From positions 310,001-374,000 of the forward strand of contig WHVD01000068.1 of the NCBI GenBank assembly GCA_015178975.1: a DNA stretch of 64,000 nucleotides, written 5' to 3'. The notes beneath the pieces were generated by a model that saw nothing but the letters and a program-made list of their open reading frames with translations, searched no databases and was not told where the DNA came from. The DNA comes from Hysterangium stoloniferum. Lineage: Eukaryota; Basidiomycota; Agaricomycetes; Hysterangiales; Hysterangiaceae. Position 1 is the stretch's first letter. Each line of letters opens with the position of its first letter. A program made the translations under genes and the position numbers. Below are positions 1-64,000 of the stretch, in pieces.

Positions 1-46
1 CCATACATAAGTTAGTGCCTGGAGTCTGGTGGGAATTCCAGTTGTA
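1..46 (-). repeat. Edge of a Gypsy LTR relic
   Basis: The first ~46 bases resemble the last bases of the Gypsy LTRs that end at 24148 and 32066: the words gttagtgcc, agtctgg and gtaaca occur in the same order. It is an old fragment cut off by the window edge. Confidence 0.5.
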
Positions 47-564
47 ACACCTTGTTAGTGTTGCCTTAACAGAAGATTGAAACTCTTTCAAAACAAGGCT
101 ACCAAAGACAAGACAGAATATAGAAATATGAAGTGAGGAGGGGACAGCTCAATGACAGGGAGATCACACTTGTTTTAGTGGGATTCCTAAGAGATTGAAC
201 CTAAAGAAATGAGTATGTACAGGTCTACTATTTATAATATTTATTAGAAAATTGAGAAGAATACTAAAAATGGATTGTATGCACCCTACAGTGCATAGCC
301 ATGTTTTCAGCACTTATGTAAGCCCACCTGGCACTGTGTAGGCCCACATGGCATGTCAGCACTTGTGTAGGTGCCAACTGCAGTTGCAGTGCTGGGGCAC
401 AAGGAGGCCTCAATGGGCATGTGCAAAGCACTGTGTTTCCATTGGGGTGTAGGTGGCAGCATTGGCCTTATGTCAGTGGCATCATTTGGCCATGCCATGC
501 TGTGTTGCATTGTGGTGTCACTGTGTGACTGCTCCGATGTGTCTGTCATAGGTGATGGCATCAG
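47..564. other. No gene recognised; degenerate repeat
   Basis: Short open frames here look non-coding. A stretch near 480-530 (ggccatgcc, tgtgttg words) is a diverged copy of 1252-1310 on the other side of the LTR that follows, so this LTR sits inside older repeated DNA. Two similar 20-mers lie in tandem at about 317-354. Confidence 0.4.
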
Positions 565-1250
565 CCTTATGAAGGTTGTCCATAATCATTATAATATCAG
601 ATGTTTACTGGTAAAATTTATATTTCTACAAAACTCCATCTTTAAATAGTGATATATCCTCTGAGACTATTATATTGTTAACCACCAACTATAAGAAACA
701 ATTCTCCATATTACCTGCTAAACAATTCAGAGTCAATTAATAGAACCTATTGTATATGGTTTTCCAAGTTATGTAAATACTTGCTAATACTTTTGTTGTT
801 AATTTGTTTTTTAAAAGTTGTAATGTAGTTATTTCCATGTAAAATATGTAAAATATTATTGGAAATTTTTCATATTACAGCTGTCTTTATTAAGTAAAAC
901 CCCCTATATATTCTGGGTATGTTGAATGAAGTAGAAATCTGTTCAGATTGACAGATCCATTCCAAAGTAATACATAGGTATTTAGAGGTGCTAATGATAT
1001 ACATATGCATGGAATGGACTATCTAAAGGTATCTATTTTTTAAAAGTATTACATAGTGTTTCAAACTACTAATTTTTTTTATTGTCTACTCATGTCCAGA
1101 AAGATTCTTTAGTTTGTAATGTACAAGAGAGTTTAAAACTTTCAAAAAGTTTTAAAAACCAAATTATGTTTGAATCACATCCCAGATGTTTAAATGACCT
1201 TTAGAGTATATTAGAATTTGGTATACTTAATAGTTTTCAGATATCCTCCT
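565..1250 (+). repeat. Copia-type LTR copy (about 690 bp)
   Basis: This is AT-rich DNA ending in cagatatcctcc. Near-identical sequence is found at 14106-14793 (directly after Copia RNase H and a purine tract), inverted at 22351-22884, and inverted and truncated at 32803-33104. The 14-kb copy identifies it as the LTR of a Ty1/Copia family. Its left end is diverged, so the start is approximate. Confidence 0.7.
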
Positions 1251-1375
1251 ATGTTGGTGCCATTGTTTGGCCATGCCCCCACTGTGTTGTGTCGCAGTGT
1301 TGCTGCTTTTTGTGCAGGTGGCAGTTCAATTACATAATCATGCTTGCACCTCTGCCTGTACTGTTTGTAGGTGCA

Positions 1376-1411
1376 TAAAATAAAATAAAATAAAATAAAA
1401 TAAAATAAAAT
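1376..1411. repeat. (TAAAA)n microsatellite
   Basis: About seven perfect AAAAT pentamers in a row. They lie between the Copia coding relic and an LTR. Confidence 0.9.
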
Positions 1412-1830
1412 CAATACCTTGACAGTGATGGTCAGTTGGTATTGTGTTCCCTATGCTGTTGGTTCCTCCCACCTAGATGAACACATGCCCAGAGCATGAA
1501 CATTGGTTGTCAAGATTGCCCCCATAATCTGCATCAATGTATCCTACTGGCTTGAGGTCTTTGAAGTTGCCACCATATGTTATGCTGTAATCTAGTGTCC
1601 CTTGGATGTAATGGAGAATGTGGGTGAGTGCATCCCAGTGTTCTCACCCAGGATTTGATGTATGATAGGATAAGTTGGGACATGTTGCTATTTGTGCATA
1701 CATGATAGATCCCAGTAATTCACAGTAGGGTTTATTGGCAATGAAAATTTGGTCTTCTATGGTTTTTGGTGCCATATTGCATGTTAGGGTCACCCTGGTA
1801 ATGGTGTTCCCTGTACACTTGATATCCAGA
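1412..1830 (-). pseudogene. Copia RT/RNase H relic
   Basis: The minus strand encodes the Copia junction between reverse transcriptase and RNase H: a YCELLGSIMYAQIATCPNL-like block matching the family pattern Y-R-x-L-V-G-S-L-x-Y-x-x-x-x-T-R-P-D. A second block in another frame reads like YGGNFKDLKPVGYIDADYGG, the RNase H start with its catalytic Asp. Several frameshifts and stops interrupt it. It is a fragment of a dead element, perhaps once served by the LTR at 565-1250. Confidence 0.6.
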
Positions 1831-2070
1831 ACTCCCCAGACTCCAGACATCCAAAGCCCCTGGGAACTCCAAGTATCTGTAAACACTCTGGATATATGGA
1901 CACATGAGTAAGTGCATGAGGGTGCAGCACATAAGCTGAAGCCAAGTCTATCTGTACTCTGGTAATATTCCAATACTCCCCAAACTAATCCCTGGAAACT
2001 CTGTGGACATGTTTATGGGAAGTGTCCAGAATATCCACTGGAAAATCTGCCCAAAGATCCAGCTCTTAAC
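1820..2070 (+). repeat. Decayed Gypsy-type LTR fragment
   Basis: It contains cataagctgaagccaagtc and repeated tccagaactccccag-like words, which match the LTR segment at 36850-36880 (gcctataagctgaagccaag) and, inverted, 23240-23260 and 31235-31260. CpG dinucleotides are almost absent, as expected of an old methylated copy. Confidence 0.5.
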
Positions 2071-2193
2071 ACTCTATCATACACCATGGTATTGAGGTGA
2101 CAGTCACAAGTGGTTACTGCTCACTGGTCTAATGATCATTTTTCAAGATGTATATGCTCATAAAAGTATAGTTAAATAACTAATCTTATGTTG

Positions 2194-2310
2194 AACTACC
2201 TTTATGCTGTTGCATACCATCAAATGTCCTTGCTTCTTCATCGTCCCCCCAGTCACGAGGCTTATCCCGGTGATGTCTTCTACCTTCACTCGCATCTCCT
2301 CTCCACTTTA
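2194..2310 (+). pseudogene. ATP1: ATP synthase subunit alpha fragment
   Basis: The plus frame reads [20 protein letters not shown] followed by [13 protein letters not shown]. This is the strongly conserved stretch of the F1-ATPase alpha subunit (family sequence around [32 protein letters not shown]). The critical Arg and Gly of that motif are changed to His and Ser, and homology stops on both sides, so it is a captured or retroposed exon scrap of about 40 codons rather than a gene. It lies 70 bp left of the palindromic element at 2378. Recognition is confident; how it got here is inference. Confidence 0.75.
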
Positions 2311-3316
2311 AATAAGTCACTCAAAGGAAAATTCCAGCTGGCATGTAAAGTGTACTTTCCTCACTCCATAGTCTACATTACAGCTGTTCCGAGTACCGAT
2401 GGTGGTGTTCAAAATTTAAAAAAAAAGTTCCGCTTTTGACCTACAGACAAATTGTGCTATATGTCAGGAATGAGACCCAATTAAGACACAGTATTTTGGG
2501 GCATATATGATATAATAGAGATCTATATATTTATTTATATATTTGGCCTTATGATATCCTATTTAATATTCAGTGAGATATCAGTGCAATGGTTCCCCTG
2601 CATTCAATTATTCATATATTTGCATATAGGTTGGCGGAACTAATACTATCTATTGTATGAAAATATCCCCTGAGTTGTGAGGCATAATGCTACCTTTTGA
2701 ACAAGTTACACTACTCACTATCAAGGGTGCATACAGTAAGTAGCACAACTTATTCAAAAGGTGTTATTAAGCCTCACAACTCAGGTAATATTCTCATACA
2801 ATAGATTGTATTAGTTCAACCAACCTATATGCAAATATATGAATAATTGAATGCAGGGGAACTGTGAGGTATCAGCATTATCTCATAATGTTCTCTTAAT
2901 TTTCTTTGAATTATTTAATATTCTTTCGAATTTTTATTGTATTTTTACTATGTTTATTGTGAAAAATAGGCTTTATTCCTTTTAACTTCGCATAAATAAT
3001 AGCATATAGGGACTCATATTATCCTATTATTACTTAGTTAATTTATTATAATTTTTAACTAATTATTTATATTTTATTTACTTAGTTATTACCTTTCGGC
3101 ACCTTGCTGCAGCCCAGTTTGTGCATTTTTGAAGTCATGTGACCTATTAGATAAGCCTCCGGTGTCGGGATGTCACACAGGTCACGGATGTGACTACCCG
3201 AGTCATTATTTGATCCCGCCGACTCATCGTTTGCTTCCGTCCCCGGGACCGCGGCCTTGAAGCCAAAACTTAGAACCCTTGTCTCAGAGAGGGGAATCAT
3301 GTGATAAATACAGGGT

Positions 3317-3560
3317 TGTTAGATTATATAATACCAACCATTGTTCCAACTGGGACCATATGGTGTACAGCTCTGAGTTCAGTGTGTATATGATCTAATA
3401 GGAATGGCGCTTAGGGTTATATCCTTAAGTACAGTGTAAGACCAAACCTACCCAAGGTCAGATGGTGTAGTGGTTAACACCTTCGTTATGTAATCGAGAG
3501 ATCCTGGGTTCAATCCCCAGTCTGGCTATTCATTTTCTACATTACTTATGTTTTCTAACA
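3317..3560 (+). repeat. TRIM 5' LTR
   Basis: A 244-bp repeat, TG...CA, with 5-bp inverted ends TGTTA/TAACA. It is identical to 3727-3970 and holds the tRNA-like sequence at 3456-3527. Confidence 0.92.
3456..3527 (+). tRNA. tRNA-like sequence inside the TRIM 5' LTR
   Basis: These 72 nt fold as a cloverleaf. The acceptor GGTCAGA pairs with TCTGGCT (two G-U pairs). The D stem GTGT/ACAC surrounds loop AGTGGTTA. The anticodon stem has 4 of 5 pairs, and the T stem CTGGG/CCCAG surrounds loop TTCAATC. Pol III box A (TGGTGTAGTGG) and box B (GGTTCAATCC) are intact. The anticodon position reads TGT (Thr), but base 33 is A instead of the near-invariant T, so it is probably a tRNA-derived promoter rather than a decoding tRNA. 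Confidence 0.75.
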
Positions 3561-3577
3561 TGGTAGCAACTCCAAGG
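3561..3577 (+). promoter_or_regulatory. Putative primer-binding site of the TRIM
   Basis: TGGTAGCAACTCCAAGG abuts the 5' LTR and starts with TGG, complementary to a tRNA CCA end. The matching tRNA is not in the window. Confidence 0.6.
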
Positions 3578-3717
3578 TTAACTTGGTTTGGCTGTATTTG
3601 TGTGTATGGTATAGTGGACAAGTCTGGACGAAAAAGAGCCAGAGAACCTATACTGGCATATGATATAGTTAATGCCCAAGATCGAACCTGGAGTGTAGAA
3701 TGAACAATGCTGGCATT

Positions 3718-3726
3718 AAGGGGGTG
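3718..3726 (+). promoter_or_regulatory. Polypurine tract of the TRIM
   Basis: AAGGGGGTG lies immediately before the 3' LTR, where plus-strand priming is expected. Confidence 0.6.
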
Positions 3727-3970
3727 TGTTAGATTATATAATACCAACCATTGTTCCAACTGGGACCATATGGTGTACAGCTCTGAGTTCAGTGTGTATA
3801 TGATCTAATAGGAATGGCGCTTAGGGTTATATCCTTAAGTACAGTGTAAGACCAAACCTACCCAAGGTCAGATGGTGTAGTGGTTAACACCTTCGTTATG
3901 TAATCGAGAGATCCTGGGTTCAATCCCCAGTCTGGCTATTCATTTTCTACATTACTTATGTTTTCTAACA
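3727..3970 (+). repeat. TRIM 3' LTR
   Basis: A 244-bp repeat identical by eye to 3317-3560, followed by the target duplicate AGGGT. Confidence 0.92.
3866..3937 (+). tRNA. tRNA-like sequence inside the TRIM 3' LTR
   Basis: Second, identical copy of the 72-nt cloverleaf at 3456-3527, with the same box A and box B. Confidence 0.75.
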
Positions 3971-4977
3971 AGGGTAAATAATGAGTAGAATATGAGGTCA
4001 TTATGATCCAACTAGTGACCTCATAAACTAAATAATTAGCTAATCATTGAGTTATCAAAATGTATATAAGGAGGGCCAAGTTTCCAATAAAATCAATCTA
4101 TCACACACATATTTTACAGTACAGCACAGAAGCTTACCTCATCATCCTAAGGACAATAATAGCCTTAGTCTGATACACTAACTGCAAGCACCTACACTTG
4201 CAGCATCTTGAATCTTTGTCAGCAACTCTTGGACTTAGCTAATCATCTAAGTTCCCCAGCCTCACAGCTACCCTTTAGGCTTATTAATTAGATAATAAAC
4301 CTAATAAGTATCTAAGTATCCTTACTGAAATCCCTGCCAATACTAGATTATTCAAGGCCCAGCCCTAAGTTTATTGAATTAATCAAGTACAAGCACTGAG
4401 ATAATCCAATACATATTAGTTTCTCTATTAATAAATTATTTAACACCTTGTTAAATAACTATTAATAGTTACAAATAATCATACAAGAATCCGAAGCTCT
4501 TATATCAAGTCTCTGCCAAGTTACTGCGCATATATTCAGCTTCCAGCCCCTATTCTCAAGGAATAGTTCTTTTATTTGCTAAAAGAGTCATACACAGTTC
4601 TATTGAACCTTTCAATAATCAAAATAAGCATTGATTTGAGTTGTTTAAGCTTCATAGCGCAGCTCATTAATCTATCAGTATTTAAATTACTGGACCTTTG
4701 CTTGTTTTATTGTTGAAGCTCTGTGACACTATAGCATATACTGAGCTATCTAAGAGAATCCCCTGAATACATTACAGGAACCATTGCACTGATATCTCAC
4801 TGAATATTAAATAGGATGTCATAAGGCCAAATATATACATAAATATATAGATCTCTACTGTATCATATACACCCCAAAATACTGTGTCTTAATTGGGTCT
4901 CATTCCTGACATATAGCACAGCGGAACTTTTTTTTTTTAATTTTGAACACCGCCATCAGTACTCGGAACAGCTGTAA

Positions 4978-5316
4978 GTCTCCATATTTTCTGAATATTT
5001 ATATAGACTGTAAAATATGATGTATGCAAATTACTATGCCCATACATGCAAAAATTGGGGCAGGAGAGCCGACACAGTGTTTTCGGCATAAATTATAAAT
5101 ACTGAGTCATAAGCTATGTATATTGAAGAACAATACCCTATATTACTATTTTAAAATTCCATATTTTTGTGTCTTAATCCCACACGGTTCAAAAGATACA
5201 GCATGATCCATCTGGCAATTTAAATTTTATTGAACTTGGAACTCCGCCATTGGTACCCGGAACAGCTGTATTGATTTTTTTAACTCCGCACTATGTACTC
5301 GGAACAGCTGTCACTG
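4978..5316. repeat. Relic right ends of the CAGCTGTTCC element family
   Basis: Two further right-end sequences, cccggaacagctgta (about 5257-5271) and ctcggaacagctgt (about 5299-5312), follow the complete element within 340 bp. Older copies evidently landed next to one another. No gene is visible. Confidence 0.55.
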
Positions 5317-5459
5317 AGTTAAGTGGGTTAAGCACCTTGTATATCAAGCATTTCAGTTCTCGAATTATTCTGGTGGAGGAAACTCGAGAGAGCGTTGTCC
5401 GAGTTATATTTCCAAATCTGAGGTGTCAGTGACTCTGTATTGTATCTCGGGGGTTGTCG

Positions 5460-6290
5460 TATCAGAGCAATATTTTTGTGATCAAGGGTCATTTTGGAGA
5501 ATACACATGGTGCAAAACATATAGTGGGAGCCCGTCGTCGAATGGGCTCCGTTATGTTTTCTAATTCGCTTGCCATATCAGGGCAATCATTTGGGTCTTT
5601 TGGAGAACACACATGGTGGACAACACATCATGGGAGCCCGTTGTCAAACAGGCTCACAGTGGGCGCCTCACACACCCTCTGGGTCGTTTTCCGGTTTATG
5701 TTTCCCAATATTCGTTTGCTGTATCAGGGCAATCATTTGGTGGTCAAGGGGAATTTTGGAGAACACACATGGTCGACAACACGTAATGGGAGCCCGTTGT
5801 CAAAAGGCCTCACAGTTGACGCTCACAAAACTACTGAGGCGTTTTCCGGTTTATGTTTCCAAATCTCCGTTTTCTGTATCAGGGGAATATTTTGGTGGTG
5901 AAGGGTCATTTTAGAGAACACACATAGCGCGAAACGCTTGGTGGCAGCCCGTCGTCAAATGGGCTCACAGTTGGTCATCACACAGCCTCTGGGGCGTTTT
6001 CCAGTTTCTGTTTTTAAGTCTTCTCTTTCTGTATCAGGGCAATCATTTTGTGGTTAAGGTATTTTGGAGAACACACATGGTGGACAACACGTCGTGGGAG
6101 CTCGTTATCAAATAGCCTCACAGTGGGCGCTTCATACACCTCTGGGGCGTTTTCGGGCTTATGTTTCCAAATATTCGTTTGCTGTATCAGGGCGATATGT
6201 TGGTGCTTAAGGGTCATTTCAGAGAACACACGTGGCGCAAAACGCCTGGTGGGTCACAGTGGGCGCCTCACACAACCTCTGCAATCTTGG
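5460..6290. repeat. Tandem array, about 155-bp unit, about six copies
   Basis: The words gagaacacacatgg, gggagcccgt, gcgttttccggtttatgtt and tgtatcagggcaatc recur in order. Unit marks lie at about 5491, 5599, 5754, 5909, 6061 and 6217; spacing is 152-156 bp except the first, shortened unit. Units differ by scattered substitutions, so the array is not recent. It stops about 290 bp before the ORF at 6576. Open frames inside it are by-products of the repeat. Confidence 0.85.
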
Positions 6291-6575
6291 CTTGCTGTGT
6301 TGGCAGAGTGTGTGTAAAATATGCCTCTCATGGGAATCCTAACTATTTTTGGAGCCTGGGCTTTTCCCGTGTTTTCTCCATAGTTGCAAGGTTCTTTAGT
6401 CTTTCCCCGCCATGAGCACTTCCAGTGAACCAAACGAAGAACCCACCCCAGGTCTGGAATATTCACTTCACATTATTTCCGATGGCTCCGCTGACTGTTA
6501 ATACGTGGAAATTTAGAAAGCCCCCTCATTACTCGCCAGCAGGATGGTGAACCACAACGCCAGCACGAATCGAAA

Positions 6576-8138
6576 ATGAGGTGGCACCTTTTTAGTCCCA
6601 TTGCCTTGTGCGTATGGCTGGGCTACATTTCAGCGTACATTTTCGTTCTCGAAAAGGCAGTCCGAAACGCTCCCCACGACATTGGAAAGAGCTCGTTCTA
6701 CGACTTATTGGCGAGCTTGATGCACACATTTTTCTCCCAATTTCACACGTCTATTACCACTTTATACCTCGTCCGAGTCGCTGCTTCCGCGTTTCAGGGG
6801 GATGAAGCAGCTGATTGTACCTGGGGTGAGCTCTTCTGGATGAGTGACAAGTCATGGTCCAGTTTCCCCCAGCTCGTACATGCTGTGACAACCATTATCG
6901 GGAAGGGTATCGCTGTCTCCCTAACATTCATCGTGTTTGCATCCACATCCTTGGTTGCCATTGCCACCCCAGCAATCTTTTTGCATGCCTATCCTCTAGG
7001 AACCGTGAATACAACATCGTCCTTCCCAATCACCCCACATGGAATATTTTCTTCCAAGGCCATCCTTGGTGTGGACCGGGACACAGAGATAGGCACAGGG
7101 ATGGGCTCATGGGCTACCGGTCTATCCGTATTTGACGCCTACGAGTTCAGTATATATAGTGCCGACATATTGTCACAAGGAAATCTCAGTGACTTCTTTT
7201 TTTCCGATGATCTCGGAGGCGCAGATGCTAATCGGACAGGATTACACCTTCAAGGAGGCTGCTCGCCATTCCCCGACGCTTCAACGGCTATTGACCAAGA
7301 TCCCGCTCTCTTACCAATATACTGCAAATCTCTTCCCCCTAATAGGGACCAAAAGATGAATATAAATGTCTCTTTTGGCACCGCTAAAGTGACGTATAGC
7401 TTTTGTACATACCCACCGGCCCTCACAGTTCCTTCCGGTCCCGACTCGAACGCCACAGCCTATATCTTCCTTCAGTCCCACAATGGAACTGCAGCCACCA
7501 CCGGTATGGTCAAGTGTCAATCGAATTTCTCGATGGGTACTGCATTCTTATCGGGAATGGACTTGACCTACACATCATTCGTGAAGAACGTCCCCTACAA
7601 GCCGGTCCAGGATGTGGGGCTTGCGGACCCTCTTTCCGCTGTACTTGCGGGTATGGTCAATACGAGCGTTGGGAAGGACACTCTTGAGGGCAGTTCAACA
7701 CTGATAAAGCAGCTAGGCTATAATGCTACCGTCGGCAATAGCAACAGCCTAGTCTTTATCCAGCCGAGTCTTGACATTTTCGCAGAGCGAATATGGCTCG
7801 GGGTTGCACACATGGTGGTGGGAATTGGTTTACTATCCAGTTCATCAGATACTCGCAACGTGACAATTCCGACACTCGCTCGAACGCGCTCGAAGCCATA
7901 CATTTCTGGGCTAATCGCATTGCTAACCTCGTGGTTGTGTGGGTTAATATTTGTTTCCATTATTGGTTATCGTCCCTCTATTGAACCTAGATTGGGAAGC
8001 CTTACTACGGCGATTCGTTTACAGGAGATCTATGCTCTCCCAAAAGCAGGAGATGAGTCATCTCAGAAACAGTTTGATTTGATTGATTTTTCGGATCCTA
8101 ATTGGCTTACTAAAAAAGTAGGCGCGAGGCGTGGTTAG
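6576..8138 (+). CDS. Unrecognised multipass membrane glycoprotein, 520 aa
   Basis: A single uninterrupted 520-codon frame, the cleanest host-type gene in the window. Hydrophobic segments lie at about residues 5-26, 103-138 (long, perhaps two helices), 395-415 and 448-470. Between the second and third is a ~250-residue domain rich in N-x-S/T sites (such as NTT, NLS, NRT, NVS, NAT, NGT, NFS) and with several Cys, so it should face the outside or the lumen. The short C-terminus is charged. The frame stays open upstream to 6495 without another ATG, and a second ATG at 6414 opens a 29-codon peptide in another frame that could be an upstream exon, but I found no consistent splice. Resembles the many lineage-specific membrane proteins of mushroom fungi; function unknown. 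Confidence 0.75.
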   Translation: MRWHLFSPIALCVWLGYISAYIFVLEKAVRNAPHDIGKSSFYDLLASLMHTFFSQFHTSITTLYLVRVAASAFQGDEAADCTWGELFWMSDKSWSSFPQLVHAVTTIIGKGIAVSLTFIVFASTSLVAIATPAIFLHAYPLGTVNTTSSFPITPHGIFSSKAILGVDRDTEIGTGMGSWATGLSVFDAYEFSIYSADILSQGNLSDFFFSDDLGGADANRTGLHLQGGCSPFPDASTAIDQDPALLPIYCKSLPPNRDQKMNINVSFGTAKVTYSFCTYPPALTVPSGPDSNATAYIFLQSHNGTAATTGMVKCQSNFSMGTAFLSGMDLTYTSFVKNVPYKPVQDVGLADPLSAVLAGMVNTSVGKDTLEGSSTLIKQLGYNATVGNSNSLVFIQPSLDIFAERIWLGVAHMVVGIGLLSSSSDTRNVTIPTLARTRSKPYISGLIALLTSWLCGLIFVSIIGYRPSIEPRLGSLTTAIRLQEIYALPKAGDESSQKQFDLIDFSDPNWLTKKVGARRG

Positions 8139-8817
8139 TTACATGTAAACCTGACCACCTTACCACACACATTCCCCTACTCCACCCCCCACTCCCCTTG
8201 TTCTGCTACTCGAGCGCCCCTTGTGCCACCACTTAATTACCACTTCTTCCCTAGAGAATACCACCTTGATCCTTGTATTTTATCACCACTAAAATCAGAA
8301 AGCTTAGTCCTGTCCGTGCCGACTGAGTGAGGCTGTCATGCCATCTATCCCCTGACCTTTTGATCAGTAAGAATATAAAAATATGTAGTGACGTTCACAC
8401 TATAAGCAACGAGACTATCACGTATAGTTGGCAATCCGGAATACTTGTAGTTCTCGCATTACCACATATGCATGTTCCCCGGTGACAAAGGACACAGCAA
8501 CAATGCTGGCTCTTTCATCATATCAGGTTCGGCCCAAGATATAAGATAAATCAATGAAGAAATTATAACTACCTTGATAGAGTGTGGAAGTGGAGCCGAA
8601 GGGGAGGTGGAGATAATATGACGATGAGACCGGCGATGAGGATAAGTTGAAGTTGAAGACGAGGGTCAGTCAAACGTGAAAGTGAAAGTAAAGGCAGAGG
8701 GTAGAGGCAGAGACAAGGTAATCGAAGTACGAGGCGATTTGAAAGCGAAGTTGAAAGACGAAGGTGAGGGCGTGAAGACAGGACAACTCATAAGTTTTAT
8801 GCGACTGCAACGTTACC
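8139..8817. other. 3' flank; contains a dispersed repeat
   Basis: No gene seen. About 8325-8450 (catgccatc, gtaagaatataaaaatatgt, tgacgttca, caacgagact, ttggcaatccggaatact) recurs at 37425-37550 with scattered changes. The rest, 8600-8800, is purine-rich with repeated gaagttgaag words. Confidence 0.5.
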
Positions 8818-10349
8818 ATGGCTAATAGAAACAGGAAATCACACTTGGTCCAGCTCAAAACTGTGGTGGCCTGCCTCGCGCTTGTGGATGTGGTCCGTAA
8901 AGGCGTCCGCGCGAATGTCACCGCAGACGCAACTTTGGCCACGTCACTAAATGCCCACTGCACTGAACCTCGAAACGCGGAATCCCATAGAGAGTGCAGC
9001 TGGTTCAAGCAGGAACAACAGGGATGGCAGGCACGTGATCAAGAGCTGGGAAGAGGTGGCATAGTAGTGTGGGTTGGATATGCGTGTTGCAGCCATGAGG
9101 TACGCTCGTCCATAGAGCTCTCCATTATGCATGATATTCCAAGGATAAAAAAGATACGTTCAATGTGTGGTATAATGGTACATGGCTGAGTGAGACTCAC
9201 CAGGAAGCCAATACATCCATCCAGCCACTCTCTCGAACCTAAATTCGCACTCAAATATAGCTCCACACCTCTCTTGTCCTTTTCCTTTCCATCATGGTCA
9301 ACCACATACACGAAGACTTGCAGACGCCTTTCGGAACTGCCATTATCCAGCATCGGCCTCCCTGTTCTTTTACCGGCAATGTTTCTACAAACCGCGAAAA
9401 CCCACAAAAAGGCAGCAGGAGCTGATTGCTGTGTAGTCGCAGAAGGACCTATGATGGCCAACTGGGGAGCAGAATTTGAAGTAGCAGCATTACGCCGAGA
9501 CTTAAGGGTGGCAGGGTGGGCGGCAGATGTCGACGACAAGGACGACACGCCTACCCAGAATGTTGTCAATGAGGATGCCGAGGTCTCAGACAATGAAGTG
9601 GTGGAGTTGGACTACTGTGTGTTGTCCCGCACCGCCCCTCCAGTTGCTGCCCCCCCTCCAGTGATGAGCTCGAGGCAAAGGACAAGATAAATGCAGATTT
9701 TAATACCAGAGGAGACCCACCAGCCCAGGTAGATGAGTAAGGTTCTGTTTCATCAATTTTGGCGATTATACTCACTTTATCATCTAGGGAAGCCACGATG
9801 TCCATGGGGAGACACCACTTGGGCCTGGACTCAAGGAGTGGCGTTGGGACTCAGAGGGTTGAGGCGAATGCAGCGGGCAGTGGTGGATGAGAGACAGTGG
9901 GGGACGAGAGGCAGTAGCAGTGGGGGATGAGAAGTAGGCAGCAGGATATGGGCAGCAGGGACTGAGGCTGGATATACTTCTTTCTTTTCCAGTTTTTCTT
10001 TCTTCTTTTCTTTCTTTCTATTCATTTCTCTGGTTTATGGGGTCACTTGGTTTTGACTTGGATCTAACCATTTTCATAGTCTTCCTCCAGTTCAGTACTT
10101 GCTCTCACAGACAATGTCTGTGATCCCAGTGATGCTGTTCCAACTTTCCATGATGGCAGATGTTATGGATCAAGCTGTCCAGTTCTTATCTGGTGTTGAA
10201 GAGTACATTGACACAGAGATTTGCCCTAAGGTCACATCAAGGTATGTCTACATTTTTTTCTTTACATCTCAACTGTTCACAAGCTGTACACACACAGAAT
10301 CACCTTTACCACTGCATCCATCATCACCATGGTCACACTGCCCATCCTT
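8818..10349. other. No confident gene; one 166-codon open frame
   Basis: The plus frame 9190-9690 is open for 166 codons, and an antisense frame overlaps it at 9039-9593. Neither shows a domain I recognise, and composition is low-complexity toward 9500-9690, so I do not call a gene. A short frame from 9293 (MVNHIHEDLQTPFG) could be a first exon. The stretch 9900-10030 is purine- then pyrimidine-rich. Confidence 0.3.
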
Positions 10350-10475
10350 GGGTGAGCCTAAATACCCACTCTGATGTGGGAATATTACATTAGGTGACAG
10401 CACCCACATGCTTTGTAACACATATTTGCATCGTTCATGTCGTGTTTGTTTGGTCACACCATCAAATTAAATTAA
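10350..10475 (+). repeat. Mutator-like terminal inverted repeat, unpaired
   Basis: It starts GGGTGAGCCTAAATACCC and continues through gtgggaatattacattagg, acagcacccacatgctttg and gtttgtttggtcaca. This is the same ~125-bp terminus as 20490 onward and, inverted, 21770-21883. No partner in opposite orientation lies nearby except the one already paired with 20490, so the right end of this element is lost or outside recognition. Confidence 0.65.
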
Positions 10476-10574
10476 ATTTCACCAGACGACTCAGATCTTC
10501 TGTGATGAGGAAAAATATGACCTGGGGATACAGGAATATACTTTGCCACCTATTCCCTTGCAAGTACAGCACAA

Positions 10575-11315
10575 AGTGCACTGAAGATTGGCCTTACTGT
10601 ACTCCGTGATGCTCTGCAATATGAAAATGTTGAAGTGGTTGCAGTCAACGAGTAAGTAGCCATTTCCATGTGGATTCAAATTTAGCTGAATGTCACTTTA
10701 GCCCTTTCCTTGACCCTAAGTACGTTGTAAGTCCATTACCCACAATTGATTTGAAGCATTCCTTTAAAAGTAACCTGTCAGAGCTACTTGTTCAAATATG
10801 TACAACTCAACCCACAGTCACTTCAAGGGTGAGGTTGCACTAAAGGATGGCTGCCTCATCGTGAACAGTTTAGGATGCCATTGCTGATATTGTTGCACTT
10901 TTGAAGGACACTGACACCTGGGTTCATTCAGAGGGAGTTTTGGCCCTGGCAAAGCTTTCAGAACAAGGTGAGATGCCTCATAATAAGATGGGAACCTAGC
11001 TACATTTAATCATAGTTGAGTTTTGACTTGCCATTTCAAGTGCCATTCCTGACATCATTGCATTTTTGAAGGACACTCATGATGACATTCATTCATATGG
11101 AGTGTTGGCTCTGGTGAAGCTTTCAGCACAAGGTGCAGTCACTCATAATAACATGGGAACCCAGCTGAAGTGTTGGACTAACCATGATAATCAGAGCTTC
11201 TGCACACTTGAAAAGTGGTGTTAAAAAGGTCATCGTCTTGGTGCCCTCTGCTGACACTCCAATGTTTGTTGTAGTGTGAACCTGGACACTTATGATCCCA
11301 AGTACACTGTTGTTT
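10575..11315 (+). pseudogene. GAPDH pseudogene, interrupted
   Basis: Three blocks of glyceraldehyde-3-phosphate dehydrogenase occur in order. About 10585-10652 reads VLRDALQYENVEVVAVNE, the end of the NAD-binding start, followed by an intron-like GTAAGTAG. About 10790-10870 reads L-F-K-Y then NSTHSHFKGEVALKDG. About 11190-11310 reads SGVKKVIVLVPSADTPMFVV, a stop, then VNLDTYDPKYT, just before where the catalytic Cys motif would come. The second and third blocks are separated by HEAT-like repeats that do not belong to GAPDH. Intron-like gaps point to capture as DNA, not as mRNA. Dead as an enzyme: active-site exons are absent. Confidence 0.8.
10870..11140 (+). pseudogene. Two HEAT-repeat exons
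   Basis: About 10875-10970 reads AIADIVALLKDTDTWVHSEG then VLALAKLSEQG. About 11040-11135 reads AIPDIIAFLKDTHDDIHSYG then VLALVKLSAQG. Each is one ~33-residue helical HEAT/ARM-type repeat ending at a GGTG-type splice-like site. They lie inside the GAPDH relic. In mushrooms such repeats often form the ends of large NLR-like or scaffold proteins; here only two remain. Confidence 0.6.
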
Positions 11316-11394
11316 TTGGTGTATTCTAGGCCATCATTTCTGACATCTCAGCCAGATTTTGAATGTGTCCTATTCTCGCAGCAAATTGCAGCTC

Positions 11395-11766
11395 GAAGAT
11401 ACTTATGCCATCAGAGTCCTTAGGAGCAGTGACAAGCAGTGCTGTACTGCCTTGCACCCGGACCGTGTCTATCTCGGACATGAAGGTGGTTTCATTTTGG
11501 TCTGGACAGAGGGCACGGATACTTTCGACTCTGGAAAACCTGTACCCATTTACGTTGGGATTGTTAAGATTTCGAATTCAGATGTGTTGGCATTGGAGGG
11601 TGTGCTGGATAAGTTGTGGACTGGATCGAGAAGTGGTGTGATTGCAGTGTATAGCGTCGATTCTGGTGATGAGAGAAGTGAAGGGTGGCATATGACGAAT
11701 GCATGGAGGGTGCATGAAGAGTTGCCTGTTTTGTGGATTACGCTGGATCCATTTAGCATTGCGAAG
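11395..11766 (+). pseudogene. Beta-propeller fragment, inositol 5-phosphatase-like
   Basis: The plus frame has VYLGHEGGFILVW, then VKISNSDVLALEGVLDKLW, then GSRSGVIAVYSVDSG and LPVLWITLDPFSI. This resembles the WD40-like propeller that precedes the catalytic domain in fungal type II inositol-polyphosphate 5-phosphatases (family words: L-x-G-H-x-G-x-x-x-V-W, L-W-x-G-x-R-x-G). It ends at a good donor, GTGAGT at 11767, with intron-like DNA after it and no catalytic domain. Identification is from memory of the family and moderate. Confidence 0.5.
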
Positions 11767-11768
11767 GT

Positions 11769-12199
11769 GAGTTGTAACTGTTCTGTATGCCTGTGCAACC
11801 AACTGTCTCACTCCCCTTGCAAATTATCATATGCTCAGTATCATCTCACCACCCACCATCACCGGTGACTTCCCTGCAACTCCTGGCCTATTTCCATTAA
11901 TATTCCAAATGTCATCTTCCCACTGCCTCCTACTCTAACCACTCCCTTTCACTGGACTCTATGGGTCAAATCCGAGAACCTGAATGAGCTATGCCATAGC
12001 CTGCTTGCAGGTAGCTATTCTGTCTCTACTGCATCGTCTCCCATCATGTCGATTATCAAAGTTTGATTATAGTAATAAAGATATATATTCCACATAATGT
12101 TTAGCCAAGCCTGTCCAATAAAATGTCCTTTCTCAGATAAGCTAAACTTTTTGTTGCACTGTAAAGCTAGAAGCCAAGTGTCATTCTGATTGGCCATTA
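11769..12199. other. No gene recognised
   Basis: The first ~100 bp reads like an intron continuing the propeller fragment. The rest is AT-rich flank of the truncated Copia element with no coding signal. Confidence 0.4.
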
Positions 12200-12202
12200 T
12201 GA

Positions 12203-14056
12203 GAACAAGCTATCCTTGAGGAGTTAGAAATGCTGCACACTGCACAAACCTGGGAGCTGGTTAACCCTCCTGAAGGTGCCAACATTGTTGGATCAAAGTG
12301 GGTTTTCTGTGAAAAAAAGGATACTGCTGGCAATGTCATCATATATAAGGCTCGTTTGGTGGCACAAGGATTCTCCCAAGTACCTGGTGTTTATTACTTC
12401 GATACCTTTGCCCCTGTAGCAAAGCTGGCCTCAATCCAAACAGTACTGGCAATGGCAGCTGAAATCAACCTCGAATTGCATCAGATTGACATAAAGGGTG
12501 CATATTTAAATGGACAACTCACCAAGGAAGAAATAATCTTTATGAAACAGCCCCCTGGTTACAATGCTCCTGACTCCAAGGGGAAGGTTTGCCACCTCCT
12601 GAAAATGCTCTATGGATTAAAACAGTCAGGTATCAAAAGCTGGTGGAGATTATGGAAAAGCTTGGACTTGCTGTAATGTAGACCAGTGGTGTTTTATTGC
12701 AAGATGAACGGTATCTTAATGGTGGTGCTAGTGCATGTGGATGATTGCACAATTGCCTCAATTCTGTGGACATGGTTATGAGTTTCAAACAGGACATTGA
12801 TGCTCGTGTTGAAATACATAAGTGACCTAGGTGAACTACACTGGCTGTTAGCAATCAAAATTGTATGAGAAAGGGAACAACACACCTTGTGCCTGTCCCA
12901 ACAATCTTACATTGAGTCAATTCTCCCTCATTATCATCTTGAAGATTTGAAGCCGATCTCAACTCCCATGGACCCTAATGTCTGGTTGTCATCTTCCCAA
13001 TCTCTGTCAACAACCCTTGAAAGTGCTGAGATGTGCAATATCCCCTATCATGAAGCTGTCAGTTCCCCAATGTATGCCACATTGGGTACCTGCCCCAATA
13101 TTGCCTTTGCCATGCAAGTAGCATCACATTTTTCAACAAATCCAGGCCAGGAGCATTGGAATACAGTGAAATGGATCTTCTGATATTGTCACAACCATCA
13201 CAAGTCACAACATTATCACAAAAATTCAAAGGTAATATTTGACAACTCTTTGACTCATCAAACTTGACTTGATAAACCTGAACATTATTTGACAACATTG
13301 AATCCCTTTCGACATGTCTCATTTCAACACCATGAATGATTTCATTATTAGATTATAATATAGTCATAATGATACAAAGAAAAGCATAAAAGGGCCATGA
13401 AAGAAGCAAGGGAAGTCAGTCAAAATATCTGTAAATTAGTCATATTAATAATCTAACTTGTCATAACTTCTTTGACAATACTTCTGTGAGTTCTTGTGAC
13501 TGGTATGTAATAGTCTCTTACTTCATCAACAGAGCAAATATATACTTTGTTGAATGAGGCTTTCGAGTTCAATCAATAGAATATTATTTGATTTGTGACA
13601 GATATCTAAATGGAACAAAAAATCCCTGGTTAACATATACCAAACATAAAAGCAGCAGAACGCTCACTGGGTATTGCTGATGGTAGCATGACTGAGGATC
13701 GACATGCTATGTCTGGCTATACATTTATGCTGAACAGTGGCACTGTATCATGGAGTGTGAAGTGGCAAGAAATTGTGTCCCTGTCAACAACTGAAAGTGA
13801 GTCTGTCATGGCAATCCACACATCCAAAGAGGCCCTTTGGTTGCACTCTTTACTGAGTCAGCTCTTTGGTTCCCTTGATTTACCAACCACTTTGTTTTCT
13901 GACAATCAATCTGCAATCGCTCTTACTGAAAACAATCAGTTTCACACTCACACCAAGCACATTGATATACATTTTCACTTTATCTGCTGGATTATTGAAA
14001 ATGGTTCTATCCACCTCATTTACTGCCCAACTAATGACATGGTCACAGATATGTGA
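12203..14056 (+). pseudogene. Copia reverse transcriptase-RNase H, 5'-truncated
   Basis: The frame 12203-12676 gives the start of the Copia RT: ILEELEMLHTAQTWELV, GSKWVFCEKKD, YKARLVAQGFSQVPGVYY, FAPVAKLASIQTVLAMAA, LHQIDIKGAYLNGQL and MLYGLKQSG. After a frameshift and stops, 12887-13183 continues with the RT end and PMYATLGTCPNIAFAM. RNase H resumes at 13600-14056 with SGYTFMLNSGTVSWSVKWQE, VSLSTTESESVMAI and FSDNQSAIALTEN. A 412-bp MITE splits the frame at 13188-13599. Gag, protease and integrase are missing. It runs straight into a purine tract (gagggggag) and the LTR at 14106. Confidence 0.85.
13188..13599. mobile_element. MITE inserted in Copia RT/RNase H
   Basis: A 412-bp AT-rich block starts GTCACAA and ends TTGTGAC. 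It splits the codons of the conserved WIFRYLNGT-like motif; target GATAT remains on both sides (tgatatt / agatatc), suggesting a duplication of roughly 5-8 bp. GTCACAA repeats several times near the left end. It is non-coding. Superfamily uncertain. Confidence 0.65.
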
Positions 14057-14105
14057 AAGTCAAGCATTTCACCTGCAAATTGGGACTATCTAGCTTGAGG
14101 GGGAG

Positions 14106-14793
14106 TGTTGGATTAGTAAGCACACAGGAGGGTGTTTATAATTACTATAATCTCAAATATTTACTAATAAAAGTCTTATTTTTACAAAACTCCATCTTTA
14201 AAGAGTGATATCTATTCTGAAACAATTATATTATCAAAAAACAACCATCAGGAATAGTTCTCCATATGACATCTTATACAACCCATAGTTATTTAACAAA
14301 TTCCATTGTATATAATTTCCTTCCTTTTACAGATGCCTACTAATACTTTTATTAGTACTTTGTTTTTTAAAAGTTGTAATGTAGTTATTTCCCTGTAAAA
14401 TATGTAAAATATTATTGGAAAATTTTCATACCACAGCTGTCTTTATTAAGTAAAACCCCCTATATATTCTGGGTATGTTGAATCAAGTAGAAATCTGTTT
14501 AGATTAACAGATCCATTCCGAAGTAATACATATGTATTTAGAGGTGCCAATGATATACATATGCATGGAATGGACTATCTAAAGGTATCTATTTTTTAAA
14601 AGTATTAGTGTTTCAAACTACTAATTTTTTTTATTGTCTACTTGTGTCCGGAAAGATTCTTTAGTTTGTAATGTACGAGAGAGTTTAAAACTTTTTGAAA
14701 GTTTTAAAAACCAAATTATGTTTGAATCACATCCCAGATGTTTCAATGACCTTTAGAGTATATTAGAATTTGGTATACTTAATAGTTTTCAGA
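14106..14793 (+). repeat. Copia 3' LTR
   Basis: It begins TGTTGGATTAG right after the purine tract gagggggag and extends to cagatatcctcc, matching 565-1250. No upstream partner LTR in this orientation borders the truncated body. Confidence 0.7.
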
Positions 14794-15359
14794 TATCCTC
14801 CACAATAGTCCCTTTGTGTGCAGCCACACGGCCACACACAACCACAGACAAAAGACACACTGTTCTTTTGTTCCACTATTTCCTTTGTTATATGAAACAG
14901 TTCTAGTACATTCTATGCAGTTTCTTCATTGTTGCCCTTTTCTTTGTTAGCACATTTCCTTTGTTCCTAGATAGCTTAAAACAAGCCATCCTAGATAGTT
15001 TTCACCTCAGCTATTTGGCATCTATCATGCAAATACTGAGTTATATCTAGTATTTCATCTCACAAGTATGTCAGTAAATAGGTTCCAAGAGTGCCTAAAG
15101 CTTACCTACACACAGAGCATCTGTGCAGATCCTAGGCCTTGATCAGGCTGCATGTTGGCAGGCTGTGTGACCCTATGGCAGGGAGCTGCTGGGCTGCGTG
15201 CTGAGCACTGCCAGCCTGATGCTTGGGTGCACCAAACACATCTGCTGGCTTGACACCTGTTCGGGACCTGAGCAGCTGGTATTGGGTAGGTCAGTATCCA
15301 ACTGGGCCGACAGGCCTGATCAGGATTTTCGGATTTTTCCAACATCCCCCACAAGTCTA
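14794..15359. other. No gene; part of a dispersed repeat
   Basis: Open frames here have no recognisable domain. About 15302-15345 (ggccgacaggcctgatcagg then attttcggatttttcc) is shared with 51198-51238 upstream of the ZZ-type gene. Confidence 0.4.
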
Positions 15360-16306
15360 AGGTAGGCATCACTTTAGTTCAGCACCTTATGTAATCATAT
15401 TACTAAGTGCCAAGAGCAGCCAAATTTGTGAATCAAATTTTTGAAAAATTTATTATGAAGTCAAAAAATGAATTGGAGGGAGAATTTTCATTATTTTCAT
15501 CATCTGAGTCCAAATCATGAGCAAGATCTGGTAGAGGTTCTTCCTCAAAGTTATTAAGAAAGCCCACCAAGGTGAGAGATCCATCTTCTTCATCCACAAT
15601 AAATGCTTCCTCATACATCCTTTCATTGCTTTGATCTAGATTGAGAGAAACTGGTTTGCAATTGAAGTCATCATCATCTGGGACATCCTTGATTGTCACT
15701 GAGGGCTTTTTTTGTGCCTTGGATCCAAGGCTTTTGATGTGAGATTGTGCAGCTTTAGACTTCTGAGGCATGGTAGTAGAACTGTGCAAGTGCGTGTTTG
15801 CTACTGTGCTGCTTATGTAATGTGGCCTGTGATCAAGTGCACAGCTTACTGCACAAGTACATGTGCAACTATATCTTAGGGAGAATTTTTATGTAAGTAA
15901 TATAGGTACATATATTTGAATTTAATATAACCATGTACTAATTTAATACTGTTTTCTTTCCCAATTTTAGGCCCTTAAAACAAGGCTGCCCAATATATCA
16001 CATGATGATTATGTAAGTGGCCAATACTGACACTGTCGAAATTTTGAAAATCTCAGAATCACATGGAAATGCATTTTTTAAGCATTCAGAGACTCAAAAA
16101 AAAAGTCAAAATTTGTAAGTCCTACTACTTGGCAAGGGTGAATTATTTTTCAAGTTTTAAACCTGAGAACTGGAGGAATGGATCCCAACTCCACTTCCCT
16201 GGGCTTTAATTACAGATTATCTATGTTGTGGAAGCACAGAAAGGAGTGCGAGCAGGTCACTTTTTTGCTTACATAAACAGGTGCCAAACTAAAGTGACAC
16301 CTACCT
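15360..16306 (-). mobile_element. TA-flanked DNA element, 947 bp
   Basis: Inverted ends: AGGTAGGCATCACTTTAGTT with cagcacc and tatgtaa further in, against the complement of ...ggtgccaaactaaagtgacacctacct. TA stands at both borders (15358-15359 and 16307-16308). This fits a Tc1/mariner/pogo-type non-autonomous element. It contains one 118-codon minus-strand frame. Confidence 0.6.
15433..15789 (-). CDS. Small acidic ORF in the TA element, 118 aa
   Basis: The start region is basic (MPQKSKAAQSHIKSLGSKAQ), followed by a strongly acidic stretch with repeated Asp and Glu runs and FNNFEEEPLPDLAHDL. No DDE transposase, helix-turn-helix or zinc motif is visible. It may be the N-terminal remnant of a transposase or an accessory protein, or a chance frame. 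The stop lies close to the left TIR. Function not recognised. Confidence 0.35.
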   Translation of the reverse strand: MHSSTTMPQKSKAAQSHIKSLGSKAQKKPSVTIKDVPDDDDFNCKPVSLNLDQSNERMYEEAFIVDEEDGSLTLVGFLNNFEEEPLPDLAHDLDSDDENNENSPSNSFFDFIINFSKI

Positions 16307-16308
16307 TA

Positions 16309-17046
16309 CCAACATCCATACAAAATTTCAAACTCCAGCACGATGCATTATCACTATTAGTGTGCCTATGAATTCAAATGCATTTATAATGCACATTACA
16401 AGGTATCAACACTACAGATTGATCGGAGATCATGATCATGATATCTTCTGGTGGTCAATTTCAGCATATATACAATTCCTTTGATCTTCCTTTATCTTAC
16501 TGGAGACACGTTTCTATGATACATTAAGCAACCCTGTAGGCTGTGGTCTCGAAACTTACCCAGTCTACTAAAGATGGGTTTCTTCACCATTGCTAATGTA
16601 TTCCTTCACTACCATTTCTGTTGGATTAGCAAGTACAATATAGTCCTGCTCCTGATATATTCAAAGGCTAACTTAAGGTACCGAGTTTGGCAGGTACACA
16701 CGATATAATATATATGCCTCTATTTAGTTACTTCCTGCTTGACTATGTAGCATTCACAATGTACGATCATAGATAGAACGCCAATGCGTTAAAAGCTTAT
16801 GAACTATAGCTAGTGCACCTCAGCTGTTTAGCCTTGCTACTGCGTGCAAATAGTGAGGTGAGATTACCTTTACACGCTTACTTAGATACAATACTGATCA
16901 TGTATCCTAGATTGGTTTCTGCTATCTAGGTAAATATATAGCTGTTTAGCCCCGCTACTGCATGCAAACACTGAGATTGGTTTCTGCTATCAGCTGTCTA
17001 GTATATATACGATTCCAACAATTTCATCTGACTTTTAGCCACACCA
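16309..17046. promoter_or_regulatory. Upstream region of the DUF6533 gene
   Basis: No coding signal. Two related blocks, cagctgtttagcc-t-gctactgc (about 16818 and 16942), each followed by a tctagcaaatagtgag-like or tgcaaacactgag word and by gattggtttctgctat (about 16912 and 16977), form an imperfect ~125-bp duplication just before the gene. tatatata-type words at about 16702-16712 and 17000-17010 could serve as TATA boxes. Confidence 0.35.
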
Positions 17047-17058
17047 GTGCATGACACG

Positions 17059-18800
17059 ATGTCTTCATCCCACACCATCAACATTCAGGCCCTTTTAGAG
17101 AACCACCGTGCTCAAGCGGTAAGCCCTCAATGTCCTACAGGTTCAGTTATGCACGGATTAACTGGATTAACTTTCAGTATTCTGATAGTATGCATGCTCT
17201 ACCATTTGTCAATCATTGATCTGTCCCTACTAACCGTTTCATAGTAGCCGCCTACACCTTATTGGTGCGTTAAGAATACTTAAACATAAATTTAGATCGA
17301 GGCTAAAGCGTGTGGGAAGCAGTTGTACGACCACTTCCTGAACTTAGGGGAAGAGATTGATCTTATTTGGTCCACTCCTTGGAACGCTGGAAAAATTCTA
17401 TATTATGCAACGAAATATACCCCGCATTTTTGGATGGTGTATTTCTTCTCTATTGTACGTAAAGTAGAAATTGATCTGGCAAGGCGATCTGAAAAATCCC
17501 CCCTGACTAGACCGGTTCGCGCCATTAGGTACAACGCCAAGTACCTGTGAGCTTCTATACAAACTAGCTGGAGGTATGAAGTACCCGTCATGATTGAAAC
17601 GGAGACGTTCTGAGGACCTGCGCTTATCACGTCTTCCAGTAATGATCTTAGTTGGGATAACCATTGCAGTATCTATGTGCCCTTTCAGAACCCGAGTTTC
17701 AGCCAAATAAATCGACATCTGGCAGTTGTTCTGGTCTTCAGAACCTGGGCTGTTTGGGGGGAAAATAGCAAAGTAATGATATCGCTCCTTTTTGCAGCAC
17801 TTTTAATGGCGTGTCCGACTGGGTATTTCGTCTACCACGGTCTCTCGTCCACCACATGTAAACCGCTCATTCTTCGATCAGCGTGATTCAAATATCTTAC
17901 CATTGCGAGCCATGCAGTTGGACCAAGTCCAAGCGGTGTAGACTACGTTTGCTGGATGGTAACGCCTGCTCGCAACATAATATTTCTCGACTACATCGTG
18001 GTTGTAATATTTGAAACAAGTATTTGCCATTCTGTTGATGACAGTATTCGCCTCCTTATTTACTCTTTTTAGTCATCTTAGTACTGACCATCCTCAAGTG
18101 CCTTCAACACCGTGAGCACTGCCTGGTCTTGGCACACGTCAACAACACATTTAAAATCTCTCCGGGACTTCCTCGCAGTCAGAATAAGGAGATCCCGTCT
18201 AATCGCTACACTATATCAAGACGGTATGTTTTTCAGCTAACCTGTAAGACGCCCGCTGATTTTTCTTGCGGGGAAAGGTGTAATGTAATATGTATACCTC
18301 ATCGGTGCGTAGATATGCCATAGACTTGACGATCATGTTGTAACCTTACCACTGGGAAGGCATATCAATTATTAACATCATTCTTTTGGTCATTAACGTA
18401 TGCCATCAATACTTCTACAGCCTACATACTCTAAGTTTCACTTTACCTAGTCCAAGCCCTCGCCCAGCCTCATACTGTCCGTGCATCTCTTTCGGTTTCT
18501 GCGTCATTCAAACTTCAGTCTCATTGCTACTACAGTACACAGCGCGACTTCCATGCAATATTGACTGCACGGATTTTACTCAATCTCCGAAAAGCGGCGC
18601 GTGATAATTACAAAAGTTCTGATCTCTTGACCACTACCGACCGTAACCGTACAATCTTTAGCAGTGTCATATTAGGCGTCGATACGTGGTTTCAGAACCC
18701 GAACTTTACTGCACAGATGGTAATGTCACCCCCACTCAAACGATCTTCTAATTTTTATACTTGGCTGAAACAGATCTCAACTTCAGACTTTGTCAGATGA
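17059..18800 (+). pseudogene. DUF6533-type multipass membrane protein, recently disabled
   Basis: I place 13 exons: 17059-17118, 17245-17264, 17323-17458, 17529-17573, 17640-17668, 17726-17857, 17918-18019, 18073-18111, 18179-18223, 18278-18304, 18360-18397, 18451-18476 and 18536-18800. The spliced product shows the family hallmarks in order: AAYTLLLYDHFLNLGEEIDL then IW (DUF6533 core), GVMILVGITIA, VLVFRTWAVWGE, FETIILVLTILKCLQH, ATLYQDG, YVYLIGISIINIILL and AILTARILLNLRKAAR. Most junctions close in frame. Exceptions are exon 1/2 and 5/6, each one base off with the best donor, and a TAA at 18286-18288 where the family has Tyr (DGVM-stop-YVY). Role of the family is unknown; likely a 7-helix plasma-membrane protein. 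If alternative donors are used it might be less damaged, but the stop remains. Confidence 0.75.
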
Positions 18801-20489
18801 ATATGCACTGTCATCCCCAATCATGCCTCGGCCATGAGCGCATAGGAAACGGCATTGTTGGACAGGGGTGTGGTCTGCCGCCTTTTAAGATATTTCTGTT
18901 GGAATATTTGGAACGCTCAGTACCCATATGTATCCATGATAGCCTCTATCCATGTCTATGACTCTGTCCAACATGTAGTCATCTGAGTTCAGTTACTTCT
19001 GGGATCCAGTATGTGTCCATGTCTGAGTGGTGCGTCAGGGATCTGGGAATGTCTACACCCATTATGTAGACTCCCTAGCCTCCCCAGACTCCCTAGATCT
19101 ATAGTAAGCTTTTATACCAACTAGTAAATAGGGATCTTGTGAAAGTAGTGTGTCTAGCCAGGTCTAACTGAGCTAGCTAGCTCTCCTAGATGGCTCTAGA
19201 CAATATAGATGGCATACTTACTGATCTTCCCACTTTCCTGATGTGGTCTATTTGTCAACCATGGTCACTATTTTGTGCCCCAATGCCCTTCCATCTTTTT
19301 CATTCTAACAGTATTGAAATATTACCAGGTACAAGAAGGAATTGACTTTAGCTCACGTGCTGTGCCTCCTTATTTCAAGTTGACAGATTTTTACATGAGA
19401 GGTGTAAATAACTGGAGTTCCAAGGAGTTCCAGATATCAAGTGTACAGACAGACCAAAGGAGTAAATTAGACTAAGTTGAGACTAATTCGAGATTCAAAC
19501 TGGAGAGTCAGTACATGATTATGGAAGACTATATAGCTGTTTCAATAATTGAACTACAAATCTGAGAGTATAATAAAACATATTTGGAAATGTTTCCGAA
19601 ATAAGCACATAATAACAAGTTAGGTAAATGAGGAACAAGGACCAGGACAGATCAGGGAATAACTGCAGGAACAATAAACAAGCAAATGTATTCAAGGGGT
19701 CTGACTTGCAGATTACTAAAGTATCTAAAAGAACATGCAGCAGTCAAACCAGAGTCCAGGTTGGAAAATGCCCAAGGACACTTGGAGAAGTGAGCTGTGA
19801 AGGGGCAGAGTCTGACAATTTCTGGGACATAAGATAAGGCATCTAGTTGGGGGCAGAATTTCCAACTGGGAGCTGGAGTTGAAGGGTACTTGATGGATGG
19901 GGGTTGGGTTCCAGTGAATTCTGGATCTGAACATTAGTCCAGAATATGGTTTGGAAACTGATAGTATGCCTAGAAAATGCTTCAAGGACTTTTTGGAACA
20001 GATTTTCACAAAGCTCCACACTCCTCTATCATGGTTTGTATATTGTCCAAGACAGGGTGGTAGGAGGCATATGATTCAAGGTGGCTCAGACCATTTTATG
20101 CATAGAAATGAAGGAAAATCAAGCACTTAGATTATTTTTCTGGGGTTGTATATAGGTTCTCAAAACTTGATTGCTCTTAATATTGCATAGCCTGGTCAGG
20201 AGAAGCATAAAGATGTTATAATCAAGGACTACAGGGACTGTGTCATACTGTAGCATGTAAATTTTGGTCTTACAATGCAGCCCATGTATTATGGTATATT
20301 CCCACAATTTACTGTGGTTTAAAGTGCACTTCAGAGACAAACTAGAAACCCCACCTTACATATCTGGAACAGTTGTAAAGTCAATATTTAAACAATTATT
20401 ATGTATATTGTTAAATGTGACCTGTGACTTACTAAGCATGACACAGTGACACACTGAAGTCTGAGGAAAGTTGTTACTATTCAGGTCAC
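18801..20489. other. Degenerate, CpG-poor repeat DNA; no gene
   Basis: No domain could be recognised in any frame. The region is almost free of CpG and has word families (agactccctag, gagttccaaggagttccag) like the old Gypsy LTR relics. tgttggacag (about 18858) and ctgtccaaca (about 18965) form a small inverted pair. About 20345-20376 (ccccacctt...ctggaacagttgtaa) is a decayed right end of the CAGCTGTTCC element family. Confidence 0.4.
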
Positions 20490-21883
20490 GGGTGACCTTA
20501 TAAACCCACTCCGACGTGGGAATGTTACATTAGGCAACATTAGGCGACAGCACCCACATGCTTTGTAATACACATTCGTCTGGTCACAGCATCAACAAAT
20601 GTCTCACCAGCCATGACTCAATATCCTCCCTCCCACCCTACGTCCCATCCTTAATGCTTCTCAATGAGGAATTGTTTAGGGCTTTCTCAATACATGACGA
20701 TGTTTGCATGTTTGATGTTCCTGCTGCTGCTGGGTTATCTGATGTGGGGCAGGGATGGATGTAGGGATCAGGATTGGGAAGGGAGAGGGAAAAGGATGTT
20801 GTGAAGCCTCATTGTGTGTTAGCTTCAAATGGTCTCTGGACAAATGTCTTTGTTTGTTTGCATCTCTGTCACTGCTGCTGAAGCCAATCCCAACACTCTT
20901 ACAAAGAAGGGCAGCCGCTATCCTCATAAAGACAGGTTCGACACAGACAACATTGTTAGCATTATCCCCAATGCCACCAATGACAATAACAATGACAGAT
21001 TATTGTCGTTAACACCCACAATGACCAAAGGCAAGTTCTATCCCATCCCTTTCATACATTGGGCCATTGCCGGCATTTGACGCATTGATATAGAATCATG
21101 TGGGGAGGTGGGTTGATTTGGATGGAGAGGGGTTTATTGGGGTGGGGAGCTTGCTTAGTGGTGACAGGGGTGGATTGGAGATTATGAAGCCGACTTCATC
21201 TTTGGGGAGTTTTTGAAGATGGGTTGGGTACCATTGATGCAGCCAAATATACAGGAACACCAGCATCCACATCTGTCGGCACTTTCCTCCTCCTGGGTCA
21301 ACTTCCTCCTCCAACTCTCAGACACCTTTGTGAGTGATGGCGGGTGCCTCAGATGCACATGACTTTGTATGAACAAGTTGATCTTAATCTTAATACATTT
21401 GATGAGAGTTTGGCCAGTGCAAGGGTTGTATGTTAGGTCTCTGGATGCTTTGTATTTTATTACACCTAGATCTCGATTTTTGAAAATCACACATCTACTA
21501 AACCATTCGCATTATACCTGAAGCTCATTCTCATCTGCCGTTCATGATTTATGGTGACAAATAATTAAAGTGGCATGAATTTAACTGAATGTGCCAGAGA
21601 CTCTGCACTACTCCACATTAACCAAAAGAGATATATATTCTACCACTTAGTAAAAGAAATGATGTCTAGGTTAAAGCCCTATTAGACAAGCTTGGCAAAA
21701 CAATAATGGTAGAAATACAATTTTTATTAATACAATCAACTTTCACAATGAAAATGAACTTTATTGTGACCAAACAAACGCGACGCGAATGATGCAAATG
21801 TGTATTACAAAGCATGTGGGTGCTGTCACCTAATGTTGCCTAGTGTAACATTCCCACATCGGAGTGGATTTATAAGGTCACCC
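20490..21883. mobile_element. Mutator-like element, 1394 bp
   Basis: Inverted termini of about 125 bp: GGGTGACCTTATAAACCCAC...at the left and its complement ending GGTCACCC at 21883. They are flanked by a perfect 10-bp duplication TTCAGGTCAC (20480-20489 and 21884-21893). Long TIRs with a 9-11 bp duplication are the mark of Mutator-like elements. No transposase (MULE/SWIM) is present. The interior has exon-like frames without a recognised domain (for example about 20840-21030), so it may be a gene-capturing Pack-MULE. Confidence 0.8.
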
Positions 21884-21942
21884 TTCAGGTCACTAACTAC
21901 AAGCTTATATATGTTATACATCAGTAAGCTTGTCAGCTGTCA

Positions 21943-22030
21943 AAAGTGACAGCTGATTGACAGCTTGAATGGAAACTGACAGCTGATTGACAGCTGGAAT
22001 ACAAAGTGACAGCTGATTGACAGTTGTCAT
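21943..22030. repeat. Tandem repeat of gacagctgattgacagct
   Basis: About three units of ~35 bp containing gtgacagctgattgacagct-like words; each word is itself palindromic at cagctg. Shortly after (about 22055-22110) come repeated ctggaagcttctaga words. Confidence 0.7.
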
Positions 22031-22350
22031 GGGAAATGAACTGGGAATACCCTGGAACATGCTGGAAGCTTCTAGAAGCTTCTAGAAAGTTCCAGAAGGT
22101 TTTGGAGACAGTGGAGGCAGTTTTAACATATATGCCTTTTCATCTGTTAGGTATCATGAAGCAGTAAAATGAGGAAGGATGTCACACTCTGCCTGTTTGA
22201 ATATGGCACTGCAGACAACATATTCCAAGACAAGACAATTTTTAGAACATGTGGTTGAGGCCATACAAGGGTGCATAAAGAAATTATTTGTTCCTTTTTG
22301 CCATATCCCCATTGTTGTTTCATTTACCATTGTTTATTGAAGATGTTACA

Positions 22351-22884
22351 AACTAGGAGGATATCTGAAAACTATTAAGTATACCAAATTCTAATATACT
22401 CTAAAGGTCAGTTAAACATCTGCAAGTGATTCAAACATAATTTGGTTTTTAAAACGTTCAAAAAGTTTTAAACTCTCTCATATATTACAAACTAAAGAAT
22501 CTTTCTGAATATGAGTAGACAATAAAAAAAATTAGTAGTTTGAAACACTAATACTTTTAAAAAATACATCCCTTTAGATAGTCCATTCCATGCATATGTA
22601 TATCATTGGTACCTCTAAATACATATGTATTACTTTGGAATGGATCTGTCAATCTGAACAGATTTCTACTTGATTCAACATACCCAGAATATATAGGGGG
22701 TTTTACTTAATAAAGACAGCTGTGGTATGAAAAATTTCCAATAATATTTTACATATTTTACATGGAAATAACTACATTGCAACTTTTAAAAAACAAAGTA
22801 CTAATAAAAGTATTAGTAGGCATCTGTAAAAGGAAGGAAATTATATACAATGGAATTTGTTAAATAACTATGGGTTGTACATAA
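22351..22884 (-). repeat. Copia LTR, inverted, right part missing
   Basis: It begins ggaggatatctgaaaac, the complement of the LTR end at 14793, and follows that LTR back to about its first 150 bp. It abuts the relic of the gag-only Copia family. Confidence 0.7.
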
Positions 22885-22978
22885 TATGCTCAACAGATGA
22901 AGAAAGGGAGTACAGTACCCAATAGTATACCTTTTAGCAGGATAGAAATGCTGCACAACTCCTTCGCCTGAGGAGGTG

Positions 22979-23182
22979 TGTTAGATTTTCGGGTCAAGTG
23001 AGCAGCCAGAGTCATATAGTGACTGGGGGCATTAATTTTCACATTAATTAGCACTCTTGTTATTAGTATATAATCCCCGTAGTTACACATGTGACCCCCC
23101 ATGCGTTTATAACCAACAATATTACTCAGACAGTATCGCACTTGTCCTCTATAGGTCTGGTCTTATTTTCATTGAAAAGTTA
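22979..23182 (+). repeat. 207-bp Copia LTR (first part), split by the Gypsy element
   Basis: It starts TGTTAGATTTTCGG after the purine tract tgaggaggtg. It breaks after AGTTA at 23182 and resumes at 32072-32074 (ACA) beyond the Gypsy element. Rejoined, it is 207 bp, the same length as the two LTRs at 33256-33462 and 34300-34506, which are its reverse complement. Confidence 0.85.
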
Positions 23183-24148
23183 TGTTAGGATACACACACA
23201 GGCCGGGTCTCCAGAGAAACCCGTGGGATATCCGGTAGGACTTGGCTTCAGCTTATAGGCTGCGCCCTCGCTAGATCGTGTTGTCCAATTTCAAACAGAT
23301 GGACGGGAGTCCCAGGGAGTCTGGGCGGGGTTCGTGGGTCGTAAGTTGTAGGTTGTAGGTCGTAAGTTGTAGGTCGTAGGTCGTAAGTTGTAGGTCGTAG
23401 GTCGTAAGTCATAGGTCATAGGTCGTAAGTTGTAGGTCGTAGGTCGTAAGTTGTAGGTCGTAGGTCGTAAGTCATAGGTCATAGGTCGTAAGTTGTAGGT
23501 CGTAGGTCGTAAGTCGTGAGTCGAGATCGTTGAGAGAGATAGATGCGCCGGAGCCCATAGGCTCCGACTAGTGCGAGCGGTCTGATAAGAGTAGGGTTTT
23601 TAGGGCGGAAAATATAGTAGATTAAAGGGGGGAATCTAAGCTAATTTTCTGACTGGATTGTATGTACAACATCTTCCAGTTTAAATAGACCATGGAGTGA
23701 ATGAACATACTAATCTGGTAATAATGAAAACAAAACTAACAAAACACAAACAGGAAATGTAAACACCAAATTTGGTGTTAGGAACGGGACGGAACGGAGC
23801 AGAGTCCGAATCGTGACAAAGCATAACCCATAACGGGAAACGGAGTGGGAGTGGAGTCCTAATCATGACAGGTCATTTGACTAAAACGGGAACAGGGCTC
23901 GAATAGAGTGGTCACGGGATTCTGAGCGGGATCCAGTGACTGATGTGTGGGACGAAGACAGACATAGACAGGGACGGAGTCCAGGGGAAGTCCAGTGACT
24001 GATATGTGTCATAATGAGGTCGAACGTAACAAGTCTTGACATAACGGAGTCCAGGCGGGAAATCCTATAAATAGACGATTGGTGCTTGTAGTGTGTGGGG
24101 GCGTACGGGTTAGTGCCCAGAGTCCGGTGGGATTGTCTGGTCGTAACA
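23183..24148 (-). repeat. Gypsy 3' LTR (966 bp)
   Basis: On the plus strand it runs TGTTAGGATAC to GGTCGTAACA. It includes a minisatellite of gtcgtaagttgtag/gtcgtaggtc words at about 23337-23520, longer than in the other LTR, which explains the 77-bp length difference. Confidence 0.9.
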
Positions 24149-24298
24149 GTATCCTCCCTTTATGCCGAAGTCCCAAAGAGGCTCTAGACCTAAATAAGGT
24201 TCTTGTCGGCTACGTGCATGTGTCAAAAGTCATGTCGGTTACACATATGTGTCAAAGAGTCATGTGATCTGGAAGGTAAGGTTCAAACGCGACGAGCC

Positions 24299-24310
24299 TA
24301 TATAAAAATT
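24299..24310 (+). promoter_or_regulatory. TATA box of the antisense gene
   Basis: TATATAAAAATT lies about 50 bp before the ATG at 24359, with a pyrimidine-rich start region (ttcttcttcttcattacccc) between. This is consistent with the plus-strand gene having its own promoter inside the element. Confidence 0.5.
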
Positions 24311-24358
24311 TGAAAAAATAGAAATTTCTTCTTCTTCATTACCCCCTTCTTCGTCACT

Positions 24359-25359
24359 ATGGGACCAAAACCAACACCATGCAAGCCAATGCCTATAGCA
24401 GGGCCCTCCACGGGCACTCCGTATCGGGTGCATTGGAGTGCGGCCCAATTATTGGCGTGGCGAGAAGAGCAGCACCAGCTTCGTGAAGCAGCAGAGAGAG
24501 AGGTGAGGGAGGCTGAGGAGGCCCTGGACAGAGAGTACCAGGAAGCATTGGCCATGGAGGAAGAGGCCGCGGAGGAAGAGGCCACGAAGGAGAGGGAACG
24601 TGAGGTGGAGGAGGCTGCGCGAGTGGCTGTGGAGAATGCCTGGGTGGCTGCAGAGAAAGCCCAGTTGGCCGCGGAGAGGGCCGCCATTGTTGTGGGAAAA
24701 GTAAGTCCCAAATTTCACTTGTTGAACTTTACTGACTTGTGATTTTCAGCGCAAAGTGACAGAGGTGGAGTGGGAGTCCGAGGGGGAGCCAGAGAGCCCC
24801 CAAAAGGTAGGCCTCATGTCCGTGGAATACCCGCGGAAACTGACCATATCAACAGAAGGCAAGGAAGGCGGTGCCAGTCCGTCTTCCAATGGGGAACAAG
24901 CTGCGGTGTTCCGGTTGCAACGACCAGAACACGGAATGCAACCGAAAGGCCGGCCGGGGGCCAGGGTGTTACCAATGCGCGCACCTCAAGGCGAGGTGCT
25001 CGCTTGTGCACGAGCAGGCCACGGGGTCTGGGATGTGAGACATAAGCGGAACGGATGGGTTGTCCAGGTTGGACGAGGTCCTTGGACGGATCGCCGAGGG
25101 CATCGAGGCCCAAAATGAGTTGCTCCAGAAGAGCAACAAGGTCCACATAGTAGTGGCGAAGGAGCTGTGCGGACTCCGCGAGGAATTTTGGAAGTTCCTG
25201 GCGGAGTATGGTGGCTATGTTTATGAGGAGCTGCAAGTCGGGAGTTCCGAAGATGCCGGATCAGATGAGGACGGGGTTGACACGGAGGTTGCGGAGCTTC
25301 CTGAGGAAGTAGCTGAGGCGGTGGGGAAAAAGGACAGCCCCATAGAAGTAGATGAATAA
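24359..25359 (+). CDS. Antisense gene in the Gypsy element: coiled coil and Zn2Cys6 cluster
   Basis: Exons 24359-24700, 24750-24806 and 24856-25359; both introns are 49 nt with GTAAGT/GTAGGC donors and CAG acceptors, and all junctions are in frame (300 codons). Residues ~1-113 are an acidic, heptad-rich helix (EAEEALDREYQEALAMEEEA). Around residue 150 comes C-SG-C-x6-C-x9-C-YQ-C-x6-C followed by SLVH, the spacing of fungal Zn2Cys6 DNA-binding clusters. A second coiled coil follows (SRLDEVLGRIAEGIEAQNEL), with an acidic tail. One in-frame TGA at 25036-25038 separates cluster and second coil, so this copy is nonfunctional or read through. It lies between the Gypsy chromodomain and 3' LTR on the opposite strand. 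Role unknown; binding DNA or tethering a partner is inference. Confidence 0.7.
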
Positions 25360-25568
25360 AATAATAGAAATAATAGAACTTGATAATAATCTGAACATAA
25401 AAGTAAAGCGTGAAAACATAAAAAATAAAAGTCAAAGCCAAAGTCCGCGGGGAGTCCGCTTAAAGACTTGACAAGACATGTCAGAACCTGTAAAAGCAAA
25501 GAGAGACATAGGGCGACAGGGAATAGTGAAAATGAGTCTAAACGTAACACGGGGTCCACGGAGTGCAG

Positions 25569-27010
25569 TCAAAGAGAAGATAGTAGTCCAGGTTTGAGTG
25601 GGTAAGCTGTATGAAAGTCAGTAACGATTTCCGTGGCATTACCGAGTTCCGTGGCGAAAATCCATGAGGTCTCTTCATCGGTGCCCTCGTAACCCGCCCA
25701 CTTGACCAAGTAAAGCAGTTTACAAGTGCATCGATGCTTGTCAATTTTTGAATCTAAAATCTGTGAGATTTCAAACTCGGGTTCTCCGTCAATGACGACA
25801 GGAGGAGGTGGAGATTGCACACGATCTGGGATAGTGTTAACAGTACAAGGTTGAAGCATAGAAACATGAAATACTGGGTGTACCGCGCGCATGCTATCCA
25901 GAAGCCGTAGAGTCCAAGAAACTGAACCTACTTGTGCAATGATTTCAAATGGACCTAAATATTTTTCAGCAAGCTTTTTTGATGGACGGGTAGTCCTAAA
26001 GAATTGAGCTTTGACATAAACTCGGTCACCTATCTTGAAGTTGGGTGGCAGGATCTGGTGTTTGTCCGCTGAATGTTGGTATTGCTCTTGGGCGGACTTT
26101 ATTGCAGTCCAGAGTTTCTCGTGGAGCTCGTGGAGGTCCGCGGTGAACTCTTGAGCGCGAGCAGAGGCGAGATTTCATTCTGGATGTACTGTAATATTTG
26201 GATTATATCCTTTATTTGCAAAGAATGGGGAAACGCCAGTAGTGGCCAAAGATGCATTGTTGTAAGCAAACTCTGCAAGTGGTAACAAGGATTTCCAATT
26301 GTCCTGTTGATAATTGCAATATACGCGGAGATATTGTTCCAAGGTCTGGTTGATGCGTTCGGTTTGTCCGTCGCCTTCCGGGTGATGTCCGGACGTGAAA
26401 TGTAAAGTCATGTCCAAGGATTTTCCAAGGGATCTAAAGAAGTGAGACACGAACTCTGATCCTCTGTCGGAAGTCACATGGGACGGAACTCCGTGCTTGG
26501 AAAATACATGGATGATGAAAAGTTCCGCTAACTGCACGGACGTAATTGTATCATAAGTAGGGATGAATATACCTTGTTTTGAGAATCTGTCAACAATGAC
26601 TAGAATAGCAGAAAAGCCTTCGGAATCCGGTAGGTGTTCAATGAAATCCATAGAGATAGAATTCCATGGGTGTTCCGGTACGGGGAGTTGTTTCAAAAGG
26701 CCATATGGCTTGTGTCGCTGAGATTTCGAGCGGGGACAAGTAGTGCAAGATTTACACTAGTGCTTAACGAATCCACGGAGTCCGGGCCAAGTATATTCTC
26801 TTCTTATTAATGATAGAGTCTTGTTGTACCCGAAATGTCCTGAGAGTGGATGATCATGTTTGTATTGAAGGATCCTGAGGCGGAGGCCGTCGGAGTCCAG
26901 TACATAGATGCGATCGTCAAGTCTAATGAAACCATGCTGATCAAGAGACCACCGAGGTTGATCGGGGTCTGCAGAATTGTCCAGATGAGCTTTAGGAGGA
27001 TGGTCACACT
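25569..27010 (-). CDS. Gypsy integrase and chromodomain (broken frame)
   Basis: From 27010 downward: the zinc-binding HHCC part (HDHPLSGHFGYNKTL ... a stop ... CKSCTTC). Then the catalytic core with D in SMDFIEHLP, D in HVTSDRGSEFV and E in HHPEGDGQTERINQTLEQYL. Then a GPY/F-like module (KYLGPFEIIAQVG, HPVFHVSMLQP), and a C-terminal chromodomain (LVKWAGYEGTDEETSWI). It pastes element cDNA into chromatin; the chromodomain would bind a histone mark. Stops at about 26172 and 26758, and frame changes, inactivate it. Confidence 0.88.
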
Positions 27011-27560
27011 TAATTGAATATACAAAATTTTACTGAATAATCCTCATATTTTCCAAGTGAGTCTATTCCTTCTGGCCATGACAACTTATTCTATGCATTT
27101 ATATTTAATTACCTGAAATTTCATCTTTAAAATATGCATGCCTTTTTAAAATACACACAAATGACATAGTTACACAAGATTATTTGGGTTAACCCAGATT
27201 ATTTGGGTTAACCTAGATTATTTGGGTTAACCTAGATTATTTGGGTTATGACTTAATCTTTGGGTTATGATTTATTCTCTTGTATACAAGCAAACTTTCA
27301 AATATATTTCATATAATTTGAATTTTGTTGGTTTAGAGAGTTAACCAGAACTATCTGGGATACCAATCCCCATTGTGCAATTTATTCCAAAAGAATAATC
27401 TACAGATGATTGTTTGACTAAATTTTGTCAGATATAGGATAAATATTAATATCTTTGCATTCTTCAGAGTGATACCTAATCAACTGAATTTGATTAAATA
27501 TTAAATTTACAACAAACAATATAACTATATATACTTTAGTGGATAAATAACTTTTAAAGT
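27011..27560. mobile_element. AT-rich insertion in Gypsy pol
   Basis: About 540 bp of very AT-rich, non-coding DNA separates the end of RNase H ([11 protein letters not shown]) from the integrase zinc domain (KCDHPP), where related elements have continuous coding. TTAA-like bases border both ends. It includes 4-5 tandem units of about 20 bp with the palindrome GGGTTAACC (about 27180-27260). Element type unresolved. Confidence 0.5.
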
Positions 27561-28402
27561 TTTGGGTTATCCTCCTTAGTAACTGGGTCTAGCGGAATTG
27601 CCAATAGAATATCTTGATGTAACTTCTCGATATCCATAATGATAATTCCACGGACAATGGGATTGACGAGGAAAGTTGCACGGACCGATGCGGTAAGTTG
27701 TTGATTCGTGAAAATAGGTTTCAGATTGTGTGGATTTACCGTTGCATAGTCGTTGCTCCCCTCTTTAGGATAGACGTCCCATCGTCTAGTTAAAGTGTCA
27801 GGTTTGCCGCCGAGGCGGCCGGGTCGAAAACGGATAATCATGTTGAAGGCAGATAGATATTCAGACCAGCGGGCCTGCCGGCGGGTCAACAGTTTTGTGG
27901 TAGAAAAATATTCCAGGTTTTTGTGATCCGTTACAATGTCAATAGGAGCTCCTGAGCCTTCCAAATAGTGTCGCCACGCTTTGAAAGCTGAAAAGATTGC
28001 CAGAAGTTCTTTATCATGAATGTCATAGTTGAGCTCTGCTCCGGTAAAAGTCCAGGACAGAAAGGCCATGGGGTGGACCTTTCCGTCGGAGTCCTGGATA
28101 GACAGAATGGCTCCAAGTGCATAATCCGAGGCGTCCATTTCAACAATGAGCGGGAAGTCTGGTTTCCAATGCAACAGGATAGGAGCTGTAGAAAAAGAAT
28201 TTTTTAAAAGATTGAAAGCTTTTTGACACTTATCATTAAAGTTCCACAGAGTACCCTTACGTAAGACGGGCAAGGGGTACTGTGATGTCGGAATATCCAC
28301 GGATAAACCGTCTGTAAAAATTGGCAAAGCCGAGGAAGGATTGTATATCTTTGACTTTTCGGGGTTCGGGCCAATCTTTGATGACTTGCACTTTAGTTTC
28401 AT
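27554..28402 (-). CDS. Gypsy RNase H and linker
   Basis: The frame contains [17 protein letters not shown] (first Asp), [20 protein letters not shown] (Glu), [10 protein letters not shown] (Asp) and [18 protein letters not shown], all typical of Ty3/Gypsy RNase H, followed by the linker toward integrase. Its frame differs from that of the RT before it. It would degrade the RNA strand during reverse transcription. Confidence 0.88.
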
Positions 28403-28946
28403 CCATGCGGAGTCCGTCAGGTCCCATCAAGAAACCTAGGTATTCCACGGAGTCCGTGTCAAAAGTACATTTTTTACCATTTGCGAATAAACCATGTTTT
28501 CTCAGTCTCCGGAGAACTTCATGGACTTGTTTGTCGTGTTCCGCGGGATTCTCGAAGTAGATAAGAATGTCATCCAAGTAAACAATGACGCATACATCAA
28601 GCATGTCGCAGAAAATGTCGTTGATAAAATGCTGAAAAACAGAAGGAGCATTGGTGAGACCAAAAGGGATCACCAACCACTCAAAGGCCCCATAGCGGGT
28701 TCTAAAAGTGGTTTTCCATTCGTCGCCCATGGCAATCTGGACCAAATGATAGGCATGTTTGAGATCTATTTTGGTGTAAATCTGGGCATTCCGCAGAGTA
28801 TCGAGCAAATCAGATATCAGTGGGAGTGGATATTTGTCCTTTTTGGTGACAGCATTGAGGCCTCTGAAATCAACACATAGTCTAAGGGATCCATCCTTAT
28901 TTCTGACAAACAGAACAGGTGCTCCAAAGGAGACTTTGAGGGTCAA
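28257..28946 (-). CDS. Gypsy reverse transcriptase
   Basis: Motifs in order: [20 protein letters not shown] then [39 protein letters not shown] and the catalytic [11 protein letters not shown], then [11 protein letters not shown] and [12 protein letters not shown]. It is the polymerase of the element. The active-site YLDD is intact, but the frame is shifted against both neighbours. Confidence 0.9.
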
Positions 28947-29878
28947 ATAAAACCTATGGACAAATGTTCATCCAGGAAATCACAGATTGCGGATAGTTCC
29001 GTGGACGAAAGCGGGTAAATATGTCCTAGGGGTGGCTGGGTGCCATCTTCAAGATCGATTTTCAAGTTGTATTCTCTGTGAGGCGGAAGCCGGTCAGCTT
29101 TCCACTTGCTAAAAACATCCGCGAAGTCATGATATTTCTCCAGGACGCCTTCTAGGTCAGCGGCTTGCTCAGACTCAGATACTGGTGTTGAAAAACGTCC
29201 AGTTGCTTCATCAATTTTTAAGTTGATAGTGAACACCTGGGACCCATCCATTTTTGAAGCCCTAATAAAAGCTGCAGCATTAATCAGAGAAATGGACGGA
29301 GGTGCTGTGGGTTCCGGGGAAGCTGTAGGTGCCGTAGGGATCACAGGAGTCCTCGAGACTGCAGGTGCCGGGAAGGCCATGGGTGTCGTGGAGGCCGAGA
29401 CAGGCGCAGTTTCCTTGGTCACCGCAGGAGTCCGGAATGTTATACTGTTAGCTATCCAGTCAATCAATGGATTGTAGCGGGTAAGCCAGTTATGTCCTAG
29501 GACCACCGAGAAACTTGAGTCTAACTGGGTCACATAGAAAGTGACCAATTGAGATGTTCCACATGGGAAACTGATGGGTAAATCACAAGCTTGGGTAACT
29601 ACCAAATTGCTTGTGCCATCAAAGAGGCAGAGGCCGACGGGATTTATCGAATAGGTTGACAAAAAAATGTTTTGCGTGAATTTTGTATCTAAAAAACAAG
29701 GAGTCGAGCCAGAATCTATGAGAGCTGAAAAAACGAATTTCGGGATCATATTAGACATAAGCTTAACGAAAAATGAATCAGAATGTGAGAGAGCGGATGC
29801 GTTGAGATGAGTAAACTCTTGAATGCGCGGAGAGGCAACGCAACCCCCAACCTGCATGGAGTCCATGGGGTTGCTCAC
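28943..29878 (-). CDS. Gypsy protease region
   Basis: It contains the retroviral aspartic-protease motif in [15 protein letters not shown], then [18 protein letters not shown] Pro/Ala/Thr-rich spacer follows and then the lead-in to RT ([20 protein letters not shown]). It overlaps the gag frame by a GTGA in another frame, as expected of a gag-pol frameshift or of decay. Confidence 0.85.
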
Positions 29879-31141
29879 TCTTTTTTTGAGTCGGACGCCG
29901 GTTTGTCCTTCGACGGGGTATCCGTGGAAGCCTTGGCTGTTCGTCCCTTAGAAGAGTTTGCTTTTGCCAGCGGACATTCCGGGACTCGATGGCTGGGTTT
30001 CCCACACAATAGACAGAGGTTGTTGTCCATACGACGTTGTCTTTCTTGTGGGGTCAGTTTGCCATCGGGTCCGAGTTTGCCTGAGAGGTTGGGTTTTCCG
30101 GCTTGCTTGCTGGACTGTTGACCTTTGTTGTTGTCCTTATTGTCCCTGTTGTTGTTGTTTGAAGACTTCTTGTCGTTCTTCTTGTCGGATTGTGTGGAGT
30201 TGCTGGTTGATGAATTATTGGTATTGTTTTTATTGTCCTTGGACTTGTTTACTTTGTCTGCGGACATCTCGTGGGCAACTTCCGCGCGACGTTCCCAATA
30301 ACGTGCATCTGCGTTTTGAGCCTTGAGGCGCATATGGGACAGGGTTTTTGGCTTGCCATCTTCTCCTTTTGAGACTTCGTCTTTAAGGCGGGATGGCAGA
30401 CCGGCATAGAATTGGTGGCGGAGAGTGGGATCACTGACAACGAGCGGCAAGATTGTTGAATTGGACGATGTAGTCCATGATGCGCTGCGTGTCCTTCATA
30501 CGAAGATTTGTGAGGCTATTCTCGGCTTCTCCTGTCGGGTCATACAGGCCAAAGTTGGTTTCAAGCTCCTCAACAAAAGCATCCCAATTTTCAAGCCAAA
30601 GCGGCTCATCCTCGGAAATCCCGCTAAAGGCCGGTTCGAACCATTTCAACGCAGATCCCGATAAATATGAAAGTGCGGAGTTGACTTTTCGGGAGTCCGT
30701 GGAGAATGCAGCGGCACGATCATGGAAATTGAAGCGACATTGCATGAGGAAAGTAGAGAGTTTGTTTGGGTTGGAACCTGTGAAGGGTTCCGGAGCATTG
30801 ACTTTCGACCGTGGAGGTTCTTGTTCCTTTTTCTTTCGTTCTTCAAGCAGGTGCGTCATGAATTTATCTATTGTTCCTGCTAAAAATTCAGAAGTAGGGT
30901 CCCTGAAATGTGGTCGTTCAACAGGCGGAGGATCTTCGACACCTTTGCCTTTGTCGGGGCCCACGGATTCTTCCTTGTGCTCGGAGTCGCCCTGGTCTTC
31001 CGGGACTTCTTCGATACTGGCTTCCTCCACGGGTTCCGACTGGTTCGCAAGCGTCTGGCTGGTATACAGAGTTAATGGGGAATGAAGAGTTGACGGTCCA
31101 GGTAATGATGCCTGTGCGCGTGTATTTCTTCTTGGTGGCAT
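29875..31141 (-). CDS. Gypsy gag (frameshifted)
   Basis: It starts at ATG 31141, 37 bp inside the 5' LTR. The capsid-like part contains HFRDPTSEFLAGTIDKFMTH, RSKVNAPEPFTGSNPNKLST and LSYLSGSALKWFEPAF. One frameshift at about 30431-30450 joins ...NLAARC to PLVVSDPTLRHQFYAGLPS. It ends with a zinc knuckle CLLCGKPSHRVPEC (C-x2-C-x4-H-x4-C) and a Lys/Ser/Asn-rich tail. It builds the particle and binds RNA. Confidence 0.88.
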
Positions 31142-31177
31142 AATGAAAACAATCTGCGAGTACTAGTCAGAAAATAC

Positions 31178-32066
31178 TGTTAGGATACACACACAGGCCG
31201 GGTCTCCGGAGAAACCCGCGGGATATCCGGTAGGACTTGGCTTCAGCTTATAGGCTGCGCCCTCACTAGATCGTGTTGTCCAATTTCAAATGGACAGACG
31301 GGAATCCCGGGGAGTCCGGGCGGGGTTCGTGGGTCGTAAGTCGTAGGTCGTAGGTCGTAAGTCGTAGGTCGTAGGTCGTAAGTCGTAGGTCGTAGGTCGT
31401 AGGTCGTAAGTCATAGGTCGTAGGTCGTAAGTCATGAGTCGAGATCGTTAAGAGAGATAGATGCACCAGAGCCTGTGGGCTCTGACTAGTGTGAGCGGTC
31501 TGATAAGAGTAGGGTTTTTAGGGCGGAAAATATAGTAGATTAAAGGGGGGAATCTAAGCTAATTTTCTGACTGGATTGTATGTACAACATCTGCCAGTTT
31601 AAATAGACCATGGAGTGAATGAACATACTAATCCGGTAATAATGAAAATGAAACTAACAAAACACAAATGGGAAATGTAAACACCAAATTTGGTGTTAGG
31701 AACGGGATGGAACGGAGTGGAGTCCGAATCATGACAAAGCATAACCCATAACGGGAAACAGAGCAGGAGCGGAGTCCTAATCGTGACAGGTCATTTGACT
31801 AAAATGGGAACGGGGCTCGAATAGAGCAGTGATGGGATTCTGAGCGGGATCCGGTGACTGATGCGTGGGATGAAGACAGACATAGACAGGGACAGAGTCC
31901 AGGGGAAGTCCGGTGACTGATATGTGTCGTAATGAGGTCGAACGTAACGAGTCTTGACATAACGGAGTCCGGGCAGGAAATCCTATAAACAGACGATTGG
32001 TGCTTGTAGCGCGTGGGGGCGTACGGGTTAGTGCCCAGAGTCTGGCGGGGTTGTCTGGTCGTAACA
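31178..32066 (-). repeat. Gypsy 5' LTR (889 bp)
   Basis: Partner of 23183-24148, with a shorter gtcgtaggtc minisatellite at about 31330-31440. Downstream of its end in element orientation there is no TGG-type primer site before the gag ATG. Confidence 0.9.
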
Positions 32067-32074
32067 AGTTAACA

Positions 32075-32420
32075 GCTCAAAGGTTTCACTGTTGTTAGCC
32101 AAGCTATCACTTTATGGGCAAATTGTGAATCATTGGTCAATTTATGGAAATACTGGAAGACATTACAAATGTCCATCTGTGCAATGCCTTGGAATAATTT
32201 TGCAAGAGACAGCCGACCTAATGTGGTATGAGTTACCATCTATTACAAGAATTTATCGCTGACCCTTTGAACATTCAACACCTTTGCAGGCCATCCTACC
32301 CACTTTATATTCGAAAATGAGCATCCAACATTTTTGGTGGGAGGACTTGGATCCCTGATGGATACCGAGATGATGACTACATCCAAATTATTTGATTACT
32401 GGGGAAATCTAAGCTGATTT
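32075..32420 (-). pseudogene. Host gene fragment, inverted copy at 33103-33255
   Basis: Bases 32075-32235 are the reverse complement of 33103-33255. On the minus strand the frame AKLFQGIAQMDICNVFQYFH continues through a plausible intron (about 32245-32290) from an upstream exon with DPSPPTKNVGCSFSNIKWVG. The protein is not recognised. The first copy was cut by the gag-only Copia LTR at 33256. Confidence 0.35.
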
Positions 32421-32802
32421 TCTGACTGGATTGTATGTACAACATCTGCCAGACTATATAGATGGTGGAATGAATAACATACCAAATCCAGTACTAATGA
32501 AAACTAATCTAGCAAACATAAAATGAGATAAATAAACACCAAACTTGGTGTTAGGAATGGAATGGAGTGGAGTGGAGTCTGAAATGTGACAGGTCATTTG
32601 ACCATAATGGGAATGGGGCTGAGTTAGAGAGCTGTCGGGTTTTCCAAGTGGGGTCCAGTGACTGATGTATGGGACAGGGTCAGGGATAGACAGGGTCAGG
32701 TTCTGGCAGGTTGTTAGGGTACGTACACAGCAGGTTTCTGGAGAAACCCATGGGATATCCAGTAGGACTTGGCTTCAGCTTATAGGCTGCACCCTTGGGA
32801 GG
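32400..32802. repeat. Old Gypsy LTR fragments in tandem
   Basis: About 32400-32700 matches the middle of the Gypsy LTR (aatctaagctgattttctgactgg; accaaacttggtgttagg). About 32712-32800 restarts at an LTR beginning (TGTTAGGGTACGTACACAG). Nearly every CpG of the young LTRs is TpG or CpA here. Confidence 0.7.
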
Positions 32803-33104
32803 ATATCTGAAAACTGTTAAGTATACCAAATTCTAATATACTCTAAAGGTCATTTAAACATCTGGGATGTGATTCAAACATGATTTGGTTTTTAAAATTT
32901 TTTGAAAGTTTTAAACTCTCTCCTACATTACAAACTAATGAATATTTCCAGATACAAGTAGAGAATAAAAAAAATTAGTAGTTTGAAACACTAATACTTT
33001 TAAAAAATACATCCCTTTAGATAATCCATTCCATGCATATGTATATCATTGGCACCTCTAAATACATATGTATTACTTCAGAATGGATCTGTTAATCTAA
33101 ACAG
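32803..33104 (-). repeat. Copia LTR, truncated
   Basis: Same start (ggaggatatctgaaaac) and sequence as 22351 onward, ending abruptly at gatttctac, where the host-gene fragment begins. Confidence 0.7.
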
Positions 33105-33469
33105 ATTTCTACATCGGCTGTCTCTTGCAAAATTATTCCAAGGCATTGCACAGATGGACATTTGTAATGTCTTCCAGTATTTCCATAAATCGACCAATGA
33201 TTCACAATTTGCCCATAAAGCGATAGCTTGGCTAACAACAGCGAAACCTTTGAGCTGTTAACTTTTCAATGAAAATAAGACCAGACCTATAGAGGACGAG
33301 CACAATACTGTCTGAGTAATATTGTTGGTTATAAACGCATGGGGGGTCACATGTGTAACTACGGGGATTATATACTAATAAAAAGAGCACTAATTAATGT
33401 GAAAATTAATGCCCCCAGTCACTATACAACTCTGGCTGCTCACTTGACCCAAAAATCTAACACACCTCC

Positions 33470-33829
33470 TCAAGCGAAGGAGTTGTGCAGCATTTCTATC
33501 CTGCTAAAAGGTATACTCTCGGGTACTGTACTCCCTATCTTCATCTGTTGAGCATAACATCCTCTATCACCACAGAAGGAACATGTGATCTCAGACACAG
33601 GCCATTTACCGTTGCTGTGAATGACAAGCACAGTCTCTGGGTCAGGACAAATTCTGGTGGATGACCTTTGGTACACCTCCTCATTTGTGAGATGGGTGAT
33701 GACACTATTGAGAGTCAGTTGGTCAAAGGGGGGGGAAATCGAGTCAAGGGTGACAATGAGGATGGAGTAATCTTCTGGGATGTTCTGGTGTGCTATCAAT
33801 TCAGGCCTCAGTTTGGGTTCGGTGCACAC
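33470..33829 (-). CDS. Copia gag fragment
   Basis: It reads IPEDYSILIVTLDSISPPFD then LTLNSVITHLTNEEVYQ, the C-terminal part of Copia-type gag (UBN2 family), where related proteins read L-P-x-x-Y-x-x-L-V-x-x-L then L-T-x-x-x-V-I-x-x-L-x-x-E-E. A degenerate zinc knuckle follows (ITCSFCGDRGC). It is open for 119 codons but lacks the N-terminal gag half. It is the only coding part of the non-autonomous element. Confidence 0.7.
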   Translation of the reverse strand: MCTEPKLRPELIAHQNIPEDYSILIVTLDSISPPFDQLTLNSVITHLTNEEVYQRSSTRICPDPETVLVIHSNGKWPVSEITCSFCGDRGCYAQQMKIGSTVPESIPFSRIEMLHNSFA

Positions 33830-34150
33830 CGTTCAACAGGGTGTGGCTGACCATTTGGGCCAGGTTCGATGCACGCTGTTCAACGAGGCTTGGCTGACAG
33901 TTCAGTTCGATGTGCGATGCTTTTCAACAAGGTGTCCACGGTTCGGGTTCGGGTACAGTGTGAGACGCTTTTCAATGAAGTGTCCACGGTTCGGGTTCGG
34001 GTTCAGTGTGCGATGCTTTTCAATGAGGCGTCCACGGGTTTGGGTTCAGGTTCAGCATGCAATGCTTTTCAACAAGGCATCCACGGTTCCGATTTGGGGT
34101 CGGTGTGCGACACTTTTCAATGAGGCATCCACGGTTCTGATTCGGGTTCG
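33815..34150. repeat. Tandem repeats of about 61 bp in the gag-only element
   Basis: The words gttcgggttcgggt, gcgatgcttttcaa and aggcgtccacg recur five to six times. This array occupies the place of the missing gag N-terminus. Confidence 0.8.
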
Positions 34151-34511
34151 ACTTCATAGCACGAGTGTCGTAATGGATTGGTGTACGATGTCCACGACAA
34201 TAAAGCAAGCGGCTAGTCAAAGCCATGCAAGTCCAGTGGTTTCAGCCCCACTCGGCGTTGCTTGATGATGCCCCTCAAGCTAGGTTACATATGTGTTTAT
34301 GTTAACTTTTCAATGAAAATAAGACCAGACCTATAGAGGACGAGCGCGATACTGTCTGAGTAATATTGTTGGTTATAAACGCATGGGGGGTCACATGCTT
34401 AACTACGGGGATTATATACTAATAACAAGAGCGCTAATTAATGTGAAAATTAATGCCCCCAGTCACTATACGACTCCGGCTGCTCACTTTACCCGAAAAT
34501 CTAACATGAGC

Positions 34512-35986
34512 AATAAAGGATTGTACTGCCATCCAGCTTCGTCTATGTGTCGTGCTAAGAGGAGAGAGCTGTATGGTTGGGTAGGGGGGGAGCTTTAGCT
34601 CTCCATGTATGCGTGGGAAGACTTGCCACTCGGGAGGGCGGTCCTCTCTCACAGTACAACTCTCATTCTCATATAGTATTTAGACTAAGTATCTAACATA
34701 TGATGAGTCTAACACAAAATTTAATATCGTCCAAGTTTTGACCCAAGGGAAGGGTGGGTGGGTGAATTAAAACAGAAAGAATTAAGGAAATAAAGTGTGA
34801 ATGAATGCAATGCTCTCAGATATTGTACTGACAGAGATGTCATAGTAAAAAACAAAAGGCGTGCGACTCCTTCATACGCTCAGCTGGTTGAGTGCCGAAC
34901 TACTCCAGGCACGCAGGGATCGTGTGGCACTCGATACTAACTCGTTCCAGAGCGAGTCCACAAAAATACCCCATGCCAATCTCAACTTCTGGGTCAGTAT
35001 TCGTTTCGCTAGCACCCTAGTCAAAGTTTAGGTTCCTATTGGGTCTAGAACCATCTGGGATAATAAACATCTCTGGAGGATGGTGGCATGTAGCCTGACC
35101 TCGGCACTGACGATATCAGGTATTGGATGAGTGAATAATCATAATGATGAATTTCAATGAATAGATGACCCACAATTTAGTCTATCCAAATGGAAATCTG
35201 CTCTTGAGACAGCTGAATATGAGCAATATAATGATTCCCCTGTAGGCATAAGTCATGGCCTGGTTCGTCGCAACCTCATTGTTCACGGAGCATTTTGTAA
35301 GCCTTCACTGCTCTCTTCCTTTCATCACTCAGCTGAGAGTCGGGAATGGTTACTGCTGCTGAAGGAGTCACCGTAGGGGGTAACCCCACAATGTCGGCCA
35401 TATGGGTTATCCCATCCACCCTGTTGGCATTTGGCAGGGATTCGGTTGCGATGGGCATCAGTGCTTGGTTATCAATGAATGAAAAGTGGTATGCTTCTGT
35501 TATATGTTGGGATACGAAGTAATCTATGACAATATACTCAGTCTCATATAAAGTAAACAAAGACTATATTCTATAGTTGCTAACCTATACTAATAAGAAA
35601 TCAGTATCAGTTATAAAGCATTATTTCTAGAATATCTACTAACCTCAGTCTCATATAAAGTAAACGAAGGCTGAGGAAAACTTTTCTAACTCAGACTAAT
35701 AGCATATATAGTCCATTTTGACATCGCATACACAAATGTATGCGTAGGTTGTGGACTGTAGGGGACCATAAGCAATTGGGTAACGTGTGCATCACATTGC
35801 GATGAAAACTATTCCAGCTGTGTTGCTATGCTAGGCAAGCCAGGCATAATCTGAAGCACTTCTCATGTACACATACTGTCTGAACCAGAAAGACCTCATC
35901 ATATCTTATCCTATATCCACCATGCCAACTCAAGATGATTCTCCATTATATTTCCAGTTAGAAGAGCAAGCACATTTCTGATATTG
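34512..35986. other. No confident gene; possible tRNA-derived head
   Basis: About 34873-34950 begins with a tRNA box-A-like word (gctcagctggttgagtgccg), with only a poor box B, as in a decayed tRNA-derived SINE. The 22-bp word ctcagtctcatataaagtaa-ac occurs at about 35537 and 35644. The minus frame 35276-35560 is open for 94 codons without a known domain. Confidence 0.3.
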
Positions 35987-36923
35987 TGTCAGGAACCGGA
36001 AAACCCGCCGGCCTCCGGGCCCCCGGACCCCGTCCTACATGCTTCCAACCCTCTATATTGTATAGTTACAACCGGAGTCCCCACGGGAGCCTGCACGTCA
36101 ACTTGTTTATGCCTGACTCTCTGTACGCACCCCACCTGTCTGCACCTAACCCTCTGTGTCTCATACACCAGTCCTCGGACTCCACCGGACTCCAGACTCC
36201 ACTCTATGTACACCCGACACTCTGTCTTATGTACCAGTCACCGGACTCCGACCGGACTCCTGGAACCCCTCTAACAGAGCATAGAACCCTGCTCCTGTTA
36301 TCTGTCTCTGCGTCTCACACACCAGTCATCGGAAAACCCACCGGACTCCACCGGACCTCCTGCACATCAAGCCTGTCTATACCCGACACTATCTTGTGCA
36401 CCAAGTCACCGGACTCCGACCGGACTTCCGGAACCCCTCTAACTGAGCCCCGCTCCAGTTATGGTTAAATGACCTGTCATGATTCGTTCTCCGCTCCCGT
36501 TCCGTTCCGTCCCTAATTCCCAGTTTAGTATTTGCTTGTTTCGTTTTATGTTTAATAGTTCTGCCTCTCATTAATACCAGATTTGGTATTATTACATTTC
36601 ACAGTCTATATAAGTCTGCTATATTCATGTACTTAGAATCCAGTTTCAATCTCGAACTAGTTTTCCCCCGAACAAGTTTGACCCCTGAACTAGTTTGACC
36701 CTTGAACAAGTTTCCCTTCGATCCCAGTCTCTAGTCCTCTTGTCTGTCTGCACGCTCAATTCCCGGAACTCCCACGGGAACTCCGGAATCTATATCTCCT
36801 TGCCTGCATTCTGTCAGTTCGAAATATGGACGCCCGAATGAGTGTACGAGGGCGCAGCCTATAAGCTGAAGCCAAGTCCATCTCAGTCATTATCTCAGTC
36901 GTTCTCTGGTAACTATTCTGACA
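35987..36923 (+). repeat. Gypsy-type LTR, second subfamily
   Basis: It starts TGTCAGGAACCGG and ends GGTAACTATTCTGACA, with matching inverted ends. Many ccggactcc words and the stretch gcagcctataagctgaagcc tie it to the Gypsy LTRs. No target duplication or coding body flanks it, so it is probably a truncated or recombined copy. Confidence 0.55.
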
Positions 36924-38039
36924 CACCTGTCTTGTACTACTAATATCCCCGGAACTCTCCCCGGACCTATTACCCGGGGAGTCCGTGGGACTATTACCCG
37001 GAGAGTGTGTGTTCGGAATATAGTTGCTGGAGAAACCTCCGTGGGAATGTCCGTGGATTCTATTTGTTCGGGAACTTAACATATTGAGACCGAGGATATG
37101 CACTTCAAACAAAGCATGCATCAGGAAATTGGGAAATGTGTACATACCCTAGCTAGCTAGTATTACAGGCTAAGCCCAGCTATGTACTGAGTGGTATCTT
37201 TCTTACAACGAGTTGGTGTATACTAGCTATTTCAGGTGTCTACTAGCAAGTAAACAATAATATATAAGGTAACTACCCAAATCAGAGTAACAGGCATACT
37301 ATGGTATTATAGAAAGCCTTACCTACATCCTGACAGTGCTGCGGTGTCACTGACAACATCATAGCCCCTGAACTCCTTGAAAACAGAGTCCTCCATGGGG
37401 CCGACACCACCCATCATCCATTCCATGCCATCCATCCCCGACTCTTTTGAGAAGTAAGAATATAAAAATATGTAATGACGTTCAGACTACAAGCAACGAG
37501 ACTGACTACCGGTTATACTGTAGTTGGCAATCCGGAATACTCATACTATTCCTGTTCAACCCTACACACACTTTAGTTGTTGCCATGCCTTTGCGGATTA
37601 GTGTGTATTTGTGTTCTCACCGAGACTATGAAATTAATATATTTCTTGTTGTCATTGTTATTGGCACATAAATCATTATGAGAAAACCTTTCCCACTGCT
37701 GTTGATTCGAATAGTGATCCAAGCTTTGAGCTGGATAAGGCAGATCAATCGGCAAAGCTGTGTCCTGCCATCCAGACAAATACATTGCATACCTCCTGCT
37801 CTCTTTCTCACATACTGATGTTTGTATACTATTATATCAGGAACCTATCAGAGAGCTTTTGCAAGGGGAATCCAAAGTAGTTCTACAATAGGGTATCATG
37901 CGGGCTGTGAATCCTGAGATTGAGGGCAACACCGATCTCACCCGTATAACGAACTTATTCATCTTGGCACTGCGGCACCCCTCATGACTTAATCTATGCT
38001 ATTTGTGGTAAGGCTGCATTAGTTGGTTCCTGAAAGCCA
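36924..38039. other. No gene; repeat pieces
   Basis: About 36950-37100 has further ccccggactccgtggga-like words (Gypsy-derived). About 37425-37550 is the second copy of the repeat at 8325-8450. No coding signal in the rest. Confidence 0.4.
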
Positions 38040-38310
38040 TATTAAAAATAGTATGAGTTGACTCTATTGCAATACACAATATACAAGAGTTTAATAAGCT
38101 TGTAATAAAAGTACTTGTGTCTCAATATCTTGTGTCAGTTAGTGTAGCACCTCCTGACAATATAGGTTGGATGCTCTGGGAGGTGTATAGTGGTTCTGAC
38201 ACACATTAACCTCCAAATACATGGTCCACAATTAGCATCTTCATATGAAAAGTTGCAATAATTGGTGGACTCCCCCTATAAAAAGGTGTGTTTCATCATC
38301 AAATTTAACA
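38040..38310 (+). mobile_element. 271-bp solo-LTR-like repeat, copy 1
   Basis: Bounded by a perfect 5-bp duplication AGCCA (38035-38039, 38311-38315). Sequence TATTAAAAATAG...AATTTAACA, with a TATA box (ccctataaaaagg) about 30 bp from the right end. The copy at 61717-61988 differs at only about three positions by eye, so both are young. Confidence 0.8.
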
Positions 38311-38880
38311 AGCCAATTATAGTGTTAGTTCAGCAAAGCTGGCCACAGCCAGTATGGTCAACTATCCTAACACTTGCCAATACCTCAGGAAATCATCCAC
38401 TACTTCTAACTCCAAAGCACTATTCACAATTCCTAGATTGATAGATATCGCAAGAAACCGCTTCCTTTGGACGACAGAATGCTTTTCCGTGGTATTCCCG
38501 TCGGCGTGGGTGTTTGTGATATTAGTTCAATGGTGGCTGGAGCCATGTTCAAGTCTTCCGCTTATTGATGAGGCTCTTCCTGCATGGTTATTCCCTTTTT
38601 CACGAACCTGGAATGTGATGTTGCTAACAAGGTATGGCCAGGAGCGATTTACAATTAGCAATTCTGGACTCCAAGGCGACATATTCTCATCTCCGTTCAT
38701 CGTGATGAAGGACCTCAAATTCACGTGTCCAGCCAATACTACTGCTTCCTCTCCTTTCCTCTCATTTGCGCTGTGGACTTCAATGTGTTGTATTTTGAGC
38801 ATCATACAAGTTCGTATTCTTTTGTTCCCTCCCATTTGTCCCATTGTTTCACATTCCCATTGTCTCTCTCTTTAGGATTC
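38311..38880. other. No recognised gene
   Basis: Frames on both strands (38354-38875 plus; 38527-38844 minus) are open for 100-170 codons but show no domain. The minus frame has a more protein-like composition. It is the 3' flank of the LINE at 39024. Confidence 0.3.
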
Positions 38881-39023
38881 TATTGTTATTGTTTATATAT
38901 ATGTAGCTACATGTGAATAGAGTGCACTGAAGACTCAGCCACCACATGAACAGCTTGTCAAACCTCTGAACATGATTGCCGCACCTCTGTTTTTTTGCTG
39001 CCACACTTCTCTGTTGGCAATCG

Positions 39024-42000
39024 TCAATACTGTGGAGTGGGCATTCTGTAATAAAGAGAGGGTATGTCATGGAACAGCGGGACGATGGGCCATAAAATTT
39101 GTACCCTGAGCCCCGACTTCGTGCCCAAGAGGAAGGCTAGGTCGAGTCCACGCGAGACCTTGCGCAGGAGGGAGCGGTGTCCTTCAAAGAGGGAGCAGCT
39201 GGTGAGGATGTGTTCGCGTGTCTGGAGAGGTGCGGAGCCACATGGGCAGGCAGTGGAGAGGTTGGGAAGAAAGCGAGAGTAGTACTCCCCAAGGAAGCCA
39301 TGCCCGGTGATTGCTTGGATGAGGTGGGTGTGTTGCGCTCGGGAGCCGGGGAAGTCCTTGTGGATGGGAGAGAGTTTGAGCGATGGCGGGCTAGTGAGGA
39401 CCAGAGCTGAGGCATTCGAGTGCGGTTTGGCGGCCCAATCCCTGCCCCATTCTCTAACTGAGCGGACTTTGGCCCTTTCCCGGGCCCAAGTGATAGTCGA
39501 GTGCAGTACTGGCCTGGCAGAGGTGGCCTGCTTTGCCAGTGTGTCAGCGCGTTCATTGCCTTGAAAGCCCGAGTGGCCTGGGACCCACGATATTTCCAAG
39601 GAGGTGCATCGGGAGGAGGTAAACAGGGAATCAACATGTTTGCGGAATAAGGCTGAGCACAGTTGTGCTGGGTGCGGTGATGGATCAAGAATAGACAATA
39701 TTGCTGCCTGGTTGTCAGCAAAGAATGTTACACACATTATGGAGGGGAACTGGTCAATGATTCCTGGCAGGCGGGCGGCAGCACCAGCGAGAGCAAGCAT
39801 CTCAGCATCGAAGACGCTTGCCCTGCGTCCCAGGCCCCATTGGCTGGAGGCTACCTCCGTACCAAGATGTACTGCTGAGAAGCCGCATCCTGTCCGTTTA
39901 TAGCCATTGGATCGTCGTCTTGATCCATCAGTGAATACGGCCAGGTGAGACGGGTCAGTAGATATTACTTTGATGCGGCTCTTGAGCTGGTTGATGAACC
40001 TTTGGCGTTCTTCGTCAGAAGAGCGTGCAGCTGGGAGGATGGTTTGGAGGTGGTCACCCCAGGGGTTCTCTCTCTCCCAGGGTGGTGGGGTGTATGGGGA
40101 GATTCTCTCCGACTTGGCACTCGTGAGGGCAGCCAAACGGTGTATGATGGTAGGAGGTGGAGTCTTTCCCCCCCTCTTGTTTGATCGGCGCACGGCCCGG
40201 GGGTGTAGAGGAAAGGTGGGATCGTGCTCATCCCAGTGAGGAGGGAGATGGACTAGAACCTGGGATGTGACCGGGAGGGCCCGGAACCGCGTTGCAGTAT
40301 TCGAGGACAGGCGCTTTAGGAGAAATGGGATGGGGATAATGGAGGCCAGATGGTGCATTTCTGCGATTGGGGTAGTGCGAAAGGCCCCAAGGAGCCAGCG
40401 AAGTCCAACGGCTTGGGCACGCTCCAGGGGCTTAATGAGCTCTTTTTGACAGACTCCTGTGTACCACACAGCGGAACCAAAGGTGAGAATTGGGAGGATT
40501 ACAGTGATGTAGAGAAGGCGGGCATTAGTAACAGAGAGGCCTCGCACACAATTGGCAAGGATTCGAAGGCCAGCTACGGCAGAGAGGGCCTTGTTTGAGA
40601 CCTCAGAGACGTGTCGCCTGAATGTGAGATGGCTATCGAACCACACCCCTAACCACCTGATAACGGGCTGGGGGTTGACATTGAAAGGTTGAGAATGGGG
40701 TGGGTGGATGGTGAGTGGCATGTCTGATGAGGGCATTGTTTTGGGACGAAAGAAATGAATAAGCTCCGTCTTGTCAACATCTGTGGAGAGCCCAAGTGCA
40801 CTGATTGTGGAGAGCATGGGTTTGAGAGCCTCACCTAGCAGGTGGACATTGGATTCCAGAGAGTGTGAATAGGCCAGGATGAGCACATCATCGACATAAG
40901 ACTTCACATTTGTCCCAGGGACTGCTGTAGAGAGACGGAGGATGGGTGATGCGTAGATCGTGGAAAGAATGGGAGATAGGGGGGACCCCTGGGGTATGCC
41001 AACCTCAGCGAGGGGGACGATGGGACCAGTGGATCCATCCACCCGGACTTTGACGCTCCGATGCGAGAGGAAAGACTTGACCCACCCAATGAGGTGGGGG
41101 GCGAAGCCTAGTAATTCCATGGTGCGAATGAGACGGGGATGATTGACAAAATCAAAGAATCCTTTAATGTCGAGTGTAACCGCTGTGGCCACCTGTCTGG
41201 TACTCCAGGCGGCTTGAATGTCATGTGTTAGTGTGAGACACGCATCAATAACCGAGGATTTATCTCGGCCACCAAACTGGTTGGATGGAACCAGGTTGAG
41301 TTTCCCAACCTCAAAGGTGACACGTTGGGCAACAAGCTTTTCGAGAAGCTTGCTGAGGCATTCAAGGAGGGAGATAGGACGATAAGAGCGGGGGTTAGAC
41401 ATGTCCGCCTTCCTGGGCTTAGGGACAACAGTGACAATGGCAGTCTTAAGGCGTGTTGGGTGGTGTTGGTGGGTGACACATCCATTTAGGAGTTTCATTA
41501 TCACATCTGGGATGACCTCAAAGGCCCACTTGATGAGTCTCCAGTTGATGCCTGACTCACCGGGTGCAGATCTATTGGATGTGGAGGATAAAGAGTTCCG
41601 GATCTCACTCTGAGTGAAGACAGGGAAGTCCCGGATCGGGAGGGGCAGTGGGTCGTCAGGTAAGTCGATCAGAGCTGATGGGGCTGCGGCGGGAAAGAAG
41701 GCTTGGGCAAATGCACGGCCCTGCTTCTCGGGGTGGGTGGAGACACCTGTGGCGGAGCGGATAGGGGGAGTCCGAGAGCGTCGGCTCCCTGTGGCCCATT
41801 TGGTGAGGCTCCATATTTCTGTGGGGGCCGTGTCACAGATGATATCTGTGGCCCACTCCCGTTTGGCAGTGCGGACTACGCCTCGGAACCTACTCCTGGC
41901 AATGCTTTTGTTTACTCGAGCAGCCGTCTGGATGTCCAGGAGTGCTGAGTCGCATGCGTCATTCCACCAGGGAGCACAGTGCTTGAGTTTCGTCTTACTT

Positions 42001-42719
42001 TTGGGCATGACACCCTCTGTGGCAATGAGTAGGGCTTCGAACAATGTGTCGAAGGCGTGGTCGAGGTCCTGGGTAGAAAGCAGGGGGAGGGAGTTGACCC
42101 TGTCAAGGAGGGGGGAGACCCGTTCTTTCCAAGGCCCCATCTTCGAAGGGTCAATGCGGAGATGAGGCTTGTCCAGGGTTGGGAGGGGGGGAGGAGTCTG
42201 ATCCACTGTGATGGACCACGAGATGGCGTTATGGTCAGAGTTTAGAGCAAAGGCGTCCTGGCATTTCCAGGAGGAGACCAGGTCTGTTTCAGAGGCGGCA
42301 AAGTTTGCTAGTGTGAGGTCGAGTACAGAGTCGGATTGGTTTGCGTGGCCTCTACGGGTAGGGCACTCTGGGTCGTTCAGTATGGAGAATCCCTGGGTGA
42401 CTGTCCACTCGAAGAAATCCACCGCAGCTCTGGATGGCTCGCGAGTGAGGTTGGGGGACCATGCAGGGTGGTGGAGATTAAAATCCCCAGCAACGACTGT
42501 GGGGATGGATGGGTCCAGACTAGTGTCGAATAAGGTATGAATTGTCAGGTCACTGCCCCGGGACCCAGAGTTATAGATATTGATTAGTATAAAGGGTTGA
42601 GACCCATACTGTACATGTAGCAGGAGCATATCTGGTGAGGCAGGAGAGTCAGCGAGAAAGTGAAAAGATCCACTCATAGGGACACTCAGAAAAGTGCGGA
42701 CAGTGTAAAAAGCCGACAT
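39024..42719 (-). CDS. LINE ORF2: endonuclease, RT and RNase H, 1231 aa
   Basis: One open frame of 1231 codons. The start is a truncated AP-endonuclease: VVAGDFNLHHPAW (residues ~78-90) and LNSDHNAISWS (~160) are its later catalytic motifs. RT: VVPKPRKADMSNPRSYRPIS, VTLDIKGFFDFVNH, VGIPQGSPLSPIL, and active site YVDDVLIL (~630). RNase H: AVFTDGSRRRSNG, VFDAEMLALAG, FFADNQAAI and WVPGHSGFQGNERADTLA. A C-terminal Cys/His group CPCG-x5-TREHILTSC follows. This is the layout of Tad1/I-type fungal LINEs. The first ~100 residues of the endonuclease are missing here and lie on the plus strand at 46758-46998. Unusually intact for this region. Confidence 0.93.
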   Translation of the reverse strand: MSAFYTVRTFLSVPMSGSFHFLADSPASPDMLLLHVQYGSQPFILINIYNSGSRGSDLTIHTLFDTSLDPSIPTVVAGDFNLHHPAWSPNLTREPSRAAVDFFEWTVTQGFSILNDPECPTRRGHANQSDSVLDLTLANFAASETDLVSSWKCQDAFALNSDHNAISWSITVDQTPPPLPTLDKPHLRIDPSKMGPWKERVSPLLDRVNSLPLLSTQDLDHAFDTLFEALLIATEGVMPKSKTKLKHCAPWWNDACDSALLDIQTAARVNKSIARSRFRGVVRTAKREWATDIICDTAPTEIWSLTKWATGSRRSRTPPIRSATGVSTHPEKQGRAFAQAFFPAAAPSALIDLPDDPLPLPIRDFPVFTQSEIRNSLSSTSNRSAPGESGINWRLIKWAFEVIPDVIMKLLNGCVTHQHHPTRLKTAIVTVVPKPRKADMSNPRSYRPISLLECLSKLLEKLVAQRVTFEVGKLNLVPSNQFGGRDKSSVIDACLTLTHDIQAAWSTRQVATAVTLDIKGFFDFVNHPRLIRTMELLGFAPHLIGWVKSFLSHRSVKVRVDGSTGPIVPLAEVGIPQGSPLSPILSTIYASPILRLSTAVPGTNVKSYVDDVLILAYSHSLESNVHLLGEALKPMLSTISALGLSTDVDKTELIHFFRPKTMPSSDMPLTIHPPHSQPFNVNPQPVIRWLGVWFDSHLTFRRHVSEVSNKALSAVAGLRILANCVRGLSVTNARLLYITVILPILTFGSAVWYTGVCQKELIKPLERAQAVGLRWLLGAFRTTPIAEMHHLASIIPIPFLLKRLSSNTATRFRALPVTSQVLVHLPPHWDEHDPTFPLHPRAVRRSNKRGGKTPPPTIIHRLAALTSAKSERISPYTPPPWERENPWGDHLQTILPAARSSDEERQRFINQLKSRIKVISTDPSHLAVFTDGSRRRSNGYKRTGCGFSAVHLGTEVASSQWGLGRRASVFDAEMLALAGAAARLPGIIDQFPSIMCVTFFADNQAAILSILDPSPHPAQLCSALFRKHVDSLFTSSRCTSLEISWVPGHSGFQGNERADTLAKQATSARPVLHSTITWARERAKVRSVREWGRDWAAKPHSNASALVLTSPPSLKLSPIHKDFPGSRAQHTHLIQAITGHGFLGEYYSRFLPNLSTACPCGSAPLQTREHILTSCSLFEGHRSLLRKVSRGLDLAFLLGTKSGLRVQILWPIVPLFHDIPSLYYRMPTPQY

Positions 42720-43640
42720 CGCAACAAATCCATAGATGAGGGAATGCGTTGGCTGGTTCCAAATTTATCATCCCGTTTCAAAGAGGACAAACTGGAGCCC
42801 CAAATGAAGCATGAGTCGCTTTTGTTGTTTTCTTCACCGCTTGAGTGATATTACTCAAGTATTGTCCATCAACTCCCTGCATGGGGATTGTTCTCGAGAG
42901 CCAGACTAAGCACTGTGATTCCATGCCCAATATCTCATTCTAACCTGGCATCGTTGTTTGGGAATTGTGGCGTGCCATGTGCCAACTTTCCAAATAGCTT
43001 GACCATGAGTACAGTCTTTGATTTCCTTCTTAATTCATCTTTGAGAGGAAGTGTAAACATATCTGGAGACATGAGTGTGATTAAAGACCTATAAAATCAA
43101 GGATATATTCCAATGCCATGTACCTTCAACCGTATCTGATTGATACTTGATATCACCTATGACTGAATCTTACAATCGCTGAAGCCTTTGGCTGGGTCGT
43201 TGTTCCTGGGAGCCACATTGGATCAACGCAATGGATGAGATTGTGACACTAACAGAGGACACTAGTGTCATCATTCTCTTGCACACCCTTTCATATGTAC
43301 TAGCAATTCTGACACAACCTAGCCATCGCTGGAGGAGGTTCACTCGCAGACCCCTCACTGTTGATCATGGTGCTCTCGTGAATCTGGGCACAGTGGGTTG
43401 CGACAGTCTCACACTAGTTTTGTGCTGTAGTAGTAAAGACGTTTTGAAGTGATATTTAACATCAATGTGCTTCAATCTTCACATGGCGCATTGATTTTCA
43501 GCAAATGCTATTGTCCCTTGATTGTCTTTGAAGATTACCGTCGCTTCTTCATATATGATGTTAAGTTCTTCCAAGAAATGACGTGTCCACATAATTTCAA
43601 TGTTACAAAAGATAATAAACTCAGGTTAGAAAACTCGGGA
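42720..43640. other. Non-LINE spacer between the two LINE halves
   Basis: About 920 bp of ordinary composition, unlike the GC-rich LINE on either side. A frame at about 43190-43400 (WVVVPGSHIG-like, then VTLTEDTSVIILLHTLSYVL) looks protein-like, but no family is recognised. Confidence 0.35.
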
Positions 43641-44823
43641 GATATCGCACGTGTCATGGACGGTTACTCCCAACCACCACCATCTGCTTCCGCCCTGCGA
43701 ACGGGCTGATGCTCTCTCTCCCCTGGGGACGATATCAGCTCCGGTTTTAAAAAAGCAAAATTCGTCCACAACCCTGGTCCTAGCCACGACATGGACGAAG
43801 ACTCCCCCACACCCTCGCCTGCCTTCAACCCAACCCTTCCCCTCCCGAACACGCTCAGTTCCACTCACCTCCCAACTGAGCCCTCCACCCTCACTGACCC
43901 GCAACTCCTCCTTTCACGCACCATCAACTCCGTGAAGAACATAATTGAGGTCTACTCCAAATCCTACGCTGTCGACGACCCAATTGCCAGGTGGGTCACT
44001 CTCTGCCTCAGCCTAATTGACATTATTGTAGACCCCCTCCCCCCACGGCGAACCCTTCATCGACCCTTCTATTGCCGATGCCCACTCAGAAATCCGCACA
44101 TACCTCAGTCAAGCCTTCAAGGTCTCCACATCTGCCCCCCCCCCAGGATGCCCCACCTCCCCCATCCCTCCCAACCCCCCCTCCCGTGCTGGATGGCAAC
44201 ATCACACACTACCTCCAACAATTCCAACAATCGATCACGGCCCAACTCTCACGATTGGAACGCCAAATCTCCAACGGAACTCGCACCCCCCCCCACCCAG
44301 ACCCCTCCCTCTGGCCCACGATCCTTTGCTGCAGTCGCTGCCTCACCGCCCATCTCAGGTCCCCCAGCTCCCAAAACTCCCAAGCCCCCCCTTCGCAAAC
44401 CCCCCTCCCCAATCCACTTCGTGGTTCGCTTCAAAGGCAACCCTCCACTGGCAGACAGCCGCCCCCCTCCCTTAATCCTCTCCAAGAGGATCAACGCCAA
44501 ACTTAAAGCCATCCCCACCGCCTGTGGCCTCCAGGCCATCGGGACCCACTGGAACCCAACTGGCAACCTCATCGTCACATTCCCCCTTGCCACCTCCCCC
44601 ACCCTCATCTCAGCTCACCTCCCATCCATCCGCGAGGCCCTAGACCTCGGCTCGGACCCCACCATATCACGCGACACTCACTGGTCCAAGATCGTCCTGT
44701 CCGGCGTCTTTGCATGTGAGTTCCCCGGAAGCCCAGTCTTCTCTGACACCTCCCTCCTGGACTCGTTCAACAACCTCCCCTTCGCCTCTAAAATCACCCT
44801 CACCCAACCCCCTCCTGGGTCTG

Positions 44824-46289
44824 TGTGATGTATCACCATCATCTCATAATGTTCTCTTAATTTTCTTTGAATTATTTAATATTTTCTTGTATTTTTATTG
44901 TATTTTTACTATGTTTATTGTGAAAAATAGGCCTTATTCCTTTTAACTTTGCATAAATAATAGCATATATGAACTCATATTATGCTATTATTACTCAATT
45001 AATTTATTATAATTTTTAACTAATTATTTATATTTTATTTACTTAGTTATTACTGTTCGGCACATGACTTGCTTGTATGTGTGCATTCGGGCGTCACATG
45101 ACTACAGTCACACGAGTGACTGTAACACTAGTCACGGGTGACTGTAACACTAGTCACGGGTGACTGTAACACTAGTCACGGGTGACTGTAACACTAGTCA
45201 CGGGTGACTGTAACACTAGTCACGGGTGACTGTAACACTAGTCACGGGTGACTGTAACACTAGTCACGGGTGACTGTAACACTAGTCACAGGAGTGACTG
45301 TCACATAAGTCACGGTCCGGTATCGGGATGTCACACAGGTCACGAATGTGACTACCCAAGTCATTATTTGATCCCGCCGACTCATCGTTTGCTTCCGTCC
45401 CCGGGACCGCGGCCTTGAACCTTCATGTTCAAGCAAGAGGTTAGAACCCTTGTCTCAGAGAAGGGAATCACATGATAGACAAAGGGTAAATAATGAGTAG
45501 AATATGAGGTCATTATGACCTAACTAATGACCTCATAAACTAAATAGTTAGCTAATCATTGAGTTATCAAAATGTATATAAGGAGGGCCAACTTTCCAAT
45601 AAAATCATCTATCTCACACATATTTTACAGTACAGCACAGAAGCTTACCTCATCATCCTAAGGACAATAATAGCCTTAGTCTGATACACTCACTGCAAGC
45701 ACCTACACTTGCAGCATCTTGAATCTTTGTCAGCACTCTTGGACTTAGCTAATCATCTAAGTTCCCCCAGCCTCACAGCTACCCTTTAGGCTTATTAATT
45801 AGATAATAAACCTAATAAGTATCTAAGTATCCTTACTGAAATTTCCCTGCCAATACTAGATTACTCAAGGCCCAGCCCTAAGTTTATTGAATTAATCAAG
45901 TACAAGCACTCAGATAATCCAATACATATTATTTTTTCTATTAATAAATTATTTAACACCTTGTTAAATAACTATTAATAGTTACAAATAAGCATACAAG
46001 AATCCGAAGCTCTTATATCAAGTCTCTGCCAAGTTACTGCGCATATATTCAGCTTCCAGCCCCTATTCTCAAGGAATAGTTCTTTTATTTGCTAAAAGAG
46101 TCATACACAGTTCTATTGAACCTTTCAATAATCAAAATAAGCATTGATTTGAGTTGTTTAAGCTTCATAGCGCAGCTCATTAATCTATCAGTATTTAAAT
46201 TACTGGACCTTTGCTTGTTTTGTTGTTGAAGCTCTGTGACACTATAGCATATATTGAGCTATCTAAGAGAATCCCCTGAATACATTACA
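44824..46289 (+). mobile_element. Solo LTR in LINE ORF1, 1466 bp
   Basis: It starts TGTGATGTATC, ends GAATACATTACA, and has target duplication GTCTG (44819-44823, 46290-46294). Same family as 2863-4776. TATATAA box at 45575-45581. It contains a 22-bp array absent from the other copy. Confidence 0.9.
45097..45305. repeat. 22-bp palindromic tandem array in the solo LTR
   Basis: About eight units of cactagtcacgggtgactgt-aa. The centre GTCACGGGTGAC-like part is self-complementary. It sits in the U3-like half of the LTR, upstream of the TATA box. Confidence 0.9.
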
Positions 46290-46757
46290 GTCTGACCCCC
46301 GGACGCAATCGCCGGTCTCAAGTCCTCCATCTCGCTAGCCTTCGAAGACCCTGACGGCACTCTCCTCAAGGAAGCCTTCCAAATGCAATTTTTCATGTTC
46401 AGTGCCCCGGTCGTAGTGAAACGCTGGGTGGACAAACTGAAACTCCGCCAATGCCCCATCTACTGGGCCATTGGCCATGCCACCCCACAATGCAAGTCCC
46501 ATCCTAAGTGCCGCCTCTGCAGTGAATGCCACGCTGAAGCAGATCACCACACCAAGTGCAACGACTGCAAGCTCGCCAATCTCCCTGCCAACCAGGACTG
46601 CCCCCACAACTTCAGGTGCGTCAACTGCTCTGGCCCTCATGTAGCTGACTCCCCCGAGTGCCGCAAGTATGTGATACCCCCCACCCTGACTCAGGCCCCC
46701 CCACCCCCCCAGCCTTCAAACCACCCCCCCTCTGACACTGATATTGCTTTCGACTAA

Positions 46758-46998
46758 TGTCACCCCCGCCACTTCGATGCCTCCAACTCAACATGGCCCG
46801 CTCCAACACTCACATGCACTGTATACTCAACACCCTTCTCAACTACAACATCCTCTTCCTCTAAGAGCCCTGGTGGGGAAAGATTGGCACTGGACACTCC
46901 ATCACTGATCCGTCCGGGACTGACATCAAGGGCACCGTTTCCTGCCCCGCCTGGGAGGCTTTCCTCCCCCTCACCACAGCGGGCAGGGTGTGCGGCCA
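46758..46998 (+). pseudogene. LINE ORF2 N-terminus (endonuclease start)
   Basis: Directly after ORF1: MSPPPLRCLQLNMARSNTHM, then LNTLLNYNILFL, a TAA (46862-46864) where the family has Gln in L-Q-E-P-W-W, then EPWWGKIGTGHSITDPSGTD. It breaks at about residue 80, just before the point where the minus-strand ORF2 at 42719 begins. The sequence then switches to the CBM19-like gene copy. Confidence 0.85.
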
Positions 46999-46999
46999 T

Positions 47000-47666
47000 G
47001 GCAGGAGCCGGCGCTGGTGCAACTTGGTCGGGATGGGTTACCCCAGTTGCAGCAATCTAATCGTCTCGGTCTGCAGCCGTGTCGCATGTGATGCTCTGTT
47101 TTAGGAAGCGCGTGTCAGTATCCATAGTAACGAGGAAATCGAATGGATGAAGACAGACGGTTCCTGGCTTGTTAACGAGAGGAAGAGCAACACAGCTGAT
47201 ATTAAGTGTTAGGAAAGAAAGATAGACCATGTGTCTATTAAGCATACATTGTCCCGACTGCACAGGACGTTAGTAGGAATTTCCCCCCAGAGCACTGATG
47301 GAGACATGAGATGGCATGGCATTTCTACGTAAAAGTGAGATAAAAATCCCCGGCATACCTGGGCAAACTTTCCGTTGATACAGGTCAGGTCACCATCGGG
47401 TGCAAGCGGAGCTTGCGGACAAGGAAGTGAACTTATCACTAGAGTACATATACAGTCAATGGGGTCAACATTTGGTGGGAATCACATACTTCAATGCAAT
47501 CGCATCTTGACCATTCTTCAAAGTGGATGGTTTAGCACCAACGTCAGGAGCCTATGGGGATCTTAATGGGTTAACACAGGGTCAAATATAACAGGATACA
47601 CAGGGGTGCAGCCAAGACAGAGACGAATAGGGTAGCGATGACGACGGTAAATGTTAATGAGAACAT
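47000..47666 (-). pseudogene. CBM19-like secreted gene, 3'-truncated copy
   Basis: It starts at ATG 47666 with a signal peptide (MFSLTFTVVIATLFVSVLAA). Several short exons follow. This copy keeps the exon with KFTSLSASSAC ... DGDLTCINGKFAQ that the copy at 62197 lacks, but one base is missing in it near the Cys codon, giving a frameshift. The first chitin-binding-type domain continues with CSGGKFLLTSCAVGT, CVALPLVNKPGT and ITCDTAADRD. The second domain is gone: the gene ends at the LINE junction at 46999. Confidence 0.7.
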
Positions 47667-48564
47667 GGCTAAAGGGAAATTAATAACTGAACATCATCGG
47701 TGAACAAGATGCCAGAATGAAAGGAGCTGCCGACAACTCAATCGTGGTCTGTTTGTGATATTAGATATTAGAAATACGTTAAAGGAGGGAGGATACCTGG
47801 TAGCAAGAATGATGGTGGAGAGGAACCTGAAGAGGAAAGGTGGGATCTAGGTTTTTGAGGGGTTTGTACATCTGAGAACTGCCGTCCGGTGAGAATTTTT
47901 TTCAGGGATTGGGAACAGCACCTTATACACTCACTTTCAATGCTAGCGAATAGTAACAAGTGCCTCTAAAACTGCAATAAATTGGTACAATTTGAACTAC
48001 TACAACGAATTTTATGCGATAATTTCACAGCATGGGTCGTTGTCTTTGTGATCGGATTTTCATTTTAACTACTGTGGTTTCTGCCAAGCCAAGCCGGAAG
48101 CAGCCAGAGCAGGAGCCAAATGTATTTATAACGGCCATTAGCAGCTCATTTCGATGGGGATAGGGATAGGCACTTGGAAATGGAATGACTGGATTATGTT
48201 TGAGAATGATGCAATTCCACAAAATATGTCTAGATTGAATCCCCTTCTCAACGTATTAGCATATAAGTGTAACTTATGGATTGATGTCGATCATAGCCCA
48301 GTCGACACCAGAGGCTTCGACAAGCTCGAATCACCACACAGTTCACCTGTATCTAGGACAGCAGTTGGACATAGACAGTCTCAGTCATTTCCTTGGGTGA
48401 TTTGCCATGAAATGGGGGTCAGATTGATACATTTTACACCTTTCTGAGTCTGGAAAATAAATAAATAGAATAATTACTTGACATAATGAACTGTGCCCAA
48501 TCATTTTATTTTACTTCTTCAAGTGCCACTGCATGGTCACTCATAATACTTGGTAGAAATGGCA
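47667..48564. other. Shared promoter block and spacer
   Basis: About 47700-48060 (ctgccgacaactcaatcgtgg, agatattagaaatac, gagaactgccgtccggtg, aattggtacaattt) recurs at 57270-57620 and 63215-63570, in two cases directly upstream of a CBM19-like start. About 48300-48385 is the 85-bp word also seen at 50909, 57686 and 60808. Confidence 0.6.
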
Positions 48565-50259
48565 TCACCGTGCACCATGGCCTTCAACTCTCTCACCACC
48601 ATATGTTTCCTCACACCTCTCTGCGGAATGAACGGGGAGTTCCCCTTCGTGAGGTGCACAAATAAAATCTCCTGTATAATGTGCATCTCTGACGTCCTCG
48701 ATCAAAGAATTTCCAATACTGCGTACCGCCGCTCGGAAGGTAGTAACCACGAAACTGTTCGTCGGATTGATCGCCTCATATGACGAGTTTAATTCTCGCA
48801 CATCGGGAAAGAAGCAGCAAATGAGGAGGGTGGATATGCTGCAGTTGCCATTAAGAATTTAGAGAACATAAATGCGATAAATACTTGCCAACGCTCCATG
48901 TCTGCACCGGTGCTTGAAAATGGAGTCTATTGTAGGTGTGAGATGAGTACGTGAACATTAAATCCACAGAGGAGAAAAGAGATTCACTGAGACAAGCTTG
49001 GCAGAAATGCTGTAGTATCAGTGAAATAGGGGGAAAGGGAGTGGTAATCCCAAACCTTATTCATGATTATGCTCTGTAAAGTCCATATAAAAACTACACT
49101 AAAAAATCAAAATCATCATTTCATGAACTGAACTCAGGTTACTTTAGTACTGACACAAATCGGAGAACACCTGTAATTAATATGAACAGGCTCGTAAGGA
49201 ACATTTAGGCTCAAATGCCGAGGTAAATACCTTGTTGTACAATTAGATAGGTTATAGATCTTTTCTGCAATCCTTTAATATCCCTTTGTAGCCTAATTGT
49301 TCTGATAGTGTAGAATAAGGTGGTGAATAATATGAGCCCATCAAATGTAATTGTCAAAGCACTTTCTGCTGTGTCTATGGCAATCATATCAACTGGAGCT
49401 CTCCAGGCATATGCAATGGACTTCTGTACACCTGTTTAATCCTGTTAATTAGTTACATTGTTCCAGTGGAGTGAAACGCACAGTTTTATACTGGGCAGCG
49501 AAATACAATTATCATGGACTGCGCCAAACTATCACGCTCATAAGTCTACCGATCCATTAGACACGGTGCTAATGCGTAAACACACCACACGGCAGCACAT
49601 TCGGGCGAGATATATTAGCAATATCAATGTTGAAAGGTATTTCTGATTTCTGCTTATGGCGTAACCAGTAATATCCCTGAGATCCATCCTTGGTTGAGTT
49701 ATTTGAGCAAGTATATGCTAAATAGATTGAACATCATATGCACCAAGTGTTGCTACAATCTCCAAGGCATCTATAGTTCGTACCATAGCATTACATGCCC
49801 TATGGCCAACCGGTGAACAACTATTGTGAGGGTTCAGAAAATACCACGCACTATCAACTGCTATCAGTCGCGGAAGCATTTTCGGGCCCGCCTCACCTCT
49901 AACGGTGGATCCGCCCAATCGAGGACCACATAACATATACATTTCGATTAGGGCGCAATATCGCGCAATGATATACAGCACAGATGGTAGTCTGATCCTA
50001 CTCTTCCAAACGAACTGGATTTCCGCCGGAAGAGTCAAAATTGTGTCATAACTCAGCAGAACTGCGATGCCCGTCTATAAAGTGTGGTAAACAACTGCGA
50101 CTGCTTGTAGACAGACCTAGTGCTGTGAAATAGGTGCAAGTCCCAACCGTCCTGGAAACTTACGGTCAGCGATGTGTGCGATGAGACGGCGAAAGGTAAG
50201 TAGTTACTGTACAATTGCTTCTTGAATAACCGCCCTTTGAACATCTCCCACGGATGCCA
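48565..50259 (-). pseudogene. DUF6533-type membrane protein, copy I
   Basis: Minus strand, start region MASVGDVQRAVIQEAIVQ, many short exons. The core reads AVLLSYDTILTLPAEIQFVW then KSRIRLPSVLYIIARY (DUF6533 signature: YD-x-x-LTL-x-x-E-x-x-x-x-W). Further exons: SIAYAWRAPVDMIAIDTAES, ITFDGLILFTTLFYTIRTIR and KRSITYLIVQQGVLRFVSVL. The last exon is ISTLLICCFFPDVRELNSSY...VEGHGAR. An extra base after YIIARYCALIE shifts the frame relative to copy II, and the exon 1 frame meets TAA, so this copy is probably dead. Paralogue of 57959-59666. Confidence 0.7.
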
Positions 50260-51387
50260 TGTGAGATAACGACAAGTATCAGGGCTGGGTCGCTCTTAGC
50301 CTTTAATTAGCAGCATTCACGGTGCATTATAAGTAGTTGACTGCAGGCGCTCAATGAGAAGCAAGTCTGTCGCTCCAGAAACCTAACAACTTGCGCAGTT
50401 ATGAATCAGAGGGGAAGGTTCATAGTCACTTGATGAGCAGTCCTTACTGACCGCCAGAAATTACCTTCGTATAACAAATTACGAGATGACATGGTCCCCT
50501 GCCATTTACTGTATTCCATATGTTGCAAATCAATGTATTCATACAGGAATCATTAGATACGCTGATGCCACATGTGGACAAGTTTGCCGAAGCCATACTC
50601 TGTACGCCTAGTCATGAACTGATGGCAATTCGCTATCAGAGGGAACAATTTTGGCACTCAAATTTCAATAAACAACATCGTACTCACAATTCCAACCCCA
50701 TATTCCAGCATGTCACCTGTTAGCTGAGATGATTAATAGGTGTGGCTGTGTCGGGTCGTGGTATCTGGCGCGGTGGAAGCATTGATATTGGAAAGTCTGC
50801 GATACCGCCAGGTGCCAACAGCTTCACACGGAATTAATCATCAACGGTTATAACGACAGAGCCCGTACTCACGTCTTCGTAACAAAGAGTGCAATCATCC
50901 CGGTGCGTTCTCGACACGCCAGAGGCTCGACAAGCTGGAACCATCACACAGTTCGCCTGTATCTAGGCCCGACAGCAGTTGGGCAAGGACGATCTCAGAC
51001 ATCGCCTGATCATCCCCTGCACCCCTCTTTATCGGTCTCCTACAACAATGACGCTTCTGTATTTGGAAAATGGTTGGATTTGTATGAAATACGTTGAGAT
51101 GTCTCATATACTTCTAAACGTTAACTTTTGGGAATTCGGTAAACGAGCGGCAAGGACTCGACCCGAGCAGCCGGCATCAGGTAAGTCGGCATCTAGCCAG
51201 GCCGACAGACCTGATCAGGATTTTCGGATTTTTCCGACACACTTTCCTGATGTATTGGGTGCATTATTTAACCTCTCAAGCCGGTACACCACGAGATCCC
51301 CACCCCCAGTCATCTCGCTGTTGCTACTCACCGTTGTCCACCAGACAGATTCAGTAAAGTATATATTCATCTGAAAATTTTTTTACA
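50260..51387. other. Duplicated spacer, then upstream region of the ZZ gene
   Basis: About 50260-50700 matches 59667-60190, and 50870-51010 matches 60770-60960. A minus frame here (50895-51107) is the counterpart of 60877-61203. From 51170 the sequence is unique except the 40-bp word shared with 15302. Confidence 0.5.
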
Positions 51388-54300
51388 ATGGCGAAACAAC
51401 CTGATTTCGATACCGAGTTGGAAGAGGCTCGTACGGTGAACGAGAGTCAATTAGCTTTACTCAACAAGGCGAACGCGAAAAAGGCCACTTCAATCAGATA
51501 AGTAAGGTTTCTAGAGACAAATCCTGTGGTCTATTCTAACGTTCGATCCAGTTAAATACCTCCGTCGAGGCAGGCAAGGCTTTGAACGACAACGACGCCT
51601 TCCAAATAGCCAAGTCCACCGTTTGGCCTTGGATCAAAGATCAGGTCAGGGACTTCTCCGCCTACAGCGACCATCTACTATTGGCCCTGGATGAGCTCAG
51701 TAGAATTCATCCATTTATTAACGGTATCTGAATTCTGCCCCATCTTCATGCTTTCAGCGAAGACACTGACTTACCATAAGCTGCTGTAATACCCTTTAAT
51801 ATTGCCATAAAACTCTTGATCGCACGCCAAGATAACGACCAAAAGCTTTTCGCTCTCCATTGCACCATGAGCGATATGATGTCCACGCTGCAGTTGTGGG
51901 TCTCCTCGTCTGATTGATCAATAACAAACTGAGTCCATTTCCAGGCTCAAAGGGGTCTCAAGTCCAACGGAGGTTGCTCGCGATGGGATGACGATTGAAA
52001 ATCGCATCAGCGAAAGAATGCGCAGGATTAAGGAGTTTATTCATTATTCTATGCAGCTTTCTCATAGTTATACAAATATTCACACCGCAGGTGAGTTACG
52101 CTGTTAACGAGTTAACTCATGCATGCTCTCAACCGCAATTTTAGCTAAGGTTCTCACAAGCTTTAAGTGGCAAAGCGAATTTACAAAAGTTACCGAGGAA
52201 TTTGCCTCACACAGGAAAGGACTGCGGGATGAGATCCAGTTACACGCAAGCATCAGCATCGTGTCCGTACGGAGCACTTTAGCCGCTATGGAGGGAAACA
52301 TCTCTTTACTAACGAGAATGATATTCGAGCTCTTACGTTCCCAAGAGGAGCGTGACATGGACGAGTTCATCAAGAAAAATGGTGGTGTTGAGGTTGTATC
52401 TCAAAATCCCAATCTCCTCGACACACTTCTTCGCCTCTTCAAAGGCAGGCCCCCGATATGCCTGAAAAACGCCAGAAAGACGATTTAGGCATCGACATGC
52501 CTGGAAAACGCCGGCGAGACGATCCAGGCATGACCGTTACAAAATTGCAGGAGCAACTCAGGGCGGAAGTTGAAGTCATTATAAAAGAGAACTCCAAGGC
52601 GTTTGAACAGCAATGCGAGATGCTAAGAATTCAGATTGATGAGGTCAAAGGGATTGTGAAGAGGGAGTCTAAGTGGACCATTGACGCTATCCATGAGGGG
52701 GCACACGACAGAATCCGAGACCCAGTATGTGTCGACGTTGTTGCAGTGTGCACACAATCAATCAATAATATTATCATTTTTTTAGGACATCTGTGTAGTC
52801 TGGAAAGACATGGTCAGAGAGTCTTTCATGTCTTGAAAACAAAACTAATTCATGTATGGTCAGGGATTTAAAGGGAGTGTAAAAGTTCGCCACTTGGTCA
52901 TGGCTTTACGTGACCACTTCTCAGAATGCCAGTCTTCGGTCAACGGGAAGAAAGAGATAAACACTATTAGCCAAATCCGCGATATAGTTGATCCTTCAAA
53001 TGTCAAACCAGCAGAAGGAAAGCTAGAGGAAATTGCGAGCGTGACTAACAGAGTGGAAACGATAAGACCCGAAGATGAGTGGGCATTGGGATACATCAGC
53101 GTTTTGAAGAGTACAACCATTAATGGAGGCACCTGATCGTGATGCATCGAGCTTCGTTACTGTAGTGGAGGCTAATGCATTCGCAGCCGATCGACCTCTG
53201 CAATGGACGTACGTAGAGTACTTATTTCAAATTATTGCCTTCTTCTTACCAGTTCATCCCTAGCCTTCCCCATTGGCTTGCATATTGGACATACGGTGCG
53301 TGTGTAATTCTATAACTGCGTGCTGATCAGCTTACAGATGTGGTAAGGCTTTGAGCTATCAGTCAATTGGTATCGAGCACATATAATTAAGCTTCTGGCC
53401 CACATCTCGTCTGCTGTAAACAAGACGCTGCCAGCCAATAGGGTTACAGTTGAACGCTTCTGGCAATCCAGTTCGTTCTACTTTATCGATAGCCTGCTTG
53501 CTGGATTTTATGATGGCGACATCCAAGACGACATTGACATAGAAAACGACGCACAATTTCTCAGATTCAAGGACTATATCCTCAAACAGGAAGCATCCCT
53601 GCGTAATATGCTTTCTAAAACCACATATAATCTTAGTGATTATGACACATTTTCCATTGTTTTGGGACAAAGTCGTCTAGAAACGGTAAGTTCTCGTGAG
53701 TGTTCAGGGTGCCTATTTTTGAGCTGCCACAGTGCATCCTTCCTCTGCTTCACCTGCTGCTACAACGCGCCCTTGATATTCTTCGCATAAGCAAAACGGT
53801 TGTTCTTGATGATGCAGAATTATCGATTATCGATAAATCCATTTACAATGTAAACCGTGCAACGTATAAACGTGTCAACACATTGAAAGGTCTGTATCTT
53901 GACACAACCTCATTGTTGAAACTCATAAGACTTTAAAGATATTTTCAAGCTCCAAAATCTTGATTTTAAGACGCAGACAAAGAAGTTTTTTTTTGGGATG
54001 GTAAGTAGTAACTCTTTCTTAGTAGTCGCTTGCTGAAAGCATTGCAGTACTATTACTATTTCGAACAAGATATTTTAAACGGATATTGGAAGCTCAGTCC
54101 GGACACTAATTCCGTTTTGGGGTCACTCGCAGAAGGAGGTTTCCCCTCTGAAGAATCGGAGTATGAAAACTACTCTTATGCCATTGATGGCCGTTCCAAC
54201 AGTCCTGATGGCTTGAAAAGTACTTCCCCTCAATGCGTGACTACCCACGACAGAGAGCCATGGTATATCCCTGGATTCCACAGAGAATGACAATGCAGTC

Positions 54301-56059
54301 AGGTCTCGCACCCTCGGTGACCTGACACATTCCCAGCAACGGGCTGATAGGTTCGCCTTCTCGGACTCAGCCTGCTCTAGTTTATGGACCAAGTTCCGAG
54401 GACAGCATAACAGTAGACAATGGCTCATCTGACTAAACAGAGCCCCAACCTAGTGACACTTCCATTTCAAGCGACTCCACGCATGTCTTACTTGGTCAGT
54501 GGTATGGCTTACACACATACAACAAGGTCCATCTAGGACAAAGTTCTGCTGGAATTATGAGTTTTTCAGTGAATTCTGGATACCGATGGAAGGTTTTCAG
54601 GCTCTAGTGTGGATGGTGTGGGTGAATTTTTAATTGAAGGATCTCTTGACACAGATGGTGTCAAGTTAATTAAAACCTACGTGTATCTCATGGGGGGTAC
54701 AAAGATGGTTTTGGAGTATCGCGGAACACTTTCTGCTGACTCGGAGATTATGTCAGGGTCCTGGGGTCTCCAACGTGACGACCAGCCTGCAGGTCCAATC
54801 ACAGCTGATAGTAAATCAACCACGAATAACCCACCCGCCCCGGAATCCACTGACGATAAAACACCCTTCGAGGATTCCACTGCATATGATGATCTTCAGC
54901 GAGGTGGCTTTCTTTTGAAACGAAGGCATTTATTTTGGCCGTCGGATCCAGAACTGGAAAGTAATCGGCCGAGAACACTGTGGAATCTTGCATATCGTGT
55001 AGTGAGACAAAATCTTCGAGAACATCGGCTTTCCTGGACTGTCTTAAAGGACCGAAGAGATAAAAAGCGAAAATGCATCAGCCTTGTGATACGAAAAAAC
55101 ATGAACTGGCATGGAACCCTGGAGGATGAGGACCTAAAGGAATGGGCCAATTTGCATCAGAACACTCCCCCAAAGATTTGCAACTTTGGAGTGCAATGGC
55201 GACATTTGCTCAGCGCCGCCGCATCCTACACTCGTCCGTCATCATTTTTTAATAATTATTTTATTGGTCATTTCAGTTCTCTATTTTTAGGACGGTCCAC
55301 TGCGATAATTGTGCAATTAATCCCATTGAGGGAGCAAGGTTGATCTGTCTCACGTGTTCTGAAGGAGAAATACTTGGTACTCTGGATCTCTGTTTCAATT
55401 GCATGGATAAGCCAGTGTATCGCGGGGAGAACACAGAAAAACTCACCATCCTCTTCATCCGCTGTTGCAAGTACGCAGGATCTTACCGAATCGTTACGGA
55501 TATGACGCGAGAAATGAGGCGTCGTCTCTCGTACAACTTGTCAGAGGATATACTAGTCAGTCGGAACAAACTATGGCTTTGAAAGCGCAACAGGCACCAA
55601 CGTGTACCCAGTGTCACAAGCCCATAAAGCACCCGTTTTGGTGCTGTATAGCGTGTGAAGGTGTGTCCACTCCCTTTTAAGTCAAATCACGTAGATTAAA
55701 GGGTAAAAATAGACATTTCCAAGTCGTTCATTTGCCTTGAATGTAATAAGACAATAGAAGAGGCCAAGCCGAGGCAATGGGAGTATCGACCAGTCTCTGA
55801 CCTGGAGCACAAACATAATTGGGCACACCCTCTTGTCTTGATTAACGGTGACCAGGAACCTGCAACGCAAACCTTGGAAGAGCGTTTCACTCAAGAGAAT
55901 GCTAAAATTCATGACAGATTAAACGGTATCGAGGCGTCACTCTCCCAGAATGTTAACAGATTAAACAGTATCGAGGCGTCACTCTCCCAGAATGTCAACA
56001 GATTAAACAGTATCGAAGCGTTGCTCTCAGAAATGCGCGCGGCTATTGTGAAGCAATAG
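51388..56059 (+). pseudogene. Large ZZ-zinc-finger protein of mushroom type, damaged
   Basis: Many-exon gene. N-terminal helical part: SVEAGKALNDNDAFQIAKST, LDELSRIHPFIN and IAIKLLIARQDNDQKLFALH, then a long coiled region. Middle: WKDM / GFKGSVKVRHLVMALRDHFS, DASSFVTVVEANAFAADRPL and SLPHWLAYWTYG. C-terminal: ZZ finger TVHCDNCAINPIEGARLICL-TC ... LCFNC, a second Cys-pair module CTQCHKPIKHPFWCCIAC ... FICLEC, and a coiled tail with a 14-residue repeat. I know this architecture from agaricomycete proteins of unknown role. Lesions: TAA at 51499-51501 just before the first donor, a frameshift in the C-run 52450-52454, another near 53130, and others around 53680 and 54585. Some could be sequencing indels. 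Confidence 0.7.
55905..56040 (+). repeat. 14-codon coiled-coil repeat, three units
   Basis: RLNGIEASLSQNVN, RLNSIEASLSQNVN and RLNSIEALLSEMRA follow one another at the C-terminus of the ZZ-type protein. The DNA units of 42 bp are almost identical, so the coil has recently grown by tandem duplication. Confidence 0.85.
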
Positions 56060-56500
56060 GAAAGTTGTTCTTGTAATTTACATTTAGGTTGGATCCGTTT
56101 CAACAGCGGAGTAGCAGACCCATAAACTTGTGTGTATTCATATTCAGCGTGAAATGTCTGTGTGGCATTTTGGAATGGCATTAAGCAATTTCATCTAATT
56201 GACACACGCTTCAACTTCCAACCCCAGTGCGCGAACTTTCTCCGACGCTGTAAACCTGGTGGCTTACTACAGATGTAGGTAGTCTCAGAACGGGTATAAT
56301 TCCCCCAGGCATTCATAAATACCCAGTGGATATATAGGCAACACAAAAGACAGAAATTTTATTATAAAAAGGAGTTTGAGTATACATGAGCATGGAGAGA
56401 TAACTAAAACACAAGTAAAACTACTCAGGAGAATGCTTGGCCCACCAGCCCGGGCTTATGGCGAAATGAACCGGGTCAGGCATTGCATTGAAGAGGAACG
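56060..56500. other. 3' flank of the ZZ gene; no gene
   Basis: No coding signal on the plus strand beyond a short frame from 56376. From about 56500 the sequence pairs with 61225 onward. Confidence 0.4.
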
Positions 56501-56980
56501 CCTGGCGTCTGGCCAAGGATTTGATGGAAAACACATAATCCTAAGGACCACTGAATATATTGTGGCAATACCTATTCTGTCAATTGATCCGTCTGCCGAG
56601 CCAATCCTGCGTCACATCTTTCAGGACCCCTTCATTCCTTGTCTCATTTTCATTTTTCGGGTCAAAGGAGTGGACTGATGATATAATGATCGCCTTTCGT
56701 TGCGCCTGAGGCGTGGTCCTTTATATGGATGGTACGCCTGGTATGGGAGTTGTACTCGTAGGAAAGACGTCGCCAAGGGAAACGGAGTTGTCGGGATGTG
56801 AGTGTCCATTCAAATTCAGCATGGCTCGGAATTGTTCTGCACTCAGGGTGGCCAGTCTATAAAGATGGGCAGGTTTGACTTTGGACGTTGACCTCATATT
56901 CATATGTAATCCAGCTTCCATACATAGTGACTTATATTGAGCGAATACTTGGAATCGCCGGTTCCTCAGATATCTGCCGA
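56501..56980 (-). pseudogene. Unrecognised conserved gene, copy I (3' part)
   Basis: Minus strand: RYLRNRRFQVFAQYKSLCME, HLYRLATLSAEQFRAMLNLN, HPDNSVSLGDVFPTSTTPIP and GVPSI. The copy at 61225-61705 has the same sequence with HPHPDNSV. Conservation of protein words over silent changes suggests a real gene. It is cut off at about 56950, where the CBM19-type promoter block begins. Function not recognised. Confidence 0.5.
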
Positions 56981-57958
56981 CGACTCAATCGTGGTCTGTT
57001 TGTTAATAAAACTAGAGACAAACATGTAACTCAGTATTTGTGCGCAGTTGCGAGCAAATGACTGAGGTGCAACTAACTAGAAGTCAAGTATATATATTGT
57101 GCAATGACAATAGGGAAGAAAGGACAATACGTAACAAAGGACAATAGGTAACAAAAGACAATAAGTAACACAGGACAATAGGTAAACAATAACTTTTGTT
57201 GTCGTGTCCCTGTACGAGCAGCGTACTCCGAGAGTCAAGACTATAACGCGCTTGCTATTTTTAACATTTGTGATATTAGATATTAGAAATACATTAAAGG
57301 AGGAGGGGGAGGAGAGGATACCTGTCAGAAAGAACAGTGGTGGAGAAGAACCTGAAGAGGAAAGGTGGGATCTAAGTTTTTGAGGGATTTATACATCTGA
57401 GAACTGCCGTCCGGTGGGAATTTTTTTCGGTGAATGGGAACAGCATCTTACACACTCACTTTCAATGCTAGCGACTAGTAATAAATGTCTTTGAAACTGT
57501 AATAAATTGGTACAATTCGACCTACTATACGAATTTTATACGATAGTGTCACAGCACGGGTCGTTGTCTTCATGATCAGATCTTCATCTACTTTGGTTTC
57601 CGCCAAGCCAAGCCGGAAGTCCATGCCAGAATGGAAGAGCAAGAATCCTCTACCAACTTATGGATTGATGTCGATCATAGCCCAGTCGACACCAGAGGCT
57701 TCGACAGGCTCGAATCACCACACAGTTCACCTGTATCTAGGACAGCAGCTGGACAAAAACGGTCTCAGTCATTTCCTCGGTGATTTGCCGTGAAATGGGG
57801 GTCTGATTGATACATTTGTATGATTTTACACCTTTTTGAGTGTCTGAAAAATAAATAAATAGAATAATTACTAGACATAATGAACTGTGCCCAATCATTT
57901 TATTTTACTTCTTTAAGTGCCACTGCATGGTCACTCATAATACTCGGTAGAAATGGCA
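56981..57958. other. Shared promoter block without its gene
   Basis: About 57270-57620 is the block found upstream of the CBM19-like starts at 47666 and 63169, but no CBM19 exon follows. A ggacaataggtaacaaa word repeats several times at about 57120-57190. Confidence 0.5.
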
Positions 57959-59666
57959 TCACCGTGCACCATGGCCTTCAACTCTCTCACCACCATAGGC
58001 TTCCTCACACCCCTCTGTGGAATGAACGAGGAGTTCCCCTTCGTGAGGTGCACTCGGAATAAAATCTCCTGTATAATGTGCATCTCCGACGTCCTCGATC
58101 AAAGAATTTCCAACACTGCGTACCGCCGCTGGGAAGGTAGTGACCACGAAACTGTTCATCTGATTGATCGCGTGACACGACGAGTTTAATTCTCGCACAT
58201 CGAGAAAGAACCGGCAAATGAGGAGGATGGATATGCTGCAGTTGCCATTAAGAATTTAGAGAACATAAATGCGATAAATACTTGCCAATTCTCCATGTTG
58301 GTACCGATGCCTGAAAATGGGGTCTATGTTAGGTGTGAGATGAGTAAGTGATATTAAATTCACAGAGAAGAAAAGAGACTCACTGAGACAAACTTGGCAG
58401 AAATGATGTAGTATCAGTGAAAAGGGGGAAAAGGATTGGTAATTCCAGACCTTATCCGTGATTATGCTTTGTAAATTCCATACAAAAATTACACTAAAAA
58501 ATCAAAATCAAAATTTCATCAACCAAACCCAGGTAAATTTAGTACTGACACAAATCGGAGAACACCTGCAATTAATACGAACAGGGTCGTAAGGAACATG
58601 TGGGCTCAAAAGCCGAGATAAATACCTTGCTGTACAATTAGATAGGTTATAGATCTTTTCCGCAATCCTTTAATATCTCTTTGTAGCCTAATTGTGCCAA
58701 TAGTGTAGAATAAGGTGGTGAATAATATGAGCCCATCAAATGTAATTGTCAAAGTGCTTATTGCTGTGTCTATGACGATCATATCAACTGGAGCTCTCCA
58801 GACATATGCAATGAACTTCTGTACACCTGTTTAATGCTGTTAATTAGTTACGTTGTTCTAGTGGAGTGAAACGCACAGTTTTATACTGCTCCGCGAAAGA
58901 CATTTATCCTTGACTGCGACAAACTATCACGCTCATAAGTTTACCGATCCACTAGACGGTGCTAATGCGTAAACACACCACACGGCAGGAAAGTCCGGCG
59001 AGATATATTAACGATATCGGTGTTAAAAGGTATTTCTGATTTCTGCTTATAGCGTAAACCCTTGCCAGTAATATCCCTGAGATCCATCCTTGGTTGAGTT
59101 ATTTGAGCAAGTATATGCTAAATAGATTGATCACCATGTGCACCAAGTGTTACTGCAATGTCCAAGGCATCTATAGTTCGTACCATCGCATCACATACCC
59201 TTGGCCAACCGGTGAGCAACTATTGTGAGGGTCCAGAAAGTACCACGCACGCACTATCAACTGCTATCAGGCGTGGGAGCATTTTCGGGCCCGCCTCACC
59301 ACGCACCTCTAACGGTCCATCCGCCCAATCGAAGACCACATAACATATACGCTGGATTAGGAAGAAATATCGGGCAATGATATACAGCACAGATGGTAGT
59401 CTGATCCTACTCTTCCATACGAATTGGATTTCCGCCGGAAGCGTCAAAATTGTGTCATAACTAAACAGAACTGCGATGCCCGTCTATATAGTGTGGTACA
59501 CAACTGCGATTGCTTGTAGACGGACCTAGTGCTGTAATATTGGTGTAATTCAAAACCGTCCTGGAAACTTACGGTCAGCGATGTGTGCGATAAGACGGCC
59601 AAAGGTAAGTAGTTACTGTGCAATTGCTTCTTGAATAGACCTTTGAAGATCTACCACGGATGCCAT
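57959..59666 (-). CDS. DUF6533-type membrane protein, copy II
   Basis: Paralogue of 48565-50259, with the better-kept frame in the second exon: TILTLPAEIQFVWKSRIRLP, SVLYIIARYFFLIQRICYVV then FDWADGPLE up to a donor GTGCGT. The start region is MASVVDLQRSIQEAIAQ. The terminal exon (RELNSSCHAINQMNSFVVTT ... VEGHGAR) matches copy I. The exon 1 frame still meets a TAA unless splicing differs, so functionality is uncertain. Family role unknown; predicted seven-helix membrane protein. Confidence 0.6.
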
Positions 59667-61224
59667 GAGATAATGACAAGTATCAGGGCTGGGTCACTCT
59701 TAGCCTCTAATTAGCAGCATTCACGGTGCATTATAAGTAGTTGACTGCAGGCGCTCAATGAGAAGCAAGTCTGTCGCTCCAGAAAATAACAACTTACGCA
59801 GTTATGAATCAGAGGGGAAGGTTCTTAGCCACTTGATTACTTGAGCGCGAAAAATTACCTTCGTATAGCAAATTACGAGGTGACATAGTACCCTGTCATC
59901 TGCCATCTACCATCTACCGTCTTCCATCTGCCATCTACCGTCTTCCATCTGTGGCAACTCAATGTATTCAAACAGGAATCATCAGATACACTGATGCCAC
60001 CTGCTTTGTTGGGCCGACTTGCACGTTTTTGTGGAGTAGAGTCGTAACCGACGTCGAGTTGATCTCCCATGTTATATGTTTCTGGAATATCCCCGTGATA
60101 TATATATGTGGATAATTTTGCCGAAGCCATACTTTGTACGCCTAGTCATGCACTGATAGCAACTCGCTATCAGAGGGAACAATTTCGGCACTCAAGCACT
60201 CTACACTCATCAGGTTTCTGGCTTAATCTGATGCCTGCGAACCATTACCTTTCATGCATAATTGCGTAAGTTATAATTTTCTGAAGCCACTTCTCATTGA
60301 GTGCCTGCAATCATACTACTACATATACTGCACCGTGAATATTACAAAACTGTGCATTTCACTCCACTAGAACAACGTAACTAATAACGGCATTAAACAG
60401 GTGTACAGAGGTCCATTGCATTTGCCTGGAGAGCTCCAGTTGATATGATCGTCATACTCAATGACTTTTTTATCGCTTCTGTCAAAGCGCGTTCTGCTGT
60501 GGGCACAGTTCATATGTCGAGTAACTATCCTATTTATTCAGATTATTCGTATCGCGCAAGAATATTTGTAATTATTTATTTATCAGCCACCTGGTAGGCT
60601 TGATCGCATGTCAATAGGAAGAGAGATGGGCACAGAAGAAATATAGTACACTCACAAACAGGGTAGTTGGTATTGATTGGTATGAAGGGTAACTGAATGC
60701 GATCACATATCTTGCTGTGTAATGTGTGAGATACTGGTGCCATGAATTTCAATAAACAACATCGTACGCACGTCTTCGTACCAAAAAATGCAGTCATCAC
60801 GGTGCGTTATCGACACGCCAGAGGCTCGATAAGCTCGAACCATGACACAGTTCGCCTGTATCTAGGCCGACAGCAGTTAGGCATGGACGATCCCAGACAT
60901 CACCTGATCATCCCCTACACCCCTGCTCATCGCTTTCCCACAACAATCACGCTTCTGGAACATGGTCGGACTTGCATGAAGTTGCGATGTTTCATATACT
61001 TCTAAAATCAAATCAAAATCAGCTTCGAACCCATTCCGTGCAAATGATCGTCCAAACTGATCTGGAAACTGCTGTCCCTTGATGGTCCCTAGTGGCGCTG
61101 ACACTACATATATTAGCCGATTGCAAGGAATGTATAGCGCCACACCGCCGGTGCGTATTGAGTAATCTTTAGAGATGGCTCGAACCAAGTTACCCAGAGT
61201 CACACAAAAATATTATAGTTTATG
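59667..61224. other. Duplicated spacer with extra insertions
   Basis: Compared with 50260-51010 this copy has two added blocks. About 59890-59950 holds a ccatctaccgtcttccatctg microsatellite. About 60190-60730 includes, at 60360-60455 on the plus strand, a third partial copy of a DUF6533 exon (RSIAFAWRAPVDMIVIL). The minus frame 60877-61203 (RAISKDYSIRTGGVALYIPC) has no recognised domain. Confidence 0.5.
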
Positions 61225-61716
61225 CTTATAGCGGAGTCTGGCCAGGGATGTGATGGAAAACACATAACACCTAAGAACGACTGTGAATATGTTGTGGCAA
61301 TACCTATTCTGTCAATTGATCCGTCTGCCGAGCCAATCCCGCGTCACATCTTTCGGCACTCCTTCTTGTCTCATTTTCATTTTTCGGGTCAAAGGAGGTG
61401 GACTGATGATATAAATAATGATCGCCTTTCGTTGCACTTGAGGCGTGGTCCTTTACGTGGATGGGACGCCTGGTATGGGAGTTGTACTCGTAGGAAAGAC
61501 GTCGCCAAGGAAAACGGAGTTGTCAGGATGTGGATGTACTCCGTTCAAATTCAGCATGGCTCTGAATTGTTCTGCACTCAGGGTGGCCAGTCTATAGAGC
61601 TGGCCAGGTTTGACTTCGGACTTTGACCACATATTCACATGTAATCCAGCTTCCACACATAGTGACTCATATTGAGCGAATACTTGGAAGCCCCGGTTCC
61701 TCAGATATACAATTCA
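61225..61716 (-). pseudogene. Unrecognised conserved gene, copy II (3' part)
   Basis: Minus strand: YLRNRGFQVFAQYESLCVEA, LYRLATLSAEQFRAMLNLNG, VHPHPDNSVFLGDVFPTSTT and PIPGVPST. Its upstream part is cut at 61717 by the 272-bp solo-LTR-like repeat. Same family as 56501-56980. Confidence 0.5.
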
Positions 61717-61988
61717 TATTAAAAATAGTATGAGTTGACTCTATTGCAATACACAATATACAAGGGTTTAATAAGCTTGTAATAAAAGTACTTTGTGTCT
61801 CAATATCTTGTGTCAGTTAGTGTAGCACCTCCTGACAATATAGGTTGGATGCTCTGGGAGGTGTATAGTGGTTCTGACACACATTAACCTCCAAATGCAT
61901 GGTCCACAATTAGCATCTTCATATGAAAAGTTGCAATAATTGGTGGACTCCCCCTATAAAAAGGTGTGTTTCATCATCAAATTTAACA
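61717..61988 (+). mobile_element. 272-bp solo-LTR-like repeat, copy 2
   Basis: Flanked by the perfect duplication ATTCA (61712-61716, 61989-61993). It differs from 38040-38310 by about two substitutions and one indel. Same TATA box near the right end. Confidence 0.85.
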
Positions 61989-62196
61989 ATTCATGTCCGA
62001 CTTTGCATTACACATCCACACACCACTAGTGAGGTACATAAACCGCATTCAACACGGGGACGTACATACAAACCAGCTGTCTCCATTCCGTACAATGGGG
62101 AGTTCTCATTAGGGTCGTTAGGTGAGGATCTGGTCATATCATCCAATAAAACATCTCTCTTCGTACCGTAATCTTGCTGAAAAGGTATCGACGAAT

Positions 62197-63169
62197 TCAG
62201 GTGCCTGTGAGGGATGAGCCAGCACCAGTTGCTGCAATATGTGCAACGGCTTCAACACAGGTGATCGACTGAGAATATATGAGATGTAGGTCAAGTGATG
62301 TACAAACAAGAAGATTCACACTTACAGTTCCGGGGGAGTTGACTAGGGGCAAGACAGCACACTGCAAGCCACCAGCACATCCGGTGAGGACGAATTTGCC
62401 GTCGACACACTGCGCAAACTGATTGTTCACACAGGCATTCTGGCCTGCGGTGCAGGATGACGAGGTGGAGAGCGACGCGAATTGTTTGCTAAAGGAAAAG
62501 TCAGCAATACATAGCTCTACGAAGCGCCTGGCAGCGACGCACTTCAATGCCTGAATGGCCTTTCTGTTCGAGAGCGTGAAAGACGTCTTGTCATCAGATA
62601 AAACTTGGTTGTCAGCGGGCGGGGGGGCCGTGGCAGGAACCGGCGCTGGTGCAGCTTGGCTGGGATGGGTTGCCCCAGTTGCAGCAATCCGAGCATCTCG
62701 GTCTGCAGTCGTGTCGCATGTGATGCTCTGTTTTGGGAATGCGCGTGTCAGTATTCATAGTAATGAGGAAATGAAACGGATGAAGACGCACGGTTCCCGG
62801 CTTGTTAACAAGAGGAAGAGCAACGCAGCTGATATTAAGTGTTAGGAATGAAATAGACCATGGGTCCATTAAGCATACATTGTCCCGACTGCACAGGACG
62901 TTAATAGGAATTTCCCCCCAGAGCACTGATAGAGACATGAGATGACATGGCATTTCTACGCAAAGTGAAATAAAATCGGTGGGAATCACGTACTTCAATG
63001 CAATCGCATCTTGACCATTCTTCAAAGTGAATGGTTTAGCACCAGCGTCAGGAGCCTATGGGATCTTAATGGGTTAACGCAGGGTAGAATATAACAGGAT
63101 ACACACGGGTGCAGCCAAGACAGAGGCGAATAGGGTAGCAACGACGACGGCAAACTTTGATGAGAACAT
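62197..63169 (-). CDS. Secreted protein with two CBM19-like chitin-binding domains
   Basis: Seven exons by eye: 63107-63169 (signal peptide MFSSKFAVVVATLFASVLAA), 62994-63055, 62879-62955, 62792-62828, 62543-62727, 62326-62488 and 62197-62268. Domain 2 is complete: SCTAGQNACVNNQFAQCVDG, KFVLTGCAGGLQCAVLPLVN, SPGT, ITC (CBM19-type six-Cys pattern). Domain 1 has CSGGKFLLTSCAVGT, CVALPLVNKPGT and ITCDTTAD but lacks the exon with its first two Cys, still present in the copy at 47000. An Ala/Pro-rich linker joins them. The joined exons total 659 nt, not a multiple of three, so the exon loss breaks the frame. It would act outside the cell on chitin; this copy is likely damaged. Confidence 0.7.
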
Positions 63170-63577
63170 GGCTAAAGGGAAATTAATATACTGAAAATTG
63201 TCGGTGAACAAGATGCCAGAATGAAAGGAGCTGCCGACAACTCAATCGTGGTCTGTTTGTGGTATTAGATATTAGAAATACGTTAAAGAAGGAGGGAGAG
63301 GAGAGGATACCTGTTAGTAAGAACGGTGGTGGAGAGGAATTTGACGAGGAAAGGTGGGATCTAAGTTTTTGAGGGATTTCTGAGAACTGCCGTCCGGTGG
63401 GAATTTTTTTCGGGGAATGGGAACAGGACCTTATACAGTACACTCCCTTTCAATGCTAGCGACTAGTAATATGTAGTTTTGAAACTGTAACAAATTGGTA
63501 CAATTCGAAATGCTATAACGAATTTTATACTATAGTGTCACAGCACGGGGTGTTGTCTTCGTGACCAGATTTTCATC
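63170..63577 (-). promoter_or_regulatory. Upstream region of the CBM19-like gene
   Basis: A block shared with 47700-48060 and 57270-57620. Conservation of about 350 bp in three places makes it the probable promoter of this gene family, or a repeat that travels with it. Confidence 0.5.
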
Positions 63578-64000
63578 TTACAGCTGTTCCGGATATCTAT
63601 GGCGGGGTTTCAAAAGTCAAAAAAGTCCCGCTTTGGAATTCACAGACAAATTTTGTGATATCTCCCGAACGGAGTGGAGTTAAGACACAGTATTTTAGGA
63701 TATATATTTAATAGTGTAGAGGTATTAATATATGTATATATTTGGTCTTATGACACCTTATTTAATATTCAGCTCAATCTCACTTCAATGGCTCTCCACC
63801 ATTCAATTATTATCAGATTTGCCTCTAGCCTTGGTGAATTAATGTTATGTATTGTATATAAATATTGTATGAGCTGTGGGGTTTAATGTGCCTTGTTGAA
63901 CACAGCATACTACTCACTATATGCTAGCTTGAAATGTGCCTAGTCACCAGGTTTAGAAGGCAGTATTAAGCCTCAAAACTCAACGAACATTTAGGATAAA
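63578..64000. mobile_element. Second copy of the palindromic TIR element, cut by window end
   Basis: It starts TTACAGCTGTTCCGG and follows the 2378 element through gttaagacacagtatttt, ggtcttatgacacc and ttatttaatattcag to the hairpin centre (cactatatgctagc) with many substitutions. The right arm begins (agtattaagcctcaaaactc) before the window ends. Confidence 0.75.

Follow-up and report, generated by a model that had tools for sequence, protein, structure and literature searches.

A Helenus-type TRIM with tRNA-like LTRs in Hysterangium stoloniferum and its fused insertions with a Copia element

The element and the tRNA-like part of its LTRs

The window (the whole stretch of 64,000 nucleotides of Hysterangium stoloniferum DNA that was analysed) contains at positions 3317-3970 a 654-bp miniature LTR retrotransposon (TRIM), composed of two 244-bp LTRs and a 166-bp core. 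Its features are given below, F1 denoting the family of this TRIM and F2 to F5 the other tRNA-bearing TRIM families of the same genome.

3312..3316, no strand: target site duplication AGGGT, 5-bp, left (from sequence)
3317..3560, + strand: 5' LTR, 244 bp, TGTTAG...CTAACA (LTR comparison)
3456..3528, + strand: tRNA-like gene of the 5' LTR (ARAGORN; Rfam RF00005, 49 bits)
3463..3473, + strand: box A, TGGTGTAGTGG (fits the consensus; 0 variable columns among 53 LTRs)
3507..3516, + strand: box B, GGTTCAATCC (fits the consensus; a single-base gap once among 53 LTRs)
3533..3536, + strand: TTTT, possible weak Pol III terminator, 4 nt past the tRNA-like part
3551-3554, + strand: second TTTT, possible weak Pol III terminator (from sequence)
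3561..3579, + strand: primer binding site, TGGTAGCAACTCCAAGGTT, complementary to the 3' end of initiator tRNA-Met with its CCA
3589..3671, + strand: core hairpin with a box-A-like word at 3607-3617, common to F2 and F4
3675..3694, + strand: T-arm of initiator tRNA-Met (nt 47-67) copied in sense orientation, with the capacity to pair with the primer site of the same element
3718..3726, + strand: polypurine tract, AAGGGGGTG (by eye)
3727..3970, + strand: 3' LTR, same sequence as the 5' LTR (LTR comparison)
3866..3938, + strand: tRNA-like gene of the 3' LTR (ARAGORN; Rfam RF00005)
3971..3975, no strand: target site duplication AGGGT, 5-bp, right (from sequence)

The two LTRs (3317-3560 and 3727-3970) are 100% identical, within a 247-nt repeat at a spacing of 410, and AGGGT stands on both sides of the TRIM (3312-3316 and 3971-3975), as an earlier note on this DNA had described. 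Its reading of the core as non-coding is also borne out (the longest ORF overlapping the TRIM has 77 aa, leaving an element of less than 1000 bp without coding capacity), and the TGG-type primer site and the purine tract that it had listed are both present at the core ends, the former fitting the 3' end of initiator tRNA-Met with CCA and the latter located by eye at 3718-3726. The box-A-like word TGGTATAGTGG of the core is real as well, at 3607-3617. When the flanks were joined without the TRIM, at least 40 places in the genome matched across the junction at 93-97% identity (40 of 620 candidates scored), with 35 of the 40 listed matches spanning all 118 nt; the empty form of the insertion site is therefore common, and the site is itself a repeat.

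Elsewhere in the window, we observed a broken Ty3/gypsy-type element (27554-31141, - strand; gag, protease, RT and RNase H in separate frames), a LINE-type element (39024-42719, - strand; a 1231-aa frame with endonuclease, RT and RNase H domains) and a gene (6576-8138, + strand) for a protein that has no Pfam match and belongs to a family almost confined to H. stoloniferum (18 matches: 16 from this species, itself included, one from Mycena and one unnamed).

In each LTR of the TRIM, ARAGORN identified a tRNA of 73 nt (3456-3528 and 3866-3938), and the Rfam tRNA model (RF00005, the only Rfam family to reach its gathering score within the window) scored 49 bits in both, against a gathering score of 29; the tRNA-like gene proposed in the earlier note is thus real, although its length is 73 nt and not 72. 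Neither of the two refuting conditions named there is borne out, since the tRNA-like part is present in the other copies of the LTR (called in 53 of the 53 near-complete F1 LTRs, truncated LTR pieces being excluded from this set) and base-by-base shuffling abolishes it (0/2000 calls with whole LTRs shuffled and 0/2000 with the tRNA part alone shuffled, beside the 49 bits of RF00005). Boxes A and B, described earlier as intact, fit their consensus and are near invariant among the 53 LTRs. Overall, 7 of the 73 columns of the tRNA part are variable, and 34 columns outside it (171 positions); the anticodon arm accounts for five of the seven, four of them in CpG. The anticodons assigned by ARAGORN across the 53 LTRs are tgt in 42 and gta in two, with nine left unassigned.

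The A33 of the window copy was rightly noted before, and is accompanied by a T-T mismatch closing the anticodon stem. These two features, together with the variation of the anticodon between copies, speak against the idea that the LTR encodes a working tRNA and thereby spreads decoding capacity, and, even with a full cloverleaf and a 49-bit Rfam score in its favour, we regard this idea as extremely improbable; a decoding role is likewise rejected for most Helenus elements in the main text of Kojima 2024 (PMC10886601). The tRNA-like part would instead act as a promoter, being neither decoder nor primer. The earlier suggestion of selection on the promoter rather than on decoding fits the invariant boxes and the drifting anticodon, but mutation bias would also explain this drift, given the CpG context of four of the five columns that vary in the anticodon arm, and for the same reason we do not claim selection on tRNA structure from the variable sites.

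Copies, related families and classification

A genome search with F1 returned at least 44 matches (40 of 421 candidates scored), and 39 loci (L009-L047) were read, so that the F1 totals are lower bounds. The exact 14-mer of the primer site occurs at 20 sites in 19 loci, every one of them an F1 TRIM. Among 14 copies with two full LTRs, seven show 0 differences between their LTRs and the others 1, 3, 4, 4, 4, 6 and 15 alignment columns (the last figure including a 9-bp gap), in line with the very recent activity proposed earlier. Each of the 13 unfused primer-site loci carries its own 5-bp duplication, as do 18 of 20 solo LTRs; the two exceptions are L033 (on contig C49), which has a duplication around a composite alone, and L047, which has none. 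Near one F1 solo LTR (L045, C57), a worn F2-like tRNA-bearing piece was seen on the reverse strand at about 420-520.

Four further tRNA-bearing families were recognized. F2 has a 128-bp LTR and a 155-bp core (L063) and at least 41 matches (40 of 544 candidates scored), while F3 has a 251-bp LTR and a 66-bp core and is present as two insertions in one Copia copy (L058), each with its own duplication (GTAAT and TGTAG). The LTRs of F2 and F3 differ from that of F1 yet retain boxes A and B and the TTTT, which in the examined copies of F1, F2 and F3 follows right past the tRNA-like part; the Rfam tRNA scores are 48.6 bits in F3 and 46.8 bits in F2. F4 is represented by solo LTRs, worn and about 255 bp long (L117, L118, L120-L123, by eye); L119 has the hairpin stretch without the tRNA part. 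As ARAGORN found no tRNA in L117-L124, and L117, L118, L120, L121, L123 and L124 fell below the Rfam tRNA cut-off, the tRNA-like part of F4 is assigned by eye. F5 has a 109-bp core (L135, L136), with an ARAGORN tRNA in both LTRs of L136 and none in the cut L135.

On the contig of the window and outside it, L048 (C520:240800-242200) is a tandem array of an F2 derivative with 65-bp LTRs, which has lost boxes A and B and is flanked by TTTAT (by eye); its 20-nt junction word has four exact sites genome-wide, all on C520 (diverged ones would be missed by this search). Moreover, we observed at L097-L102, L105 and L116 (C526, C98, C112, C68, C61 and C290) many tRNA-Lys(CTT) genes of about 94 nt, with an intron according to ARAGORN and locally repeated (neighbours 67-88% alike in L098, L100 and L101); they were considered as TRIMs and rejected, LTR ends being absent by eye.

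By the definition given in the main text of Kojima 2024 (PMC10886601), the TRIM of the window is a Helenus, and elements of its kind have thus already been published. That text describes Helenus as TRIMs with tRNA-derived LTRs in rusts, some Agaricomycetes, animals and a plant, with a screening limit of <1000 bp without coding capacity for TRIMs and a longest Helenus family of 1263 bp; the meeting report PMC12859917 also concerns Helenus. The likeness, taken from the same portion of the Kojima account, extends to boxes A and B in both LTRs, the primer site, the purine tract and the 5-bp duplications in fungi, as well as to the presence of several families per genome, priming by initiator tRNA-Met at its 3' end or anticodon loop, and Copia as the likely partner. 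A SINE identity was rejected on account of the identical LTRs, primer site, purine tract and 5-bp duplication.

The earlier note had proposed a fungal analogue of Cassandra, and this holds to the extent that the element is a Cassandra-like TRIM with a tRNA-type promoter sequence, but not as regards an undescribed kind, Helenus being in print (PMC10886601, main text). Both share a small RNA gene promoter in a TRIM LTR; Cassandra, as described by Kojima 2024, is a plant TRIM with 5S rRNA in its LTRs, whereas the LTR of the present TRIM is tRNA-like and has no 5S rRNA match that reaches the Rfam gathering score. The main text of Kojima 2024 (PMC10886601) does not name Hysterangiales, and such a TRIM was not found for Hysterangium stoloniferum in the literature by title or abstract start.

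Fused insertions of TRIM and Copia

The genome of H. stoloniferum also harbours an abundant and young 5.5-kb Copia, a 131-bp internal piece of which is found in at least 36 places at 100% (its own included; 40 of 70 candidates scored). Its example copy (L060:2986-8462) has the duplication GCCTA and one 1414-aa frame, which, scanned in three pieces, gave Copia-type matches to gag, Pol beta-barrel, integrase and RVT_2, with no RNase H match listed. When the F1 loci were compared with this one Copia copy (L060), six of the 19 primer-site loci (C1, C60, C146, C212, C523 and C534:277-278 kb) and the C49 solo LTR were found to be joined to Copia; these six are precisely the primer-site loci that lack their own duplication.

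In all five composites with a TRIM outer end, one 5-bp duplication surrounds the whole composite (C212 AGTGG, C523 TCACC, C60 TTTGA, C534 GGAAG and C49 ACACA, the last being weaker evidence because C49 is flanked by a short tandem repeat), and LTR ends of the TRIM and/or the Copia form its outer limits. The junctions take several forms. In C523, C534 and C49 the exact LTR end of one element abuts the interior of the other. The mosaic C212 has eight junctions, of which six have 3-5 nt in common, one has none and one shows a 20-nt overlap of BLAST alignments. In C146 and C1 a piece of the TRIM is embedded in a Copia with a duplication of its own, and the junctions do not look like clean insertions by integrase; C146 additionally contains several hundred bases of neither TRIM nor Copia. 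At one C146 junction (L056:4991-5014), the TRIM 3' LTR is followed by precisely the 14 tRNA-matching nucleotides of the primer site and then by Copia, an arrangement which could be a trapped reverse-transcription intermediate. A gag-like piece in the mosaic L027 was considered as the trace of a gag-bearing TRIM parent and rejected, because in other copies it lies inside Copia.

Nesting does occur in this genome (F3 is inserted twice in one Copia copy, each time with its own duplications), and composites might on that account be attributed to later recombination between adjacent insertions or to deletions between them; in all five composites, however, the outer 5-bp duplications match, at a chance of about 1 in 1024 each, and, following the argument of Sabot and Schulman 2007 (PMC1950507), matching outer duplications mean that the parts are not independent insertions, which makes such an origin very unlikely. 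We read the composites instead as TRIM and Copia cDNAs that would have been joined in one particle before integration, via template switching or mutual integration. The complexes of Sabot and Schulman (PMC1950507) are similar in being fused LTR elements with one duplication round the whole; those of the plant elements Angela, Squiq and Opie arose by template switching between similar elements fused through shared LTRs, whereas the TRIM and the Copia share no sequence beyond the LTR start and are joined via short shared words or with a precise LTR terminus of either element set against internal sequence of its partner. A point against the partnership is that the similarity between the TRIM core and the Copia leader is not above shuffles, and the best opposite-strand score of the core motif against the whole Copia (39, against 38 for the best of 60 shuffles) was treated as noise.

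The TSD-bounded composites and the six joined loci among 19 are near-direct evidence of shared particles, and hence of the partner. Mobilisation by Copia, which the main text of Kojima 2024 (PMC10886601) infers for fungal Helenus, is present here as a genomic footprint in the form of these TSD-bounded composites; in that text partners are paired by likeness of primer sites, whereas here they are paired by fusions while their primer sites differ. The word stems 'chimer' and 'template switch' each occur 0 times in the main text of Kojima 2024 (PMC10886601), and in the accessible part of the literature on Helenus/TRIMp3 since 2024 no published description of a TRIM-Copia fusion involving Helenus came to light.

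Primer use, transcription and the proposed life cycle

The primer site of F1 (TGGTAGCAACTCCAAGGTT) matches the 3' end of initiator tRNA-Met perfectly over 14 nt, followed by an extra A and further matches, with a predicted duplex of about -30 kcal/mol. A search for the tRNA 3' end, in the exact form that a longer perfect match to the primer site would predict, gave 19 matches and no tRNA gene, since the primer site carries one additional A relative to initiator tRNA-Met; the genes of the latter were found by pattern at three loci (L073-L075), with the 3' end ...ACCTGGAGTTGCTA. The primer site of F5 is of the same type as that of F1, and the internal part of F2, F3 and the Copia starts with GGTTATGGGCCCCG, which is complementary to the anticodon arm of initiator tRNA-Met. 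The F1 TRIM and its partner Copia thus appear, as judged from sequence, to be primed by one and the same initiator tRNA-Met, the TRIM through the tRNA 3' end and the Copia through the anticodon arm; both primer types occur among fungal Helenus and Copia according to the main text of Kojima 2024 (PMC10886601).

This difference in primer sites counts against the Copia as partner, partners being matched by shared primer site in the main text of Kojima 2024 (PMC10886601). The usual partner could be another autonomous element, one using the 3' end of initiator tRNA-Met, with the Copia fusions reflecting loose co-packaging. The 12-mer TGGTAGCAACTC is found at 20 non-TRIM sites, against 8 for a control pattern, and is preceded by ACA in five (L126, L130 and L132-L134) of the ten read; L133 and L134 are on longer reading F5 Helenus, and over 32 nt L126 and L132 look the same as these two. 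Our initial statement that no other element shares the F1 primer site was dropped, as the Helenus family F5 shares it. Against such a partner stand the 14-mer of the primer site, which occurs 20 times and always in an F1 TRIM, and the fusion to this very Copia of all six primer-site loci that lack their own duplication, and we hold the other partner to be unlikely, though a serious contender.

The core contains two structures that bear on primer use and packaging. The first is the 83-nt hairpin (3589-3671), which recurs in the core of F2 and in the LTR of F4 and has 32 pairs, with 97.2% of cells paired over ten sequences, compared with 24-49% when one side was slid, a test that favours structures derived from the same alignment. 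Covariation in the hairpin is weak (one pair with both sides changed); the F1 core folds better than 198 of 200 shuffles (z -3.46) and the F2 core no better than 28 of 200. The second is the T-arm word CCCAAGATCGAACCTGGAGT (3675-3694), which corresponds to nt 47-67 of the initiator tRNA with one mismatch and one gap, a score reached by one of 5000 dinucleotide shuffles. The opposite-strand box-B-like word reported earlier at about 3680-3691 is real, but sits inside this T-arm copy, and a mimic of the primer tRNA is a better reading of it than a box B. The pattern is found in 17 of the 19 loci L009-L027 (L020 and L021 having it with one or two changes) and, with one further change, in F5 (shuffles scoring as high: 7 and 9 of 5000); it is absent from F2 and F3, the families with a primer site for the anticodon arm. 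A common origin of F1 and F5 would likewise account for the way in which the word tracks the primer type, and a functional role for it is a guess. The mimic is a feature seen in the present families.

The predicted pairing between the T-arm word and the element's own primer site (about -14.6 kcal/mol) is present in the lowest-energy fold of the core. We tentatively suggest, while considering it rather improbable, that the TRIM RNA carries a primer decoy, in which the T-arm copy pairs with the primer site until displaced in the particle by initiator tRNA-Met, one Copia reverse transcriptase starting at two tRNA sites. The pairing (10 bp and a bulge) would fold the core into a long hairpin with both ends together, and binding of initiator tRNA-Met is predicted to be about twice as stable. 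The Copia RNA would be primed from the anticodon arm and the parasite RNA from the 3' end, and with two start sites on the tRNA the parasite would be spared competition for the same cut tRNA.

With regard to transcription, boxes A and B are the feature retained by all families, and for this reason Pol III is, by inference from sequence, the better reading than Pol II. The opposing account, in which Pol II transcribes the TRIM from a TATA-like word of the LTR and the tRNA-like part is a passenger from a SINE or tRNA insertion, finds such words ahead of the tRNA-like part in F1 (131, 129, 69 and 38 nt ahead) and in F3 (many). TATA-like words can be used by Pol III in some fungi. The TTTT runs of the 5' LTR could moreover end Pol III transcription early: T4-T8 stands within 40 nt past all 28 tRNA genes listed from this genome, so that T4 can be a real stop. 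The T runs of F1, F2 and F3 are confined to the stretch past the tRNA-like part, the depletion of TTTT elsewhere in the three families not being significant (joint P ~0.33). F2, on the other hand, has 34 nt of LTR ahead of its tRNA-like part, a stretch that could hardly accommodate a Pol II promoter and that contains no TATA word; boxes A and B are retained in F1, F2 and F3, and a box-less F2 derivative was found at one locus only (by the exact junction-word search). We accordingly view transcription by Pol II as improbable.

Taken together, we consider it likely that the element is a Helenus-type TRIM whose RNA is made by Pol III, enters Copia particles, is primed by initiator tRNA-Met and is integrated by the Copia. 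Most of the TRIM RNA would be a Pol III product driven by boxes A and B of the 5' LTR, and would read through the weak TTTT of that LTR and stop past the tRNA-like part of the 3' LTR, an RNA end by which the tRNA-like part would make up most of the proposed R region. This RNA would enter the particles of the young 5.5-kb Copia (example L060:2986-8462), where initiator tRNA-Met would prime it and the Copia enzymes would integrate the copy.

New here are the fusions that indicate the partner, the apparent use of one primer tRNA at two sites and, in the core, the tRNA mimic together with a hairpin shared between families; in addition, the range of Helenus is extended to Hysterangiales. As genomes bearing Helenus hold false tRNA genes, our observations are also a warning for tRNA annotators. 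The mover of a TRIM is usually inferred from the likeness of ends or primer sites, and the fusions described here, as we read them, record the joining of TRIM and Copia cDNAs, for a pair that would have been missed by primer-site matching. They make it testable what a Pol III-type TRIM needs in order to hijack a Copia particle, the candidates being the shared hairpin and the primer-tRNA mimic.
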